From assembly GCA_031292515.1 (NCBI GenBank), contig JARLGZ010000269.1:434001-498000 (forward strand): a DNA stretch of 64,000 nt, read 5' to 3'. Positions 1 through 64,000 of this stretch are shown here, piece by piece. The translations under genes and the position numbers were made by a program. Every line of letters starts with the position of its first letter. Within the stretch, counting starts at the first letter, position 1. The notes beneath the pieces are model-generated. The model saw only the letters and a list, made by a program, of their open reading frames with translations, had not been told where the DNA came from and searched no databases. The stretch is from Puia sp. Its GTDB lineage: Bacteria > Bacteroidota > Bacteroidia > Chitinophagales > Chitinophagaceae.

Positions 1-739
1 CGCCCAATTGCAGGACGCGGCAGCCAAAGAAGCCGCCGCCAAACAGCAAGGCGATGAATACCGGCTGAAACAGGAAGCCTTCGATCGCGACCGGGCTTCC
101 CTCCTGCAGAAAGCAGTGGACGAGGGCAATGCCGAACGCCGCCGTCTGATGGAAACAGCGAGAAAAGAATCCGGTGACTTACGCGCGGCCCTGGAAAGAT
201 CCCTCGAACAGGAAAAAGAGAACACCAACCGCGAGATCGTCCGCATGACACAAAATGAAGTATTCGCCATCGCAAAAAAGACCCTGGAGGACCTGGCTTC
301 TTCCGGCCTGGAAGAACAGTCCGTCCGGATTTTTATCCGCAGGCTCAGGAGCCTTGACGGGACCGGGAAACAGGCTTTCCTGGCGGCCTTCGGCGCCGAA
401 ACCCACTCCCTGACCGTGAAGAGCGCCTTCGATTTGTCCGGCTCCCTGCGACAGGAAATCGAGACCGCCGTCCGGGACCTCCTGACCGCTCCACCCGCGA
501 TCCCCGGGACCGCCGCCCCTGCCTTTGTCTATGAGACCGCTCCGCAATTGGTAAGCGGTATCGAGCTGGCCGCCGGAGGATATAAACTGGGCTGGAACAT
601 CGAAGCCTACCTGGCATCGATGGAGAAGCAGTTGAAGGAGATAAATCCGAATCAGGTCACGGAGCCCGAAAAGAAAATCAACGGGAACAAAGAAACGAAT
701 CCAGTCAACAACAAGGAAACTGCCCCAAGCAATGGATAA
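1..739 (+). CDS. atpF: N-type ATPase subunit b, 5' end cut by the window
   Basis: Peripheral-stalk b subunit of a membrane rotary ATPase. The reading frame is open from the first bases, so the true start lies to the left; at least 245 residues are present. The visible part is charged, Ala/Glu/Lys/Gln-rich and helical (coiled coil) over about residues 1-95, followed by a globular tail; the N-terminal membrane helix is presumably outside the window. Ordinary b subunits are about 160 residues, whereas the b subunit of N-ATPases is longer. The stop overlaps the start of the alpha subunit gene, and no delta gene lies between b and alpha, as expected for the N-ATPase order F-A-G. The function is inferred mainly from this context. 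Confidence 0.82.
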
Positions 740-2264
740 TCAGCCGAACGATATCATAAACGAAGCCTTCACCGGCCTGGAGAGCCTGCGATCCTCCTAT
801 ATCCCGCCCTTTCAACCCATAGAAAGAGGGATTGTACGCAGCGTATCTTCCGGGATCGCGATCGTGACCGGCCTGCCGGGCGCGGGATACGAGGAACTGT
901 TGAAATTTCCGCAGGGGCTGTCGGGAATCGCCTTCGACATCGACCGGGACCGGATAGGCGTCATATTGCTGGGCGACGACACACGGCTAAAGGCTGGCGG
1001 GGAGGTCGAAAGAACAGGACGGGTCATGGATATCCCCGCAGGCGATGCGGTGATCGGCCGTGTCATCGATCCGCTCGGAGAGCCGCTGGACGGCGGCAAA
1101 CCCCTGATATTCAGCCGCCGTCTGCCGATAGAACGGCCCGCACCTCCCATCATGGACCGGGCTCCGGTGACAACGCCCCTGCAGACAGGCGTCAAAATCG
1201 TGGACGCCCTCATCCCGGTCGGTCGCGGACAACGCGAACTGATTTTGGGTGATCGTCAGACCGGCAAAACAGCCATCGCCGTCGATGCCATCCTCAACCA
1301 AAAGGACAAAAACGTCCTGTGCGTATACTGCGCGATCGGCCAGCGCGCCTCCTCCGTCGCCAGAGTGATCGCGCGGCTCACGGAAAACAAAGCCATGAAC
1401 TATACCGTCGTCGTTGTGGCGGAAGGGAACGACCCGCCGGGCCTGCAATATATAGCCCCTTATGCGGCCACCACCATCGCCGAACACTTCATGGAGCAGG
1501 GCCGCGACGTATTGATCGTCTATGACGACCTGACCCATCATGCCCGCGCTTATCGCGAGATCTCCCTGCTCCTGCGGAGGCCGCCGGGCCGCGAAGCCTT
1601 TCCCGGGGATATCTTCTATATCCACTCCCGTCTCCTGGAACGCGCCACCCATCTGAGACCCGAACTCGGCGGCGGCTCCATCACCGCCCTGCCCATCATA
1701 GAAACGGAAGCCCAGGATATCTCCGCCTATATTCCGACAAACCTCATCTCTATTACCGACGGCCAGCTTTATCTTTCTCCGGCCTTATTCGAGCTGGGAG
1801 TGCTTCCCGCCATCGATGTGGGCAAATCGGTTTCCCGGGTCGGCGGCAAAGCACAGTTGCCTGCCTACCGCGCCGCCGTCGGCGACCTGAAACTGGCCTT
1901 CGCCCAGTTCGAAGAGCTGGAGACCTTCGCCCGCTTCGGCAGCAGGCCGGACGAAAATACCCGCAGGATCATAGAACATGGAAAACGCATCCGGGCCTGC
2001 TTCAGACAGCCGGAAGGAGAGCCCGCCTCCGTACCCGCACAGATTGTCTTGCTGCTGTCCCTGACGGACGGCTTGCTGGATACCGTGCCTATAGACAAGA
2101 TCCGGGACGCCGAAACGGCCCTCCGGAACTGGGTGATGGAACTTCCGCCCGAACAGAGACTGAAATTTCATGCGCCCGCACCCCTCGGCAAAGAAGATGT
2201 CGGGGAGATCCTGAAGGCCGCCGCCCGGCTGCTCGACACCTATAAATCTCTCCCTCATGTATAA
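732..2264 (+). CDS. atpA: N-type ATPase subunit alpha
   Basis: Alpha subunit of the F1-like head of a rotary ATPase, 510 residues, the usual family length. The Walker A motif GDRQTGKT is at residues 173-180, and the N-terminal beta-barrel, the nucleotide-binding core and the helical C-terminal domain are all present. The start ATG overlaps the b-subunit stop by 8 bases, indicating translational coupling. Order b-alpha-gamma without a delta gene fits the N-ATPase operon type (atpDCQRBEFAG), a laterally mobile second ATPase that commonly pumps sodium or protons. Ion specificity lies in subunit c, outside the window. Confidence 0.93.
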
Positions 2265-2275
2265 ATCTATTGCTC

Positions 2276-3178
2276 ATGAGTGACTCGTTGGAAAGTCTGC
2301 GGAAAAAGATAAAAAGCGCCTCGGATCTGGGATCCGTCGCCAGGATCATGAAGGTCATGGCGGCATCCAATATCGGGCAGTACGAGATGGCGGTGCGCTC
2401 CCTGGCGGAATATTACCGGACCATACAGCTGGGCCTGCTGGCCTCCTTTTACCGGGACGGGAAGAATGCCCTTGCCGAGGCCCCGGATAAAAATACCGGC
2501 AGGGCCACGGGCGTCATCGTCTTTGGCTCGGACCAGGGCCTCGTAGGCAGGTTCAATGATTCGCTCGCATCCTTCGTAGCGGAATCCCTGGGAAAGATCC
2601 CGGGTACAAAAAAGATCTGGGCCGCCGGCGAACGCCTGTCTCTCCCCCTGGCAGACCTGGGCCTCGTTCCGGCGAAAGTATTTCCCGTCCCGAATTCCGT
2701 GGCAGCCATTACCTCCCTGGTAGGGCAAATGCTGCTCATCAGCGAGGAAAGCCGCGAAAAAAAAGAAATAGAAGAATGCTATATTTTTCACAATCGTCCC
2801 GGACGGGGATCCGGTTATGAAGCAGTCAGCCAGCGTTTTTTGCCGCTGGATGGAAAATGGAAACAGGAACTGTCGACCCAATCCTGGCCGTCAAAAAACC
2901 TTCCGCAGGTGATGGGAGCCTTCGGGGAGACCCTCTCCGCCCTGCTGCGGGAATATCTCTTCGTATCCCTGTATAAAGCATGCGCGGAATCCCTGGCCAG
3001 CGAGAACGCCGGCCGGCTGGAAGCCATGCAAAGGGCGGAAAAAAATATCGACGACATGCTGTCCGGTCTGGGAACCCGGTACAACGGGCTGCGTCAACGC
3101 ACCATCGACGAAGAACTCTTCGATGTGATCGCCGGCTTTGAAGCACTTCCCCGCCGGACTGAGAACAATCAACAATAG
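2276..3178 (+). CDS. atpG: N-type ATPase subunit gamma
   Basis: Central-stalk gamma subunit, 300 residues. The N-terminus has the family pattern (ESLRKKIKSASDLGSVARIMK) and the C-terminus the matching long helix with the AMQRAEKNIDDM segment, which together form the rotor coiled coil. A TTG codon in frame at 2270 would add two residues; the ATG at 2276, 11 bases after the alpha stop, is the better start. It is the last gene of the ATPase operon. The sequence is diverged from housekeeping gamma subunits, as expected for an N-ATPase. Confidence 0.9.
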   Translation: MSDSLESLRKKIKSASDLGSVARIMKVMAASNIGQYEMAVRSLAEYYRTIQLGLLASFYRDGKNALAEAPDKNTGRATGVIVFGSDQGLVGRFNDSLASFVAESLGKIPGTKKIWAAGERLSLPLADLGLVPAKVFPVPNSVAAITSLVGQMLLISEESREKKEIEECYIFHNRPGRGSGYEAVSQRFLPLDGKWKQELSTQSWPSKNLPQVMGAFGETLSALLREYLFVSLYKACAESLASENAGRLEAMQRAEKNIDDMLSGLGTRYNGLRQRTIDEELFDVIAGFEALPRRTENNQQ

Positions 3179-3298
3179 CCCTGATCTCACTCATGGGAAG
3201 CGGCTCCCCGGTTCGCTATTTTTGAGCGCCCTTTCTCGAATGGAAGATGGAATCGGTCCGGACTCCAATGACTTTTAACCAGATCAAAAAAAGACAAT

Positions 3299-4138
3299 AT
3301 GAAAAAGATCATCGCCGCCTTCGATGGCCTCCGTTTCTCACAAGACACCCTGGAAGAGGCGATAGACCTCTCCCGGCATCATGATGCCCACCTGGTAGGA
3401 GTGTTCCTGCCTGAGTTTGTGCATGCCGGTTTTGTCGTTTTCGAGACCGTCGAAACGCTCTCTTATGCCGGCGGCAGGGAACAGGTCGAACGGCTTCACC
3501 GCCAGGACGCGGCTGTCTTGAAGGAATCCATAGCCCGTTTCGAAAAGGCCTGTCAGGGAGCAGGCCTTCAACACACCGTCCACAGCGAAAAAGATTTTGC
3601 ACTGAAGGCGCTCCTCCACGAGAGCGTCTTTGCGGATCTCCTGCTCATCGATCGCAGGGAGACCTTCTCCTCCCTGGAGGAGAAGGTGCCCGGAGCATTC
3701 CTGAAAAGCCTGCTTCATGATCTCGCATGCCCTGCCTGGATCATCGCAAAAAAGACCGTCCCCGTCAGCAAGATGATCTTTCTGTATGACGGAGGAGTGC
3801 CATCGGCATACGCCATGAAAATGTTCACCTACCTTTTCCCCGACATGACCCATAAAGACGTGGAAGTGCTCAGCTTCACAATGGACACGCAGAACCTCCA
3901 CGTCCCGGATCACAGGCTGGTGCACGAATGGATGAAAAGGCACTATCCCCACGCCCTTTTTAAAGTGGTGCCCGGAGGACGCGCCGAACTGCTCGCCTTG
4001 CTGAGAGAAGAAGGCCCCGGCACCGTCGTCATAACGGGCTCCTACGCACGGAGCAGGTGGTCCAATTGGCTGCTGCCGAGCCTCTCGGATGAGCTGATGC
4101 AGGAGAGTAAAACGCCTGTTTTTATTGCCCATACCTGA
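3299..4138 (+). CDS. Universal stress protein, double-domain
   Basis: UspA-superfamily cytoplasmic protein of 279 residues, about twice a single Usp domain. The first half starts MKKIIAAFDG, the classic first strand and loop. The second half ends with a nucleotide-loop-like VVITGSYARSRWSNWL and a terminal strand PVFIAHT. It lies 120 bases after atpG and before a CHAD gene on the same strand. It is one of three such genes within 11 kb (also at 11971 and 13038), which suggests a coordinated stress or energy-limitation response. The ligand cannot be read from the sequence. Confidence 0.85.
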   Translation: MKKIIAAFDGLRFSQDTLEEAIDLSRHHDAHLVGVFLPEFVHAGFVVFETVETLSYAGGREQVERLHRQDAAVLKESIARFEKACQGAGLQHTVHSEKDFALKALLHESVFADLLLIDRRETFSSLEEKVPGAFLKSLLHDLACPAWIIAKKTVPVSKMIFLYDGGVPSAYAMKMFTYLFPDMTHKDVEVLSFTMDTQNLHVPDHRLVHEWMKRHYPHALFKVVPGGRAELLALLREEGPGTVVITGSYARSRWSNWLLPSLSDELMQESKTPVFIAHT

Positions 4139-4173
4139 ACGGCTGCCACTTCCGCAGCCGCAAAAAATCAGTC

Positions 4174-5076
4174 ATGACACGAAGGGAAATAGCCGACGCC
4201 ATCCGGTTGAGATGCAAAAAGATGAACAAGTCTCTCAAACCGCTCTTTGCCGGGAGTCCGTTCCCCGGTGACGGACCCGCAGCCGGCAGGGAGGAAGAAA
4301 TACACGCGTTCCGGGTGGAGGTGAAAAGGCTCCGGGCATTGGTCCGGATGGCCGCGGGGATAGATAACAGGCACGTGCATTCGAAAATACCAAAAAAGAT
4401 ACGCCGGTACTACAGGATCATGGGCAGGATCCGAAACATCCTCTTACAGGAGGAGCGTATCCGGAAGGCCTTGCTCCCGGGAAAAGCGGGAGAAGAAGGA
4501 GCTCCTCCCGCCACCGGCAACAAGTACCTGCTTCTCCTGGAACGGGAAGTCTCCGGCTACCGCATCCTCGCGAAAGCCGCAGCAGGGGACACGGACGGTC
4601 TCAAAAAAGACGGTCTCAAAAAGACAGAAAAACGATGGATCCGGCGTCTGCACATCCATCCCGCTGCCACCGATACCGGGAAATGGGTCGCCCGGCAGAT
4701 ACAGCGGATCCGCCGCCTGCTTGCATCGGGAAACCCTATAGGGATCGCCATCCATCCCATCCGGAAAATTTTGAAGGACTTGCTGTATACCTGGGATTTC
4801 ACAGGACCCTATATCGCGAAGCAACTGCCCGCCGCCCTCCCCTTAACCCGCGAGGCTCTCGAAGCGCTCACCGACCGGCTCGGGGAGTTCCTGGATATCG
4901 CGGTCGCGGTAGACTTCCTCCGGCCCGCTTATACCGATCTCATCAGCACTGAAAAAGAGAGGACACTCCTGCTTGACCTGCACCGGCAATGGCTGGAAGA
5001 AATGGAGCAAAGAGGGCTCGATCTGCATACCCTGCTCAATGAGATATTTTCTGACAATAATCAACACACCGGGTGA
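4174..5076 (+). CDS. CHAD domain protein
   Basis: 300-residue, strongly basic, all-helical protein. The segment EIHAFRVEVKRLRALVRM near residue 45 is the conserved His/Arg/Lys helix of the CHAD family, and a second related helical half follows. CHAD proteins bind inorganic polyphosphate on a basic surface, so a role near polyphosphate granules is plausible. No polyphosphate kinase or CYTH domain is in the window. An in-frame 15-base duplication (4594-4622) gives a doubled DGLKK in a loop. It follows the stress-protein gene by 35 bases and is probably co-transcribed. Confidence 0.85.
   Translation: MTRREIADAIRLRCKKMNKSLKPLFAGSPFPGDGPAAGREEEIHAFRVEVKRLRALVRMAAGIDNRHVHSKIPKKIRRYYRIMGRIRNILLQEERIRKALLPGKAGEEGAPPATGNKYLLLLEREVSGYRILAKAAAGDTDGLKKDGLKKTEKRWIRRLHIHPAATDTGKWVARQIQRIRRLLASGNPIGIAIHPIRKILKDLLYTWDFTGPYIAKQLPAALPLTREALEALTDRLGEFLDIAVAVDFLRPAYTDLISTEKERTLLLDLHRQWLEEMEQRGLDLHTLLNEIFSDNNQHTG
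4594..4622 (+). repeat. 15-base duplication in the CHAD gene
   Basis: GACGGTCTCAAAAA occurs at 4594-4607 and 4609-4622, period 15, giving DGLKK twice in frame. Confidence 0.88.
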
Positions 5077-5133
5077 TCTACTTCATGTCCGGTCAAAACG
5101 ACCCTTTGTAGCTTCAGTCTATAATTCCCGGCT

Positions 5134-5904
5134 ATGATTCCATCGGCAAAATTCCGCAGGTTCCTGGGTGAAGCAGGCGAACTGTCCGCCTTCGCCGGCC
5201 GCTTCTTTTCCCAGGCGCCCAGACCCCGCTTCGAGTGGGAGGAACTGGCCCGGCAGTGTTACACCATCGGGTACCGCTCTTTTCCGCTGGTAGGCCTGAC
5301 GGGCTTTATCATGGGTCTCGTGCTGACCATGCAGCTGCGGCCCTCGCTGGTAAGCTATGGAGTCGATTCCCAACTGCCCGTTATGGTCGGGGTGGCCATC
5401 GTCCGGGAGATCGGTCCGGTAATAACCGCGCTCATCTTCGCCGGCAAGATCGGAAGCAGCATCGGCGCAGAACTGGGTTCCATGAGAGTTACCGAACAGA
5501 TCGATGCCATGGAGGTCAGCGGGACCAACCCCTTCAAATACCTCGTGGTGACCCGGGTGGTAGCCGCAACCCTTATGTTACCGGTATTGGTGATCCTGAG
5601 CGATGCCATTTCGCTATATGGTGCGTATATCGGCGTAAATATCCGCTCAGTCACCAGCTTCAGCCTTTTTTTCAGGCAGATCTTCGATAGCCTCAGCTTT
5701 GGGGATGTCTTGCCCGCATTTATAAAGACTTTTCTCTTCGGCTTTGCCGTGGGAATGGTCGGCTCTCACCAGGGCTACCACTCCAGCAAAGGAACGGAAG
5801 GAGTGGGGAGATCGGCAAACTCTTCAGTAGTGATCTCTTCCATACTGATATTTATCATCGATCTGGTCGTCGTACAGGTGACGGATCTGTTGGGACTAAA
5901 CTGA
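5134..5904 (+). CDS. mlaE: MlaE-type ABC lipid transporter permease
   Basis: 256-residue inner-membrane permease of the MlaE family with about five membrane segments. The conserved elements are visible: GFIMGLVLTMQ in the first helix, VREIGPVITALIFAGKIGSSIGAELGSM (in two parts) around residues 90-117, then TEQIDAMEVSGTNP. It is followed on the same strand by the ATPase and the MCE protein, giving an E-F-D cassette. These systems move phospholipids between the inner and outer membranes. MlaB and MlaC partners are not seen nearby, which is common in Bacteroidota. Confidence 0.92.
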   Translation: MIPSAKFRRFLGEAGELSAFAGRFFSQAPRPRFEWEELARQCYTIGYRSFPLVGLTGFIMGLVLTMQLRPSLVSYGVDSQLPVMVGVAIVREIGPVITALIFAGKIGSSIGAELGSMRVTEQIDAMEVSGTNPFKYLVVTRVVAATLMLPVLVILSDAISLYGAYIGVNIRSVTSFSLFFRQIFDSLSFGDVLPAFIKTFLFGFAVGMVGSHQGYHSSKGTEGVGRSANSSVVISSILIFIIDLVVVQVTDLLGLN

Positions 5905-5960
5905 AGCAACGGCAGGGACTAAAAAAACGAATAGGAGAACGTCAAAACGAATAGGAGAAC
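5892..5960. repeat. Nested direct repeats in the mlaE-mlaF gap
   Basis: AAAACGAATAGGAGAAC occurs exactly at 5924-5940 and 5944-5960 (period 20). GGGACTAAA occurs at 5892-5900, overlapping the end of mlaE, and 5915-5923. The second 17-base copy carries the likely mlaF ribosome binding site. Confidence 0.92.
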
Positions 5961-5967
5961 CTAAACT

Positions 5968-6696
5968 ATGGAACCGGTCATCGTCATTGAACATCTGTGC
6001 AAGCGCTTTGGTCCCAATATCGTGCTCGACGACTTTAACCTCGTCGTCCGGCCCGAAGAAAATGTTGTCGTGTTGGGTAAGTCCGGAGTCGGGAAATCGG
6101 TGCTGATAAAATGTATCATCGGGCTGTTGAGACCCGATAGCGGCCGGGTATCGGTGCTCGGCCAGAACGTTCCCGACCTGGGTCATGACGAGCTCGACCG
6201 GCTCCGGGCAAAAGTTGGCTTCCTGTTTCAGAGCAATGCGCTCTACGATTCGATGACCGTCCGGAAAAACCTGGAATTTCCTCTGCGGAGACATTGGATC
6301 GAAATCTCCCAGGACAAAGTGGACGCCATGGTGATGGAAGCCCTGGAAAATGTTGGCCTGGCCCATACGATCGACGAAATGCCGGAGGAACTGTCCGGTG
6401 GAATGCGTAAGCGGATCGCACTCGCCAGGACACTCATCCTGAAACCCGAAATCATCCTCTATGACGAACCAACAACCGGCCTGGACCCGGTAACGGGAAA
6501 AGAGATCAGTACCCTGATCGTTGAGATCCGGAAGAAATACCATACCTCGTCGATCATCATTTCTCATGACATGCATTGCGTAAAACTGGTTTCGGACAGG
6601 ATAGCGGTATTGGTGAACGGGAAATGTCATGCACAGGGTACCTATGAAGAGCTTGGGTCGTCAACGGACCGCGAAGTAAAACAATTTTTCGAATGA
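5968..6696 (+). CDS. mlaF: MlaF-type ABC transporter ATP-binding protein
   Basis: 242-residue cytoplasmic ATPase powering the MlaE permease. Walker A GKSGVGKS is at residues 37-44, the ABC signature LSGGM at 142-146, Walker B IILYDE at 162-167 and the H-loop IIISHD follows. A purine-rich AGGAG about 9 bases before the ATG could serve as ribosome binding site. The 60 bases ahead of the gene consist of two nested direct repeats that copy this leader (see the repeat at 5892-5960). Confidence 0.93.
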   Translation: MEPVIVIEHLCKRFGPNIVLDDFNLVVRPEENVVVLGKSGVGKSVLIKCIIGLLRPDSGRVSVLGQNVPDLGHDELDRLRAKVGFLFQSNALYDSMTVRKNLEFPLRRHWIEISQDKVDAMVMEALENVGLAHTIDEMPEELSGGMRKRIALARTLILKPEIILYDEPTTGLDPVTGKEISTLIVEIRKKYHTSSIIISHDMHCVKLVSDRIAVLVNGKCHAQGTYEELGSSTDREVKQFFE

Positions 6697-6718
6697 TAAC
6701 CTTCAATAAACACCAGAT

Positions 6719-7711
6719 ATGCCCGCACCGGAGAAAAGCAATATAAAGCTGGGGTTGTTTGTACTGGCAGGGGCTTTCCTGCTGATACTGACCTTGTACA
6801 TGATCGGGAAGAACGAGAATATGTTCGGATCGAATTTTGCCTTGAAAGCAAGATTCAAAAACGTCAATGGGTTGATCAGCGGGAATAATATCCGGTTCTC
6901 GGGGATACAGGTGGGCACTGTCAAGGGCATAGCACTGATCGACGACACGACGATCGAAGTGACGATGCTGGTAGCCACGAAAATGAAGCCGTTCATCCGC
7001 AAAAACGCGCTGGCATCGATCGGAACGGAAGGACTGATGGGCAATAAAATAGTGAATATCCAACCCGGGGAGGGGAGAGCCCCCGAGGTGGCGGAAGGCG
7101 ATCTGCTGGCCAACCAAAAAGCCACCAATATGGATGAGATGCTCGGGACCTTGAATAAGACCAATGAGAATATCGAAGACTTCTCGGAGGGATTGAAAAT
7201 AGCCGTAAGACGGGTCAACAACAGTACGGCCCTCTGGAGCGTCCTGAACGAAACCAGCCTGGCCCCCAACCTCAAAGCCTCCCTGGCCAATATCAGCCAG
7301 GCCACCGCACACGCCGACGCCATGATGAACGACCTCCGGACCCTGATAGCAGGGGTAAAAGGAGGACAAGGATCGGTTGGCGCCCTGTTGACGGACACCA
7401 GTTTCGCACATAGCCTGCAGGAAGCGACAGCCAGGATCAAAACCGTCGGCGACAAGGCTGGCGGCCTGGCCGACGAGCTTACCAAAATGACCGGCGATAT
7501 CCGCCGGGATATCGATTCCGGAACGGGAACCGTACACGCCCTGCTGAAAGATTCTTCCATGGTCAGGAAACTGAACGCCAGCCTGGATAACGTTCAGAAA
7601 GGCACCGCGGCCTTCAGCGAAGACATGGAAGCGCTGAAACACAACTTCCTGCTTCGGGGCTATTTCAGGCGGCTGGAAAAACAGCAGAAGAATGCCGGGC
7701 AGTCACCTTAA
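6719..7711 (+). CDS. mlaD: MlaD-type MCE domain protein
   Basis: 330-residue substrate-binding component of the lipid transporter. One membrane anchor (about residues 11-30) is followed by an MCE domain (about 38-116) with the characteristic NVNGLISGNNIRFSGIQVG. The C-terminal half is a long helical region with repeated tether-like segments. It lies 22 bases after mlaF. MCE proteins form hexameric rings or tunnels for lipids in the periplasm. Confidence 0.92.
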   Translation: MPAPEKSNIKLGLFVLAGAFLLILTLYMIGKNENMFGSNFALKARFKNVNGLISGNNIRFSGIQVGTVKGIALIDDTTIEVTMLVATKMKPFIRKNALASIGTEGLMGNKIVNIQPGEGRAPEVAEGDLLANQKATNMDEMLGTLNKTNENIEDFSEGLKIAVRRVNNSTALWSVLNETSLAPNLKASLANISQATAHADAMMNDLRTLIAGVKGGQGSVGALLTDTSFAHSLQEATARIKTVGDKAGGLADELTKMTGDIRRDIDSGTGTVHALLKDSSMVRKLNASLDNVQKGTAAFSEDMEALKHNFLLRGYFRRLEKQQKNAGQSP

Positions 7712-7761
7712 TGGCATGGCATTTTATAGCCCATGTTATTGTTCATGATTAAACCTCCGAA

Positions 7762-8769
7762 ATGCAAATACCCACTACCATGAAGGCCATGGTCTTCCAC
7801 GAAGCCCATAAGCCACTCGTCCTCTCGACGGTCCCCGTTCCCACACCCTCTCCGCGGCAGGTACTCGTAAAGATCATTGCCTGTGGCGTATGCCGGACCG
7901 ATTTGCACATTATGGACGGAGAACTGGACCGGCCCAAACCCTCCCTGATACCCGGCCATGAGATCGTCGGCACGGTCGTCGGAACAGGAAAAGAGGTGAC
8001 GGCCTTGCATCCGGGCGACCAGGTGGGCATACCGTGGCTGGGATATACCTGTGGCTACTGTAAATTTTGTCTCCGCGGCCAGGAGAACCTCTGTGACAAC
8101 GCGGGATTTACCGGCTATACACTCGATGGGGGATTCGCGGAATATACGGTCGCCGACCAGCACTATTGCCTTCCTTTGTCTTCTCCCCAGGCTGCACCCG
8201 GGGGCGCTCCCTTGCTTTGCGCCGGGCTGATAGGCTATCGTTCCTATAACATGATCCCGAAGGATGCGGAGAATATAGGGATCTACGGGTTTGGCGCGGC
8301 GGCGCATATCTTAATCCAGGTAGCCCGCCACAGGAGCCAGAACATATTCGCATTCACCCGGGACGGAGACCTGGAATCGCAGACTTTTGCAAGGAAGCTG
8401 GGAGCGACCTGGGCCGGAGACTCCTCAGATCCCCCTCCGCAATTGATAGATGCATCCATCCTCTTCGCTCCGGCCGGCGACCTCGTTCCCACCGCCCTGC
8501 GATCTACCGTGAAAGGAGGCACCGTCGTTTGCGGCGGCATCCACATGAGCGATATCCCGTCTTTTCCTTATAGCCTCCTGTGGGAGGAGAGGATCGTCCG
8601 CTCGGTGGCGAACCTCACCCGCAAAGATGGGCTGGAGTTCTTGAAGCTGGCAGGCGAAGTCCCCGTCAGGACCGAGATTACCGAATTCTCCGTGGAACAG
8701 GCGAACGAAGCCCTGGAAGCATTGCGGAACGGCCGTATACACGGCGCCGCAGTCCTGGTGATGCGATGA
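7762..8769 (+). CDS. Zinc-dependent alcohol dehydrogenase, AdhA-like
   Basis: 335-residue medium-chain dehydrogenase. Catalytic-zinc ligands are C44 (in ACGVCRTDLH) and H66 (PGHE). The structural zinc is bound by C97, C100, C103 and C111 (CGYCKFCLRGQENLC). A nucleotide-binding GxGxxA-type turn (GIYGFGAAAH) follows near residue 172. An ATG at 7780 is a second possible start and removes six residues. Placed beside stress proteins, phosphoketolase and HemN, it may reoxidise NADH by reducing acetaldehyde, but the substrate is not evident from sequence. Confidence 0.85.
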   Translation: MQIPTTMKAMVFHEAHKPLVLSTVPVPTPSPRQVLVKIIACGVCRTDLHIMDGELDRPKPSLIPGHEIVGTVVGTGKEVTALHPGDQVGIPWLGYTCGYCKFCLRGQENLCDNAGFTGYTLDGGFAEYTVADQHYCLPLSSPQAAPGGAPLLCAGLIGYRSYNMIPKDAENIGIYGFGAAAHILIQVARHRSQNIFAFTRDGDLESQTFARKLGATWAGDSSDPPPQLIDASILFAPAGDLVPTALRSTVKGGTVVCGGIHMSDIPSFPYSLLWEERIVRSVANLTRKDGLEFLKLAGEVPVRTEITEFSVEQANEALEALRNGRIHGAAVLVMR

Positions 8770-8779
8770 GGCCTGGCCA

Positions 8780-8830
8780 ACGAGGACCCGCCAGTTAGGA
8801 CCGCCCGATGAGGATCGACCGTTGAGAACC
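8780..8830. repeat. Degenerate tandem repeat of about 15 bases after adh
   Basis: Just after the alcohol dehydrogenase stop, units resembling CGAGGACCCGCC, AGTTAGGACCGCC and CGATGAGGATCGACC follow one another, with a fainter fourth unit. Similarity between units is partial, so this is the weakest of the repeats listed. Confidence 0.35.
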
Positions 8831-8981
8831 AGCGCATGCGGACGACCTGTCCACCCGGCCGCCGCTTCCGGCCCCGGATGATATCAATCACTATCCCCGA
8901 TGACACCCGTCATCACTTCTCCTTTCCGCCAGTGTTAATTTTAGAAAGGCTATTCAGAAAGGCCCGCAAAAATCCAGCAAA

Positions 8982-9347
8982 ATGAAAAAGATAGGTATCG
9001 AATTCGATTTCAAAGGCAGGCACCACAATGCTACCGTCCGCCTCGTCGAAAAAGGTGGCAAACACGAGTATCATATCACGGTTCTCGACTGGGAGCTGGA
9101 AAGGATCCTCTACGGGAATGAAGTGATCGGCAATGCCGATGGGAGCCTGCAAGCCAATTTGCTCCCGGGAAAGAGTGAGCAGAATGAATTGAAACTGGCC
9201 ATCGCTACAGCCTTGAGCCGCTACCTGAAAATACCCTGCTTCGTCGGCGACCAATGCGTTTCCCCGGTCTCCTCCGACTCGGGATGGGAACACCTGCACC
9301 CGATTCCGCACCATCATCCCCATCCCCCACACGGTTACGCAGAATAA
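8982..9347 (+). CDS. Small protein with a histidine/proline-rich tail
   Basis: 121-residue protein without signal peptide; no family recognised. Residues 1-95 look like a small folded domain (FDFKGRHHNATVRLVEKGG, then LDWELERILYGNEVIG). The last about 20 residues are HLHPIPHHHPHPPHGYAE, a plausible metal-binding tail. It is convergent with the magnesium P-type ATPase gene, whose stop is 34 bases away. A metal-handling role is inference from the tail and the neighbour only. Confidence 0.6.
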   Translation: MKKIGIEFDFKGRHHNATVRLVEKGGKHEYHITVLDWELERILYGNEVIGNADGSLQANLLPGKSEQNELKLAIATALSRYLKIPCFVGDQCVSPVSSDSGWEHLHPIPHHHPHPPHGYAE

Positions 9348-9381
9348 GATTTCCGCCGGTATCATCATCATCTCTGCCGGT

Positions 9382-11967
9382 TTATCGCCCGGCGTTGCTG
9401 GCCGCGCCCCTCGCCTTGCGGTAAAAGATCCGTTTGGCGGTTTCCGCCGTGAAAATATACAGCCCCACGATTAACCACATCCAGCCATAAAATCGCCACG
9501 GAAGCCTCGAAAAACCAAGCAGCCCGGCCAGAGGCGTAAGTGGCAGCACCAGGGTGATCAGCACGATCGCAACGGTGGATATTAACAGGTATTTGCCGGG
9601 ACGATTCTTATAGAAAGGCTGTGAAGTACGCACCACCAATACGATCAGCGAAGCGGACACGACCGATTCGATAAACCAGCCGGTACGAAAAGCCGCGGGG
9701 CCCGCCTTCAATAAATACAGCAGGACGCCGAATGTCGCATAGTCGAACAGGGAACTGATGATGCCGAATACGACCATGAATCTTCGGATAAAACCCAGGT
9801 CCATTCTCCGCGGAGCCTCTATCATGACAGGATCCACCGAATCCGTGGCAATCGTCATCTCGGGAATATCGGTAAGCAGGTTGGTCAGCAGGACCTGCTT
9901 GGGTAACAAAGGCAGAAAGGGCAGGAACAGCGAGGCGCCCGCCATGCTGAACATATTCCCGAAATTGGCGCTGGTGGCCATGAAAATATATTTTAACGTA
10001 TTGGCAAATGTCTTTCTGCCTTCCCGCACCCCCTGCGACAGTACCCGTAGATCATTACCCAACAGCACGATGTCCGCGGCCTCCTTCGCCACATCGGCGG
10101 CGCCGTTCACAGAAATGCCCACATCGGCGCTGTGTAACGCGGGCGCATCGTTGATGCCGTCGCCCAGGAACCCCACCACATACCCGGCTTTCTTGAGAGC
10201 GACCACAATCTGCTCCTTTTGATTCGGCTCGACGGCCGCGAAGATATGAGTTTGGCCTGCCTGCCGGCTAAGTGCAACCGAGTCCATTTGCCGGATGGTC
10301 GCACCCGTCAGGATCACGGGATCCATCAACCCGATCTGCTTGCTGATATGAGCCGCCACAAGGGCATTGTCACCCGTAATGATCTTCAGGCTAATGCCGA
10401 GCCCGCGCAATTCCTGCAGCGTGTCCCGGATACCCTCTTTGGGCGGGTCGGTCATGAGCAACAGACCCATAAAGACCATGCCCTGCTCGTCTTGTATTTG
10501 CAACCCCGGGGAGGAGGCCGATAAATTCTTATAGGCGACACCCAGTATCCGGTATCCTTCTTCACTCAACGAGGTGAACCGTTGCAGCAGACCCTCTTTC
10601 ACGTCCTCCAACGGAATCGTCCGCCCACCCTCTCCCGCGACCGTCTCACAGACGGAGAGGACCTGGTCAAACGCACCCTTGGTGATCAGCGTAAGGGGAC
10701 GATCTCCGGAATCGCCCGCCCCAACGGCATCCCCTTGACCCAAGACAAGTCCCGAAACCAGGATGCTGAGCCGTTTGCGGATAAAATCATAAGGCAACTC
10801 GTCCCTTTTGGCAATGCCCGTAAGATCGGGATGGCCAAAATCTTTAATGGCCTGGTCGATCGGATTGGCGAAGCCGCTTTCAAACCAGGCATTCAGATAA
10901 GCCATCCGGAATACCCCCTCGTCCTCCTTGCCCGTATAATCCAGCGCCTGATGGAGAATGACCTCGCCGCGGGTGATCGTCCCGGTCTTGTCGGAACAGA
11001 GCACATTCATGCTCCCGAAATTTTCGATGGAAGACAGGCGCTTTACGATCACGGATTGCCGCGCCATATTCGAAGCGCCTTTTGCCAGGTTGATACTGAT
11101 AATGGCAGGGAGCAGTTGCGGCGTGAGACCCACGGCGATAGCCAGGGAGAACAGGAAGGAATCCAGCACGGGTTTATGCAGGAATACATTGATGGAGAAA
11201 ATGATGACCACGAGGATGAGCGTGACTTGCATCAGCAGATACCCGAACCGGCGGATACCCCGCTCGAACTCCGTCTCCGGCTGCATCCGCCTCAGGCGCT
11301 TCGAAATGGCCCCGAATTCCGTCTGAAGGCCGGTGTTTACGACGACCGCCTTTGCAGTCCCGCTGACCACATGCGTCCCCATGAACAGCGTATTGCTCTT
11401 TTCCGACAACCCGGCCTTCTCGGCAACGAGACCGCATTTTTTTTCTGCGGGGAATGTCTCGCCGGTCAACGAAGCTTCATTGGTATAAAGATCCCTCGAT
11501 TCCAGCAACCGGCAGTCCCCGGCCACCGTCTTGCCCGCGCTTAACAAGACGATATCTCCCGGTACCGTCTGCTCCACGGCGACGTCGCACTCCTTTCCAT
11601 CCCGCAAAACGGTGGTATTGACCTGTACCATCGCCAAAAGCTTCCCCAGGGCATTCGCCGCGGATTTCTCCTGGTAGAATCCCAGCACGGCACTCACGAC
11701 GATGATCAGCAAAATGATAAAGGAGTCCGTTTTTTCGCCCAGAAAAAAAGACAGGATCGCGGCCGCAATCAGGATCAGCGTGATCGGACTCTTGAATTGC
11801 TGCAGCAGAAGGACGAAACCGCTTGCTCCGGTCCTTGTCTTCAACGTATTGGGACCCGCCTCCCTGAGCCTCTTCTCCGCCTCGTCCTGGGTAAGACCAT
11901 TTGCGTTGGAAGAAAGTTGTTCAAGAAGCCGGTCGGTCGGGCAACTCCAGTAATTTTTGATTGTCAT
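9382..11967 (-). CDS. mgtA: Magnesium-translocating P-type ATPase
   Basis: 861-residue P3B-type ATPase, about the family length. The N-terminal cation-ATPase domain is followed by two membrane helices, the actuator loop TGE (in EASLTGETFP, about residue 168), the membrane motif GLTPQLLPAI typical of the MgtA group, the phosphorylation site D326 in DKTGTIT, the hinge GDGINDAPAL and a C-terminal membrane bundle. It imports Mg2+ in known members. It starts 3 bases after the upstream stress-protein gene, so the two form one transcription unit. Confidence 0.9.
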   Translation of the reverse strand: MTIKNYWSCPTDRLLEQLSSNANGLTQDEAEKRLREAGPNTLKTRTGASGFVLLLQQFKSPITLILIAAAILSFFLGEKTDSFIILLIIVVSAVLGFYQEKSAANALGKLLAMVQVNTTVLRDGKECDVAVEQTVPGDIVLLSAGKTVAGDCRLLESRDLYTNEASLTGETFPAEKKCGLVAEKAGLSEKSNTLFMGTHVVSGTAKAVVVNTGLQTEFGAISKRLRRMQPETEFERGIRRFGYLLMQVTLILVVIIFSINVFLHKPVLDSFLFSLAIAVGLTPQLLPAIISINLAKGASNMARQSVIVKRLSSIENFGSMNVLCSDKTGTITRGEVILHQALDYTGKEDEGVFRMAYLNAWFESGFANPIDQAIKDFGHPDLTGIAKRDELPYDFIRKRLSILVSGLVLGQGDAVGAGDSGDRPLTLITKGAFDQVLSVCETVAGEGGRTIPLEDVKEGLLQRFTSLSEEGYRILGVAYKNLSASSPGLQIQDEQGMVFMGLLLMTDPPKEGIRDTLQELRGLGISLKIITGDNALVAAHISKQIGLMDPVILTGATIRQMDSVALSRQAGQTHIFAAVEPNQKEQIVVALKKAGYVVGFLGDGINDAPALHSADVGISVNGAADVAKEAADIVLLGNDLRVLSQGVREGRKTFANTLKYIFMATSANFGNMFSMAGASLFLPFLPLLPKQVLLTNLLTDIPEMTIATDSVDPVMIEAPRRMDLGFIRRFMVVFGIISSLFDYATFGVLLYLLKAGPAAFRTGWFIESVVSASLIVLVVRTSQPFYKNRPGKYLLISTVAIVLITLVLPLTPLAGLLGFSRLPWRFYGWMWLIVGLYIFTAETAKRIFYRKARGAASNAGR

Positions 11968-11970
11968 CTG

Positions 11971-12792
11971 CTAGGAATGCGCGATAAATATAGGCATTTG
12001 ATGATTATGGATCACCTGTTCTGCAAAACTGCGCTTCGTGAGATAGGAGAAGGGGGACCTCCCGAAAGAACCGCTCACCATCAACACGTGTTTTTGTTCC
12101 CCGACCCAGGTCGCAAAATAATGGGCGGCCTTAAACTGCAGTTTCGAGAAATTCATGCTGCTGAAATGAAGACGGGTAAAAGCCTTCAGGTTTTCGATAT
12201 CGGGGATATCCTTCGTATTCTCGTCTTTTACATAGATGAACTCCGTAGGAAGATCCGTGTAATGAGGCAACAGGTAGCAGAACTGACGGATGGCATGCAG
12301 GCTGTCCTTGGTTCCGTCATAGGCGATCACCAGCCTTTCCGGCTCGGCATAGTGCTCCGGAACGACCATGACCGGGCATTCCGAAGAATGCAGGGCTTCC
12401 AGGAGATAGGTATTGGGTTGGTCATCGTTCAGGTTGGAACAGTACATCTCCCCGCTCAGCAGCAAAAGATCGGAAAAGCGACTTTCCTTCGCCAGGACCT
12501 CCTTAAACCAGGCCTCTTCATATTCGGCGATATGATGCCGGATATAATGGAGCTTGCATTGGTTGACGAAGATCGCCTTGTTCTCCTCCGTCACTTTCTT
12601 CTCCCTCTCCTTTAACTCGTCGTAGGGCCCCTGTACCGGTACCTGGCTGGCCGCGACCATCGATCCGACATCGATGGGACTGTAGAAAAGACCGGTGACA
12701 CATACAGGCTCCTGGTCCTGCAGCGATTTCAGAAAGGCAAATGCCCCGTTTGGGAAGGCATGGCCGGCGGAGACAAAGAGTATTCGTTTCAT
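11971..12792 (-). CDS. Universal stress protein, first gene of the mgtA unit
   Basis: 273-residue UspA-superfamily protein with two half-domains. The N-terminal half is diverged (MKRILFVSAGHAFPNGAFAF). The C-terminal half has VIAYDGTKDS and the nucleotide-loop-like VSGSFGRSPFS, then PIFIAHS. It is the promoter-proximal gene of the usp-mgtA pair. It is divergent from another usp gene across about 245 AT-rich bases (12793-13037), which should hold the promoters of both. Confidence 0.83.
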   Translation of the reverse strand: MKRILFVSAGHAFPNGAFAFLKSLQDQEPVCVTGLFYSPIDVGSMVAASQVPVQGPYDELKEREKKVTEENKAIFVNQCKLHYIRHHIAEYEEAWFKEVLAKESRFSDLLLLSGEMYCSNLNDDQPNTYLLEALHSSECPVMVVPEHYAEPERLVIAYDGTKDSLHAIRQFCYLLPHYTDLPTEFIYVKDENTKDIPDIENLKAFTRLHFSSMNFSKLQFKAAHYFATWVGEQKHVLMVSGSFGRSPFSYLTKRSFAEQVIHNHQMPIFIAHS

Positions 12793-13037
12793 AACATGGC
12801 ATTGAAGGATAATAAAATCGTATTGAATGAAAATATAATAGTATAATATTGATGAAAGCAGCGATGATTATTCAGTAAAACTAACACCTCGCATAGAAGA
12901 TCCGCCTGACAGGGTTCATGCCGCCCCATGATCTTGCTCAAACAGGGAAGCCCCGGGCTGACAAACCTCATGCGCCGGGCTATCGGCCGTCATAAAATGG
13001 AAAAGGAAGGCGCCCTAGCTTAGCACAAAACATCGTT

Positions 13038-13865
13038 ATGAAGACAATACTCGTTCCCGTCAACTTTTCGGCTGGCTCTGACAACGCTGCACGCTACGCG
13101 GCGGATATGGCCCTGGCCATCCATGCAGACCTTCATTTGATCCACGTTTTACAGGTCCCGGTTAGCATGGCCGAGATCCCCATCAGCGACACTGTCTTCG
13201 TGGAAATGCAGCAGACCGCATCCGAGAGCTTGATCCGGCTCCGGGAGGAACTCGTCAAAAGAACAAAAGGACAGGTGCCCATCTCCTCAGGTATCGAAGT
13301 GGGAGGCGTAGAGTACCAGGTCGAGGAATATTGCTCCCGGAAACCACCCTTTGCCGTGATCATGGGTAATTCCGGCACACCCATGGAAAGAGCCCTCGCA
13401 GGCAGCAGGGTATCCGTGGCAATCCATCACCTGCCTTATCCCCTGATCGTCGTTCCGGAGAATGCGTCGTTTCACGACCTGAAAAGAATCGTACTGGCAT
13501 GCGATGTGAATGATATGGAAGGCGGGATTCCTGTCGCGATCTCGTTTTTAAAAGAACTCAGGAACATTTTCCACGCCCGCTTCGACGTGGTCAATATCAG
13601 TACCCGGAAGCAGGACCGCCAGCAGGAAGCGGAGGCCTCCTTTGGATTCGACCTCTGGAAGGACCGGCTGCAGGAGATCTACCCGGAAGTGCATTTTGTC
13701 AGAACGGATAAACTGACAGACGGTATCGGGGAATACCTGGCGGGTCATCCCGCCGATCTTTTACTGGTCTTTCCCAAAAGACACAGCTTCCTTGAATTTC
13801 ATGCCAGCCAGGCAAAAAAGATAGCTTACCGGAGTTCCATTCCCGTTATGAGCATCCATGCCTGA
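13038..13865 (+). CDS. Universal stress protein
   Basis: 275-residue UspA-superfamily protein with two half-domains. It begins MKTILVPVNFSAGSDNAARYAADMA (in two parts), the canonical first Usp strand and helix. The first half has VIMGNSGTPMERALAGS at the loop that binds ATP in other members, and the second half ends PVMSIHA. It is transcribed alone and ends at a GC-rich hairpin (13931-13956). Confidence 0.87.
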   Translation: MKTILVPVNFSAGSDNAARYAADMALAIHADLHLIHVLQVPVSMAEIPISDTVFVEMQQTASESLIRLREELVKRTKGQVPISSGIEVGGVEYQVEEYCSRKPPFAVIMGNSGTPMERALAGSRVSVAIHHLPYPLIVVPENASFHDLKRIVLACDVNDMEGGIPVAISFLKELRNIFHARFDVVNISTRKQDRQQEAEASFGFDLWKDRLQEIYPEVHFVRTDKLTDGIGEYLAGHPADLLLVFPKRHSFLEFHASQAKKIAYRSSIPVMSIHA

Positions 13866-13930
13866 AACAGCGTCTAAGATTATTTTTTGCTTTTTCATAT
13901 TGGGTATGCTGAGATCCATATAACTGTCAG

Positions 13931-13960
13931 CCGGCCCGGAATCTGTCCCGGGCCGGTTTC
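13931..13960 (+). terminator. Hairpin after the usp gene
   Basis: CCGGCCCGG at 13931-13939 pairs with CCGGGCCGG at 13948-13956 across an 8-base loop. TTT and a pyrimidine-rich stretch follow. Position after the stop at 13865 fits an intrinsic terminator, although the T-run is short. Confidence 0.6.
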
Positions 13961-14012
13961 CCCTTTCCCTTCGTTCCGCTTTCGTTCCCCTTTCCTTTTT
14001 TTCCGCTTTCCA
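13957..14012. repeat. Degenerate pyrimidine-rich repeat between two gene ends
   Basis: Between the usp and phosphoketolase stops, CCCTTTCC, TTCGTTCC and CCGCTTTC blocks recur in imperfect units of roughly 24-27 bases. Read on the minus strand the array encodes KAEKKERGTKAERRERG, an out-of-gene repeat. Confidence 0.45.
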
Positions 14013-14034
14013 CACCCTCGCTTTATCATCATTC

Positions 14035-16416
14035 TCATGCCCATTTCCAACCCCTGATTTCAGGCATGTCCTCCCCATGCTGGCGGATATAACGCTTGTG
14101 TTCGATGAGTTTATCCTGCATCTCCTGCTTCAGATAACTGGAGGTATCCTTTAACGAGAGCAATCGCCCGATGACATCCTGTACAAGATGAAAACGGTCC
14201 ATGTCATTCAGCACCGTCATATCGAAAGGAGTAGTGATCGTCCCTTCCTCCTTGTATCCGCGCACATGGATATTGTGATGGTTGGTTCGGCGGTAAGTCA
14301 GCCGGTGTATGAGCCAGGGATAGCCGTGGAAGGCGAAGATGACAGGCTTGTCCCGGGTAAAAAGCGAGTCGAAATCGGGGTCGCTCAGGCCGTGAGGATG
14401 TTCGCTTTGAGGTTGCAGCTTCATCAGGTCGACCACATTGACGACCCTTATTTTCAAGCCCGGAATCTTCGCCCGAAGGATCGACACGGCGGCAAGGGTT
14501 TCAAGGGTCGGGACGTCGCCGGCACAGGCCATGACTACATCCGGTTCGAGACCCTCGTCATTGCCCGCCCAGTCCCAGATGCCGATGCCCTTGGTGCAAT
14601 GGACGACGGCTTCTTCCATAGTCAGCCATTGCGGAGCGGGATGTTTGCCTGCGATCATGACATTGACATAGTGCCTGCTGCGCAGACAATGGTCCATCAC
14701 CGAAAGAAGACAGTTCGCGTCGGGTGGAAGGTAGACACGGACGATCTCCGCCTTTTTGTTGACCACATGATCGATAAATCCCGGGTCCTGGTGGGTGAAG
14801 CCATTGTGGTCCTGGCGCCATACATGCGAAGCCAGCAGGTAGTTAAGAGAGGCGATCTTCCTGCGCCACGGTATCCCGGCGCTCACCTTTAACCACTTGG
14901 CATGCTGGTTGAACATCGAGTCGACGATGTGGATGAATGCCTCATAGCTATTGAACAGCCCGTGCCTCCCGGTTAACAGGTATCCTTCCAGCCATCCCTC
15001 GCACTGGTGCTCGCTTAGCATTTCCATGACACGCCCGTCTTTTTTCAGGAACTCATCCGTGGAAAGGGTCTCGCCCTCCCATTGACGGCTGGTAGCTTCG
15101 AAGATGGCGTTTAGTTTGTTTGAAAGCGTTTCATCAGGACCGAATACCCTGAAATTCCGCTGCGGATCATTCCGGGAGATAATATCCCGGACAAACCGGC
15201 CCACTACGAGGGTATCGCCGACCCCCATCATCCCCCTTTCCGGCAAGGGGTTGCCATATTCCCTGAAATCCGGCATATCCAGGTCTTTTAACAACAGACC
15301 CCCATTGGCATGCGGGTTGGCGCCCATCCGCCGGTTGCCTTTTGGCGCGAGCTCCGCGAGGGCGGGAACCAGGCGCCCGCTTGCGTCGAAGAGCTCTTCG
15401 GGTCTGTAGCTTCTCAGCCACTCTTCCAGCTGCCTGCAATGCGCGGGATTGGTCGCCGGATCGGTGATAGGCACCTGGTGTGCACGGAAACTGCCTTCCA
15501 CCGGAAGACCATCCACGAATGCAGGCCCCGTCCAACCCTTTGGGGTCTTTAATACGATCATGGGCCATCGCGGCCTCCCGGCATCACTGTACCGGGAGGC
15601 ATTCGACCGGATCGCCCTTATCTCTTTCATTACGGTATCCAACACCTGCGCCATTCGTCGATGTACCTGCATCGGATCACTGCCTTCAACAAAATGCGGC
15701 TTCCATCCATATCCCAGGAATAATTGCCTCAGCTCCTCCTCGCCGATACGGGCCAGGATCGTGGGATTGGCGATCTTATAGCCGTTCAGGTGCAAAATAG
15801 GCAGTACCACGCCATCCGTCTGCGGATGCAGGAACTTGTTGCTATGCCAGGCCGTGGCCAGCGGTCCCGTTTCCGCCTCGCCGTCACCCACGACGCAGGC
15901 GGCTATCAGACCGGGATTGTCGAATACGGCCCCGAAAGCATGGCTCAACGAATAACCTAACTCCCCTCCCTCATGGAGTGAGCCCGGGCACTCCGGGGAT
16001 ACATGACTGGGGATGCCGCCGGGAAACGAGAACTGCGTAAACAATTTCTTCAAACCCTCCTCATCCTGCGTAATATGCGGATAGACCTCACTGTAAGTTC
16101 CTTCGAGATAGGTATTGCCGACCAGTGCCGGACCGCCATGCCCGGGTCCCGAGAGATAGATCATATCCAGATCGTATTTTTTGATGATCCGGTTGAGATG
16201 GACGTAAATGAAGTTCTGACCGGGGCTGGTGCCCCAATGCCCCAGCAGCATGGGTTTGATATGCCGGGGCTCCAGCGGTTGTTTTAACAGGGGATTGTCG
16301 TACAGATAGATCTGTCCCACGGAGACGTAGTTGGCCGCCCGCCAATAGGCGTCCATCTTATGCAGCAGGGCTTCCGGTATCTGCTCCGTAGCCAGGGAGA
16401 CACTTGTCGGTTTCAT
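14035..16416 (-). CDS. xfp: Phosphoketolase (xylulose 5-phosphate/fructose 6-phosphate)
   Basis: 793-residue thiamine-diphosphate enzyme, typical family length. The N-terminal domain contains [20 protein letters not shown] and the ThDP motif GDGEAETG at residues 177-184. The protein has the family C-terminal domain and is intact. It cleaves xylulose 5-phosphate or fructose 6-phosphate to acetyl phosphate plus a smaller sugar phosphate, giving ATP when acetate kinase is present (not in the window). It lies 29 bases after hemN on the same strand, so the two are probably one unit. Confidence 0.95.
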
Positions 16417-16445
16417 GATAGTAAAGAGGTTGAGATTATTTTTTG

Positions 16446-17876
16446 TCAGATGGCATTGCTGAAAGAGCCTCTGCCGCCATGCAGGCCGCCCGTCTTTCCC
16501 GGCCCGCAGCGGAAAGGACGTTCTTCGCCCATCAAGGGAGGCTGGCCGCGTAAAAGATGCAGGTCGAAGGCTTTGCAGATATTCCTGATAAAAGGCCGGC
16601 CGGCGGGTGTCAGTTCCACGCCGTTGTCACGGACATGGAGCAGCCCATCCTTTTCCAGGTCACGGAGCAGGGGAATCGTATACTTGTCGAGGAGGGGCCG
16701 CTCACCGTCGGAAAAAGAAGTCGTACCCCTGCAACTGATATCCAGGATATGATTACGAAAAAGAACATCCTCTTCGTCCGGGAAATAACCTTTCTTCACG
16801 GCCAGGTTCCCCGTCGCGATGGCTCGGTAATAACCGCCCAGCGTCTTGTCATTTTGGGCAAAGGCCGTTCCCGCATCACTGATGGCCGAGACGCCCAGGC
16901 CGAGCAGCAGACCGCTTCTCAGGGCCGTATAGCCCATGAAGTTTCGATGCAGCGTTCCCTTGCTGCGCGCGTCTACCAGTTCGTCCGTCGGTAAGGCGAA
17001 ATGGTCCATGCCGACATCCGTATATCCCTGGCCCAGGAAGAACTCCCGCCCCAAAAGGTACAAAGCCAGCTTCTCTTCGGCCCCGGGAAGATCCTCCTCA
17101 TCGATAAGCCGCTGCGCACAGTGGATCCAGGGAGTATGAGCATAACTGTAGAAGGCGATGCGGTCAGGGCGCTGGGTCAGGGATTGGCTGATGGTGCGAA
17201 CCAGCCTGTCCGCATCCTGCCGGGGAAGCCCATAGACCAAGTCGAAATTGACGGAAGTGAATCCCAGCTCACGGGCGGCCTCCGTCGCCTTCCTCACCTG
17301 TTCGAATGGCTGCACCCGGTTGATAAGCCTTTGCACCTCCGGGTTAGTATCCTGAACGCCATAACTGACCCTTCGGAAACCGAGCCCATATAAGACCTTC
17401 AGATGCTCCCGGGTGGTATTGTTAGGATGGCCTTCCAGGCTGAAGGCATGCCTGGGATGAACAAACGAATCCGTTAAAATGCCCTCTACCAGCCGCGCCA
17501 GGTTTTCCGGCGAGAAAAAAGTCGGCGTCCCGCCACCCAGGTGGATCTCCCGGATCACAGGCGGCGCCTCCATCAGCGCCGTATACATCCTCCATTCTTT
17601 CAGGATGGCATCGATATAAGGGTCTTCCACACGATGATTGGTGGTGACCTTTTTGTTGCATCCGCAATAAGTACATAAACTCTCGCAGAAAGGAAGATGG
17701 ATATATAGGCTGATTCCGTCCGCCGCAGAGTGCTGCCGGAAGGATTCCGCGAAACAACTCCTCCACCGCGAATCGTCCGTCCAGTCTTTCCAGAAAGGGA
17801 CCGTGGGATAGCTCGTATAACGGGGCGTGGGGACATTGTATTTGGTGGCAAGAGGAAGAGTAATGGTAGCCGGCAT
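16446..17876 (-). CDS. hemN: Oxygen-independent coproporphyrinogen III dehydrogenase
   Basis: 476-residue radical-SAM enzyme of heme synthesis. The cluster motif [10 protein letters not shown] (C64, C68, C71, plus C73) has the HemN rather than the HemW pattern, and the N-terminal [10 protein letters not shown] segment and the C-terminal HemN domain are present. It converts coproporphyrinogen III to protoporphyrinogen IX without oxygen, so it is the anaerobic form. It is divergent from a response-regulator gene and upstream of xfp. Confidence 0.93.
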
Positions 17877-18006
17877 GAGCTTTTTCCCAAAGGTATCGGG
17901 CCGCCCATCCCTGTGGAATGACGAAAGTCAGCAGAATGGATGATCTTTGTCTTCCACCTGCCCCGATGCCCCGCCCTGCCCCGGGGATTACTTTTTGAGT
18001 CGTATC

Positions 18007-18023
18007 TTGCCGCGGGGCGGCAA
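18007..18023. promoter_or_regulatory. Perfect palindrome ahead of the response regulator
   Basis: TTGCCGC and GCGGCAA form a 7-bp inverted repeat around GGG, ending 22 bases before the regulator ATG at 18046. It is followed by A residues, not T, so it is not a terminator. It could be an operator in the hemN/regulator divergent region or a leader hairpin. Confidence 0.35.
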
Positions 18024-18045
18024 AAAAAGACGGATCATCTTTATC

Positions 18046-18753
18046 ATGGAAAACGATACAGGTCACCAGACAAATATATTAATCATCGAAGACGAAGAGC
18101 GGGTGGCCTCTCTCATAAAGAAAGGCCTGGAAGAACTCGGTCTTTCCGCGACGATCGCCCCGGACGGAACCGAAGGCAGGAGACTGGCGTTAAACAATGG
18201 GTTCGACCTCGTCATCACCGACATCCTCCTGCCGGGTCTGAATGGCGTCGACCTCTGCAGGGAACTCAGACAGGAATTGCCGGACCTGCCCATTATCATG
18301 CTGACTGCCCTCGGCACAACGGACGACAAAGTCGAAGGCTTCGACGCGGGAGCAAACGATTACCTGGTAAAACCATTCGACTTCAGGGAACTGTACGTTC
18401 GCATCCGCGAATTATTAAAGCGGAAAGCAAACAGGAACCAAACCGGAGAAAAAAAATTGCTGAAGGTCGCGGACCTCGAAATGGATCTGAAGACCCGGAT
18501 CGTCCAGCGGAATAAAAAAGAGATCAACCTTACCCGCAAGGAGTTCAGATTGCTCGAATACATGATGATCAATAAAGGCAGGGTCCTGTCGAGGGCCGAG
18601 ATCGCCGAAAACGTCTGGGAAACCTCCTTCGACACGGGAACCAATTTTATCGACGTTTACATTAACTACCTGCGAAGGAAAGTAGACAAAGAACATGGAG
18701 TAAAACTGATCCACACCCGGCCGGGAGTGGGCTTTATCTTTAAAGAGGGCTGA
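18046..18753 (+). CDS. OmpR/PhoB-family response regulator
   Basis: 235 residues: a receiver domain (about 10-125) with acidic pocket E16/D17 and phosphoacceptor D59 (VITDILLPG), then a winged-helix DNA-binding domain (about 140-234) ending HTRPGVGFIF. An in-frame start at 17947 exists, but its extra residues lack a domain; ATG at 18046 directly precedes the receiver fold. The kinase gene follows 3 bases after the stop. The likely target is the redox cluster that begins at 20267, by position only. Confidence 0.9.
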   Translation: MENDTGHQTNILIIEDEERVASLIKKGLEELGLSATIAPDGTEGRRLALNNGFDLVITDILLPGLNGVDLCRELRQELPDLPIIMLTALGTTDDKVEGFDAGANDYLVKPFDFRELYVRIRELLKRKANRNQTGEKKLLKVADLEMDLKTRIVQRNKKEINLTRKEFRLLEYMMINKGRVLSRAEIAENVWETSFDTGTNFIDVYINYLRRKVDKEHGVKLIHTRPGVGFIFKEG

Positions 18754-18756
18754 CCA

Positions 18757-20124
18757 ATGAAGATCAGGGTAAAATTGACACTGCTATTTTCTGCGTTGTT
18801 TGCACTGTTGCTGCTTGGATTTTCCCTGGTGATCTATTTCTCGAACGCCAACGGAAGGGAAGAAGAATATTTTAAAAGACTCAGACAACTGGCCATCACA
18901 AAGACCAACCTGCTGCTGGATGCCAAAGTGCAGCCCGCGGTCCTCCAGTTGATCTATAAGAACTCACTGAATTCCCTGCCACAGGAAGAAGTGGCCGTAT
19001 TCGACACGGGTTTTAACCTGCTTTATCATGACGCGGGCGATATCGACAGAGTCAAAGAGACCCGGGGAATGATCGATAGCATTATCGCCCTGAAAGAGAT
19101 CCATTTCTATGTCGGCGACCTCCAGGCGATAGGATTTGTATATCCGTATGAAGGCAAGACCTATGTGATCACCGCGGCGGCGAAAGATGATGACGGTCTC
19201 AAAAAACTCAAGACACTCCGCTTCGATCTGGCAGCGGGCTTCGTGATCGCTATCCTGCTCACCGCGTTTGCCGGGATCTTCTTCTCCTGGAATGCCCTGC
19301 GCCCGGTATCCGAAATGGTCGGCAAAGTCGGAAAAATCTCCGCCTCCCACCTCGACCTCCGTATCGGGGAAGGCAATGGCAAGGACGAGATCGGCGAACT
19401 CGCCATCACCTTCAACCGCATGCTCGACCGGCTGGAACATTCGTTTGAAGCCCAGAAGGAATTCGTATCGAATATATCCCATGAACTCAGGACACCCCTG
19501 GCGGCGATCATCGCCGAATTGGAAATCTCCGCCATCAAAGAACGCTCTCCCCGGGAATACCGCGAGATGATCTCCCTGATCCTGCAGGACTCCCGCAAGC
19601 TTTCCCGCTTGTCGAATGACCTGCTCGACCTCGCAAAAGCCAGCTACGACCAGGCACAGATCGCATTTAAAGAACTCCGGCTCGATGAAGTATTGCTGGA
19701 TGCCCGCCAGGGTGTCCTCCAATCCAATCCCTCCTATGGGGTAAAGATCATTTTTGAACGGGAGATAGAAGAAGGGGATTTTATAGCCATAAAAGGCAAC
19801 GAATACCTGTTGAAGGTAGCCTTCGCCAACCTGATCGAGAACGGCTGCAAATTTTCCCCCGATCACCAATGCATCGTGACGATCAACTTCCGTGAAAAGA
19901 CTACTTTGCTTCGCTTCTCGGATCGGGGGATCGGGATCGCTGAGGAAGATCTGAAAAAAATATTTACCCCCTTTTACCGCGGGGAAAACAGGAAATATGC
20001 CCAGGGTCATGGCATCGGCCTCTCCCTGACCCAAAAGATCATCCACCTTCACCAGGGACGGATTACCGTCGAATCCAGGCTCCGGGAAGGCACTGCTTTT
20101 CTCGTAGAACTCTCCCAGGCCTGA
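18757..20124 (+). CDS. Sensor histidine kinase
   Basis: 455-residue membrane kinase. Membrane helices at about 7-28 and 158-178 flank an extracytoplasmic sensor of about 125 residues. HAMP, the HisKA box with H242 (SNISHELRTPLAAI) and a HATPase domain with NLIENGCKFS, DRGIGI and GHGIGLSL follow. Architecture resembles CusS-type kinases, but the sensor has no recognisable metal motif. It pairs with the regulator 3 bases upstream. Confidence 0.9.
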   Translation: MKIRVKLTLLFSALFALLLLGFSLVIYFSNANGREEEYFKRLRQLAITKTNLLLDAKVQPAVLQLIYKNSLNSLPQEEVAVFDTGFNLLYHDAGDIDRVKETRGMIDSIIALKEIHFYVGDLQAIGFVYPYEGKTYVITAAAKDDDGLKKLKTLRFDLAAGFVIAILLTAFAGIFFSWNALRPVSEMVGKVGKISASHLDLRIGEGNGKDEIGELAITFNRMLDRLEHSFEAQKEFVSNISHELRTPLAAIIAELEISAIKERSPREYREMISLILQDSRKLSRLSNDLLDLAKASYDQAQIAFKELRLDEVLLDARQGVLQSNPSYGVKIIFEREIEEGDFIAIKGNEYLLKVAFANLIENGCKFSPDHQCIVTINFREKTTLLRFSDRGIGIAEEDLKKIFTPFYRGENRKYAQGHGIGLSLTQKIIHLHQGRITVESRLREGTAFLVELSQA

Positions 20125-20202
20125 TTTCCAATACTGGATTTTCTAATTTTTTTCTAATGAATTTATAATAGATCTCTAACAGCCCTTTGAAAAGCAGTAG
20201 TC

Positions 20203-20210
20203 TAATTTTG
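20203..20210 (+). promoter_or_regulatory. Candidate -7 promoter element of the redox cluster
   Basis: TAATTTTG matches the Bacteroidota primary-sigma -7 element TAnnTTTG and lies in the gap between the kinase gene and the outer-membrane protein gene (start 20267). The TTTG at 20186-20189 is too close to be a standard -33 element, so the assignment is tentative. Confidence 0.35.
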
Positions 20211-20225
20211 CCCGTATTTGCGATC

Positions 20226-20255
20226 ATCGTAGAACATCGCAGAACATCACAGAAC
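20226..20255. repeat. Three tandem 10-base units before the start at 20267
   Basis: ATCGTAGAAC, ATCGCAGAAC and ATCACAGAAC follow one another without gaps in the presumed leader of the redox cluster. The 10-base step equals about one DNA turn. Confidence 0.7.
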
Positions 20256-20266
20256 CGGCATTGGCT

Positions 20267-21103
20267 ATGAAGACTTTTTTTTGGTGGGCCCTGTTGGGAG
20301 GGCTCGCTCCTTTTATTGGCAGAGCCCAGGACAATTACGAGATCCAGGTATATGCTTCCCCGACGGTGGGGAAAGATACGACGATGGTCGAGTTGCACAG
20401 CAACTATAGCTTTATAGGAAACGGAGCAGGCGGTGGCGTTGTGTCTACCAACCATATGGACCGGGAGACCATCGAGATCACCCACGGCTTCACACCCTGG
20501 TTTGAACTTGGCTTTTATATTTTTAACGACCTGGCCGACTTGGGACGTTCCAACTATGTGGGCAGCCACATCCGTCCCCGTGTCATGGCCCCGGCCACCT
20601 GGCACTGGCCGGTTGGCGCAAGCATCTCCTTCGAGGGAGGCTTCGTAAAGGACGGCTACGACCCGGATACCTGGACCCTGGAGATCCGGCCCATCGTCGA
20701 TAAACAGCTGGGTCCCGTCTACCTGGCACTCAACCCCGTCGTCGATTTTACCTTCAAAGGTGCCGATGCCGGACGTGGGGCAATATTCGCCCCTGATTTC
20801 AAATTCAGCTACCAGGTTGGAAAAGTCTGGGCATACGGCATCGAATATTACGGATCCTGGGGACCCTTCTCGAAATTCGATCCCATCGATATCCAGCAGC
20901 ATCAACTTTTTTTTGCCGTCGACGCCGACTTCGACCCGCGCTGGGAATTCAACGCCGGCTATGGATTCGGGCTGACACCCGGCATCGACAGGAGCATTTT
21001 CAAATTCATCCTGGGCAGACGCTTCGGAGGCGGCAAACACCCGCCACACACCGCGCGCATGGCCGGGCAATCAAAAGCAATGTCTTATAATCCATTTAAA
21101 TGA
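20267..21103 (+). CDS. Predicted outer-membrane beta-barrel, family not recognised
   Basis: 278 residues with a signal peptide (MKTFFWWALLGGLAPFIGRAQ). The rest alternates short aromatic-rich strands (VYASPTVGKDTTMVELHSNY, WHWPVGASISFEGGF) and ends in RSIFKFILGRRF. This suggests a small outer-membrane barrel, but I cannot name the family. A start two codons upstream (20261) is possible. Its stop overlaps the ATG of the cytochrome b gene (21100), so translation is coupled and a functional link is likely. Confidence 0.7.
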   Translation: MKTFFWWALLGGLAPFIGRAQDNYEIQVYASPTVGKDTTMVELHSNYSFIGNGAGGGVVSTNHMDRETIEITHGFTPWFELGFYIFNDLADLGRSNYVGSHIRPRVMAPATWHWPVGASISFEGGFVKDGYDPDTWTLEIRPIVDKQLGPVYLALNPVVDFTFKGADAGRGAIFAPDFKFSYQVGKVWAYGIEYYGSWGPFSKFDPIDIQQHQLFFAVDADFDPRWEFNAGYGFGLTPGIDRSIFKFILGRRFGGGKHPPHTARMAGQSKAMSYNPFK

Positions 21104-21756
21104 GTAGTATAGATAGCTCGCCCGTCGCCTTTAATGAGACCCATTCCCCGGCAATCAGGATTTGGCACTGGACTTTTTTTATCGTGCTGACCGCTTCCCT
21201 GACAACCGTTTTCTTTGGGTCCACCCTCTTCAAAACCCGGGACAACATCGGTTTTGTACAGACACAGTTGCAGGATAAGGGGGTGACACTCAGTAAGGAC
21301 CAGGCCCGCGCGGTAGCGCACGGCTTTAGCGACAAGCTATGGGATCTCCACACCTGGATCGGATACGTCTTGTGCGGCCTGCTCCTCAGCCGGTTCATTA
21401 TCGAGATCGCTCAGCCCGGTGAAGAAAAACTAAGACACAGAATGCGAAACGCGCTTGGCTATCGTCCGGACGATGCCGGCGGCAAAGCGGACAGAAAACA
21501 TTATATCCTTGTCAAATCCACCTATCTGGCCTTTTATACCTTGTTCACCGTCATGGCATTGACAGGCCTGGGTCTCGCTTTTGAAGACACCCCGCCCTTT
21601 AAACAATGGCACCGCACGCTGGGACAAATCCACAGTTTCGTGCAGTACTTTATCTACGCGTTCATCCTGTTGCACCTCGTTGGTGTCGTAAGAGCCGACC
21701 TGGGCAAACGAAGGGGCATCGTGTCAGGCATGATACACGGGAAAAAAAGATATTGA
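21100..21756 (+). CDS. Cytochrome b/b6-type membrane protein
   Basis: 218 residues with four membrane segments and histidines placed as heme ligands: H23 (IRIWHW), H84 (WDLHTWIGY), H178 (LGQIHSF) and H192 (ILLHLVGV). This is the pattern of NiFe-hydrogenase-type and related diheme b cytochromes that pass electrons between quinones and extracytoplasmic partners. The ATG overlaps the preceding gene by 4 bases. Downstream are a thioredoxin-like protein and a flavin transferase, so an envelope electron-transfer role is inferred. The donor and acceptor are unknown. Confidence 0.88.
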   Translation: MSSIDSSPVAFNETHSPAIRIWHWTFFIVLTASLTTVFFGSTLFKTRDNIGFVQTQLQDKGVTLSKDQARAVAHGFSDKLWDLHTWIGYVLCGLLLSRFIIEIAQPGEEKLRHRMRNALGYRPDDAGGKADRKHYILVKSTYLAFYTLFTVMALTGLGLAFEDTPPFKQWHRTLGQIHSFVQYFIYAFILLHLVGVVRADLGKRRGIVSGMIHGKKRY

Positions 21757-21855
21757 GAGAAAGAGATATTGAGAGAAAGATACATTGAGAGAAAGATTGA
21801 AAGAAGGAAATGTCGGAAGAAGGAAATGTCGGGAGAAAGGCATCCCGGGAGAAAG
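21749..21855. repeat. 16-base-periodic repeat tract
   Basis: AGATATTGAGAGAAAG occurs at 21749-21764 and 21764-21779 and in variant form at 21780-21795. AAGAAGGAAATGTCGG is duplicated exactly at 21801-21816 and 21817-21832. CGGGAGAAAG recurs at 21830 and 21846. The tract begins at the end of the cytochrome b gene and separates it from the thioredoxin-like gene. The 67-codon open frame inside it (21785-21988) is made of this repeat and is not called. Confidence 0.85.
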
Positions 21856-21992
21856 AACATTGACCGGAAAAGATATCGTAAAAAAAGAAACGCCGGAAAC
21901 GATAAAAATCGGAGTTGAGGCAACTGATTCGTTTTTTTATCGTATTCTAATAAAAAGGAATATCAGCACGACCGGAAGAATATCCTAATATT

Positions 21993-22442
21993 TTGCAGTA
22001 TATGTTAAAAATAGCCTGGTTTACAATCCTCATCACCTGCTTCTCCGCTGCAGACTGGCATACGGATCTGAAAGAAGCGGAACAACTGGCGACAAAAGAA
22101 CATCGTCATATCCTCCTGAATTTTTCCGGAAGCGATTGGTGCGGCCCCTGCATGCGGCTTCGAAAGGAAATTTTTGAAAGCGCCGTTTTCAAAGAGATGG
22201 CCGACACGCAACTTGTGCTGGTGAACGCAGACTTTCCGCGGAATAAGAAGAACCAGCTGTCGGCGCAGCAGCAACGACTGAACGATGCGATGGCAGACCG
22301 GTATAATTCACAAGGCAAATTCCCCTATACCGTTTTATTGGACGCAAACGGGAGAGTCCTGCGCGAATGGGACGGCCTTCCAAATATGACGCCCGAAGCA
22401 TTCACGGTCGACGTCAGAAATGGCATCTATGCCGACAGATAA
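21993..22442 (+). CDS. Thioredoxin-like exported protein
   Basis: 149 residues. A short hydrophobic N-terminus (LKIAWFTILITCFSA) suggests export. The thioredoxin fold has active site WCGPC (C50 and C53) preceded by NFSGSD, and the cis-proline loop KFPYTVLLD. An ATG three codons on (22002) is equally possible as start. Such proteins reduce disulfides in the periplasm. The 3' end overlaps the apbE start. The likely partner is the Cys-tailed DUF4266 lipoprotein two genes downstream (inference). Confidence 0.87.
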   Translation: MQYMLKIAWFTILITCFSAADWHTDLKEAEQLATKEHRHILLNFSGSDWCGPCMRLRKEIFESAVFKEMADTQLVLVNADFPRNKKNQLSAQQQRLNDAMADRYNSQGKFPYTVLLDANGRVLREWDGLPNMTPEAFTVDVRNGIYADR

Positions 22443-23391
22443 CGATAACGATCGCAAGAATAGTCAGCCGGCAGTCTATCACAAGAGCCTGTTGCTGATG
22501 GGCAACAATTTCCAGATCAGCGCGGTCGGAGAAAGCGAACACTGGGCCTTCGAAAGGATCGACGCAGCCATCGCGGAGATCCGGCGAATCGAAAGCCTGC
22601 TTACGACCTACCGGGATGACAGCGAGACCAACCTGATCAACAGAAACGCAGGTGTCGCGCCCGTGACCGTCAGCGCGGAAACTTTCGGGATCATCCGGCG
22701 CTCGATCAGGATATCGGCGATCACACAGGGCGCCTTCGATATCAGCTATGGTTCGGTAGACAAACGATTGTGGAATTTCGATACCCATATGCAAAGACTT
22801 CCCGACAGGGAGACGGCAAAAAAAATGGTGCGGCTGATCAACTACCGCAATATCCTCCTCGACCCGGAGAAAACGACCGTCTTCCTGAAAGAGAAGGGCA
22901 TGCGCATCGGTTTCGGAGGCATCGGGAAAGGCTATGCGGCGGAAAGAGCCAAAAGCATCATGATGGAACGGGGCGCCGACAGCGGAATCGTAAATGCTTC
23001 CGGCGATCTGGCCGCCTGGGGATACCAACCGGACGGAAAACCCTGGACCATCGGGATCGCCAACCCCAATTCGGCGGGACAGATCTTTTCTTATATGAAT
23101 ATCACCAATATGGCCCTGGCCACATCCGGCAACTATGAGAAATACATCATGATCGACGGAAAAAAATATTCGCACACGATCGACCCGAGGACCGGCCTCC
23201 CCATCAGGGGGATCAAAAGCGTGACCATCATCTCTCCGAATGCGGAGGTGGCGGACGCCATGGCCACCCCCGTCATGATCATGGGCATCCGCGCCGGTCT
23301 CGATATGATCGACCAGATCAAAGAAATCGAAGCCATCGTCATCGACGACGACGACCGGATACATACATCGAAAAATATTCACTTCACATAA
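22420..23391 (+). CDS. apbE: ApbE-family FAD:protein FMN transferase
   Basis: 323-residue flavin transferase that attaches FMN to a Ser/Thr of target proteins. Family motifs: AFDISYG, GGIGKGYAAERA, VNASGDLAAWG, ATSGNYEKY, HTIDPRTGLP, and the Mg-binding ADAMATPVMIMG. No signal peptide or lipobox is visible: the N-terminus is MASMPTDNDNDRKNSQ, so the enzyme appears cytoplasmic unless exported otherwise. The gene overlaps the thioredoxin-like gene by 23 bases. The natural acceptor is unknown; the next gene product is a candidate. Confidence 0.92.
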   Translation: MASMPTDNDNDRKNSQPAVYHKSLLLMGNNFQISAVGESEHWAFERIDAAIAEIRRIESLLTTYRDDSETNLINRNAGVAPVTVSAETFGIIRRSIRISAITQGAFDISYGSVDKRLWNFDTHMQRLPDRETAKKMVRLINYRNILLDPEKTTVFLKEKGMRIGFGGIGKGYAAERAKSIMMERGADSGIVNASGDLAAWGYQPDGKPWTIGIANPNSAGQIFSYMNITNMALATSGNYEKYIMIDGKKYSHTIDPRTGLPIRGIKSVTIISPNAEVADAMATPVMIMGIRAGLDMIDQIKEIEAIVIDDDDRIHTSKNIHFT

Positions 23392-23430
23392 AAACCGGTT
23401 CCGGGAAAGGATTCAAATAAAAAAACTGTC

Positions 23431-23649
23431 ATGACAAAAAAAATGAAATGGAGCGCCATACTGCTCGGAGGGATGCTGGCTGCATCCTGTGCCCACGTAA
23501 AAGAATACCAGAAAAGCAGGATCAACGACTCGGAGATGACCCTGGCAAACAGGAAGGTCGAGAAGACAGAACTAAATGCACAATCCTACCGGGAAGGCTC
23601 CTCTGGCGCCAATGGCGGCAAGACCGGCGGCGGATGCGGATGCAACTAA
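23431..23649 (+). CDS. DUF4266 small lipoprotein with Gly/Cys tail
   Basis: 72-residue precursor. The lipobox LAASC makes C20 the probable lipidated residue. The middle is polar and charged, and the C-terminus is REGSSGANGGKTGGGCGCN with C69 and C71. The EGSSGA segment (E55 to A60) resembles the ApbE acceptor motif Dxx[ST][GA][AT] apart from Glu for Asp, making S58 a possible FMN site. The tail cysteines could bind metal or be a thioredoxin substrate. It sits between apbE and DUF3570, the usual company of this family. Function unknown. Confidence 0.85.
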   Translation: MTKKMKWSAILLGGMLAASCAHVKEYQKSRINDSEMTLANRKVEKTELNAQSYREGSSGANGGKTGGGCGCN

Positions 23650-23674
23650 TAACTAATCAACCGAAATACACGGC

Positions 23675-24976
23675 ATGAAAAAAATCTGTCTCACCGTAGT
23701 CGGCATGTATTGCATGCTGCTCCACGCATTTTCACAGGTTAGCCCCAAAGACTCTTCCTCCTACGCACCCAGAAAATTGAAACTGGATGAAGTGAACCTC
23801 GTCTCCAGCTATTACAACCAGACCGCCGACAAATCCGCGGTCATGGGCGGCAGGACCGACGCCAAAGGAATCGGGGACGTGACCGATCTGGCAAATGGCC
23901 TCGATATCACCTTCATCGGCTGGGATGGGAAGAAACGGAAAAATACCCTGACCGCTGGCCTCGGCGTCGACTACCATACCGCGGCTTCGCAGGCTTACGT
24001 AGACTCCAGCGGACGCGCCCGCAACAATGGCACCCGGATCTATCCTACGCTGGACTGGACGATCGAAAATGAGAAGACGGGAACAGGCTTCGGTCTCGGC
24101 GCTTATTATTCCGCCGAACACAACTACTACCACTCCATCGGCCTGAATACCTCTTTTTCAAAGAAGACGAAAAACAACGGCGAGTTCAGTACAAAACTCA
24201 CCGGTTACTTCGACAATATCAAGATGATACGTCCCTCTGAGTTCGTACCCATCGATTCGATAAAGACGGTCACCTCGACGCCCGCGGATAGCATCGTCTA
24301 CATCACTACCGCCAGCGGCCGCACCGAAGCCGTTAACTATGGCACCGGCCAGGTAGTGAGCAAAGGCTCCAGACCGGTCATCCCGTCGAGATCCCGGGAT
24401 ACCTATACCGCGTCCTTCTCCTTCTCCCAGGTCATCAACGCCCGCCTGCAAGGCAGCATTACCACCGACCTGGTCTACCAGAGCGGCTATCTCGGGCTGC
24501 CCTTTCACAGGGTCTATTTCAATACGGGAAAGGACACCATAGAGAATCTGCCCTCGCAACGCTTTAAATTTCCCATCGGTCTCCGCCTGAACTATTTCCT
24601 CGGGGACAGGGTCATCCTGCGAACTTATTATCGGTTCTATGTCGATAACTGGGGACTGGTATCGCATACCGCAAGCCTGGAAGTGCCGGTGAAGATTACC
24701 CCATTCTTCTCCATATCGCCCTTCTACCGCTATTATACACAGACAGCCGCCAACTATTTCGCCCCCTATGAGAAGCACTCCGAACAGGATACCTACTACA
24801 CCAGCAACTATGCCCTGGCGGCTTTTTCCAGCCAGTCATTCGGCGCCGGCCTGCGACTCGCTCCGCCACGAGGGATCCTGGGCAGCCTGAATATGATCGA
24901 AATCCGTTATGGCCATTACACACAGACCACCGACCTGGTCTCCGACGTCATTTCTCTCAACCTGAAATTTAAATAG
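23675..24976 (+). CDS. DUF3570 outer-membrane beta-barrel
   Basis: 433 residues with a signal peptide (MKKICLTVVGMYCMLLHAFS). Long alternation of amphipathic strands and Gly/Asn/Ser turns follows (YHTAASQAYVDSSGR, FGLGAYYSAEHNYY, LRLNYFLGDRVILRTYYRF), ending in ISLNLKFK, a typical barrel end. DUF3570 proteins are found with DUF4266 and ApbE; their molecular role is not established. Its stop codon overlaps the start of the next gene. Confidence 0.85.
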   Translation: MKKICLTVVGMYCMLLHAFSQVSPKDSSSYAPRKLKLDEVNLVSSYYNQTADKSAVMGGRTDAKGIGDVTDLANGLDITFIGWDGKKRKNTLTAGLGVDYHTAASQAYVDSSGRARNNGTRIYPTLDWTIENEKTGTGFGLGAYYSAEHNYYHSIGLNTSFSKKTKNNGEFSTKLTGYFDNIKMIRPSEFVPIDSIKTVTSTPADSIVYITTASGRTEAVNYGTGQVVSKGSRPVIPSRSRDTYTASFSFSQVINARLQGSITTDLVYQSGYLGLPFHRVYFNTGKDTIENLPSQRFKFPIGLRLNYFLGDRVILRTYYRFYVDNWGLVSHTASLEVPVKITPFFSISPFYRYYTQTAANYFAPYEKHSEQDTYYTSNYALAAFSSQSFGAGLRLAPPRGILGSLNMIEIRYGHYTQTTDLVSDVISLNLKFK

Positions 24977-26262
24977 TGTGGCGGATCGTCAAAAACAGCA
25001 GCCGGATTGCCGATGCGGTGGGCCGGGTTTTTAAAACCAGCGGCGGAGTCCTCGCGAGCTGTCTTTTTTGCAGCCTCACGGCCCGGACGCAGCCGGGGTC
25101 TCCAAACCCGTCGAATACATCCAATCCGCCGGCAAAAGGTATTTTCAAACAATCCGATCTGATCGGCATTTTTCATACGGCCTTTCACATCCCTGCCCGC
25201 AAACCCGTGAGAGTCGAAGGCAAAACCATCTATTTCTCGTTCGTTCCCGGCGGAGACCAGACCGGCTCTCCCGGAACCGCCTTCCTCACATCCACGACCG
25301 CCGCCTTTTACGCCGGCGACCGGAACAGCTCTTTTCTGTCGAATATCACCTTTTCACCTTATCTGACCTTTAAAGGCCGCTTTGGATATACGCTTCGCTC
25401 CAACATCTGGACCAATCGGAATGAGTGGGATATCCTGGGAGATATCCGCTTCCTCTATTACCCGCAATATACCTGGGGCCTGGGCGGAAACCCGGCTCAT
25501 AGCAACAGCCTCCTGGTCTCCTACAAATACGTCCGTTTCTACCAGACCTTCCTGAAAAGGATACGTCCCTATCTTTTTGCCGGATTTGGATACCATTTCG
25601 ACGACCACTTCGATATGGACACGATGGGCGATTCGACCCTCCTCCAGCGATTCACGGGCTACCACTACGGTACCGGCAGCAGTGAAAACTCCCTGTCATC
25701 GGGTATCTCCGTAAACCTGTTGTATGACTCCCGCAGAAACCCGGTCAACCCCATCCCGGGTTTCTATGGCAACCTCGTCTATCGGTTTAACCCCACATTC
25801 CTCGGGAGCAATTCTTACTGGCATTCCCTGTACGCCGATATCCGCCGGTATATTCCCTTTAGCCATACCCGGCAAAATATGCTGGCTTTTTGGACTTTCT
25901 ACTGGACCACCCTCAGCAATCACGCACCCTACCTGGACCTCCCCAGCCTGGGCTGGGACCCCTACCAGCAGCGGTCTGGGAGGGGATTCGAACAGAACCG
26001 CTACCGCGGTAACCGGCTTTTCTACCTCGAAGGGGAATATCGCCGGGATCTTACAGCCAATGGATTACTCGGATTCGTATTGTTCTCCAATCTCAATGCC
26101 GTCTCGGAACCCGTCAGTCACCGGTTTGAATATCTGCACCCTGCCGGTGGCGGCGGCCTGCGTATCCGGTTCAACAGGCAGTCCGGCACCAACCTGGCCC
26201 TTGACTATGGTTTCAGCAGGAACTATAGCGCCTTTTACCTGAATCTCGGAGAAACATTCTGA
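24976..26262 (+). CDS. BamA/TamA-type outer-membrane barrel without POTRA domains
   Basis: 428 residues with a GTG start inside the DUF3570 stop, so translation is coupled. A signal-like segment (about 22-40) is followed directly by a 16-strand-type barrel region (SGISVNLLYDSRRNPVNPIPG is the conserved strand and turn of surface-antigen barrels) and a terminal aromatic strand NYSAFYLNLGETF. The about 45 residues between signal and barrel are too short for even one POTRA domain. It may be a surface-exposed channel or assembly factor for this cluster (inference). Confidence 0.8.
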   Translation: MWRIVKNSSRIADAVGRVFKTSGGVLASCLFCSLTARTQPGSPNPSNTSNPPAKGIFKQSDLIGIFHTAFHIPARKPVRVEGKTIYFSFVPGGDQTGSPGTAFLTSTTAAFYAGDRNSSFLSNITFSPYLTFKGRFGYTLRSNIWTNRNEWDILGDIRFLYYPQYTWGLGGNPAHSNSLLVSYKYVRFYQTFLKRIRPYLFAGFGYHFDDHFDMDTMGDSTLLQRFTGYHYGTGSSENSLSSGISVNLLYDSRRNPVNPIPGFYGNLVYRFNPTFLGSNSYWHSLYADIRRYIPFSHTRQNMLAFWTFYWTTLSNHAPYLDLPSLGWDPYQQRSGRGFEQNRYRGNRLFYLEGEYRRDLTANGLLGFVLFSNLNAVSEPVSHRFEYLHPAGGGGLRIRFNRQSGTNLALDYGFSRNYSAFYLNLGETF

Positions 26263-26332
26263 CGGTTGTGTCTTTTAGGCGACGGGGTCCTGCTGGTCCC
26301 CGGGATCATTTGTGACTTATCTTTACCGATCT

Positions 26333-27577
26333 ATGTCCCACACAGCCATCTGGATCCTCTCATTGATATCGATAGCAGGCGTCATCATCCGGCCTTTCAA
26401 AACACCGGAAGTCGCGTGGGCCGTCACCGGCGCCGTACTTTTGGTCCTGCTCGGTCTGATATCCCCTTCCGACGGCCTCAGGGGAATCGCGAATGGGACC
26501 GATGTCTACCTGTTTTTGACCGGGATGATGCTGCTCGCAGAGACGGCGCGCGAAGAGAAACTCTTTGACTGGCTGGCGGCTCACGCCACCAAATGGGCCA
26601 AGGGATCCCCCAAAAGACTGTTCCTCCTGATCTATGGGGTAGGAGTCGTGGTCACCGCCTTTTTATCGAATGATGCCACAGCCGTGGTCCTGACCCCCGC
26701 CGTAGCCGCGGCCGTCAAAGCGGCGAAAGTGGAGAAACCACTGCCTTACCTGTTAATTTGCGCATTCATCGCCAACGCGGCTTCTTTCCTCCTGCCTATC
26801 TCCAACCCGGCGAACCTGGTGATCTATGGCCGCCAACTGCCGCCCCTGCTTGAGTGGATTCCGCAATATATCCTGCCCTCGGTCTTCGCCATCGTCGTCA
26901 CCTGTCTGGGATTGTATTTTACACAGAGAAAGGAGTTGAAAGGGCAAGTGGAAACCGATATCCCGGTACCCGCTCTGTCGGGAGGAGCAAAGACAGCGCT
27001 TGCAGGCATCGCGGTAACAGCATTTGTCCTGCTCATCTCCTCGGCCCTCGATAGTCCGCTGGGTCTCCCGACCGCGATTACAGGGGTGCTGGTATCGGCC
27101 ATCGTCCTTCTTTGGACAAAAAAGAAGCCCTGGACCATACTGAAAGGAATATCCTGGTCCGTGATTCCACTCGTGGCAGGCCTGTTTGTAATCGTCGAGG
27201 CGCTCAATAAGACCGGGCTGATCCGTACCCTTGTTTCCACCCTTCAGCAAAGTGTCGGCCGTTCTGTAACCGCTGCCGCCTGGGGCAGCGGCATCGTCAC
27301 CGCCTTTGCCGCCAACCTCATGAACAACCTGCCTGCCGGCCTCATAGCAGGCAATACCATCCAGGCCGGGCAGGTGCCCGCCATCATAAAAACAGCAACC
27401 CTGATCGGTATAGATTTGGGGCCCAATCTCTCCATAACCGGTTCTCTCGCCACCATCCTCTGGCTGGTGGCCTTGCGGCGGGAAGGACAGCACATCAGCG
27501 CCTGGACCTTCCTGAAACTGGGCTGCCTGGTCATGACCACAGCCCTCCTGTCTTCCCTCGCAGCCCTTTGGTTGTGA
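26333..27577 (+). CDS. ArsB/NhaD-superfamily permease
   Basis: 414 residues with about eleven to twelve membrane segments. Family signatures: LTGMMLLAETAREEKLFDWLA, FLSNDATAVVLTPA and NLMNNLPAGLIAG. Best guess is an anion or arsenite efflux pump of the ArsB type. No arsR, arsC or other ars gene is nearby, so the substrate is open. A GTG at 26312 would add seven residues; ATG at 26333 is preferred. Confidence 0.8.
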   Translation: MSHTAIWILSLISIAGVIIRPFKTPEVAWAVTGAVLLVLLGLISPSDGLRGIANGTDVYLFLTGMMLLAETAREEKLFDWLAAHATKWAKGSPKRLFLLIYGVGVVVTAFLSNDATAVVLTPAVAAAVKAAKVEKPLPYLLICAFIANAASFLLPISNPANLVIYGRQLPPLLEWIPQYILPSVFAIVVTCLGLYFTQRKELKGQVETDIPVPALSGGAKTALAGIAVTAFVLLISSALDSPLGLPTAITGVLVSAIVLLWTKKKPWTILKGISWSVIPLVAGLFVIVEALNKTGLIRTLVSTLQQSVGRSVTAAAWGSGIVTAFAANLMNNLPAGLIAGNTIQAGQVPAIIKTATLIGIDLGPNLSITGSLATILWLVALRREGQHISAWTFLKLGCLVMTTALLSSLAALWL

Positions 27578-27634
27578 TAGTCACCCCGAGGTCCCATTTC
27601 CGCTGCCCATACCGCCACAATGGTTGAAAGCCGC

Positions 27635-27664
27635 AAAAAAAGGCCGCCCCGTAAACGGGCGGCC
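27635..27664 (-). terminator. Terminator of the htrA gene
   Basis: GGCCGCCC at 27642-27649 pairs with GGGCGGCC at 27657-27664. Read on the minus strand, the hairpin is followed by seven T residues. It is 30 bases after the protease stop. Confidence 0.85.
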
Positions 27665-27694
27665 AGGAACCCTATTATGAAAACAAAAAGAAAC

Positions 27695-29200
27695 TTATTT
27701 CTTAAAGTCGTTGATTCCGTAATAATACACATCCTTGCCATTCGGGTAGACCCCTTCGAGCTGGAAATTGCTGTTTTGCCTGCTCAACGCCTCCCTGAGC
27801 TCATCGACACTCTTCACCGGGATACCACCCACCTTCGTGATGATGAAACCGGGATGCATATTGGTCTGGCTGCCGATAACGCCCTCATGGATATTGTTGA
27901 CCACGACGCCTCCGCTGATACCCATCCTGGCAGCGTCTTCCCGGCTAAGATCCGAGAACTCCGCACCCAAGGATTCGACGGCGGCTGATTTCATACTGGC
28001 GAAACTGCCCATCTTATTCTTCAGCACGGCCTGAGCGGTCTGCTCCGATCCATTACGCAGGTAGGTGATCTTTATGGCATCTCCCGGCTTCTGCCTGGCG
28101 ATCAGCTCGGCCAGTTGTGCGTCGGAATTGACGGATACGTCGTTGATCCGGACGATCACATCCCCTTTCTTAATCCCGGCCTCACCGGCAGCCCCGTTCG
28201 GGTCCACCTCGATCACATACACGCCATCCACATCGCTGTTGATACCCAGCTCCTTCTTCTTCGAATCCTCCAATCCTTCAGGCGCCATGCTGATACCGAG
28301 ATAGCCCCGCTGGACAGAACCGAATTTCATGATATCCCCGATCACCTTCTTCATCAGGTTGGAAGGAACGGCATACGCATAGCCGGCAAAGGATCCTGTC
28401 GGAGAGGCGATCGCCGAGTTGATGGCAATCAATTCCCCGTTTGTGTTGACCAGGGCTCCTCCGCTGCTGCCCGGGTTGACGGCGGCATCCGTCTGGATAA
28501 AAGATTCGACAGGGGCGCTGGCATGCGTATTAATGCCGATATTCCTCGATTTGGCGCTTACAATCCCCTGCGTGACCGTGACGTCCAGGTTCAAAGGATA
28601 GCCAATGGCCAATACCCACTGCCCCAGCTTCACCTCATCCGAATTCCCGATGGTCATGACGGGCAGATTCCTGGCATCGATCTTTATCAGCGCCAGGTCC
28701 GTGTTCGGATCGGTACCGATCACCTTGGCGGCATAGTTCTTCCGGTTATTGAGGGTCACCGTGATCTCGGTGGCGCCATTTACCACATGGTTGTTGGTGA
28801 CGATATAACCGTCCTCGCTGACCACCACGCCCGAACCGGATGCGCGCTGATCGGGCGTCTGACCCCCGCGCCCGCCGCCATCTCCAAAGAATCTCTTAAA
28901 CAGGTCTCCGCCAGGCATGTCGCCAAAAGGATTCTGATCCCCCTGATCGGGAGATTCCTGACCCGCGACCTGTTTGTAGCGGGTGGTTGTCTTAATATGA
29001 ACTACAGCCGGGACCGCCGCCGAAGCAGCCTTCTCAAAATCGACCGGCTGGGTTGCCGTCGGGGTGTAGGATGTCTTAAAGACCGGCGTCCGGGTCGTGT
29101 CCGTCACACTGTTAAAGGGCGCTTTCCCATTGGCAAATAATAAAGACCCCCCGATGACTGCAATCGCACCAAGGAGCATCGCCTTGCTTTTCATTTTCAT
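27695..29200 (-). CDS. degP: Do/HtrA-type periplasmic serine protease
   Basis: 501 residues with a signal or anchor (MKMKSKAMLLGAIAVIGGSLLFA in two parts). Catalytic triad: H138 (NNHVVNG), D168 (NTDLALIKI), S246 (NPGSSGGALVN). Two PDZ domains follow (about 290-390 and 405-500). Degrades or refolds damaged envelope proteins. An acidic/Gly-rich loop lies before the catalytic domain (85-120). The symbol follows the best-known relative; DegP versus DegQ-like cannot be settled here. Confidence 0.9.
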   Translation of the reverse strand: MKMKSKAMLLGAIAVIGGSLLFANGKAPFNSVTDTTRTPVFKTSYTPTATQPVDFEKAASAAVPAVVHIKTTTRYKQVAGQESPDQGDQNPFGDMPGGDLFKRFFGDGGGRGGQTPDQRASGSGVVVSEDGYIVTNNHVVNGATEITVTLNNRKNYAAKVIGTDPNTDLALIKIDARNLPVMTIGNSDEVKLGQWVLAIGYPLNLDVTVTQGIVSAKSRNIGINTHASAPVESFIQTDAAVNPGSSGGALVNTNGELIAINSAIASPTGSFAGYAYAVPSNLMKKVIGDIMKFGSVQRGYLGISMAPEGLEDSKKKELGINSDVDGVYVIEVDPNGAAGEAGIKKGDVIVRINDVSVNSDAQLAELIARQKPGDAIKITYLRNGSEQTAQAVLKNKMGSFASMKSAAVESLGAEFSDLSREDAARMGISGGVVVNNIHEGVIGSQTNMHPGFIITKVGGIPVKSVDELREALSRQNSNFQLEGVYPNGKDVYYYGINDFKK

Positions 29201-29401
29201 TTTTATGGTTTATTGTTTTTTAAAAATCAGATTACGCCATATCCAACGATGTACGAAGAATATCGTTTGAAAAGACCTGTTAATAAAAAGATAAACCGGG
29301 AATCGATGAAAGTCAATGCGGAAAAGGGTTTTGCCCGTTTTGCGTATCGTTAAAACTTTTGTAAATACGGACCGGCGCGTCCGGAATGTCCGAAAAAATT
29401 C
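29201..29401. other. AT-rich leader of htrA
   Basis: About 200 bases between the htrA start and the repeat tract. It is AT-rich next to the start (TTTTATGGTTTATTG). No clear promoter element or RNA gene was recognised. Confidence 0.4.
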
Positions 29402-29520
29402 GTAGATGGCTATTGCCAATGGGTAGATGGCTGATGCTGATTTCCGGATGGCTGATGCCAGTTCGCGGATCGCCGATGCTAATTCCTGGATCGCTGTTGC
29501 TAATTCGTAGCTGGCTGTTG
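29402..29520. repeat. Six imperfect 21-22-base tandem units
   Basis: Units of the type GTAGATGGCTGATGCTGATTT, CGGATGGCTGATGCCAGTT and GGATCGCTGTTGCTAATTC follow one another, running into the last codons of the gene at 29500. On the minus strand one frame stays open through the array and gives a 7-residue pattern (SNSDPGI, SIGDPRTGI, SHPEISI). It is out of frame with the gene and beyond its stop. Confidence 0.8.
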
Positions 29521-30306
29521 CTTGCTGGTTGTAGTGTCGGGGTGCTCCCTCTTCCAGTTCTCGGAAAAGGTTTTGGCGGATTCCGAGATGAACTGGTAAT
29601 ATTGATAATCGGTCTCGAAGGTCTGCAGAAACTCATAGGACGGCCGGTACTCGCGCATAAAAGTGTCGATGGCCGGAGGCTCCAGACCCGTGATCCTTTT
29701 CACAAGCGTCTTCGAGAACCGGTGGTCTATATATTTATCCCTCTCCTCCTCCTCGAGGCGTTTCTGGAAAGCTTCCATCCGGCGATTCGCCGCGGCATCG
29801 AAGAAGATCAGATCGAAATCGAGACCCACACCCAGGCCCGCACCCCGCTGCTTCATTTTCATGTTGTCCACCATACCGCGGTCATAATCGAAGACCTTTT
29901 TATACTCTTTCCTGGTCTGCAGGGAGTCGAGCTTATAATTCTTGGACCATACGAGCACTGTCGCCATCGTATCGGCGTCCACCTGCAGACTCATATCGAA
30001 GGGAACACCGGCATTTAATTGGTTGACGGCGAATTTGGAAGTAGGCTTGCCCAGATAAGAGAAATAGATCGAATCCCGCATGGACAACCGGATATGATAG
30101 CGCCCGGCCGAATCGGTCATGGTGCCGGCGCCCGAAGTGGCCACTACGCTCACCCCCGCCATCGGGAAAGACTGGGAACGATCATATACCGTCCCTTTGA
30201 CGTCTATCCGGTCTATTTGTCCGATCGCAGGGAGGGCAGACGCCGTCAGCAGGAATAAAAAGAATACTGTAAAATAATTCTTTGGCAAAAGTTTTGGGTT
30301 TATCAA
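29500..30306 (-). CDS. Carboxypeptidase regulatory-like domain protein
   Basis: 268 residues. Signal peptide (about 1-30), then a CarboxypepD_reg-like beta-sandwich (about 34-115: VKGTVYDRSQSFPMAGVSVV, then DSAGRYHI and DSIYFSYLG). A charged helical region (about 140-260) follows. Such proteins are envelope components in Bacteroidota; specific role unknown. The extreme C-terminus (TTTSKQQPATN) overlaps the repeat tract. Confidence 0.8.
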   Translation of the reverse strand: MINPKLLPKNYFTVFFLFLLTASALPAIGQIDRIDVKGTVYDRSQSFPMAGVSVVATSGAGTMTDSAGRYHIRLSMRDSIYFSYLGKPTSKFAVNQLNAGVPFDMSLQVDADTMATVLVWSKNYKLDSLQTRKEYKKVFDYDRGMVDNMKMKQRGAGLGVGLDFDLIFFDAAANRRMEAFQKRLEEEERDKYIDHRFSKTLVKRITGLEPPAIDTFMREYRPSYEFLQTFETDYQYYQFISESAKTFSENWKREHPDTTTSKQQPATN

Positions 30307-30598
30307 GCCCGAAAACTACGCCATGACAAATTGATAACCCAAAAACAAGGGGGCTTTTAACAATTATTTTTTTGTTTCCTACAGGCCCGAACCGTCGCCG
30401 GCATTAATTTATATAAATATTATTTAATTTGTTTTCGTTCGCCCCCGGATTTTGGCGGTTCACCGATTTTCAGGATTTTTTAATGCGGGTGGTTTGCCTT
30501 TCGCACCGATCGCGGCCACCTTCTCAATACGACCGCGTCATTATCCGATGCCGCCGCCGGGAATAGACCGGGACGGGATGATGAGAGATCCGTACCCG
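30307..30598. other. Gap with no recognised gene
   Basis: About 290 bases upstream of the carboxypeptidase-regulatory-like gene and downstream of the YdcF gene. An AT-rich core (about 30400-30430) may hold the promoter. No exact TAnnTTTG element on the minus strand was spotted. Confidence 0.4.
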
Positions 30599-31264
30599 TT
30601 ACACGAGGTGCTTGTCGTACCCGTTTTTCACCAGCCATTCATAAGACCGCCATACCTCCTCCGGTATTTCCTGGTAGATCTGAAATCCTTTTGACGGATA
30701 GACCTTGATGCGTTGCAGGTCGCCGACCATGCTGTTGATGATCTGCTCAGGCAGCAGATCGGGGGTCGTATATTCTTCAAAAGACAATAAAGGCGAAGTG
30801 ACGATGATCTTTTTATCAGGCAGGTGAACCTTGCACGTGGCATAGCTTCTTTTTTCCATATAAGGCTTCTGCACGACGATAAAGGATTGCGGATCGAGAT
30901 GCTTCTCCCGGAGCAGGGCTTGCGTGAATTGGATATTTTCCCCGGTATTCGTAGATCTGTTTTCGACCAGGATCGCTTCCGCAGGCACCCCGCGGGTAAG
31001 GGCAATCCGCGCCAGCTGGTCGGCTTCAGGTTCTGTCCACATCAGTTTGGTAAGTCTCCCCAAACCGCCCGAAAAAATCAGAAGAGGAGCCCATCCCTCC
31101 AGGTAGAGATCCGCGGCCCGGTCTGCCACCCGGAGATCATAACTGCCTAATACCAATATGCAATCCGATTTCCCGATCGGATGATTCATATGATGATAGT
31201 CCCAAAGTACCTTTGCGTGTGCTGCCGTTTCTTCATTGATCATATCGTTCCGTTTCGCCCCCAA
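30599..31264 (-). CDS. YdcF/DUF218 family protein
   Basis: 221 residues. The core CILVLGSYDLRVADRAADLY, then IFSGGLG, E-rich ARIALTRGVPAEAILVENRS and TNTGENIQFT match the DUF218 fold (SanA/YdcF group). No signal peptide or membrane helix, so it is a soluble cytoplasmic member. An ATG at 31243 is a possible shorter start. Function of this family is unclear; nucleotide binding has been suggested for some members. Confidence 0.82.
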   Translation of the reverse strand: MGAKRNDMINEETAAHAKVLWDYHHMNHPIGKSDCILVLGSYDLRVADRAADLYLEGWAPLLIFSGGLGRLTKLMWTEPEADQLARIALTRGVPAEAILVENRSTNTGENIQFTQALLREKHLDPQSFIVVQKPYMEKRSYATCKVHLPDKKIIVTSPLLSFEEYTTPDLLPEQIINSMVGDLQRIKVYPSKGFQIYQEIPEEVWRSYEWLVKNGYDKHLV

Positions 31265-31385
31265 ATTACCATCTTACAGCGATTTTTTGAATAAATAGTC
31301 GTAAATTACCTGTCTATCGCATATGACTACAGCCTGATCGAAAAACTGTAAAATGATTTGCCGATAATCGTCCAAAAAATACCGG

Positions 31386-33188
31386 ATGAAAGCTGCCACA
31401 GAAAGATCGTTGATAATTGTCATCATCCTGGCCGTGATAAGCGTGGTTGCTATAATAGCTGTCTCCGTCTGGCAGTCGGAACGGTTACAAGACACGGCCG
31501 ATAGTATCCGGCATACGAACTCGGTATTGTTTCGTACCAAAGACGTTGTTTCGGCCTACGTACAATATGAGCTTAGTGTAAAGAATTTTCTGGTCTCCGG
31601 CGATAGCAGCCTGCTCCCGCTCTCGCGGCAGTCTTCGGACCTGTTGTATGCGCAGCTCGATACGCTCCGCGAACTGACAAAAGACAATCCCCTGCAACAA
31701 AAAAGACTGGATACGCTCCGGCGCACCGTCGACGACAACCGGCAGGTATTGGACAGCAGCACAGCCCTCCTGCTCCTCGGCAGGAGACAGGATGCCGGCG
31801 ACCTGATCGCCTCCCGGGAAGGACAAGATTTTGTCACCCGTGTCCAATCCCTGCTGGGTCGTCTGCAATCGGAGGAGAACCAACTGCTGGCAATTCGCAG
31901 GATAGCCAATCAACGCGTAAAATCGCGTTTGCAGGAGGTGTTTATGGGATTGATCATCGTGGTAGGGATCCTCATCATCGTAGTCGTCCGTAAAATCCGT
32001 GCCGATATCGTCAGGCGAAAAGAAGACGCAAGACGGTTGAGCCTGTTCAGCCAGGAACTGGAACGGCAGGTGCTGAGCAAGACGGCAGACCTGCAGGCCT
32101 CTGAAGAGAAATACAGGACGATCTTCTACAAGAGCCCCCTCCCAAAATGGATATATGACCAGGAGACCCTCCGGTTTATGGAAGTGAACGAGGCCGCCAT
32201 CCTTCATTATGGATATAAGGAACATGAATTCCTCTCCATGACTATCAGGGACATACGCCCCCCCGAGGACGTGAATGACCTGCTGGACGATATAAAAGAC
32301 GCGACAAGACAAAACGGGGAGACCCGTCATGGAGTCTGGCGCCACCTGAAGAAGAATGGCGAGCCGATCGTCGTGGAGATCACCGCCCATTCAATCTTCT
32401 ACAATAACCGCAAGGCCAGGATGGTCGTCGTAAACGATGTCACCCGGCAGAAACGGGGAGAAGCGATTATGAAGCAGCTAAACGAAGACCTGCGGAAGAG
32501 GGCCTCGGAACTGGCAGCCTCCAACGCCGAGCTGGAACGATTCGCCTATATCGCATCACATGACCTGCAGGAGCCCCTGCGCATGGTCAGCAGTTTCTTA
32601 CAGCTGCTGAAAAAGAAGTACAAAGACCGGCTGGATGAAAAGGCGAACCAGTATATACACTTTGCGGTAGACGGATCGGAACGGATGAAAGGCCTGATCC
32701 TGGACCTCCTCGAATATTCCAGGCTGGGTTTCAGCAAGGAGAATTTCGGGGAAGTAGACCTGGACCACGTAGTAACAGAGGTAAAGCAGATGTTCGCGGA
32801 AAAAATAAAGAACGCAGGGGCCCATATAGAAACGAGGGCACTCCCGGTCGTGCATGCCGACAAGATCCAGATGGGGCAGTTGTTCCAGAACCTCATCAGC
32901 AATGCATTGAAATATCGAGGTCCCGAAAAGCCGCTGATCCGTCTCGAAGCCATCGAATGGCCGGAACACTGGCTGTTTAAAGTCAGCGACAACGGCATCG
33001 GGATCGACCCGCAGTTTTTCGAGAAAATATTCGTCATTTTTCAGCGCCTTCATACCCGTAGCGAGTATTCCGGCACGGGGATTGGCCTTGCCATCTGTAA
33101 GAAGATCGTAGAAAGACATGGCGGCAGGATCTGGGTAGAATCGGAAATGGAAAAGGGGAGTACGTTTTTTTTTACAATCCTTAAATAA
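31386..33188 (+). CDS. Membrane PAS-histidine kinase
   Basis: 600 residues. Two membrane helices (about 9-29 and 187-202) flank a helical extracytoplasmic sensor of CHASE3-like character. A linker helix, a PAS domain (about 240-355) with the WRHLKKNG edge, HisKA with H392 (IASHDLQEPLRMV) and a HATPase domain (NLISNALKYR, DNGIGI, GTGIGLAI) follow. This is the phytochrome-like kinase class with the HDLQEPL box. It is followed 34 bases on by a stand-alone receiver of the matching Rcp1-like type. Confidence 0.9.
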   Translation: MKAATERSLIIVIILAVISVVAIIAVSVWQSERLQDTADSIRHTNSVLFRTKDVVSAYVQYELSVKNFLVSGDSSLLPLSRQSSDLLYAQLDTLRELTKDNPLQQKRLDTLRRTVDDNRQVLDSSTALLLLGRRQDAGDLIASREGQDFVTRVQSLLGRLQSEENQLLAIRRIANQRVKSRLQEVFMGLIIVVGILIIVVVRKIRADIVRRKEDARRLSLFSQELERQVLSKTADLQASEEKYRTIFYKSPLPKWIYDQETLRFMEVNEAAILHYGYKEHEFLSMTIRDIRPPEDVNDLLDDIKDATRQNGETRHGVWRHLKKNGEPIVVEITAHSIFYNNRKARMVVVNDVTRQKRGEAIMKQLNEDLRKRASELAASNAELERFAYIASHDLQEPLRMVSSFLQLLKKKYKDRLDEKANQYIHFAVDGSERMKGLILDLLEYSRLGFSKENFGEVDLDHVVTEVKQMFAEKIKNAGAHIETRALPVVHADKIQMGQLFQNLISNALKYRGPEKPLIRLEAIEWPEHWLFKVSDNGIGIDPQFFEKIFVIFQRLHTRSEYSGTGIGLAICKKIVERHGGRIWVESEMEKGSTFFFTILK

Positions 33189-33222
33189 ATAAACCTCAAT
33201 CATATTAAAACCCTGGATAACC

Positions 33223-33654
33223 ATGAAAGAAGTACACATCCTGCTCGTCGATGACAACGAGGGCGATATCCTGCTGACCGTCGAAGCACTCAACGAAGCC
33301 AGGATCATCAACAAGATCTCCGTCGCACGCGATGGGGTAGAAGCGCTTCGTTTTTTGAACAAGGCCGCGGAATACCGCGACGCCGAGACACCGGACCTCA
33401 TCCTGCTGGATATCAACCTGCCGAAAATGGACGGCATGGAGGTCCTGGCCCTGATAAAAAAAGACCAGGACCTCAGGAGAATCCCGGTAATCATGCTCAC
33501 TACCTCGTCTTCTGAACGGGATATCCTCGCCTCTTACGACAACCATGCCAATTGTTATATCACCAAACCGGTCGACCTGGACCGGTTCATGAGCGTAGTA
33601 AGGACGATCGAAGACTTCTGGATCAGTATCGTGAAACTCCCTACAACAGCCTAA
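33223..33654 (+). CDS. Single-domain Rcp1-like response regulator
   Basis: 143-residue receiver only, with phosphoacceptor D63 (LILLDINLPKMDG), acidic pair D10/D11 and K108-region TTSSSERD. No output domain. It probably shuttles phosphate between the membrane kinase upstream and another protein, or acts by binding. It lies 3 bases before the next kinase gene. Confidence 0.9.
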   Translation: MKEVHILLVDDNEGDILLTVEALNEARIINKISVARDGVEALRFLNKAAEYRDAETPDLILLDINLPKMDGMEVLALIKKDQDLRRIPVIMLTTSSSERDILASYDNHANCYITKPVDLDRFMSVVRTIEDFWISIVKLPTTA

Positions 33655-33657
33655 CCT

Positions 33658-35115
33658 ATGCGACACGCGAATCCATCATTAAATATCCTCGTCACCGAAG
33701 ACAACCCGGGAGACTTCGTACTGCTGGAAGAGTCGCTGCGGTCGACGGAGCTGGGGATCGGGAAAATATACCATGCCGCCCTTCTTTCGGAAGCCCTGTC
33801 AATCCTGTCCACAGAGCCGGTCCACCTCGTGTTCCTCGATCTGCATTTGCCGGATAGCTCGGGTATCGAGTCCTATACCAGCCTCAGCGAGGCGGCACAA
33901 CGGATCCCCGTGATCCTGCTGACGGGTATGACGGACACCAATACCGCCTTGCAAGCCCTGCTCCTGGGCGCCCAGGACTACCTGATAAAGGGAGAATTTG
34001 ACGGCAAACTGCTTGCCCGCGCCATCCGCTATAGCATCGAACGCAAACGAAACCTGGAAAACCTGCGTGACAGCGAAGAGCGTTACCGCGAGCTTTTTAA
34101 CAACAACCCGATGCCTATGTGGGTCTTCGATGCCGAGACCTTCCAGTTCCTCGAAGTGAACGAAGCGGCCGTCCATCACTATGGCTATACCTATGAGGAA
34201 TTCCTGGGGAGGACCATCCTCTCCATCCGGCCCCGCGAAGACGCCGAACGGCTGAGACGGGAAGTGGCAACCGGTTTGTTGTCCAGAGACGTTTTGAAGA
34301 AAGGGGTCTGGAAACATTTAAAAAAGAATGGGGACGTGATCTTCGTCGAGATCGCGTCCCATAACATAGAATACATGAACAGGAGAGCCGTGCTCGCCCT
34401 GGCCAATGACGTTACGGAGAAGATCCGGCTCGAGAAAGAACTCCATGAGCAAAGGATCCTGGAGCAGAAACAAATCACCGAAGCCGTCATCCTGGCCCAG
34501 GAACGGGAAAGGACCGAGATCGGGAAGGAACTGCACGACAATGTGAACCAGATCCTGGGAGCCACCAGCCTCTATATCAATACGGCGATGACCGATGACA
34601 CGATGCGCCAGGGTCTCCTCGAACGCAGCATAGAGTTTATCAGCAATGCCATCAACGAGATCCGGAAAATCTCGAAATCCCTTATCACGCCCGGAATCCG
34701 CGAGATCGGGCTGATCGAGTCGATCGAAGACATCATAGAAGACGTGAAGCTGGCCGGGAGCATGAAGATAGAATTCGACAAAGGAGGCTTCCCGGAAGAA
34801 AGTATCGACGATCGCCGAAAGCTGACGATCTTCCGGATCATCCAGGAGCAACTGAATAACATTATCAAACATGCCAAAGCATCGGAAGTCCTGATCAGGC
34901 TGGGCCTCGAAGGAGAGAATATCCGGCTGGTAGTGGGTGATAACGGGCGTGGGTTCGATACCACCCGGCATCGCAAGGGCGTGGGGATCACCAATATCAT
35001 CAGCCGTACCGAACTCTTCAACGGCCAGGTCGATATCCGCTCCAGCCCGGGGGAAGGCTGCACACTGACCGTTGATCTTCCCGTCGCCCAGGCCGGCGAC
35101 ACGATGGCTCCCTGA
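33658..35115 (+). CDS. Receiver-PAS-histidine kinase (NarX/DesK class)
   Basis: 485 residues, no membrane helix. Receiver (about 8-125) with D61 (VFLDLHLPDSSG), PAS (about 135-255) closely resembling that of the kinase at 31386 (both have GVW(R/K)HLKKNG), then a HisKA_3-type dimerisation helix with ERTEIGKELHDNVNQILG and a HATPase ending GEGCTLTVDLP. With the two upstream genes it forms a phosphorelay, but no DNA-binding regulator is encoded beside it. Confidence 0.9.
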   Translation: MRHANPSLNILVTEDNPGDFVLLEESLRSTELGIGKIYHAALLSEALSILSTEPVHLVFLDLHLPDSSGIESYTSLSEAAQRIPVILLTGMTDTNTALQALLLGAQDYLIKGEFDGKLLARAIRYSIERKRNLENLRDSEERYRELFNNNPMPMWVFDAETFQFLEVNEAAVHHYGYTYEEFLGRTILSIRPREDAERLRREVATGLLSRDVLKKGVWKHLKKNGDVIFVEIASHNIEYMNRRAVLALANDVTEKIRLEKELHEQRILEQKQITEAVILAQERERTEIGKELHDNVNQILGATSLYINTAMTDDTMRQGLLERSIEFISNAINEIRKISKSLITPGIREIGLIESIEDIIEDVKLAGSMKIEFDKGGFPEESIDDRRKLTIFRIIQEQLNNIIKHAKASEVLIRLGLEGENIRLVVGDNGRGFDTTRHRKGVGITNIISRTELFNGQVDIRSSPGEGCTLTVDLPVAQAGDTMAP

Positions 35116-35182
35116 CAAGACCCTGGCCTGCTACCGGTCTGGGGTTGCCATGTTTTTTTGCCGTCTTTGGCGGGACCGCCTG

Positions 35183-36472
35183 CTAGCCTTCCAGCACCTG
35201 TTCCATCTTCGTGCTGCGCGAACCCTTAATAAGAATGTACTGATCCTGTAATTGCGCGTTCTTCATCCACCGGGCCGCCTCTTTGCTGTCTGTAAAATGC
35301 AGATAGGGATGGTCGATCTTTTGAAAATCCCCACCGACGAGGGCAACCTGGCTCCAGGGATAGCGCCCGATCAGCTCGACGATGCCCAGGTGTTCCGCCA
35401 GGCTCTCTTTCCCCAGCTCCGCCATGGCGCCGAGGATGAGGACCTTCGAATGCGCCTTCAACGACGCAAAATTTTCAATAGCCGCCCTCATACTCGAGGG
35501 GTTGGCATTATAGGCATCGAGAATGATATGATTTCCGCCTTGCTCGATCAGCTGCGACCGGCTGTTGGAAGGCGTATAGTGCGCGATAGCCGTGGCGATC
35601 TTATCATCGGGGACTTCGAAATACTTTCCGACGGCGACGGCGGCCAGGACATTGGGCAAATTATAGTCACCCACCAATTGAGTCGGGATGACGCCCGTAG
35701 CGGCCCCCCGGAGGATATCGACGCTCAGGAAGGGCTCGCTTCTTTTCAGGACACCTGTCAACGCCGCATCTTTCGTCCCATAGCTTATAATATGGGGGAT
35801 GCCGGCGCTCATTTCACGAAGATAGTCGTAGTCCCACATGACAAAGGCGGTACCTCCCTGCTCCCTCAGAAATTGATAAAGCTCTCCTTTTCCTTTTTTC
35901 ACACCTTCCGGTCCCCCGAATCCTTCGAGATGGGCTTTCCCTGCGTTGGTGATGATGCCATGCGTCGGCCTCGTATAACGACAATATCCTTCGATTTCCT
36001 TTTGATGATTGGCCCCCATTTCAATGACAGCGATCTCGGCGTTCACAGGCACCGCCAGGATCGTCAGCGGGATGCCGATGTGGTTATTCAGATTGCCTTG
36101 CGTGGTGGATGTACGGAGCGTCGTCGACAGCACCGCGTGGATCAGTTCCTTGGTCGTCGTCTTGCCGTTACTGCCTGTAATGGCCAAAAAGGGGATGTTC
36201 AGCTGCGACCGGTGATAACCCGCGAGCGCCTGCAGCGCCTGTAACACATCTTCCACGTAGATAAGCCTGTCCTTCAAACCCTGCCCTTCCTCCGGTCTCT
36301 CGTCAACGACCGCATAGGCAGCCCCCCGCTCCAGGGCCTCTAAGGCAAATAAATTGGCGTTGAAATTTGGCCCCTTCAACGCGAAAAACAGATCACCCTT
36401 TTTCAGCTTGCGGGTATCGGTCTGAATGGATGGATGCTGCTGGTAAAGACGGTATAATTGCTCGATCATCAT
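35183..36472 (-). CDS. murF: UDP-MurNAc-tripeptide--D-Ala-D-Ala ligase
   Basis: 429 residues. ATP-binding loop TGSNGKTTT at 99-107, the Mur ligase central motif EMGANHQKEI, and the C-terminal domain containing DAYNANPSSM. It adds D-Ala-D-Ala to the peptidoglycan precursor in the cytoplasm. In Bacteroidota murF often sits beside gldJ, as here: gldJ is upstream on the same strand, with a 383-base gap that contains a strong hairpin. Confidence 0.94.
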   Translation of the reverse strand: MMIEQLYRLYQQHPSIQTDTRKLKKGDLFFALKGPNFNANLFALEALERGAAYAVVDERPEEGQGLKDRLIYVEDVLQALQALAGYHRSQLNIPFLAITGSNGKTTTKELIHAVLSTTLRTSTTQGNLNNHIGIPLTILAVPVNAEIAVIEMGANHQKEIEGYCRYTRPTHGIITNAGKAHLEGFGGPEGVKKGKGELYQFLREQGGTAFVMWDYDYLREMSAGIPHIISYGTKDAALTGVLKRSEPFLSVDILRGAATGVIPTQLVGDYNLPNVLAAVAVGKYFEVPDDKIATAIAHYTPSNSRSQLIEQGGNHIILDAYNANPSSMRAAIENFASLKAHSKVLILGAMAELGKESLAEHLGIVELIGRYPWSQVALVGGDFQKIDHPYLHFTDSKEAARWMKNAQLQDQYILIKGSRSTKMEQVLEG

Positions 36473-36514
36473 ATTTTATACGCTGGTTAACGCCGATAGG
36501 GGAGACGCGAATAA

Positions 36515-36584
36515 CCGCGAATCCGGGAAACACGAACAGGGAGACACGAAGTAATGCAATGGCCGCGAATCCGTAAAAGACGAA
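36515..36584. repeat. Direct repeat of a 22-base unit between gldJ and murF
   Basis: CCGCGAATCCGGGAAACACGAA (36515-36536) recurs in near-identical form at 36563-36584. GCGAAT-type words also recur at 36508 and near 36640. Otherwise the 36473-36741 stretch shows no gene. Confidence 0.55.
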
Positions 36585-36741
36585 TATAAGGCAGGAATGA
36601 ACGCGATCGACGGGAACGGACAGGAAATATTTAAAGCGCGAATGAACGCCCATGCGGGATGCCGATGACTGTAAATCCGCCAAAAGGATCACAGGCAGAA
36701 AGGAATGACCTCGAAGAGGTGCCAAAGGAATAATGGCACAA

Positions 36742-36780
36742 AAGAAAGAGCCACCCGGGAAATACGGGTGGCTCTTTCTT
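36742..36780. terminator. Strong bidirectional hairpin after gldJ
   Basis: A perfect 16-bp stem (36742-36757 with 36765-36780; right arm CGGGTGGCTCTTTCTT) around the 7-base loop GGAAATA. The A/T ends supply a T-rich 3' tail in either direction. It lies 75 bases after the gldJ stop and would separate gldJ from murF transcripts. Confidence 0.88.
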
Positions 36781-36855
36781 ATCTATAACTAACTTATCTA
36801 ACTGCTGACTCTTCAAAACCCGCGCTGATTCGTGTCGCTTCGCGTTCATTCGCAC

Positions 36856-38397
36856 TTATTGCTTGCGCGTATTCTGTCTTCTCTGTTTATAGCTGACGCC
36901 TGTCTGTCTTCCATTACCCGCGGGGCTGCCTACGCGGTCCATGGCGCAACGGAAACCGATGGTAGAGCTGGCCTGGTCTTCTTCCAGGAAGCGACGGGTA
37001 CCGGGGCTCAACCAGTAAGCGCGGTCATTCCAGCTTCCGCCTTTTACGACCCTTGATTTATTGCTGATCAACGTAGTCTTGCCGTATCCGTAGTTGATGC
37101 CTGCGATCGAAGAGTCGCCATCCAGGTAGTTGATTACGTCGCCTTTCTGGTAGTTACGGCGATTCTTGCTTTCTTCGTCCGTTACGGCGCGGTACTTTAT
37201 ACGACCCAGGCTATCCCTGTCAGGCTTGTTCTCCTTGCCCATGTCGACGGTTTCAAATTTATTGCCACGGAAAGGAGCCACATCGTTCACGTCTTCGGCA
37301 GACAACGGACGATACACATCACCGACCCACTCGCTCACGTTCCCGGACATGTTATAAAGACCAAAACCGTTCGGGAAGAAAGAAGTGACAGGGGCGGTAT
37401 AAACGGCATTGTCATTCAGACCGCCGGCGACACCCATGTTATCCCCGGATCCGCGTTTGAAGTTGGCCATAAAAGTACCCTGCCAGCTACCATGTTTCGT
37501 ATCGCGCAGCCCGTTCACGTTATTGCTCCAGGAATAGACCTGTTTGTTGGCGATCAGTTCTTCCCCTTTCTTGCCGTCCTTGCTGCTGGGCAGCGGGTTC
37601 TGATTGATATAACCCAGGGCCGCATATTCCCACTCTGCTTCTGTAGGCAGACGATAGGCAGGCAGCAGGATCCCGTCTTCAAAGGTCACCTGCGTACGGG
37701 GCGTACCATTGGGGTTCTTCAGCGGATTGCTTTTCGACTTGGCGGCGGCGCCGGGAGTAGGCTGGAACTCACCCATCAGGTAAGCCTTCGTATTGAAGTT
37801 TTCCTGGCCCAGGCCCTGTATATTCTTCAGGGAATTTTTGTTGATATAGCCCTTATCCACGAGCGCCTTCTCATTCACACGGTCCGTTCTCCACAGACAG
37901 AAATCATGTGCCTGTCTCCAAGTTACGCCGACAACGGGATAATAATTATAAGAGGGGTGACGGAAATAATATTCTACCATCGGCTCGTTAAAGGCCAATT
38001 GGCTCCTCCATACCAGGGTATCCGGTAAGGCGGCATCCCGCACGGCTTTGTACTGATCGTCCTCGAAGACATTGTTCAGCCAGTACAGGTATTCCCGGTA
38101 GTGGATGTTCGCAACCTCGGTCTGGTCGATATAGAAGGAGTTGACGGTCACACGCCTCGGAATATTATTCCAATCGCTCATGACGTCTTCCTGGGTAGCG
38201 CCCATCGTAAACGTACCTCCCTGGACGAACACCAACCCGGGGCCCGTATGCTGTTCCTTCTCCTTGGCCACCTGGTAGCCTCCCATGTTCTTGTCATTAT
38301 AATTCCAGCCCGTAACGGAGGATTGTTCCGGTTTTTTGCTGCAGGCAGCCGCCATTGCCAAACAGGATGAGAGGATTGCTAGGTTTTTCAGATTCAT
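36856..38397 (-). CDS. gldJ: Gliding motility/type IX secretion lipoprotein GldJ
   Basis: 513 residues. Lipoprotein signal with lipobox AAAC (C19). Formylglycine-enzyme-like (SUMF1) domain: GLVFVQGGTFTMGATQEDVM, FYIDQTEVANIHYREYL, YPVVGVTWRQAHDFCLWRTD, YRLPTEAEWEYAALGY, NMSGNVSEWVGDVYRP, and VVKGGSWNDRAYWL (each within the domain). The N-terminal TGWNYNDKNMGG and the spacing are those of GldJ rather than GldK. An upstream in-frame ATG (38409) adds four residues. It is divergent from porV. Confidence 0.9.
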   Translation of the reverse strand: MNLKNLAILSSCLAMAAACSKKPEQSSVTGWNYNDKNMGGYQVAKEKEQHTGPGLVFVQGGTFTMGATQEDVMSDWNNIPRRVTVNSFYIDQTEVANIHYREYLYWLNNVFEDDQYKAVRDAALPDTLVWRSQLAFNEPMVEYYFRHPSYNYYPVVGVTWRQAHDFCLWRTDRVNEKALVDKGYINKNSLKNIQGLGQENFNTKAYLMGEFQPTPGAAAKSKSNPLKNPNGTPRTQVTFEDGILLPAYRLPTEAEWEYAALGYINQNPLPSSKDGKKGEELIANKQVYSWSNNVNGLRDTKHGSWQGTFMANFKRGSGDNMGVAGGLNDNAVYTAPVTSFFPNGFGLYNMSGNVSEWVGDVYRPLSAEDVNDVAPFRGNKFETVDMGKENKPDRDSLGRIKYRAVTDEESKNRRNYQKGDVINYLDGDSSIAGINYGYGKTTLISNKSRVVKGGSWNDRAYWLSPGTRRFLEEDQASSTIGFRCAMDRVGSPAGNGRQTGVSYKQRRQNTRKQ

Positions 38398-38409
38398 ATT
38401 TGTACGCAT

Positions 38410-38445
38410 TTAGCCGTAGATTGTTTATTAGCCTTCGATTGTTAT
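38410..38445. repeat. 18-base tandem duplication upstream of gldJ
   Basis: TTAGCCGTAGATTGTTTA (38410-38427) is followed directly by TTAGCCTTCGATTGTTAT (38428-38445). It lies in the presumed gldJ leader. Confidence 0.7.
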
Positions 38446-38933
38446 CTGGATAAACGTGGTGTTCAGATAAATATTGTTTTAAAACAGGGTTGGTTTACCC
38501 GGTTTTTACCATCCTTGCGAATATAAGTAGATTTGCCGGAAGTCCCAGCGTAGAAACCCATCCTTACGCCCGTGATATTCCCCTGTAACTCATGGTATAT
38601 TAACGTCTGTAACTGCAAAATCCGTTCCGTTTATAAGCCCTTCCGTTCCGGCCGGTTCCCGGTGGATTCATGCTTTTTATCGGGGCATATCGTTCCGGAA
38701 GGAATCCGGCCCGATTTTCGTTGAACGGGTAAAAACATTTTATCATACAATAAAATCTCCCGGAAACCGTTCGAAGGAGATTCGGTACAAAGCGGATAAG
38801 GATTACAAAACCAGGATGATAAGGTCGATTTTGGACAAAAATCGGGAACCGTGTGAAAAACACCGCCGATGCCCCGGTAAAATCGCCGTCGCACTTTAAA
38901 AGCAATAACAGGAAACCAGCCAAATGACACATT
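38446..38933. other. Long divergent gap between gldJ and porV
   Basis: About 490 bases with no convincing gene. It holds a 7-bp hairpin CGATTTT/AAAATCG at 38826-38844 about 90 bases before porV. Promoters of both divergent genes must be here. No structured RNA recognised. Confidence 0.5.
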
Positions 38934-40121
38934 ATGAATAGATTGAAGACCGGACTGACTGCCCTTTTAGGATCGTTTTTTGCCTTCACAGGCTCCACGC
39001 ATGCCCAGACGGCGCAACCCCTCAACGTGTTGACGACGGCGACGCCTTTTCTGAGGATTTCCCCCGACGCGCGCGCCGGCGGCATGGGAGACATCGGGCT
39101 GGCTACTTCCGCAGACGCGGCATCTCCCTTTTACAACCTCGCAAAAACTCCCTTCGCAAAAAAAGATATCGGCATCGGCTTCACCTATACCCCCTGGCTT
39201 AAAGATCTGGGACTGAACGACGTATACCTGCTGGCTGCGTCCGGGTATTATAAACTCAGCCCCAATGAGGCGATATCGGCTTCCATCCGCTATTTCAGCC
39301 TGGGTAACATCCAGTTTACCGATTACAGCGGCAACGAAGTGGGAAACGGTCATCCCCGCGAAATGAGCGCAGACATCGGGTACGCCCGGAAACTGGGAGA
39401 TAAGCTCTCCCTGGCCATGGCAGCCCGCTATATTTATTCGAACCTGACTTCCGGAGCTACTTCGACCAGCAGTACCTATAAGGCCGGGACTTCCATAGCG
39501 GCCGATATATCCGTGTATTACAACGGCGCCACCGAAGACAGGGGGGGCTGGAACTTCGGTCTTGCCGTCACCAACCTGGGCGAAAAGATCGGCTATACAA
39601 ACGTAGCCACCGAAAAAGACTATATCCCGGCCGACCTCGGCCTGGGAGCAGCCTATACAAAGGTCTTCGACGAAGACAACAAGATCACTTTCGGCCTGGA
39701 TTTGCATAAATTGCTGGTACCCGCCGCACCCCTTTCGGTGGATAATGGCGGCTCCATCGATTCCGCCAACCTCGCAAACTACAAGAGCAAACCCGTCGTA
39801 AGCAGCTGGTTTAGCTCCTTCAGCGATGGCAGCAACCAGCTCAAGACCGTACAGGCATCCATTGGCGCGGAATATGGCTACCAGGATCAGTTCTTTTTCC
39901 GGACCGGTTATTTCTACGAGAGCGACCAAAGCGGCGGACGGAAATATTTCAGCGTGGGCGTCGGGTTGAAATACAATGTGATGGGCCTGAATTTCTCATA
40001 CCTGGTGCCATCGGGCAGCGGTACCACCCGCAGCCCCCTGTCCAATACCCTGCGATTCGGCCTGGTCTTCGACCTCGACAAGGATGACAATGCGTCCTCC
40101 ACACCCGCGGCGACCAACTGA
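38934..40121 (+). CDS. porV: Type IX secretion outer-membrane protein PorV
   Basis: 395-residue FadL-like barrel with signal peptide ending STHAQ. The hallmark PFLRISPDARAGGMGDIGLAT follows the mature N-terminus, then ASPFYNLAKTPF. PorV binds type IX cargo C-terminal domains and hands them to the sortase PorU. No porU lies in the window. The end is marked by a hairpin at 40204-40247. Confidence 0.93.
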   Translation: MNRLKTGLTALLGSFFAFTGSTHAQTAQPLNVLTTATPFLRISPDARAGGMGDIGLATSADAASPFYNLAKTPFAKKDIGIGFTYTPWLKDLGLNDVYLLAASGYYKLSPNEAISASIRYFSLGNIQFTDYSGNEVGNGHPREMSADIGYARKLGDKLSLAMAARYIYSNLTSGATSTSSTYKAGTSIAADISVYYNGATEDRGGWNFGLAVTNLGEKIGYTNVATEKDYIPADLGLGAAYTKVFDEDNKITFGLDLHKLLVPAAPLSVDNGGSIDSANLANYKSKPVVSSWFSSFSDGSNQLKTVQASIGAEYGYQDQFFFRTGYFYESDQSGGRKYFSVGVGLKYNVMGLNFSYLVPSGSGTTRSPLSNTLRFGLVFDLDKDDNASSTPAATN

Positions 40122-40195
40122 TCCGTGACAGGATGTGATAGGATAGCGTAAATAGATAACGTAAATAATTTAGGGCTTCCTAATATAAAAGCCGA

Positions 40196-40203
40196 TAATT
40201 TTG
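40196..40203 (+). promoter_or_regulatory. Candidate -7 element before ispF
   Basis: TAATTTTG matches TAnnTTTG and lies directly against the hairpin at 40204. If used, the hairpin would be the first element of an ispF leader rather than only the porV terminator. Confidence 0.3.
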
Positions 40204-40252
40204 AAGCGTCTCCGATAAATCCCGGGAGGGAAGGTCCGGAGACGCTTTTCTT
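40204..40252 (+). terminator. Terminator hairpin between porV and ispF
   Basis: AAGCGTCTCCG (40204-40214) pairs with CGGAGACGCTT (40237-40247), an 11-bp stem with 22-base loop, followed by TTCTTTT. It is placed 83 bases after the porV stop and 70 before ispF. Confidence 0.8.
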
Positions 40253-40254
40253 TT

Positions 40255-40302
40255 AAAACGGCTTCTAAAACGGCTTTTGAAACGGCTTTCAGGACGACTT
40301 TT
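40255..40302. repeat. Four tandem 12-base units before ispF
   Basis: AAAACGGCTTCT, AAAACGGCTTTT, GAAACGGCTTTC and AGGACGACTTTT run without gaps from just after the terminator T-run to 15 bases before the ispF ATG. Confidence 0.8.
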
Positions 40303-40316
40303 AAAAACAATTAGTT

Positions 40317-40805
40317 ATGTCATACAGGATCGGCTTCGGAGTGGATTTTCACCAACTGGTGGAAGGCAGGGAGCTTTGGCTGGGCGGAGTGCTGCTCCCG
40401 CACCACAAAGGAGCGCTGGGACACAGCGATGCGGACGTCTTGTTGCACGCCATCTGTGACGCCATGCTGGGCGCCCTCAACCTGGGAGACATCGGTATCC
40501 ATTTTCCCAATACCGACCCCGCCTATAAAGACATCGACAGCAAGATCCTCCTTAAAAAAACATGGGAACTGGTGGCGGCAAAAGGATATGGTATCGTGAA
40601 TATCGACTCTACGGTCTGTCTCGAAGCTCCGAAAATCAAAAAATACGCCGGAGACATGCGAAGAGTCATGGCCGCCATACTGGGCATCGCCGGGGACGAT
40701 ATCTCTATCAAGGCCACCACCACCGAACAGATGGGTTTTGTGGGCCGGGAAGAAGGATTGGTAGCCTATGCCACGGTGCTGTTGATGAAGACAGCCCATT
40801 CCTGA
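40317..40805 (+). CDS. ispF: 2-C-methyl-D-erythritol 2,4-cyclodiphosphate synthase
   Basis: 162 residues, standard length. Zinc ligands D10, H12 (GVDFH) and H44 (HSDADVLLHAICDA). The C-terminal CDP-binding part has SIKATTTEQMGFVGREEG. Fifth step of the non-mevalonate isoprenoid pathway. The start ATG follows the 12-base repeat tract. Confidence 0.95.
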   Translation: MSYRIGFGVDFHQLVEGRELWLGGVLLPHHKGALGHSDADVLLHAICDAMLGALNLGDIGIHFPNTDPAYKDIDSKILLKKTWELVAAKGYGIVNIDSTVCLEAPKIKKYAGDMRRVMAAILGIAGDDISIKATTTEQMGFVGREEGLVAYATVLLMKTAHS

Positions 40806-40841
40806 ACTTTTCTTCCTGCCCATCCCTGAACTTTCCTTCCA
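40801..40841. repeat. Direct repeat after the ispF stop
   Basis: TCCTGAACTTTTCTTCC (40801-40817) recurs as CCCTGAACTTTCCTTCC (40825-40841). The first copy includes the ispF stop codon. Confidence 0.7.
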
Positions 40842-40878
40842 GGCCTTTCCGGAACATACAAGATTGCCGCTAAGTCCT

Positions 40879-40886
40879 TACTTTTG
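40879..40886 (+). promoter_or_regulatory. Candidate -7 element of dut, very close to the start
   Basis: TACTTTTG matches TAnnTTTG and ends only 5 bases before the dut ATG (40892). A transcript from it would begin at or just before the start codon, that is almost leaderless. Confidence 0.45.
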
Positions 40887-40891
40887 CCCCT

Positions 40892-41332
40892 ATGTCGAAA
40901 ACAAAGGTCAGGATCATCAACAAATCAGGGAACCCCCTTCCGGAATATGCTACCGAAGGCTCGGCCGGGATGGATCTGCGGGCAGACCTGAAAGAGCCCG
41001 TCGTCATGAAGCCAATGGAAAGGACCCTTGTTCCCACAGGCTTATTCATAGAATTGCCGCTGGGATACGAAGCCCAGGTCAGACCCCGCAGCGGCCTGGC
41101 CATCAAACAGGGGATCACCTGTCTGAACTCGCCCGGGACCGTGGATTCCGATTACCGGGGCGAGATCAAAGTCATCCTGATCAACCTTTCACAGGAAGAA
41201 CAAACCATCCTGCCGGGTGACAGGATCGCCCAGATGATCGTGGCTCCCGTCGGGCAGATCAAATGGAAACAGGTCGAAACGATTGGCATCACGGCACGCA
41301 ACGAGGGAGGCTTCGGGCATACAGGAAAATAA
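40892..41332 (+). CDS. dut: dUTP diphosphatase
   Basis: 146-residue trimeric dUTPase. All five motifs visible: [36 protein letters not shown] and [10 protein letters not shown]. Hydrolyses dUTP to dUMP. It is followed closely by the DUF4292 lipoprotein and the EnvC-like gene. Confidence 0.95.
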
Positions 41333-41342
41333 AAGAGTTACC

Positions 41343-42206
41343 ATGACGCAAATGCGGTTAGGTGTTGTTCTGCTGGCGGGAATACTGGTTGCCTTGACGA
41401 CAGGTTGCAGCTCGGCAAAGAAGATTCAATCGGCAAAGAAGATTCAAAAGGCCATCTCCGTGCCCCGCAAGGATACCCTGAGGACCGCTCCGGATTCGAC
41501 CGTCTCCGCGGAAGACCTCAGAGCCGATTCTATGCGCGTGATCGGCGAATCCATCCAAAAACTCAGGAGGAACGGGATCGACTTCAGGACCTTCTCCGCC
41601 AAAATGAAGGTGCATTATGAAGGCGGCGACGGCAAAGACTACGACTTCAACGCCACCATCCATATCCTGAAAGACAGTATAATCTGGGTCGATATCAACC
41701 TCTTGCTCGGGCTGGAAGCGTTCCGGGTGCTCATCACCCCCGATAGTATAAAAGTCAGGAATTATCTCAACAGGACCGTGCAGTTCCGTTCGGTCAGCTA
41801 TATCCAGGAAGTGACGCGGGTACCCCTCGATTTCCGGTCCCTGCAGGACCTGCTTATGGGAAATCCCATCTACCTGGATAGCGGGAGCACCGTATTTTAT
41901 AAAAACGAACAATCGGGAATGTCCCTGGTGAGTGTGGGAAAGCTGTTCAGGAACTACCTCACGCTCAACCCCGATTTCACCATAAAACACAGCCGGCTGG
42001 ACGATGCAAACGTCCTGCGGGCCCTCACCTGCGATCTGACCTATGGGGATTACGAATCGCATGACAGCGTCCGGTTTTCCACCTATCGAAAGATTTCCGT
42101 GGCCGAACAATCAAAATTGGACATCGAATTCGGGTTTAAACAATACAGCTTTAACGAGAATTTAAGTTTTCCTTTTTCGGTTCCGCGAAATTATAAGAGG
42201 AAATAG
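41343..42206 (+). CDS. DUF4292 lipoprotein
   Basis: 287 residues with signal and lipobox TTGC (about C20). The rest matches the DUF4292 pattern: DFRTFSAKMKVHYEG, then ILKDSIIWVDINLLLGLEA and the C-terminal LSFPFSVPRNYKRK; a LolA/LolB-like lipid-binding fold is likely. An exact 18-base tandem duplication right after the lipobox doubles SAKKIQ. An ATG at 41355 is a second possible start. It lies 10 bases after dut. Confidence 0.86.
   Translation: MTQMRLGVVLLAGILVALTTGCSSAKKIQSAKKIQKAISVPRKDTLRTAPDSTVSAEDLRADSMRVIGESIQKLRRNGIDFRTFSAKMKVHYEGGDGKDYDFNATIHILKDSIIWVDINLLLGLEAFRVLITPDSIKVRNYLNRTVQFRSVSYIQEVTRVPLDFRSLQDLLMGNPIYLDSGSTVFYKNEQSGMSLVSVGKLFRNYLTLNPDFTIKHSRLDDANVLRALTCDLTYGDYESHDSVRFSTYRKISVAEQSKLDIEFGFKQYSFNENLSFPFSVPRNYKRK
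41412..41447 (+). repeat. Exact 18-base tandem duplication in the DUF4292 gene
   Basis: TCGGCAAAGAAGATTCAA occurs at 41412-41429 and again at 41430-41447 without a mismatch, adding SAKKIQ in frame to the linker behind the lipid anchor. Confidence 0.92.
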
Positions 42207-42270
42207 ACGTTATCGTTACGGTTTGTTTGTGTGGCGCATGATTTTTTTCAATACTTAAAAGTCTGATCTG

Positions 42271-43572
42271 ATGCTGAAATCCTTCCTGCTGAGCCTCGGG
42301 CTCCTCTCTTCGGTATTCTGCTCCTATGCCCAGCAACCCGCGCAAAACCCCGTACAAACCCGGGCCGACCTCGAAAAAGAACGTGCCGCCATACAAAAGG
42401 AGATAGAGGACGTCAAGAACTCCCTCGATGAGACAAAAAAGAACAAAAAAGAGACCCTCGGTCAGCTCGCCCTGCTCCAGCGCAGGCTGCGTTTACGCGA
42501 ATCCGCGATCCAGAATATCAACTCCCAGATCAATTTCATACAGGGCGATATGAACGAGTCCTGGCGGGAGATCCTCAAATTGCGCAAAGAGCTCGATACG
42601 CTGCGCAGCCAATATGCGGAAAGCGTGGTATATGCTTATAAGAACAGGAGCAGTTACGACTTCCTGAATTTTATCTTCTCCGCGACCAGTTTTAACGACG
42701 CCGTCAGAAGAGTGGCGTACCTGAAGTCTTACAGGGCCTACCGTGAAGAACGCGCCGACAATATCGTCAAAACCCAGACGCTGCTGCAAAGCAAAATAGA
42801 CGGGTTAAAAGTTTCCCGCCAGGAAAAAGACGACGTGCTGAAGAAACAGAATAAGGAGCGGGAGATGCTGGAGATCGAAAAAAAGGAAAAGGATGAAGTT
42901 GTCTCCAGCCTGAAATCACGCGAGAAGGAGTTGAAAAAAGAGATGAGCGCCAAACAGAAACAAGATAATATACTGGCGGGCTCCATCGCTGCCGCGATCC
43001 GGCGTGCCAGGGATATGGCCATCAAGGAAGCCAAAAAGAAGGACGCCGAGGTCAAAACGAACGCCCCCGCCGGCAGATCGGTCAGCCCCGCCGGCAACAA
43101 CACCGCAGCCACCGGCACAGCCACCCCGGCGGCGACAAAAAAATACACCGTATTCTCTACCAGCGAAGACATCCGTCTTTCGGACAACTTCGAGAAGAAC
43201 AGGGGCCACCTCCCCTGGCCCGTAGCCAGCGGTACCATTTCCATGGCCTTCGGACGTCACGAATACATGCATGGGGTCATCCACGACAACCAGGGCATCA
43301 CCATCGAAACGAATGCGGGAACAACCGTCAAAACGGTATTTGACGGAGTGGTCCAAAGCGCTTTCAGTGTGGGGGAGACCAATGCGGTCATGATCCGTCA
43401 CGGGAAATATTTTACGACCTACAGCAACCTTGATGATGTCTCCGTTTCAAAAGGACAGCAGGTAAAGACCGGGCAAAGCCTCGGGCGCGTATCATCGATA
43501 GGCCAGCTGGACTTCATCCTCTCGGACGAAAAAGACCATATGTTCGATCCCGAAAAATGGTTGCGGCATTAG
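42271..43572 (+). CDS. envC: EnvC-like murein hydrolase activator
   Basis: 433 residues: signal peptide (about 1-20), long coiled coil (about 30-250), an Ala/Thr/Pro-rich linker (about 262-290) and a C-terminal LytM/M23 domain (about 315-432). The metal-binding residues of active M23 enzymes appear lost (HDNQGITIE in place of HxGxD, TYSNL in place of HxH), so it should activate amidases rather than cut peptidoglycan itself. Confidence 0.9.
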   Translation: MLKSFLLSLGLLSSVFCSYAQQPAQNPVQTRADLEKERAAIQKEIEDVKNSLDETKKNKKETLGQLALLQRRLRLRESAIQNINSQINFIQGDMNESWREILKLRKELDTLRSQYAESVVYAYKNRSSYDFLNFIFSATSFNDAVRRVAYLKSYRAYREERADNIVKTQTLLQSKIDGLKVSRQEKDDVLKKQNKEREMLEIEKKEKDEVVSSLKSREKELKKEMSAKQKQDNILAGSIAAAIRRARDMAIKEAKKKDAEVKTNAPAGRSVSPAGNNTAATGTATPAATKKYTVFSTSEDIRLSDNFEKNRGHLPWPVASGTISMAFGRHEYMHGVIHDNQGITIETNAGTTVKTVFDGVVQSAFSVGETNAVMIRHGKYFTTYSNLDDVSVSKGQQVKTGQSLGRVSSIGQLDFILSDEKDHMFDPEKWLRH

Positions 43573-43581
43573 TTCCCTTTT

Positions 43582-44706
43582 TTACGGAACCAGGAACCGG
43601 TTGTACAAAGCCTCGTATTGGGGCACAATATGATGAATATCAAAAGTCTTCGCATGCGCCAGCGCATTCGCCTTGAAACTCTTCAGCACCTCATCGTCTT
43701 TTAGGATTTCGATGGCATGACGGCTCATATCGGCGATATCCCCGACCTTGCTCAGGAAGCCCGTCTTCCCGTTGATGGCGATCTCGGGAAGCCCCCCCGC
43801 ATCGGTGGAAATAACGGGCACACCCGCCGCCATGGCCTCCAGCGCCGCCAGCCCGAAACTCTCATACTCCGAAGTTAGCAGGAAGAGGTCGGCAATGGCC
43901 AGGATCTCCTCCATCTGCTCCTGTTTTCCGACAAAACGCATGTCTTCATAGACCCCCAGCTCGCGGCAAAGGTCCTCCGCCCCCGGGCGCTCGGGGCCAT
44001 CTCCGACAAACAGAAGCTTGCTGGGGATCGTCTTATTGACTTCGGCAAAGATGCGCACGATATCCTGCACCCTCTTGATCTTCCGGAAATTGGAGGCATG
44101 CATCAGGATCCTCTCCCCATTGGGGGCGATCACCTTCCGGAAGGCATCGATCGGCTTCTTCCGGAAACGATGGGTATCCACGAAATTATAGATCACCCGG
44201 ATCTCCTTTTTGATGTCGAAGATCTTATAGGTCTCGTCCCGGAGGTTTCTCGATACGGCCGTGATCGCATCGCTCTCATTGATGGAAAAAGCGACGACGG
44301 GCGCGAAAGTCTTGTCCCTGCCCACAAGGGTTATATCGGTGCCGTGCAGGGTGGTGATGACGGGAATCCGCTTGCCTTGCGCCTCCAGGATCTTCCTGGC
44401 CATATAGGCGGCCGAAGCATGGGGAATCGCGTAATGGACATGCAGGATATCCAGCTGGTAGTTGGTGACGACATCCACGAGCGTACTCGACAGGGCCGTC
44501 TCATACGGGGGGTAGTCGAAAAGCGGATAAGTGGTCACCCGCACCTCATGATAGAATATATTCGCGTTGAATTCGTTTAATCGTACCGGTTGCTGGTAAG
44601 TGATGAAATGGATCTGGTGTCCCTTGTCTGCGAGCGCCTTGCCTAATTCAGTCGCCAGCACGCCGCTTCCGCCGAAAGTAGGATAACAGACGATCCCTAT
44701 TTTCAT
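43582..44706 (-). CDS. bshA: N-acetyl-alpha-D-glucosaminyl L-malate synthase
   Basis: 374-residue GT4 glycosyltransferase. The start MKIGIVCYPTFGGSGVLATELG (in two parts) and later HASNFRKIKRVQDIV, FLLTSEYESFGLAALEAMA are BshA signatures. First step of bacillithiol synthesis. A longer in-frame start at 44838 would overlap the divergent peptidase gene and adds no conserved sequence; ATG at 44706 is chosen. Confidence 0.93.
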   Translation of the reverse strand: MKIGIVCYPTFGGSGVLATELGKALADKGHQIHFITYQQPVRLNEFNANIFYHEVRVTTYPLFDYPPYETALSSTLVDVVTNYQLDILHVHYAIPHASAAYMARKILEAQGKRIPVITTLHGTDITLVGRDKTFAPVVAFSINESDAITAVSRNLRDETYKIFDIKKEIRVIYNFVDTHRFRKKPIDAFRKVIAPNGERILMHASNFRKIKRVQDIVRIFAEVNKTIPSKLLFVGDGPERPGAEDLCRELGVYEDMRFVGKQEQMEEILAIADLFLLTSEYESFGLAALEAMAAGVPVISTDAGGLPEIAINGKTGFLSKVGDIADMSRHAIEILKDDEVLKSFKANALAHAKTFDIHHIVPQYEALYNRFLVP

Positions 44707-44765
44707 GTTGGAGTATTTAGGTGGTTGAAATTCAATTTCTTGTAACTTAGTGCAAATTAACAAGG

Positions 44766-46199
44766 ATGCATCGGCTTTTGTTGACTGTCCCTTTTGTTTT
44801 ATTTTCTCAGGGTGTCTTTTCACAGTCCGTCTTCTCACAACGGGCCCTTTCCCGGCAGGAAGACTCCCTGATCAGCGCCCGGGAGGAAGACTCTCTGTTC
44901 ATCGGCCGCCTTTCCGACGAGGTGTTGGTAAACAGTAAGGCCTATGAGAATCTGCGGGTCCTTACCCGCACGATCGGGGGAAGACTGTCGGGTTCGCCGC
45001 AGATGTACCGCGCCGAAGAGTGGGGCCGGCAGGCGCTTTTGGATGCCGGAGCGGACCGCGCCTACCTGCAGGAATGCGCCGTTCCCCATTGGATACGTGG
45101 CGGGCAGGATGAAGCGAGCTGGCGGGCGGCGGGATCTCCGGAAGAAATAACGATGGATATTCTCTCCCTCGGAAATTCCAAAGGCACCGGGCAGGAAGGG
45201 ATCTCCGCCCCCGTAGTCCTGATTAGTTCTTTCGAAGAGCTGCAGGAAAAGCGGGCGGCTATAAAAGGGAAGATCGTATTCTACAATTATCAGTTTGACC
45301 CCCATTTTATAGAGACCTTTCGATCTTACAGCGATGCCGTACGTTACCGCGTCCTGGGTGCCAGTAAGGCGGCCCGCTATGGAGCCGTAGCCGTCCTCGT
45401 CAGGTCGATAAGCCAGTCGGTAGACAACAATCCACACGCAGGCGCCCTTGTGTACGATGATTCCTTTCCCCGGATACCCGCCGCCGCTATCGGGTTGCGG
45501 GACGCGGACAGGCTCGCCCTGGCCATCCGCCAAAACCCGACCGTAAATGTCTACCTGCGGACCCGCGCAAAGATGCTGCCCGATACCCTCGCGCACAACG
45601 TGATCGGCGAGATCACCGGCGCCGATTTCCCCGGCCAGATCATCACGGTCGGCGCTCATCTCGATTCCTGGGACCCCGGAGAAGGAGCACAGGATGATGG
45701 AGCCGGCTGCGTGCACGCTATAGAAGTGCTGCGAGCCTTGCGGGCAGTCGGGTACAGGCCCCGGCATACGATCCGGATCGTCCTGTTTGCCAACGAGGAG
45801 AACGGGCTCCGCGGCGCTTCCCGCTATGCGCAGGAAGCCTTCGCAAAAAGAGAACAACATATATTCGCCCTGGAAAGCGATGCCGGCGGATTCACGCCCC
45901 GCGGCTTTAGCTTCTCCCTGAGCCCGCAAAAGCTGAAGGCGATCACACCCTGGCTGGAACTGCTCAGACCATACGGACCGGGGGAATTTGCAAGAGGAGG
46001 CGGAGGCGCCGATGTCGGTCCGCTGAATGAACTCCTGGGAACCACGATAGCCGAGCTCGTCCCCGATTCACAACGTTATTTCGACTATCACCATGCCCGC
46101 AACGATGTCTTTGCCAATGTCAATAAACGGGAACTGGAATTGGGCGCTCTCAGCATGGCCGCCCTGATTTACCTGGTCGACAAATACGGGGCCCCCTGA
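44766..46199 (+). CDS. M28-family zinc aminopeptidase
   Basis: 477 residues, secreted (signal about 1-20). A protease-associated-like insert (about 110-240) precedes the peptidase core with zinc residues in VGAHLDSWDPGEGAQDDGAG and VLFANEENGLRGA, and a final His near YFDYHHARND. The signal-peptide end carries repeated VFSQ units from a 15-base duplication. Cleaves N-terminal residues of peptides in known members. Confidence 0.9.
   Translation: MHRLLLTVPFVLFSQGVFSQSVFSQRALSRQEDSLISAREEDSLFIGRLSDEVLVNSKAYENLRVLTRTIGGRLSGSPQMYRAEEWGRQALLDAGADRAYLQECAVPHWIRGGQDEASWRAAGSPEEITMDILSLGNSKGTGQEGISAPVVLISSFEELQEKRAAIKGKIVFYNYQFDPHFIETFRSYSDAVRYRVLGASKAARYGAVAVLVRSISQSVDNNPHAGALVYDDSFPRIPAAAIGLRDADRLALAIRQNPTVNVYLRTRAKMLPDTLAHNVIGEITGADFPGQIITVGAHLDSWDPGEGAQDDGAGCVHAIEVLRALRAVGYRPRHTIRIVLFANEENGLRGASRYAQEAFAKREQHIFALESDAGGFTPRGFSFSLSPQKLKAITPWLELLRPYGPGEFARGGGGADVGPLNELLGTTIAELVPDSQRYFDYHHARNDVFANVNKRELELGALSMAALIYLVDKYGAP
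44814..44843 (+). repeat. 15-base tandem duplication in the M28 signal region
   Basis: GTCTTTTCACAGTCC (44814-44828) is followed by GTCTTCTCACAACGG (44829-44843), giving VFSQSVFSQR at the expected signal cleavage region. Confidence 0.7.
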
Positions 46200-46208
46200 C
46201 CAGGACTG

Positions 46209-46246
46209 TTGAATATCCGGCGGAAGCACTTGGAATATCCGGCGGA
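46209..46246. repeat. Direct repeat after the M28 gene
   Basis: TTGAATATCCGGCGGA (46209-46224) recurs as TGGAATATCCGGCGGA (46231-46246), period 22, starting 10 bases after the stop. Confidence 0.75.
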
Positions 46247-46290
46247 TCCTGTTGAAAAATTTGATTAATATTACCCCACAAAATCAACAG

Positions 46291-46659
46291 ATGAAAAAAT
46301 TTCTCGGCATCGTCGCGGCGTTGGCTATCCTTGGCCTGATCATTTTCCTCGCCATCCGCTATTATTTTGTACTCGGGGAAGGCGTGAAAGCCGGTGAATT
46401 AAACTACGTCGTAAAGAAGGGCTACCTCTTCAAGACCTATGAAGGGAAACTGATACAGAACGGACTGCGTTCGAGGGCGCCGGGGACCGTCCAGTCATAT
46501 GAATTCGAATTCTCCATCTCCGACGAAGCCGTGGCCCAAAAGCTGATGGTGAGCGGCGGCAAAAACGTTCAACTCCATTATAAGGAATATATCGGCGCCC
46601 TTCCCTGGCGCGGCTACAGCGAGTTCGTCGTCGATAGCATCATTTCTATTGGTGAGTAG
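46291..46659 (+). CDS. Small membrane-anchored protein of unknown function
   Basis: 122 residues. One membrane helix (about 5-25), then a soluble part with KAGELNYVVKKGYLFKTYEGKL and SYEFEFSISDEAVAQKL. Similar short proteins occur widely in Bacteroidota and are sometimes misnamed 6-phosphogluconate dehydrogenase; no dehydrogenase motif is present. ATG at 46291 is preferred over 46252. The last codons lie in the left arm of a 20-bp inverted repeat. Confidence 0.75.
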   Translation: MKKFLGIVAALAILGLIIFLAIRYYFVLGEGVKAGELNYVVKKGYLFKTYEGKLIQNGLRSRAPGTVQSYEFEFSISDEAVAQKLMVSGGKNVQLHYKEYIGALPWRGYSEFVVDSIISIGE

Positions 46660-46794
46660 TCAGTAGTGAGTGGTGAGTGGGGCGAAGACTTTATCAAAAT
46701 CTCAAGACTTCACGATGTCTGCAACCGACTCACCACTGACTGCTCACTATTTCTCCTGAACTTTAACAACTCCTCTCACTACTGACTACTCACC
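46651..46794. repeat. 20-bp inverted repeat between convergent genes, plus an internal copy
   Basis: GGTGAGTAGTCAGTAGTGAG (46651-46670) is exactly complementary to 46775-46794, with 104 bases between. A third, imperfect copy (GACTCACCACTGACTGCTCACT) starts at 46727 in the same orientation as the right arm. The left arm includes the stop codon of the small membrane protein; the rsmI-like stop is 9 bases beyond the right arm. A related word GTGACTGCTCACT occurs at 52245, after anmK. Confidence 0.9.
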
Positions 46795-46802
46795 ACTCAC
46801 TA

Positions 46803-47513
46803 CTACACTCCCAGCAGACAAAATATGGCAGGCTGTTTATGCAGATCGGGAAGTTTCCCCTTCCATTCCCCGACCGTCAATGTCCGGATGGATTGATTGG
46901 GAGCCGTCAGGTTCGCGGCAATACATAAATACGTGGAGGGCCGGCAGGTCTTCAGGATGGTTTCCAGCAGCTGGTTGTTTCGGTAAGGGGTCTCTATAAA
47001 GATCTGTGTATTGTTCTTCTGCCTGGACTCGTTTTCCAACTCCTTCAAGGCACGCATCCGTTGCGCGGGCTCGATTGGCAGGTAGCCTGTGAAAGAGAAG
47101 GCCTGCCCGTTCATGCCACTGCCCATCAACGCCAGCAGGATCGAGTTGGGCCCGACCAACGGTTTCAGGATGGCGCCTTCTTCCTGGGCGACCGCGACAA
47201 GCAGCTGGCCGGGGTCAGCCACGCCGGGACAACCGGCTTCACTCAGGATACCGATCGTCTTGCCTTCCCGAAGCTTTTGCCGGAAAACATTTTTTACATC
47301 CTCTTCCGCCTTATGGATGGCAAACCATTCATACCCGTCGATGACCATTTCCTTCCAGAGCATTCTCAAATATCGCCTGGCGCTGCGCTCATTCTCGGTA
47401 AAGAACACCTCGCATTCCTTTACAGCGTCTAAAAGATAGGCGGGCAGGACTTGCAGGGAATGTTCGTCGAGAAAAGTCGGTATGAGGTATATGGAGGACT
47501 TCGGTGTCATCAC
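46803..47513 (-). CDS. RsmI-like SAM-dependent methyltransferase
   Basis: 236 residues of the tetrapyrrole-methylase fold: YLIPTFLDEHSLQVLP, ILSEAGCPGVADPGQLLV, LVGPNSILLALMGSGMNGQAF and IFIETPYRNNQLLETIL match the RsmI group (2'-O-methylation of 16S rRNA C1402). It is shorter than RsmI (about 280) and diverged at the start, as in the second RsmI-like paralog of Bacteroidota; the target is therefore uncertain. Confidence 0.83.
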   Translation of the reverse strand: MMTPKSSIYLIPTFLDEHSLQVLPAYLLDAVKECEVFFTENERSARRYLRMLWKEMVIDGYEWFAIHKAEEDVKNVFRQKLREGKTIGILSEAGCPGVADPGQLLVAVAQEEGAILKPLVGPNSILLALMGSGMNGQAFSFTGYLPIEPAQRMRALKELENESRQKNNTQIFIETPYRNNQLLETILKTCRPSTYLCIAANLTAPNQSIRTLTVGEWKGKLPDLHKQPAIFCLLGV

Positions 47514-47586
47514 TGATTATTCGGGGATTGATATTTCAGGTATTGCCATTCCGGGGATTGTTATTCCGTAATCGATTATTCCAGGT
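47512..47586. repeat. Five tandem 15-base units between rsmI-like and EI24 genes
   Basis: Units ACTGATTATTCGGGG, ATTGATATTTCAGGT, ATTGCCATTCCGGGG, ATTGTTATTCCGTAA and TCGATTATTCCAGGT run in register from the rsmI-like start to the last codons of the EI24 gene. In one minus-strand frame they read as a five-residue pattern (TIPGM, AIPEI). Confidence 0.82.
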
Positions 47587-48334
47587 TCTGATGATAGATA
47601 CTGATCGTACCCGCAACGATGGCATAAGAGGGCGCCAGCACCCAGCCCACGAAAGGAACGAGATGCATGCCGTAAAAGATCATCCCATTGCCGATCGCCA
47701 GTCCTCTGCGCTGCCCGATGAAGGCGATGCTTGCTGTCGGCGATAGGTGATGTCTCGCGCAGCTGTAGTCGAGCATGGAGAATCCGTAGAAATAGCATTC
47801 GACAAAAATAGAGATGACCGGGGTGATCCATCCCACCACGGGGACAAAAGACAGGATCAGGATCGAGACCGTATAGACGGTCTGCCAGAGGCTGTTACGC
47901 AGGGCCAGCCGGATACCCCTCGCCATATCTTTTAGGAGCTGGCGGCCATCGAAGGGCAGATCCTTGTTCTCCATGATCGCCTCCGTCTTTTCACTAAGGT
48001 AGGCGAAGAGCGGGGAACCGAGGATGAGAAACAGGTATTTAAAAAGAGAAAAATAAAAGAAACCCAGGACCAGGATCACCATTTGCCCGCCCATTACGAA
48101 CAGGAAGCTCAGCGCCGCGCTCTGCTGATGATGGAGCCACCGGCTGAGACCGATCGCATGACTCAGCCATTCGACCGCCCGGTTGGTCGTTGTCACGAAA
48201 AAATACATGCCTATGGAAAACAGGATGGCGTACAGGATACCCGGCAGGATGATCCACTTCCAGAGCCGGTGCTTGCTGATGAACTGGTGCGCTTTACTAT
48301 AGGACTCGAATGCTATGATCAGATCTTTTAGCAA
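47576..48334 (-). CDS. EI24-family inner-membrane protein
   Basis: 252 residues with about four to five membrane segments. GSPLFAYLSEKTE, FVPVVGWITPV and RRGLAIGNGMIFYGMHLVPFVG (in parts) match the EI24/CysZ-like family. CysZ moves sulfate, but no sulfur genes are near and the family assignment alone does not fix a substrate. Confidence 0.83.
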   Translation of the reverse strand: MLKDLIIAFESYSKAHQFISKHRLWKWIILPGILYAILFSIGMYFFVTTTNRAVEWLSHAIGLSRWLHHQQSAALSFLFVMGGQMVILVLGFFYFSLFKYLFLILGSPLFAYLSEKTEAIMENKDLPFDGRQLLKDMARGIRLALRNSLWQTVYTVSILILSFVPVVGWITPVISIFVECYFYGFSMLDYSCARHHLSPTASIAFIGQRRGLAIGNGMIFYGMHLVPFVGWVLAPSYAIVAGTISIYHQNLE

Positions 48335-48377
48335 GGTGGTTGTTTCTTTTGTTATTTTGTATTCTCTTCAAACTTAA

Positions 48378-49127
48378 ATGATTTATTTGGTGACGAAAAT
48401 TAAAAAGCTGGATTATTCTTTTTATAGCCGCCGCGACGTGGTCATAATCGCGCGGGACCTGCTCGGCAAAATACTGGTTACCCGTTTCGAAGGCATCCTC
48501 ACCTCGGGACGTATCGTTGAGACGGAAGCTTATAACGGGGCCGTCGACAAAGCTTCTCACGCTTATGCGAACAGGCGGACAAAGCGCACGGAAGTGATGT
48601 TCGGCGATGCGGCCACCGCCTATGTCTATCTGTGTTATGGCATCCATCATTTGTTCAATATCGTGACCTATAAAAAAGAGGTTCCGCACGCGGTCCTGGT
48701 CAGGGCGCTGGAACCCCTCGGGGGTGTGGAAGAAATGCTCATCCGTACCGGCAAAAAGACTGCGGATCATAGCCTGACCCGAGGCCCCGGCAACGTCTCA
48801 AAAGCCCTGGGCCTGCTGACGACGCACACCGGAGTGTCCCTGCTGTCCGATGAGGTCTATATCGGGGATGACGGATACCGGCTGAAAGGATCGCAGATTG
48901 GAATAGGCCCGCGGATAGGCGTGGACTATGCCGAAGAAGACGCCGCATTGCCTTATCGTTTCTTTATAACAGGGAATCCCTATGTCAGCGGAAAGAGCAC
49001 CAGCGGAAAGACCACTGCCGGCGGAAAGAACGTCCGCGGAAAGAATATCCTTAGCGGAAAACATCCCGTCAAAGGAACCCTTGCAGATTCAAAAAAGAGA
49101 TCGATCGCGGGAAAGAACGGCAAATAA
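48378..49127 (+). CDS. mpg: DNA-3-methyladenine glycosylase with basic repeat tail
   Basis: 249 residues; the AAG/Mpg domain spans about 10-203: ARDLLGKILV, catalytic E48 in IVETEAYNG, YVYLCYGIHHLFNIV, LTRGPGNVSKALG. It excises alkylated purines. Residues 204-249 are an extra Gly/Lys/Ser/Thr tail of repeated SGK units produced by 15- and 18-base duplications; typical members stop near residue 200. A positively charged tail could add DNA affinity (inference). Confidence 0.92.
   Translation: MIYLVTKIKKLDYSFYSRRDVVIIARDLLGKILVTRFEGILTSGRIVETEAYNGAVDKASHAYANRRTKRTEVMFGDAATAYVYLCYGIHHLFNIVTYKKEVPHAVLVRALEPLGGVEEMLIRTGKKTADHSLTRGPGNVSKALGLLTTHTGVSLLSDEVYIGDDGYRLKGSQIGIGPRIGVDYAEEDAALPYRFFITGNPYVSGKSTSGKTTAGGKNVRGKNILSGKHPVKGTLADSKKRSIAGKNGK
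48987..49061 (+). repeat. Five GCGGAAAG units in the mpg tail
   Basis: GCGGAAAG (last copy GCGGAAAA) recurs with spacing 15, 18, 15 and 18 bases from 48987 to 49061, always in frame, giving SGK, SGK, GGK, RGK and SGK. Confidence 0.88.
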
Positions 49128-49130
49128 TGA

Positions 49131-50213
49131 CTAAAACCTCGGACAGGGAATGCCTTTGCGCCCGTCTTTGGGTTTTTTGATATAGATGAGAGAGAGCTCG
49201 ATACCGCCGCGGCTCTGCGAAGCGGTCTGCAACGCGGACACATTGACGTCATAGGTGAGCCCCAGGCTGAAGTCCCCGTAGTCCAGCCCTACATAGGGAA
49301 TGATAGCATCGGTCACATTGTTGAACCGGGCCCACAAGCCGGCATAAAAATTCGTAGGATTGGCCTCATCCGTGGGATTGACATTGACGGCCCAGGCGCC
49401 TCCCAGAACGATATCGTTGGCGCCGGCCTGTGTACTGTACAACCCGCTGAAATAAATGGTGCTGGTAGAATTGCCGATCGGGAAAAAACCGCCTCCGTGC
49501 ACGGTGAAACGCGTGGGGACATTGATGGTGTCCACGCCCAGAAAAGACTCCTTGGGATGGTTGATATGATAAAAGGATGTACCGACATAAATATTATTGT
49601 TGCCATTCAGCGAGGCATTGTACAAGAGCCCCGCATTCATGTCGAAATAATGAACGTTGACCGTCTGGTAATTGATCGCCTCGGTAGGAGATTGCAGCCA
49701 GGTGCCGTCGAGCTGCAACCCATCCTCAAAATGCAGGCGGGTGCCATCCAGGGTCTTATTGGCATAAGTGCCCTGGAAACCCAGCCCGATCTGTTGGAGG
49801 CCGTCTTCATCCAGGGCCTTATGATAAGCCGTCGAAAGAGACAAGAAATTGCTGGTGAGAATACCGCTGGCCGTTTTATCCGTCATGGCCATAAACCCGA
49901 CGCCCCAGGTATCGGTTTCGGGTAAGCGGCTCTTCAGGATAGGAGCGTCTACGGAGATGGTAGAAGTGATAAAGGCATTGTTGATCGAAGGCCATTGATT
50001 CCTATAGTTGCCGGCCACCCTTACCACCCCGTTGAATTTACCCGTCAGGGCGGGATTCAGGGTCAGCGGAGAGGCAAAAAACTGCGAAAACTGGGGGTCC
50101 TGCGCCTGAAGCCGATGACTTACCAGGGAAACCAGGCAGAACAGGAAAACGGGCAGATACCCTTTTGATTTCCTATCGAAGGAGAAGGTGCGGCAGGTAG
50201 ACGGTAGCTTCAT
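49131..50213 (-). CDS. PorP/SprF-family type IX membrane protein
   Basis: 360 residues. Signal peptide ends HRLQAQ, directly followed by the family hallmark DPQFSQFFASPLTLNPALTG and NYRNQWPSI. A barrel follows, ending LSLIYIKKP. PorP/SprF proteins sit in the outer membrane with type IX machinery or next to specific cargo. An upstream in-frame start at 50261 lacks signal character. No large cargo protein adjoins. Confidence 0.9.
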   Translation of the reverse strand: MKLPSTCRTFSFDRKSKGYLPVFLFCLVSLVSHRLQAQDPQFSQFFASPLTLNPALTGKFNGVVRVAGNYRNQWPSINNAFITSTISVDAPILKSRLPETDTWGVGFMAMTDKTASGILTSNFLSLSTAYHKALDEDGLQQIGLGFQGTYANKTLDGTRLHFEDGLQLDGTWLQSPTEAINYQTVNVHYFDMNAGLLYNASLNGNNNIYVGTSFYHINHPKESFLGVDTINVPTRFTVHGGGFFPIGNSTSTIYFSGLYSTQAGANDIVLGGAWAVNVNPTDEANPTNFYAGLWARFNNVTDAIIPYVGLDYGDFSLGLTYDVNVSALQTASQSRGGIELSLIYIKKPKDGRKGIPCPRF

Positions 50214-50357
50214 AAACAGTTTATGTATAACAATTATCCTACAGATAAACGATACAATCAAAAGGGTGGTTGTTTGAAAGGATAAATTGTTTGGCCCCAG
50301 ACTTTAAAAATAAGGAAAAAAGGAGAATTTTCGTCAACCGACGGCTCTTTTCTGTAG

Positions 50358-51008
50358 CTACATCTGCACTTTGGTCCCGAAGGCGAGATCGCCGGCATCT
50401 CCCAGACCAGGTACGATATACCCCTTTGCAGTAAGCTCATCGTCGATGGCCCCGCACCAGATCTTGCTGTGTGGTTCGCTGCGCATTACGTATTCGATCC
50501 CCACGGTGCAGGCGATAGCTACCACGATGTGGATTTCGCGGGGATGTCCCTCCTCGCGGAGGAACTGTATGGTCTTGACGAGGGAGGCGCCGGTAGCCAG
50601 CATGGGGTCGGCGATAATCACGACACGGTCTTCCAGTTCGGGACAGGATACATAGTCCAGCCTGATTTCAAAGCTGCCATCCCGCTGGTGTTTGCGGTAA
50701 GCAGATATAAAGGCGTTATCGGCTTTGTCGAAATAATTTAAAAGCCCCTGGTGCAGGGGGAGGCCTGCCCGCAGGATCGTGGCCAGTACGGGCTGTTCTT
50801 TGATCGTTTTACAGACCGCGATGCCGAGAGGGGTCTGGATCTCCTTTTCCTCGCAGGCCAGCTGCTTGCTGATTTCAAGAGCCGCCACCTCGCCGATCCG
50901 TTCAAGGTTGCGACGAAAACGCATCCTGTCCTTCTGCAACGCCTCATCCCTTAATTCCGCCATCCAATCGGATAACAGAGAGTAGTGCTCGCTTAGATTG
51001 ACGATCAT
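50358..51008 (-). CDS. upp: Uracil phosphoribosyltransferase
   Basis: 216 residues. PRPP loop VVIIADPMLATGASLVKTI (about 127-145) and the uracil-binding C-terminal segment GYIVPGLGDAGDLAFGT identify Upp. Salvages uracil to UMP. It is divergent from anmK. Confidence 0.94.
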   Translation of the reverse strand: MIVNLSEHYSLLSDWMAELRDEALQKDRMRFRRNLERIGEVAALEISKQLACEEKEIQTPLGIAVCKTIKEQPVLATILRAGLPLHQGLLNYFDKADNAFISAYRKHQRDGSFEIRLDYVSCPELEDRVVIIADPMLATGASLVKTIQFLREEGHPREIHIVVAIACTVGIEYVMRSEPHSKIWCGAIDDELTAKGYIVPGLGDAGDLAFGTKVQM

Positions 51009-51026
51009 GGATAAAAATTAGATATG

Positions 51027-51034
51027 TATTTTTG
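51027..51034 (+). promoter_or_regulatory. Candidate -7 element of anmK
   Basis: TATTTTTG matches TAnnTTTG on the plus strand, 67 bases before the anmK ATG. No TTTG at the expected upstream spacing. Confidence 0.35.
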
Positions 51035-51039
51035 ACAGA

Positions 51040-51047
51040 CAAATCTA
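51040..51047 (-). promoter_or_regulatory. Candidate -7 element of upp
   Basis: CAAATCTA on the plus strand is TAGATTTG on the minus strand, a match to TAnnTTTG, 31 bases upstream of the upp start. With the element at 51027 it would make a compact divergent promoter pair. Confidence 0.4.
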
Positions 51048-51101
51048 AATCCTTTCCGAAGGAATTCCTACGGAAAAGCAGGGCATTTGCAAATTCTTTT
51101 C

Positions 51102-52241
51102 ATGGTATATAAAGTCATCGGATTAATGAGCGGCAGTTCCCTCGACGGGCTGGACATCGCCTATATTCACCTCCACGAAAACGCAGGGAAATGGAGCTTT
51201 ACATTCATACACACGGCCTGTTATGAGTACCCCGATTCCTGGAGACAGAAGCTGGCCGGTGCCACCTCGCTTTCTGCCCTCGATTACCAGCTGCTGCACG
51301 CGGAATACGGGCACTATCTCGGCGAACGGGTAAACCATTTTATCGGGACGAACGCGCTTCAATACCAGGTGCAGTTGATCTCTTCACACGGACATACCAC
51401 CTTTCACAGACCCGCATCCCGGATGACGGCACAGTTGGGCGACGGAGCAGCGCTCGCCGCGGTTACAGGCATCAACACCGTCAGCGATTTACGCGCCATG
51501 GACCTGGCCCTGGGCGGACAGGGAGCTCCCATCGTCCCCATCGGTGAGAAATGGCTGCTGAAGGAATATGACTGGTTCCTGAACCTGGGGGGAATTGCGA
51601 ACCTGTCACACCACAGAACCGCCGGCGATTTTGTCGCATTCGACGTTTGCCCGGCCAATCGGGTCCTGGACCAGCTGGCAGCAGAAGAAGGGATGCGCTA
51701 TGACCCGGAAGGCTCGCTTGCCGCAAAAGGCCGGCTGGATATCCGCCTGCTGGAAGCTCTCAACGCACTGCCTTATTACAGCGAACCCTACCCCAAATCA
51801 CTCGCCAACGAATTCGGCACCGGAACCGTCAGGTCATTGATAGCGGGCTTCCGGCTCCCCGTCGCAGACGCCCTGCGGACCTGCACCGAACATATCGCCA
51901 TCCAGGTGAAGAACGCCATCCTGCTTTCACAGACAGACCCTGCTGCCTCCGCGATATCCACGATATCCGCGACACCCGCCGCCCCATCGGCCCCGCGTCG
52001 TTTATTAGTCACCGGTGGAGGCGCTCACAATACTTTTCTGGTCGGCCGTCTGCGGGAATACCTCGCACCGCTGCAGATAGAGCCTGTCATTCCGGCCCCG
52101 GAACTGATCGATTACAAGGAGGCGCTTGTAATGGCACTGATCGGCGTATTACGCTGGCGGGAAGAGTATAATGTGCTGGCATCCGTGACCGGAGCCAGCC
52201 GCAACAGCATCGGAGGCGCCCTCTGGATCGGACAATCGTAA
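51102..52241 (+). CDS. anmK: Anhydro-N-acetylmuramic acid kinase
   Basis: 379 residues. GLMSGSSLDGLDIA (7-20), SSHGHTTFHRP, GGQGAPIVPIGE, FLNLGGIANLS and LLVTGGGAHN are AnmK signatures. Recycles peptidoglycan anhydro-MurNAc. Residues about 279-298 are an Ala/Ser/Thr/Pro stretch (AASAISTISATPAAPSAP) before the GGGAHN motif, built from a 9-base DNA repeat. ATG at 51102 is preferred over an upstream non-ATG start. Confidence 0.94.
   Translation: MVYKVIGLMSGSSLDGLDIAYIHLHENAGKWSFTFIHTACYEYPDSWRQKLAGATSLSALDYQLLHAEYGHYLGERVNHFIGTNALQYQVQLISSHGHTTFHRPASRMTAQLGDGAALAAVTGINTVSDLRAMDLALGGQGAPIVPIGEKWLLKEYDWFLNLGGIANLSHHRTAGDFVAFDVCPANRVLDQLAAEEGMRYDPEGSLAAKGRLDIRLLEALNALPYYSEPYPKSLANEFGTGTVRSLIAGFRLPVADALRTCTEHIAIQVKNAILLSQTDPAASAISTISATPAAPSAPRRLLVTGGGAHNTFLVGRLREYLAPLQIEPVIPAPELIDYKEALVMALIGVLRWREEYNVLASVTGASRNSIGGALWIGQS
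51952..51978 (+). repeat. Three 9-base units in anmK
   Basis: CGATATCCA, CGATATCCG and CGACACCCG follow each other in frame in a surface loop of AnmK. Confidence 0.65.
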
Positions 52242-52257
52242 TAGTGACTGCTCACTC

Positions 52258-53001
52258 CTACAACCCCAGCACCTCCTTTAATTTCGCATACCCCGTTTTG
52301 CTCACCGGCACCTGCGCACCGGATTGCAAGATACAGATATGGCTGTCCTTTTCAAACGGATCGATCCGCGTCACCTGCTGCACATTCAGGATAAAAGACC
52401 GGTGCGTGCGAACGAACTGCGAAGGGTCCAGCACTTTCTCGAAATAGCTCATTGTCTTATTCTTCAGGAAATTGCCCGCACGGGTATGGATCTTCACATA
52501 GTCGTCGGCAGCCTCGAGATAGTGGACCTCGTCGATGGGGATGATCTTGATCTTCCCGGCGGTCTTCACCACGATCCGGGAGTTTTGCGCAGGCATTTCG
52601 GCAGCCGTTTCCAGCAGGGATTGCGTCTGCGGGCCGGCAGAAGATACCGCATGGTGGTCAAGCCATTTTTGCACGGCTTTGTCAAAACGCTCTTTGTTAA
52701 AAGGCTTCAGCAGGTAGTCGATGGCATGGCTCTCGAAGGCCCGGATGGCAAATTGGTCGAAGGCCGTGGTGAAGATGACAGCCGGCGGCTCCTCTACCAG
52801 CTCCAGCATTTCGAAACCGTTGATCTTGGGCATCTGGATATCGAGAAAGATCAGCTCGGGCTTGTGTTGCTGGATGGCCTTGATCCCTTCAAAACCGTCT
52901 CCGCATTCCTGCATGACCGAAATCTGCGAAAAGGATTGTATATATTCCCGTACGATCGACCTGGCCAGCGGTTCATCGTCAATAATAATAGCTTTTATCA
53001 T
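52258..53001 (-). CDS. LytTR-family response regulator
   Basis: 247 residues. Receiver (1-120) with D8/D9 and phosphoacceptor D54 (IFLDIQMPKINGFEML), then a LytTR DNA-binding domain (about 145-245: IPIDEVHYLEAADDYVKIHT, FVRTHRSFILN). The start overlaps the stop of the kinase gene by 4 bases. Last gene of a four-gene unit with a LiaF-like protein. Confidence 0.92.
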   Translation of the reverse strand: MIKAIIIDDEPLARSIVREYIQSFSQISVMQECGDGFEGIKAIQQHKPELIFLDIQMPKINGFEMLELVEEPPAVIFTTAFDQFAIRAFESHAIDYLLKPFNKERFDKAVQKWLDHHAVSSAGPQTQSLLETAAEMPAQNSRIVVKTAGKIKIIPIDEVHYLEAADDYVKIHTRAGNFLKNKTMSYFEKVLDPSQFVRTHRSFILNVQQVTRIDPFEKDSHICILQSGAQVPVSKTGYAKLKEVLGL

Positions 53002-54035
53002 ACCTGTGGTATTTTGAGTACAATAGTAAATAGATCGTTGTCGACGACTGTACCGAGCAGATCGTTTCTGGCAAATAACAGGTAGAGCCTGCGCTGGACC
53101 GAGCTCAGCCCGAAGCCCGTCCCTTGCTTGGGTTTAGAGGTCTCCGGATCGAAAGGATTCTGAACGGCGATCAGCAGGTTGCCATCCTCCATCCAGGTCC
53201 GTATGGAAATGGTGACGGCATCGGTCGTGTCATATAACCCAAACTTGATCGCATTCTCTACAATTGGCTGCAGCAGCATCGGAGGCAACTTCATGGATTC
53301 GCTGATACCCTCGCAGGTCACCTCCGTGGAGAGCCGGTGACCGAACCTCACTTTCTCGATCTCCAGGTAGAGTTGCAGATACTGGAGTTCTTCAGCCAGG
53401 TTCACCCATTGCTGGTCTTCCTTTTTCAAAGTGCCCCTTAGAAAATCGGACAGCTGCTGGATCATACTCCTGGCTTGCTCAGGCTGGCTACCGACGAGGG
53501 CGCTGATCGAGTTCAGGCTGTTGAACAGGAAATGGGGATGCAGCTGCTGTCTCAGTTTATACAATTCTGCTTCCCGGGCCAGCTTTTCCGCGTCACTCTT
53601 GCGACGTTGGTTATCCTGTTCCTCTCCGGCGGAATACCATAATACGCTCAGGATGGACATACACCCGATTTGCAAAAAGACCAGGTCGAACCGTACCGGC
53701 CAGGACCTGGAGAAAAAGAGCGAATAGCCCTGCCGGTCACCGATCAATGGTGGCAGGATCCACCTGCTTATGAGCAGCAGGAGACTGCTCAGACCCAGGC
53801 TCAAAAAAAGGATATACCAGTATCTTTCCTGCTTCGGTAAATAATATTGAAGCGTATTAGCCACAAACCAGCACAGGGCCGCCAGCAACGTGTTGGTGAC
53901 GAGGCTGTCGGCCGCCGCAACGGCAGGCGTAAATCCGAAACGCATGATCAATAGTATCTGCAGGCAGGCCCAAACCAGCCACCAGGCAAAAAATATCAGG
54001 CGGAGCCTGCCGGTCTTTAGAGGGGATCTGGCCAA
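52998..54035 (-). CDS. LytS-type sensor histidine kinase
   Basis: 345 residues. Four membrane helices in the first 140 residues, then the His_kinase box QLHPHFLFNSLNSISAL with H166 and a HATPase domain (PPMLLQPIVENAIKFGL, GTGFGLSSVQRRL). Partner of the LytTR regulator. The short membrane-embedded sensor suggests detection within the membrane. Confidence 0.9.
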   Translation of the reverse strand: MARSPLKTGRLRLIFFAWWLVWACLQILLIMRFGFTPAVAAADSLVTNTLLAALCWFVANTLQYYLPKQERYWYILFLSLGLSSLLLLISRWILPPLIGDRQGYSLFFSRSWPVRFDLVFLQIGCMSILSVLWYSAGEEQDNQRRKSDAEKLAREAELYKLRQQLHPHFLFNSLNSISALVGSQPEQARSMIQQLSDFLRGTLKKEDQQWVNLAEELQYLQLYLEIEKVRFGHRLSTEVTCEGISESMKLPPMLLQPIVENAIKFGLYDTTDAVTISIRTWMEDGNLLIAVQNPFDPETSKPKQGTGFGLSSVQRRLYLLFARNDLLGTVVDNDLFTIVLKIPQV

Positions 54036-54115
54036 ATGACAATACTTTAAGAAGGAGCTTTAAGGAATTATTCTTCAGGACCCCGGATTGCCGGAACGGA
54101 CGAATCGTTCCTGGT

Positions 54116-54475
54116 TTACAGAATTTCCAGGAACCGGTGCGTGCTGTTGAGCCGGATATGGGCCGCTTTTTTATTGGTCAGCTCGATATACAGATCTGCG
54201 TTGTCGGTTTCCTGGATCCTCGAATACAACTCGGCCCCATCCAGCAGTCCACTCAGCTTATACAGTTCCGCTACGTTGATGAATTGCCATTGCACCAGCT
54301 TCTGCTGCTGGTTGTAGAAGGCCTCCTGCTCCCTTTCCCCCAGCGACGTGGCTTTTTCAAAAGCCTCTTCTTCATTTACGGCGGCGACCAGCCTCAGCTG
54401 CTCGTCGAATTGCGGGGTGTGCTGCCCCTCTCCGCAGATGATCCTGAAAACAAGTTTCGAGAGATACCAGTTCAT
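54116..54475 (-). CDS. DUF4288 protein
   Basis: 119 residues, soluble. MNWYLSKLVFRIICGEG, then QFDEQLRLVAAVNEEEAFEKA and WQFINVAELYKL, the pattern of DUF4288. Function unknown. It lies between the LiaF-like and kinase genes in the same orientation (22 bases after the former, 80 before the latter). Confidence 0.83.
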   Translation of the reverse strand: MNWYLSKLVFRIICGEGQHTPQFDEQLRLVAAVNEEEAFEKATSLGEREQEAFYNQQQKLVQWQFINVAELYKLSGLLDGAELYSRIQETDNADLYIELTNKKAAHIRLNSTHRFLEIL

Positions 54476-54497
54476 AGCAATTAAGTTTAATGGTTTC

Positions 54498-55310
54498 CTA
54501 TGCGTAATTCTTGATCTCGATGCCGCCGAAAATAGAAGTGCCCTTCAATAATAATATCTTATCGGGATTGGTGACCGCAGTCTGCTCGCGTTTGTCTTCA
54601 AAACCGGCGAAGATGGCGCTTATCTCCGAGCGGATCTCCCAATGCGGAGGCACGATGAGCTTGGTGCCACCCATGACCTGTGTCACATCGAGGACCACCA
54701 CCCCGGTGAAGTCCGCCTGTGTCAGGTTGATCTCCGTTCCGCCCATGATACTCGTCACGTCGCCGCCTTTAAAATTCTTGGATACGATCCTCTTATGAAC
54801 GCCGCCGCAGATCGTCGTGGAATCGATATAATCTTCCGAGGAATAGCGCTCCTCGTTGTAGCCATAGTCGCGGGCGCCATAATCGCCGGCGCCGTAGTTG
54901 AACCCTTTTTTCTGCGCATAATCCTCCCATCTCCAGTGATGCTCTTTCCAGGAATGCTCTTTCCTGTGTGGGCGCAGGATCACAAACAAACCGATGACGA
55001 TGATGGCCACCGGCCAGGTGAACCGATGCAAAGAGATACCCGGGAAAGTGTCTTCGATCAGGAAAATACCGCCGATCAGGATCATGATCAGCCATCCTCC
55101 CCCCCGGAAACCATGCCGGAAACCCAGGAAGATGCCAAAGACAATCAGCAGGAAATGCCATTTGAATAGCCATTCGGGAAAATAGAAGCCCAGCTGGTCG
55201 AGCAAGAGCACCGTTCCGATCCCCACCAGGATAATGCCCGTCAGGACGCGCCCGCTTCTTCTGTTTTTTCTAAACACCTCACCGGCCCTTTCTCTTTCCT
55301 TATCGTCCAT
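54498..55310 (-). CDS. LiaF-like membrane protein
   Basis: 270 residues. Four membrane segments (about 20-110: GIILVGIGTVLLLDQLGFYF, WLIMILIGGIFLIEDTFPG, FTWPVAIIVIGLFVIL), a charged linker, then a beta-rich C-terminal domain (FKGGDVTSIMGGTEINLTQA, GVVVLDVTQVMGGTKLIVP) shared with LiaF/VraT-type proteins. LiaF represses envelope-stress kinases in Firmicutes; here it heads an operon with a LytS/LytTR pair, so an analogous role is inferred. Confidence 0.85.
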   Translation of the reverse strand: MDDKERERAGEVFRKNRRSGRVLTGIILVGIGTVLLLDQLGFYFPEWLFKWHFLLIVFGIFLGFRHGFRGGGWLIMILIGGIFLIEDTFPGISLHRFTWPVAIIVIGLFVILRPHRKEHSWKEHHWRWEDYAQKKGFNYGAGDYGARDYGYNEERYSSEDYIDSTTICGGVHKRIVSKNFKGGDVTSIMGGTEINLTQADFTGVVVLDVTQVMGGTKLIVPPHWEIRSEISAIFAGFEDKREQTAVTNPDKILLLKGTSIFGGIEIKNYA

Positions 55311-55423
55311 TGTCTTGAATTTTAACCAAAACTAGGGCTAATAGACAAACAGTGCAAGCCGCTTTAGGCAATAGCAATGGATTGGGCGGCGAAAAACGGA
55401 ATTTTGCCGGTAAAAAAAATAGC

Positions 55424-56548
55424 CTATTGTTTGAGGATTTCGTAGACCCGTCCGTCGACCTGCAGCAGATAGATCCCCTTCGCAAGCTCCGCGACGGGAA
55501 TCCGCAACCCCATCGAACCGCCCGTAGGCACTATAGATCTCAGCATCCGCCCCTGCGTATCCCGCAGGATGACCCTCCCGATGGCCGTCACGCCGGAGAT
55601 ATTAACGGCATCGGTTACCGGGTTCGGATAGAGCGTGACCGGCTTGCCGGAACCCTGGAAGAAGACTTCTTTGACAACCGAATAATCCGGTGCGGCCCCA
55701 TAGTTTTCTAAAAGAAGACGATAATAGTTAGGTCCCGGGAGCGGGTTTGCATCTTTATAAGTGTACTCGTTTGCACCGGGAAGCGCATTAACCGACGCGA
55801 TATCCTGCCAGGTTTTGGAGTCGCCCGATCTCTGTATGGAAAATTGATCCAGGTTGTCGTTGGAAGAAGCCGTCCAGCTGAGCAGGGTGCTCTGCCCGGA
55901 TGCATTCGCGGAAAATTGCTGCATGGTGATCGCCAGGCCGGTGGAAGAACGGGCATAAATCGTCACGCTGATCTCGTCGATATTGGCGCTGAGTGCCAGC
56001 GAGAGGATGCCCCCATGCATGATTGCCGAGACGGCTACCCCGAAATCTGCCGCATTCACCTGCGCAGGTGTCCAGCTACCCGCACCCCAGAGATCGGTAG
56101 AACCGCCGTATGTCGCCTGTGTATTGCTGCCCGGCCAGGCGCTGCCGGACGCGTAATTGCTGCCCGTCTGGGAACCTCCGCTGGTAAGCATCACGGAGTT
56201 GTCTGCAACAGAACCGCCGACCGCAATGCCGCCGGCGTTACGTGTTATTTTGACAACGATCCCGCAAATCACATCCGTCGTGGGGAAAGAAAATCCGAAA
56301 TTTTGAAGGATCAGGTAATTGCTGGTGGCATGCGAGCCCAGCCCGCTGAGTGTTACACCGGCCGTCGCATAGTTGCCATCGGAAACTTCCGCATTTGCAG
56401 GGTTTGTCCAGACGAACGAGCCGGCGCCGGTATTATTGGACGCAGTGGATGCATCCTTCGGCCCCGTGTCCCCACAGGTCTGTGCGGACACTGATAGGGT
56501 TTGCATACAGGCATAGAAGCACAGGGCCAGGAAAAGCGCTAGTTTCAT
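55424..56548 (-). CDS. Secreted protein with type IX sorting domain
   Basis: 374 residues. Signal peptide (MKLALFLALCFYACMQTLSV), a beta-rich region (about 25-210) of unknown family, a fibronectin-III-like part (about 210-285) and a C-terminal type A sorting domain (about 300-374: VTLYPNPVTDAVNIS, KGIYLLQVDG). It should be exported through the type IX system to which PorV belongs. Confidence 0.88.
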   Translation of the reverse strand: MKLALFLALCFYACMQTLSVSAQTCGDTGPKDASTASNNTGAGSFVWTNPANAEVSDGNYATAGVTLSGLGSHATSNYLILQNFGFSFPTTDVICGIVVKITRNAGGIAVGGSVADNSVMLTSGGSQTGSNYASGSAWPGSNTQATYGGSTDLWGAGSWTPAQVNAADFGVAVSAIMHGGILSLALSANIDEISVTIYARSSTGLAITMQQFSANASGQSTLLSWTASSNDNLDQFSIQRSGDSKTWQDIASVNALPGANEYTYKDANPLPGPNYYRLLLENYGAAPDYSVVKEVFFQGSGKPVTLYPNPVTDAVNISGVTAIGRVILRDTQGRMLRSIVPTGGSMGLRIPVAELAKGIYLLQVDGRVYEILKQ

Positions 56549-56830
56549 GGTATAGAATATTGGATATATATTTTGTGAGTGCTACCCGGTCAGTTCCCCT
56601 GCCGTCGAAAATTTCACCTTATAGTTTTTGTTCGACTTTGATGTAGTTTTTGTCCTACATACTGTTTCTATAAACAGTCTTTTCTTGTTTTTACACAGCG
56701 AGATAAGACACTGATTCGAATCTATAAGTGTTAATACCTATAATTTGCTAAGGCATACTAGGTAAAGCTTAAAAAATATCTACAGGAAAACACGTAGGCT
56801 AACGGGGCTATACCCGCAGCTACCGGGCGG
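56549..56830. other. Upstream region of the type IX cargo gene
   Basis: About 280 AT-rich bases. TAGTTTTTGT occurs twice (near 56622 and 56645), both near matches to the -7 element on the opposite strand to the gene. No gene recognised. Confidence 0.35.
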
Positions 56831-56875
56831 CAGCAGGTTAAAGGACAGCAGATTAAAGGACAGCAGGTTAAAGGG
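56831..56875. repeat. Three tandem 15-base units after ade
   Basis: CAGCAGGTTAAAGGA, CAGCAGATTAAAGGA and CAGCAGGTTAAAGGG run without gaps, 50 bases beyond the adenine deaminase stop. Confidence 0.9.
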
Positions 56876-56925
56876 CGGCGATCGATGATTCGCCAGCGAG
56901 TGTCGGCAGGTTAGGAGCCCGCGTT

Positions 56926-58746
56926 CTACAGCAGTTGGAACCGATCCCCGTCAAATAAACCTAAGTCACTGATTTTCAAATGCGGAATCACCAGGAGGGC
57001 CATAAAGGAGAGGGTCATGAACGGGGCGGACAGGGAAGAACCCAGGCTTTTGGCCATGGCGTCGATAGCCGTATAATGCCTGGCTACCTCGTAGCCATCG
57101 GCTTCGCTCATGAGGCCCGCTACCGGCAGCGGAAGGAGCATTTCCTCCCATTCTCCGCCGGACCGGGAAGAAGGAGAGACACAGGAAATACCACCCCTGG
57201 CGCCGATGACCAGGTTGACGGCGCGGCAGATACTCTCTTCGTCGACACCGATGGCAAGGATATTATGGCTGTCGTGGGCTACGGAAGAGGCCAGTGCGCC
57301 CCTTTGCAAACCGAAACGGGTGACAAAAGTCTTGGCGATAGGAGAGGGACGATAGCGGTTTACCACCACCATCTTCAGGATGTCTTTTCCTATATTGCTA
57401 TGAAGGCTGCCTTTTCCGGGACCGGCTTGCGCCAGGTCCTTCACGGAAGCCAGCAACTTATTCGTGATCAACTGACCGTCCAGGGCTTCGACCACATATA
57501 CCTGCTCGATATTTTCTTCTTCGCCCCACTTGTCGAGGAGATAAGAGAAATCTTCGGGTACCCTTGGCTGACAATCAAAGGAATTGATGGATGCTTTGGC
57601 CGGCGTCCGGACGGCGGCCCCCGCTTCGGGGATGCCCGGCATCTCTCCGGAGGGTTTGCCATTCTCCGCTACGAGCTCGCCATCGATATAGGTCTTCAAT
57701 ACCTTGAAGTCCACCAGGTCCTCCACGACGATGCAGTCCGCGGGATCCCCGGTTTGCAAAAGGCCGATATCCAGCCGGTAGTGGAGGACGGGATTGACAC
57801 AAGCCGCCTTTAAAACCTTGAACACATCGATGCCTTTGGCGACGGCGCGGGCGCAAAGCCGGTCGATATGACCCGCTTCCAGGCTGTCCGGATGCTTGTC
57901 ATCGCTGCAAAACATCATCTGGTCGGGGAATTCGGACAGCAGACCGATCAGGGCCTCGAAATTTTTGGCCGCGCTTCCCTCCCGGATCAGGATCTTCATG
58001 CCATACCGCAGTTTGTCAAGGGCTTCTTCGGCGGTGAAGCATTCATGATCGGTGCTGATGCCCGCAGCGATATATTCACGGGCCTGTTCACCCCGCAGAC
58101 CCGGCGCATGCCCATCCACGGGTTTGCCTGCCCGATGAGCCGCGGCAATCTTTTTCATGACTTCCGGATCTTTGTTCAATACGCCGGGAAAATTCATCAT
58201 CTCACTCAGGTATTTTATACTATTCTTTTTCAGCAGTTCCTCCACCAGCCCGGCGTCCAGCGAAGCGCCGGCGGTTTCGAAGATCGTGGCGGGTACACAG
58301 CTCGGCGCGCCGAAATTAAACTTGAAAGGGACCGTATTCCCGTTTTCGATCATGAATTCCACACCTTCCAGGCCGCACACATTGGCGATCTCATGGGGAT
58401 CGCTGACCGTTCCGACCGTTCCATGCACGACAGCCAGCCTCGCAAACTGGGCGGGTACCAGCATGGAGCTCTCGATATGCACATGTGCATCCACAAAGCC
58501 AGGCAGGATATAGGGCAACGGCGCTTCAGGCCGCTTTACCCCGGATAAAAGCGCCTCAGGCAACGGTCTCTCAGGCTGCAATCCTTCGGAAAGCAATTCC
58601 CCGGAAAGCAATTCCCCGGAAAGAGGCTCCTCAGCCGGCGCTTCGAGCCGGGTGATCTTCTCTATCCGTTTCTCCCGGATCGTGACGACCGCCGGATAAA
58701 TCGTTCTGCCCATGATATCTACCAGCCTTCCCGTAAGTTGATGCAT
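56926..58746 (-). CDS. ade: Adenine deaminase
   Basis: 606 residues of the Ade amidohydrolase family: [15 protein letters not shown] with metal-binding [44 protein letters not shown] and [12 protein letters not shown]. Converts adenine to hypoxanthine. Residues about 37-77, between the N-terminal strands and the PGFVDAHVH motif, are a Leu/Pro/Ser/Glu repeat (LSGEL units) not expected in the family and caused by 15-base duplications. Confidence 0.93.
58587..58631 (-). repeat. 15-base tandem units inside ade
   Basis: CGGAAAGCAATTCCC is present twice exactly (58587-58601, 58602-58616), with a third diverged copy at 58617-58631. On the coding strand they give repeated LSGEL in frame. Confidence 0.92.
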
Positions 58747-58792
58747 GCCTGTTTTTTGAAGACGGGAAATTAAAGAATTATCCGCCTATTCC

Positions 58793-58800
58793 TATATTTG
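58793..58800 (+). promoter_or_regulatory. Candidate -7 element of the first LolA-like gene
   Basis: TATATTTG matches TAnnTTTG, 40 bases before the ATG at 58841. No correctly spaced TTTG upstream. Confidence 0.4.
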
Positions 58801-58840
58801 TAATGCTTTTCTCTTCCATTTCCGAAGAAGAAATTCCAAC

Positions 58841-59620
58841 ATGAAAATAAAAAACCTTCCCTCCCGCTCTCCGGTCTTCAACCTGCTTTTCATCCTTTTT
58901 TCGATATCCCTGGCCGCGCACGGCCAGACAGCGGATGAGATCGTCTCCAAACATATTGCAGCCCTGGGCGGCAAAGACCTGCTCAATTCCCTCCGGACCG
59001 TTTACCTGGAAGGTGTCACCGTACTCCCGAACGGCACCGAGATCGACTCGAAGACCTGGCGGGTCAACGGCCGGGTTTCCCGGCAGGAGATCTCTCTGCC
59101 AATGGGCAACTCGGTCATGATCGTTACCCCGCAGCAGGGGCTCAGATCGAATCCCCGCAATGGCGGCGCTTTCGAACCCATCCCCGATGAACAGTTGAAG
59201 ACCTTGCAGATGCAACTGGACCTCGCGGGCCCTTTCGTGGACTATGCCGCCAAAGGATATTCCCTCGAATCGCTGGGCATGGATACGGTGAACGCCGCTC
59301 CCTGTTATAAACTCCGCCTCACCACGAAATCGGGGTTGGCCATCCTTTATTTCCTGGACGCAAAGACCTATTATATCGTAAGGGAGACACGAAAAGGAAG
59401 CGGGATGTTTGGCGGCGGTCGCAGCAGGGGCAACGGTAATGGCGGCGGCGCCGCACCCAACCCGGAGGCAACCTATAACATTGATTTCTCGGACTATCAG
59501 AAGACCCCCGAAGGATACGTCTTTCCGGCTACCATGATCGTAGCGGGAGGACCAAGAACCAGTTTTGAGAAGATAGACGTCAACAAACCCGTCGACGAGG
59601 CAAAATTGAGCAAACCCTGA
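58841..59620 (+). CDS. LolA-like exported protein, first of a tandem pair
   Basis: 259 residues with signal peptide ending AAHGQ. Begins TADEIVSKHIAALGGKDLLN, then PIPDEQLKTLQMQLDLAGPFVDYAAKGYSLE (in parts) and a final FSDYQKTPEGYVFPATMI. This layout matches exported beta-sheet proteins often named outer-membrane lipoprotein-sorting proteins. A Gly/Arg/Asn-rich loop (GGGRSRGNGNGGG) near residue 192 is absent from the paralog downstream. Confidence 0.72.
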   Translation: MKIKNLPSRSPVFNLLFILFSISLAAHGQTADEIVSKHIAALGGKDLLNSLRTVYLEGVTVLPNGTEIDSKTWRVNGRVSRQEISLPMGNSVMIVTPQQGLRSNPRNGGAFEPIPDEQLKTLQMQLDLAGPFVDYAAKGYSLESLGMDTVNAAPCYKLRLTTKSGLAILYFLDAKTYYIVRETRKGSGMFGGGRSRGNGNGGGAAPNPEATYNIDFSDYQKTPEGYVFPATMIVAGGPRTSFEKIDVNKPVDEAKLSKP

Positions 59621-59667
59621 TCGTCATTAACATTTCGTTAAATGCAGATCCTCGCGGGGAAATGGGT

Positions 59668-59695
59668 ATGCCGGCCAAACCGGCATGGTATTTTT
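59668..59695 (+). terminator. Terminator between the LolA-like paralogs
   Basis: ATGCCGG (59668-59674) pairs with CCGGCAT (59680-59686) around CCAAA, followed by GGTATTTTT. It would end the first gene transcript and give the second its own promoter. Confidence 0.65.
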
Positions 59696-59784
59696 ATAAA
59701 AGGTATGGCGGGGGCATGAAATAGTTCTATGTTTGCCGGCTTAAATGACACACTCTATCATCAAAAGAAATTAAAAACACACGA

Positions 59785-60504
59785 ATGAAAATACGCAGCA
59801 TCATTTTTGGGATTATAGCCTCGGCGGCCATATTCCCCGTACACGCACAGACCGTCGATGAGATCATCAACAAGAACACCGAAGCCCGCGGAGGAAAAGA
59901 CAAGATCAATTCCATTCAAACAATCCACCTCGAAAGTTCGGTGGAAGTCATGGGTAACGACGCCACCAGCAGCACCTTTATCGTAAATGGAAAAGGCTAT
60001 AAGAACATGCTGAACTTCAACGGCCAGCAAATCATCCAATGCGTGACCGATAAAGGTGGCTGGTCCGTAAACCCGTTGATGGGCCAGACTCGCCCGCAAG
60101 CCCTTTCCGCCGACCAGATAAAGGCAGCCCAATCACAGCTCGATCTCAGCGGCCCTCTCGTCGACTACGCCGCCAAAGGCAATAAAGTGGAACTGGCAGG
60201 CAAAGAGGTTGTAAACGGCGCCTCCGCTTACAACCTGAAGGTCACTACCAAAGACAATATTCCATTGAATTTGTATATCGATTCGGCTAGCTCGAATCTC
60301 GTGAAGTTTACCAGCAGCATGAACATGGGTGGTCAGCAAATGGAAACCACCATCACCTTCTCCGATTACCGGAAGACGGAATCAGGCTATGTATTCGCCT
60401 ATGCCCAGCAGATCACACTGCCGCAGGTCACGCTGAATATTACCCATAACAAAGTCGAGATCAACGGCACGATCGACCCGACCGTGTTCGATATGCCAAA
60501 ATAA
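59785..60504 (+). CDS. LolA-like exported protein, second of a tandem pair
   Basis: 239 residues with signal peptide ending FPVHAQ. It shares the layout of the preceding gene: TVDEIINKNTEARGGKDKIN, LSADQIKAAQSQLDLSGPLVDYAAKG, and FSDYRKTESGYVFA. The two are diverged tandem duplicates. Lipid or lipoprotein binding is inferred from the fold family only. Confidence 0.72.
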   Translation: MKIRSIIFGIIASAAIFPVHAQTVDEIINKNTEARGGKDKINSIQTIHLESSVEVMGNDATSSTFIVNGKGYKNMLNFNGQQIIQCVTDKGGWSVNPLMGQTRPQALSADQIKAAQSQLDLSGPLVDYAAKGNKVELAGKEVVNGASAYNLKVTTKDNIPLNLYIDSASSNLVKFTSSMNMGGQQMETTITFSDYRKTESGYVFAYAQQITLPQVTLNITHNKVEINGTIDPTVFDMPK

Positions 60505-60511
60505 AAAAAGA

Positions 60512-61447
60512 TTAAAATCTGTAGTTCTTGAAACTCAAAACCTGCCGGCCTCCGAGCAGGTTTTGTTCTATAAAAGTCAGCAGGCGGTATTTCAGCCGCT
60601 CATGTTTATGCTTGCGGGCGTGTTTGATATTTTTGTCATGCAGCTCGTCCGCCCAGTTGAACGCTACGATTCGCTCCCGCATGACGGCCGGATAAGAGCC
60701 CCTGTATACGGACAGGCCACGCAGGCTGCCGAAATAGAACTTCTCCGCTTCGTTTCTGAAAAGATCCTCGGCCGCCCGCTGGCCCTTGTGGATGACCTCG
60801 AATGCCTTTCTTTTCTGTTGCATATAACGCGGTGGCCTGACCCAGCCATAATGATAGATACAGGCATCCACACGCGCTACCTTTAATTTGTAGGTTCCTT
60901 TTTTCTGGCGGTAGTGGATCCCGTCGAAATCAGGGATCCGGCGGAAAGACTGGGCGGACTCCCAGGAATGAATTTCGCCGCGGTTACGGACGATACGGAT
61001 CTCATCCGAATACCAGGCATGGGACGTAATATAATGATCATAGTCGCCCCAGAAATGCTTGTAATGGAAGAGCAGGCCTTCGATAGAGGAGTCGGCGAAT
61101 ACCTCCTCGCAACGCTTCCTGATAAGCGGCAGATAGCGTTCATGCACCACTTCGTCGCTTTGCAGGTAGAACAGCCAATCGCCTGTGCAGGCAGCCTTGG
61201 CGATGTCGGTCTGATGGGCATGCTCCATACCGCGGGGATACTTTTCAAGATCCCAGACCGTATGAATGATCTTTATTTTATCGGATCCGATACTCTCGAT
61301 CTCAGCCAGAGTCCGGTCATCTTCGTCGCAATCCCCGAGGGCCACAACGAATTCATCTACCAAAGGAAGGATGGAAGCAATCGCCTGCTTAATAGGGTAA
61401 TAAAGCTTTGTAGCATTTCTTACCATGGTAAATCCACTGATCGTCAT
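60512..61447 (-). CDS. Family 2-type glycosyltransferase
   Basis: 311 residues. N-terminal SGFTMVRNATKLYYPIKQAI and LVDEFVVALGDCDEDDRT form the nucleotide-sugar strand pattern; WLFYLQSDEVVHE is the DxD-like site. The C-terminal part is basic (KHARKHKHERLKYRL). No cell-wall sugar cluster is adjacent, so the acceptor is unknown. It is convergent with the second LolA-like gene, 7 bases apart. Confidence 0.85.
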   Translation of the reverse strand: MTISGFTMVRNATKLYYPIKQAIASILPLVDEFVVALGDCDEDDRTLAEIESIGSDKIKIIHTVWDLEKYPRGMEHAHQTDIAKAACTGDWLFYLQSDEVVHERYLPLIRKRCEEVFADSSIEGLLFHYKHFWGDYDHYITSHAWYSDEIRIVRNRGEIHSWESAQSFRRIPDFDGIHYRQKKGTYKLKVARVDACIYHYGWVRPPRYMQQKRKAFEVIHKGQRAAEDLFRNEAEKFYFGSLRGLSVYRGSYPAVMRERIVAFNWADELHDKNIKHARKHKHERLKYRLLTFIEQNLLGGRQVLSFKNYRF

Positions 61448-61856
61448 ATGCTGTTGAATTTATTGATAACGTTTTGTTGCCGGTGATCGGTATGCAAAAC
61501 CCATGCAAGCATTGGATTAACAGATTAATAACGAATTAAAGGACGATGAATGGCTCGTGTCCGGCGGGAATGTTCCATATGCACGGGCTGGATGGAGGTT
61601 TACGGACGAGCGACTAAAAATTCCCGGTGGGAAATGGCTTTTGCGGCCGATGGGTTGGTCAAAACGAAAAAATCAAAGGTGAATGCAGAAAAAGTATAGG
61701 TGAAAAGGAAGGACCGGAAGAGGGAAAATCACAAGTAGATCTCCTATGTGGATAAGCCTTCTTTGGCACAATTTTTCCTTTAAACAGGAGTACCCAAAGT
61801 CTTTAATCCGGTCCCGCAGGCACAATAGTTCCTGCCGGCGCTCAAAATCCGTACGT
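61448..61856. other. Gap upstream of the glycosyltransferase gene
   Basis: About 400 bases with no supported gene. A short minus-strand frame (61673-61891) has no recognisable features. The glycosyltransferase promoter should be near 61450-61540. Confidence 0.4.
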
Positions 61857-61940
61857 ATGAGAAAGACCATCGCCATCAACCTGGCATTCATCCTCCTGTA
61901 TTATCTGTTCGTGCAGTTGATATTGTGGGTTCCCTATTGA
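61857..61940 (+). CDS. Possible 27-residue membrane peptide
   Basis: The frame encodes MRKTIAINLAFILLYYLFVQ plus LILWVPY: a basic start and one hydrophobic helix. It ends 5 bases before the convergent trmD stop. There is no clear ribosome binding site, and the same frame is open upstream to 61746. Could be a real small membrane protein or chance. Confidence 0.3.
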   Translation: MRKTIAINLAFILLYYLFVQLILWVPY

Positions 61941-61945
61941 TTTAT

Positions 61946-62626
61946 TCAATCATTCGCATTGAGATCGGGTCTTCTTTCGCGTGTGCGCTTCAGGGACTCC
62001 TCGTGCCGCCACTCGTCTATTTTTTTCGGGTCTCCGCTAAGAAGGATCCCGGGCACCCGCGCCCCGCGGAAATCGGCGGGTCTCGTATATACGGGAGGCG
62101 CCAGTAAATTGTCCTGGAAGGAATCGAAAAGGGCCGAGGTCTCGTCGTTCAGTACACCGGGTATCAGCCTGCCTATGGCATCGACCAGGATCGCCGCCGG
62201 TAATTCGCCCCCGCTTAGCACATAATCGCCGATCGAGATTTCCCGGGTGACATACTGTTGCCGGATCCTTTCGTCGATCCCCTTATAATGCCCGCAGATG
62301 ATCAGCAAATTATTCTTCAGGGAGAGTTGGTTGGCGGTTTTCTGTTGAAATTTTTCCCCATCCGGCGTCATAAAAATGATCTCATCATAGCGGGTGGTCT
62401 CTGACAGCGATTCGATCGCATTGGCCAGGGGCTCCGGCATCATCACCATACCGGCGCCACCGCCATACTGATAATCGTCTACCTGCCCATACTCATTGAC
62501 CGCCCATTTCCGCAGGTGGTGGACCCCGATTTCCAGCAGGCCTTTATCCCGGGCTCTTTTCAGGATGGAATGCGAGAGTGGGCTTTCCAGCAGTTCAGGC
62601 AGCACCGTGAGGATGTCGATTTTCAT
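61946..62626 (-). CDS. trmD: tRNA (guanine-N1)-methyltransferase
   Basis: 226 residues: [46 protein letters not shown] and [15 protein letters not shown] are the SPOUT-fold signatures of TrmD, which methylates G37 of tRNAs. An in-frame start at 62650 adds eight unconserved residues. It is followed upstream on the strand by an S4 protein gene. Confidence 0.95.
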
Positions 62627-62651
62627 GGTCCAAAGATAAGCCGGCAGCATT

Positions 62652-63038
62652 CTATTCCTCTAAAAAATCGCCGAGCTCCCGCCTGTCTTTTTTGGTAGGT
62701 CGCCCGATCTTGCTTTGACGCTTACCGGTGTTGAAGCTCGTCGCCTGGAAACGCAAGCCCTCCATCTCATCGGGCGGAGTCAGGTCGGTATAATAATTGA
62801 TGGCTTCTGAATATTGCAGACGGTGGTCGAGAAGGCCGGTGACTTTGATACGCCAGCGCCGGGCCTCGGTTTTTATATCGTATTCATCGCCGATATTGAC
62901 AGACCGGGCAGCCTTGACGGCATCCCCATTCAGTTTGACCTTCCCTTTGTCGCAGGCATCGGCAGCCTGCGCCCTCGTCTTAAACAGCCGGATCGACCAC
63001 AGGTATTTGTCGATGCGTAGTTTCTCTTTTTCAGGCAT
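62652..63038 (-). CDS. S4-domain RNA-binding protein (HslR-like)
   Basis: 128 residues. S4 domain over about 6-65 ([23 protein letters not shown] in parts, [17 protein letters not shown]), then a basic tail with [17 protein letters not shown]. HslR relatives bind stalled 50S subunits carrying nascent chains. It lies 25 bases before trmD and 17 after the M20 stop. Confidence 0.88.
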
Positions 63039-63055
63039 GGCGCAATTTATTTCTC

Positions 63056-64000
63056 TTATTTCTCCGCAAAATATTTATGGAAATACGGGATCGTCTCGAT
63101 CCCCTTATAGAAGTTCACCAACCCGAATTTCTCGTTCGGCGAATGCAGGTTATCGCTGTCCAGCCCAAATCCCATAAATACGATCTTAATGCCCAGCTCC
63201 TTTTCGAACAGCGCACAAATCGGGATGCTCCCGCCGCCACGAACCGGGATGGGTGCCTTGTGAAATACCGCCTCGATGGCACTGGCGGCCGCGCGGTAAG
63301 CCTTGCTATCGATGGGCGTCATATAGGGTTCGCCGCCATGATGCTCCTCCGCCCTGACGGTGACGCTGGCAGGCGCGATCTTTTTGAAATAGTTCAGTAG
63401 TTTTTCGGTGATCACCCCTGCCGACTGGTTGGGCACCAGGCGCGCGGAGATCTTGGCCGTCGCCCTGGAAGGCAACACCGTTTTTGCGCCTTCTCCGGTA
63501 TAACCGCCCCAGATGCCGTTCAGCTCCAGCGTGGGACGGATACCGGTGCGCTCGTTTGTCGTATAGCCTTTTTCCCCCCACAGCTCCTCAACGCCCAGGT
63601 CTTTCTTGTATGCCGCTTCATCATAGGGTGCCGCCGCCATCAGCTTGCGTTCCGCGGGGGTGGCTTCGACGACCCCGTCGTAAAATCCGGGGATCGTAAT
63701 GTGATTATTCGCGTCATGACAGGAAGCGATCATCTGCGCCAGGATGGTGATCGGGTTGGCCACGGCCCCGCCATACACGCCGCTGTGGAGATCGCGGTTG
63801 GCGCCGGTGACTTCCACCTCGATATAAGAGAGGCCCCGTACCCCGATATCGATAGAAGGCGTTTCGAGGCTCAGCATCGCCGTGTCGCTGATCAGGATCA
63901 CATCGGCCTTGAGCAGGTCTCTGTGAGAGGTGACAAACTTCGCCAGGTTGGGACTCCCGATCTCTTCTTCCCCCTCGATGATGAATTTCACATTCGTCGG
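63056..64000 (-). CDS. M20-family dipeptidase, 5' part outside the window
   Basis: C-terminal 315 or so residues of a metal dipeptidase. The bridging acidic pair is in KFIIEGEEEIGSPNL; the dimerisation (lid) domain follows (about 55-215), and the final metal ligand region is near FGLDSDNLHSPNEKFG. The frame runs open to the right edge, so the zinc-binding N-terminus lies beyond it. Such enzymes (DapE/carnosinase-like) hydrolyse dipeptides. Confidence 0.9.
   Translation of the reverse strand, partial: PTNVKFIIEGEEEIGSPNLAKFVTSHRDLLKADVILISDTAMLSLETPSIDIGVRGLSYIEVEVTGANRDLHSGVYGGAVANPITILAQMIASCHDANNHITIPGFYDGVVEATPAERKLMAAAPYDEAAYKKDLGVEELWGEKGYTTNERTGIRPTLELNGIWGGYTGEGAKTVLPSRATAKISARLVPNQSAGVITEKLLNYFKKIAPASVTVRAEEHHGGEPYMTPIDSKAYRAAASAIEAVFHKAPIPVRGGGSIPICALFEKELGIKIVFMGFGLDSDNLHSPNEKFGLVNFYKGIETIPYFHKYFAEK

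What the first reader, a model, noticed from the sequence alone, without database searches (positions are those of the whole stretch)
18046..26262. Two-component-controlled envelope redox cluster with ApbE, DUF4266, DUF3570, cytochrome b and thioredoxin-like genes
Nine same-strand genes run from a regulator/kinase pair through a predicted barrel, a four-histidine cytochrome b, a WCGPC thioredoxin-like protein, an FMN transferase, a tiny Cys-tailed lipoprotein, a DUF3570 barrel and a POTRA-less BamA-type barrel. Several are translationally coupled (20267/21100, thioredoxin/apbE, DUF3570/BamA-like). The parts suggest electrons passing from quinol via cytochrome b to an extracytoplasmic flavin or thiol acceptor at the outer membrane. 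Sequence shows the gene set; the pathway is inference. DUF3570 and DUF4266 have no established function.
Basis: partly seen in the sequence, partly recalled or inferred. Interest (0 to 1): 0.75.

Follow-up and report, generated by a model that had tools for sequence, protein, structure and literature searches.

The report
Metal-type switch driving flavin-barrel operon
In soil bacteria of the genus Puia, a sensor-regulator pair related to ones that sit beside magnesium and heavy-metal transporter genes appears to switch on, through a four-repeat DNA site, a gene set predicted to place a covalently attached flavin on the outer face of the cell and, in some species, to feed it electrons from a membrane cytochrome b.

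Summary
The nine genes are there as described. The core (thioredoxin-like, ApbE, DUF4266, DUF3570) is not new: Meheust et al. 2021 (PMC8238504) described it and showed that a DUF3570 protein is flavinylated by ApbE. Three things go beyond that. (1) In Puia the cassette is joined by a 12-strand barrel (13 of 24 Puia genomes that have this barrel) and by a PF01292 cytochrome b (7 of 10 Puia genomes that have it), not by DsbD; outside Puia I saw neither beside it. (2) A very likely operator of the response regulator: four TTCTAA-type repeats, period 11 bp, at 20141-20179, then TAATTTTG after exactly 23 bp. Such arrays stand before the barrel in 6 of 6 loci with this two-component pair, before stray DUF3570 genes in 2 genomes, and before mgtA/mgtC or a CusA-type pump. 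The barrel-linked kinases form one clade beside the mgt-linked ones. (3) DUF3570 models as a 16-strand barrel; its 26 invariant residues, flavin site S105 included, all fall on the predicted outer half. ApbE lacks a signal peptide, so FMN is probably attached in the cytosol. Electron path, inducing cue and final acceptor remain inference.

The parts
18046..18753 (+). OmpR-type response regulator
   Evidence: Pfam Response_reg and Trans_reg_C; 72-80% identical orthologues before barrel280 in five other Puia genomes
18757..20124 (+). Sensor histidine kinase
   Evidence: HAMP, HisKA, HATPase_c; best NCBIfam match is heavy metal sensor kinase TIGR01386, under its cut-off (208 of 292.6 bits); barrel-linked clade
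20141..20179 (+). Probable operator: four direct repeats, TTCTAA-type, period 11 bp
   Evidence: Found here, 0.00 expected in 100 shuffles; in 6 of 6 loci where this two-component pair precedes barrel280
20203..20210 (+). TAATTTTG, probable -7 promoter box (the Bacteroidota consensus TAnnTTTG is recalled, from no call)
   Evidence: TAnnTTT exactly 23 bp behind the array in 13 of 17 sites beside or near targets, 10 of the 14 unselected sites; background 0.0014 per position; 0 of 14 evaluable other repeat sites
20267..21103 (+). barrel280: predicted 12-strand outer-membrane channel (ATG at 20267; ORF opens at TTG 20261)
21100..21756 (+). Cytochrome b561-type membrane protein
   Evidence: PF01292 76.6 bits; H23, H74, H84, H134, H178, H192 invariant in 10 aligned relatives
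22002..22442 (+). Secreted thioredoxin-like protein, WCGPC
   Evidence: Thioredoxin_7; N-terminal hydrophobic stretch
22420..23391 (+). ApbE FMN transferase without signal peptide
   Evidence: PF02424 277 bits; no hydrophobic N-terminus; aligned over 309 residues to solved ApbE 7esa
23431..23649 (+). DUF4266 small lipoprotein ending GGGCGCN
   Evidence: PF14086 65 bits; conserved tail in the alignment
23675..24976 (+). DUF3570 outer-membrane barrel, predicted FMN acceptor S105 (DYHTAAS, residues 99-105)
   Evidence: PF12094; A104 and S105 invariant in 32 of 32; 16-strand model, pLDDT 82.6
24976..26262 (+). Omp85/BamA-like barrel without POTRA domains (weakly linked)
   Evidence: Weak Omp85 matches under cut-off; directly behind DUF3570 also in G137:C302

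Best explanation
A DsbD-free variant of the published ApbE/DUF4266/DUF3570/thioredoxin flavinylation cassette, wired to its own two-component switch. Proposed working: the kinase, of a family otherwise found beside mgtA/mgtC and CusA-type pumps, senses a metal- or envelope-related cue (inferred). The regulator binds the four 11-bp repeats at 20141-20179 and turns on barrel280, cytochrome b and, by read-through, the cassette (control well supported by sequence, not by experiment; read-through inferred). ApbE, lacking a signal peptide, attaches FMN to S105 of DUF3570 in the cytosol before Sec export (inferred from the missing signal, the conserved site, and the published flavinylation of a signal-truncated DUF3570 in E. 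coli). DUF3570 then sits in the outer membrane with flavin and invariant residues at its outer end (from the model plus usual barrel topology). Electrons would pass from quinol through cytochrome b, then the thioredoxin-like protein and the CGC-tailed DUF4266 lipoprotein, to the flavin and on to an acceptor at the surface, possibly a metal (inferred; no step of this flow is shown).
For: Published: DUF3570 is an ApbE substrate (PMC8238504, passages). Cassette: of 20 long loci in the order, DUF3570 in 20, ApbE in 19, Trx separate in 15 and apparently fused to ApbE in 2; of 44 further DUF4266 loci, DUF3570 in 44, ApbE in 40, Trx in 39. Cytochrome b beside cassette genes in 7 of 10 Puia genomes that have it, barrel280 in 13 of 24. 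DsbD present in 57 of 57 DUF4266 genomes but never near DUF4266. Operator and promoter spacing. Kinase clade 100/99. Flavin site invariant in 32 of 32. 26 of 26 invariant DUF3570 columns on the outer half, against 22 outer and 39 inner for barrel280. Hydrophobic N-terminus on 53 of 53 Trx and 66 of 67 DUF3570 but 2 of 44 ApbEs in this family.
Against: Most cassettes have no cytochrome b; 30 of 36 other named-genome loci... counted exactly: 31 of 37 loci of this cytochrome are unlinked, and in three Puia genomes that have it (G127, G139, G146) it is not by the cassette. A 245-bp gap separates cytochrome b from Trx here. The two-repeat rule finds no operator before any of 55 Trx genes. The window's DUF3570 lacks the strict [S/T]GA[S/T] motif: site 1 is TAAS and site 2 is lost. 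Overall mean conservation is equal on both halves of DUF3570 (0.51 and 0.50), so only the fully conserved positions are lopsided; the loop just behind S105 (106-115) has pLDDT under 50. Hydropathy is not a signal-peptide predictor. No metal, cue or acceptor was tested.
Confidence: 0.5

Rival explanations
1. Two neighbouring units, not one machine: a two-component/barrel280/cytochrome b unit for metal or envelope homeostasis, and an ordinary flavinylation cassette that draws electrons elsewhere (for instance from the unlinked DsbD), side by side in part of Puia.
For: Barrel280-cytochrome b pairs without cassette exist (G146:C7); barrel280 is widespread (7292 of 8000 scored candidates match); most cassettes lack both; all 57 DUF4266 genomes have an unlinked DsbD; 245-bp gap between the two halves.
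Against: Cytochrome b runs directly into DUF3570 in G140 and G148, and into Trx with 39-79 bp gaps in G135, G137 and G149; the operator also precedes stray DUF3570 genes in G000 and G137.
Confidence: 0.33
2. DUF3570 is a surface enzyme rather than an electron outlet: the flavin in the outer mouth of the barrel catalyses a reaction on one substrate, and the Trx/DUF4266 pair serves folding or repair.
For: All 26 invariant residues cluster on one half, as expected for an active site; the small conserved CGC tail and WCGPC protein fit thiol chemistry.
Against: No fold match to an outer-membrane enzyme stands out; only general barrels are listed. Association with cytochromes (cytochrome b here; Haem_bd gene behind DUF3570 in 5 genomes) fits electron transfer better.
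Confidence: 0.12
3. The extra genes are an accident of gene order in this genome only.
For: Cytochrome b and BamA-like genes are absent from most cassettes.
Against: Recurs in six other Puia genomes at 51-70% identity of the cytochrome, with conserved operator and kinase clade.
Confidence: 0.03

Closest known systems
DsbD-type flavinylation clusters (ApbE, DUF3570, DUF4266, Thioredoxin_7) of Meheust et al. 2021, PMC8238504
   Same: The four core genes, and a DUF3570 with a conserved flavinylation-like site; the paper also counts 316 such clusters without DsbD
   Different: DsbD is replaced next door by a cytochrome b561 and a 12-strand barrel; own two-component switch with operator; ApbE without signal peptide; one relaxed site instead of two strict ones. 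The main text of the paper holds no 'cytochrome b', 'barrel' or two-component control (term counts; its supplements were not seen)
Two-component systems controlling mgtA/mgtC (PhoPQ is the textbook case; recalled)
   Same: The kinase is in one family with kinases beside mgtA/mgtC, with the same repeat array and spacing in front of the target genes
   Different: The target here is a redox gene set; the ligand is unknown; relation to PhoPQ was not tested
Porin-cytochrome conduits such as MtrCAB (recalled)
   Same: Would also bring electrons to the surface through an outer-membrane barrel
   Different: No multihaem cytochrome among the nine genes; the cofactor would be a flavin bound to the barrel itself; no homology was tested
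COG4313 outer-membrane channel (4rl8) and FapF (5o68)
   Different: 6-10% identity; function not transferable

Membership tests
ApbE/DUF3570/DUF4266/Trx flavinylation cassette (Meheust 2021) | The four genes adjacent on one strand | tested here: met
   also in most relatives
ApbE/DUF3570/DUF4266/Trx flavinylation cassette (Meheust 2021) | DUF3570 with two [S/T]GA[S/T] sites | tested here: not met
   Window has DYHTAAS at 99-105 (A104, S105 invariant in 32 of 32) and SSGRA at the second place; many relatives keep the strict second site
ApbE/DUF3570/DUF4266/Trx flavinylation cassette (Meheust 2021) | DUF3570 carries covalent FMN | not testable with these tools
   Needs co-expression and mass spectrometry
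DsbD-type flavinylation system | DsbD (PF02683) in the cluster | tested here: not met
   DsbD of G000 lies on contig C80, the cassette on C137; in 57 of 57 genomes with DUF4266 no DsbD near it
Prokaryotic cytochrome b561 (PF01292) | Profile match over cut-off and conserved haem-ligand histidines | tested here: met
   76.6 bits, cut-off 30.1; six invariant histidines; haem binding not tested
ApbE FMN transferase | Profile match over cut-off | tested here: met
   277.3 bits; solved relatives
Periplasmic (lipoprotein) ApbE | N-terminal secretion signal | tested here: not met
   No hydrophobic N-terminal stretch by a hydropathy rule
OmpR-type regulated promoter | Direct repeats at 11-bp period upstream of the target in orthologous loci | tested here: met
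Mg- or metal-responsive two-component system | Response to a metal | not testable with these tools
   Only kinship and neighbours: 6 of 15 family kinases near mgtA/mgtC, 2 by CusA-type pumps
Omp85/BamA | Profile match over cut-off | tested here: not met
   Pfam 19.2 of 24 bits, NCBIfam 63.4 of 200

The most novel reading that the evidence does not exclude
A haem-free outer-membrane electron outlet: a barrel is loaded with covalent FMN by a cytosolic ApbE before export, shows the flavin at the cell surface, and is fed from the quinol pool by a cytochrome b561 through a thioredoxin-like protein and a CGC-tailed lipoprotein, all under a metal-responsive two-component switch that split from an mgtA/mgtC regulator.
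Probability: 0.25. Interest if true: 0.85.

Novelty: new variant of a known kind. Interest (0 to 1): 0.62.

Why it matters
What the DUF3570/DUF4266 flavin cassette does is open. Here it comes with a sensor of a metal-transport family and a readable operator, which gives inducing conditions to try and a regulon to map. The predicted outward-facing conserved site turns a flavinylated protein of unknown role into a testable surface-reductase hypothesis, and the signal-less ApbE raises the possibility that covalent FMN is carried through Sec on an unfolded barrel.
Full report
What is there. The window lies in a 7.3-Mb genome (G000) of the genus that holds Puia dinghuensis, family Chitinophagaceae (G127:C3 has the length of a Puia dinghuensis CGMCC 1.15448 contig). 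The thioredoxin-like gene most likely starts at ATG 22002. A tenth same-strand gene, a CitMHS/ArsB-type transporter at 26312-27577, begins 49 bp behind.

The core is known. Meheust et al. 2021 (PMC8238504; abstract, outline and passages seen; not the whole text, no supplements) describe clusters of ApbE, DUF3570, Thioredoxin_7 and DUF4266, 285 clusters with DsbD (221 of them with DUF4266) and 316 without, and show that a Chlorobium luteolum DUF3570 is flavinylated by its ApbE at two [S/T]GA[S/T] sites. In an even draw over the order, DUF4266 occurs in 21 of 119 genomes, own included. Of the 23 hits in other genomes I read 20 at length: DUF3570 in 20, ApbE in 19, a separate Trx in 15, an apparent Trx-ApbE fusion in 2, cytochrome b or barrel280 in none. 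In 57 genomes with DUF4266, all have a DsbD but none near DUF4266; the nearest on a shared contig is about 0.29 Mb away.

What is added in Puia. Among 98 relatives, DUF4266 is in 42 (26 of 33 Puia genomes), this cytochrome b in 16 (10 Puia) and barrel280 in 31 (24 Puia). I fetched 60 more loci: 44 hold DUF4266 (DUF3570 in 44, ApbE in 40, Trx in 39) and 16 surround barrel280 or cytochrome b alone. Cytochrome b with barrel280 stands beside cassette genes in G135, G137, G140, G148, G149 and G150, besides this genome. G135 ends at its contig edge behind Trx and ApbE and carries DUF4266/DUF3570 on another contig; G149 lacks ApbE; in G140 cytochrome b runs into a second DUF3570 that converges on the quartet; in G148 it runs into DUF3570; G150 has only a short ApbE piece behind it and, at a second place, a cytochrome fragment. 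Barrel280 alone is beside the cassette in G120, G121, G125, G132, G136 and G143, and beside an ApbE in G127. Not linked in Puia: cytochrome b of G127, G139 and G146. Of 38 PF01292 matches over cut-off in the 57 genomes, 7 are linked (my count). In named GTDB genomes 37 loci encode this cytochrome; 6 are linked, the same six genomes (contig lengths agree). On the tree the linked copies cluster; a single origin is neither shown nor excluded. The BamA-like gene directly follows DUF3570 only here and in G137:C302, and two genes behind DUF3570 in G137:C382; it lies within the fetched stretch but further off in G136, G140 and G150, and the family has many copies a genome, so its membership is weak.

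Two-component control. Orthologues of the regulator (72-80%) and kinase (67-84%) precede barrel280 in five other Puia genomes. Behind the kinase lies an array of four direct repeats, period 11 bp (20141-20179); 0.00 are expected in shuffled window sequence. A strict pattern finds 14 sites in 42 genomes, none for the reversed control: 6 before barrel280 (all six loci with this pair; in G137 some 630 bp before it), 2 before another DUF3570 gene (G000:C27, G137:C382), 3 before mgtC or mgtA, 1 before a CusA/CzcA-type RND pump, 1 in G140:C222 pointing at a c-type cytochrome gene and away from a Trx-ApbE quartet, 1 (G150:C255) before an unassigned gene. Ten of these 14 have TAnnTTT exactly 23 bp behind the array; with three mgt sites picked it is 13 of 17, against 0.0014 per position. 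The 14 other evaluable repeat sites have none at +23: the repeat type is shared by other regulators, the spacing marks this family. A kinase search gives 15 members including the window's own, the others 54-84% identical, then a drop to under 40%: 6 by barrel280, 6 near mgtA and/or mgtC (in G101:C11 about 6 kb off), 2 by CusA-type pumps, 1 at a contig edge. All six MgtA proteins pass the NCBIfam cut-off, as do both RND pumps. In the tree the barrel-linked kinases group at 100/99, with the contig-edge row inside and the mgt-linked ones outside; the root is only a midpoint. I infer a metal- or envelope-related cue; the ligand is unknown.

Flavin site and topology. DUF3570 reads DYHTAAS at 99-105; A104 and S105 are invariant in 32 of 32 aligned proteins. 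A second site, [S/T]GAS ten residues on, is kept in a short subtype and lost here (SSGRA). The AlphaFold2 model (pLDDT 82.6) has 16 barrel strands by my count; S105 is in the loop behind strand 3, whose next residues are of low confidence. With both chain ends in the periplasm, as is usual, that loop is outside. All 26 invariant columns, and 47 of 54 at 90% or more, lie on the outer half (255 of 412 residues; P 2e-6 and 1.5e-5); within strands alone 10 of 103 outer and 0 of 111 inner. Barrel280 treated alike has 22 outer and 39 inner invariant columns. Mean conservation does not differ between the halves. The test takes residues as independent, the sides come from strand order, not coordinates, and the 32 proteins are all from one order.

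Where FMN is attached. By a hydropathy rule (not SignalP) a hydrophobic N-terminus is on 53 of 53 Trx and 66 of 67 DUF3570 proteins, but on 1 of 28 Puia and 1 of 16 other-genus ApbEs of the family; the first is a 503-residue ApbE of another subtype, the second an apparent Trx-ApbE fusion. In other families it is 6 of 14 (sequences). So in this family ApbE is probably cytosolic. Cytosolic ApbE is known for a soluble target in Klebsiella (PMC12052999, passages), and the published DUF3570 test used signal-truncated proteins in E. coli. PMC11334425 (section 5 and passages) does not name DUF3570.

Judgement. The core is a known kind; the regulated, cytochrome-b-bearing, DsbD-free Puia form with its own operator is a new variant. 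The electron path is a hypothesis.

Noticed in passing
G000:C27 (L283:6386-7591) and G137:C382 (L284:6338-7546): A second, stand-alone DUF3570 gene behind the same four-repeat array; it keeps DYHTAAS, and in G000 also the second site TGAS. A small secreted-looking protein follows it in both, and in G137 a BamA-like gene after that.
   Followed up: partly
L279, L280, L281, L282, L285, L317: Two-component pairs of the same family near mgtC and/or mgtA with the same promoter layout: a candidate magnesium regulon of Chitinophagaceae.
   Followed up: partly
L026:7410-8819 and L037:7503-8933: Apparent Trx-ApbE fusion proteins (469 and 476 aa) with a hydrophobic N-terminus, so ApbE is probably periplasmic there.
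   Followed up: no
L030, L153, L155, L156, L208, behind DUF3570: A small protein of one cluster with CxxCH behind DUF3570 in five genomes; the L030 copy matches Haem_bd PF14376.
   Followed up: no
L192:7551-8708 and cluster c37 in L191, L196: A chromate transporter (PF02417, tested on L192) near the barrel/cytochrome/cassette genes of three Puia genomes.
   Followed up: no
window 26312-27577: CitMHS/ArsB-type transporter 49 bp behind the cluster on the same strand.
   Followed up: no
window 21757-21900: A- and G-rich spacer with loosely repeated gagaaag units between cytochrome b and Trx.
   Followed up: no
L255:956-1396: A c-type cytochrome gene (PF13442, PF00034) behind a four-repeat array, divergent from a Trx-ApbE-DUF4266-DUF3570 quartet in G140:C222.
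   Followed up: partly
DUF3570 alignment: Two DUF3570 subtypes in Puia: about 430 aa with one flavin site, and about 400-426 aa with two.
   Followed up: partly
L265, L258, L268, L261, L270, L272, L248: Other TTCTAA-type repeat arrays with TAnnTTT at +11 instead of +23, probably used by related regulators.
   Followed up: no
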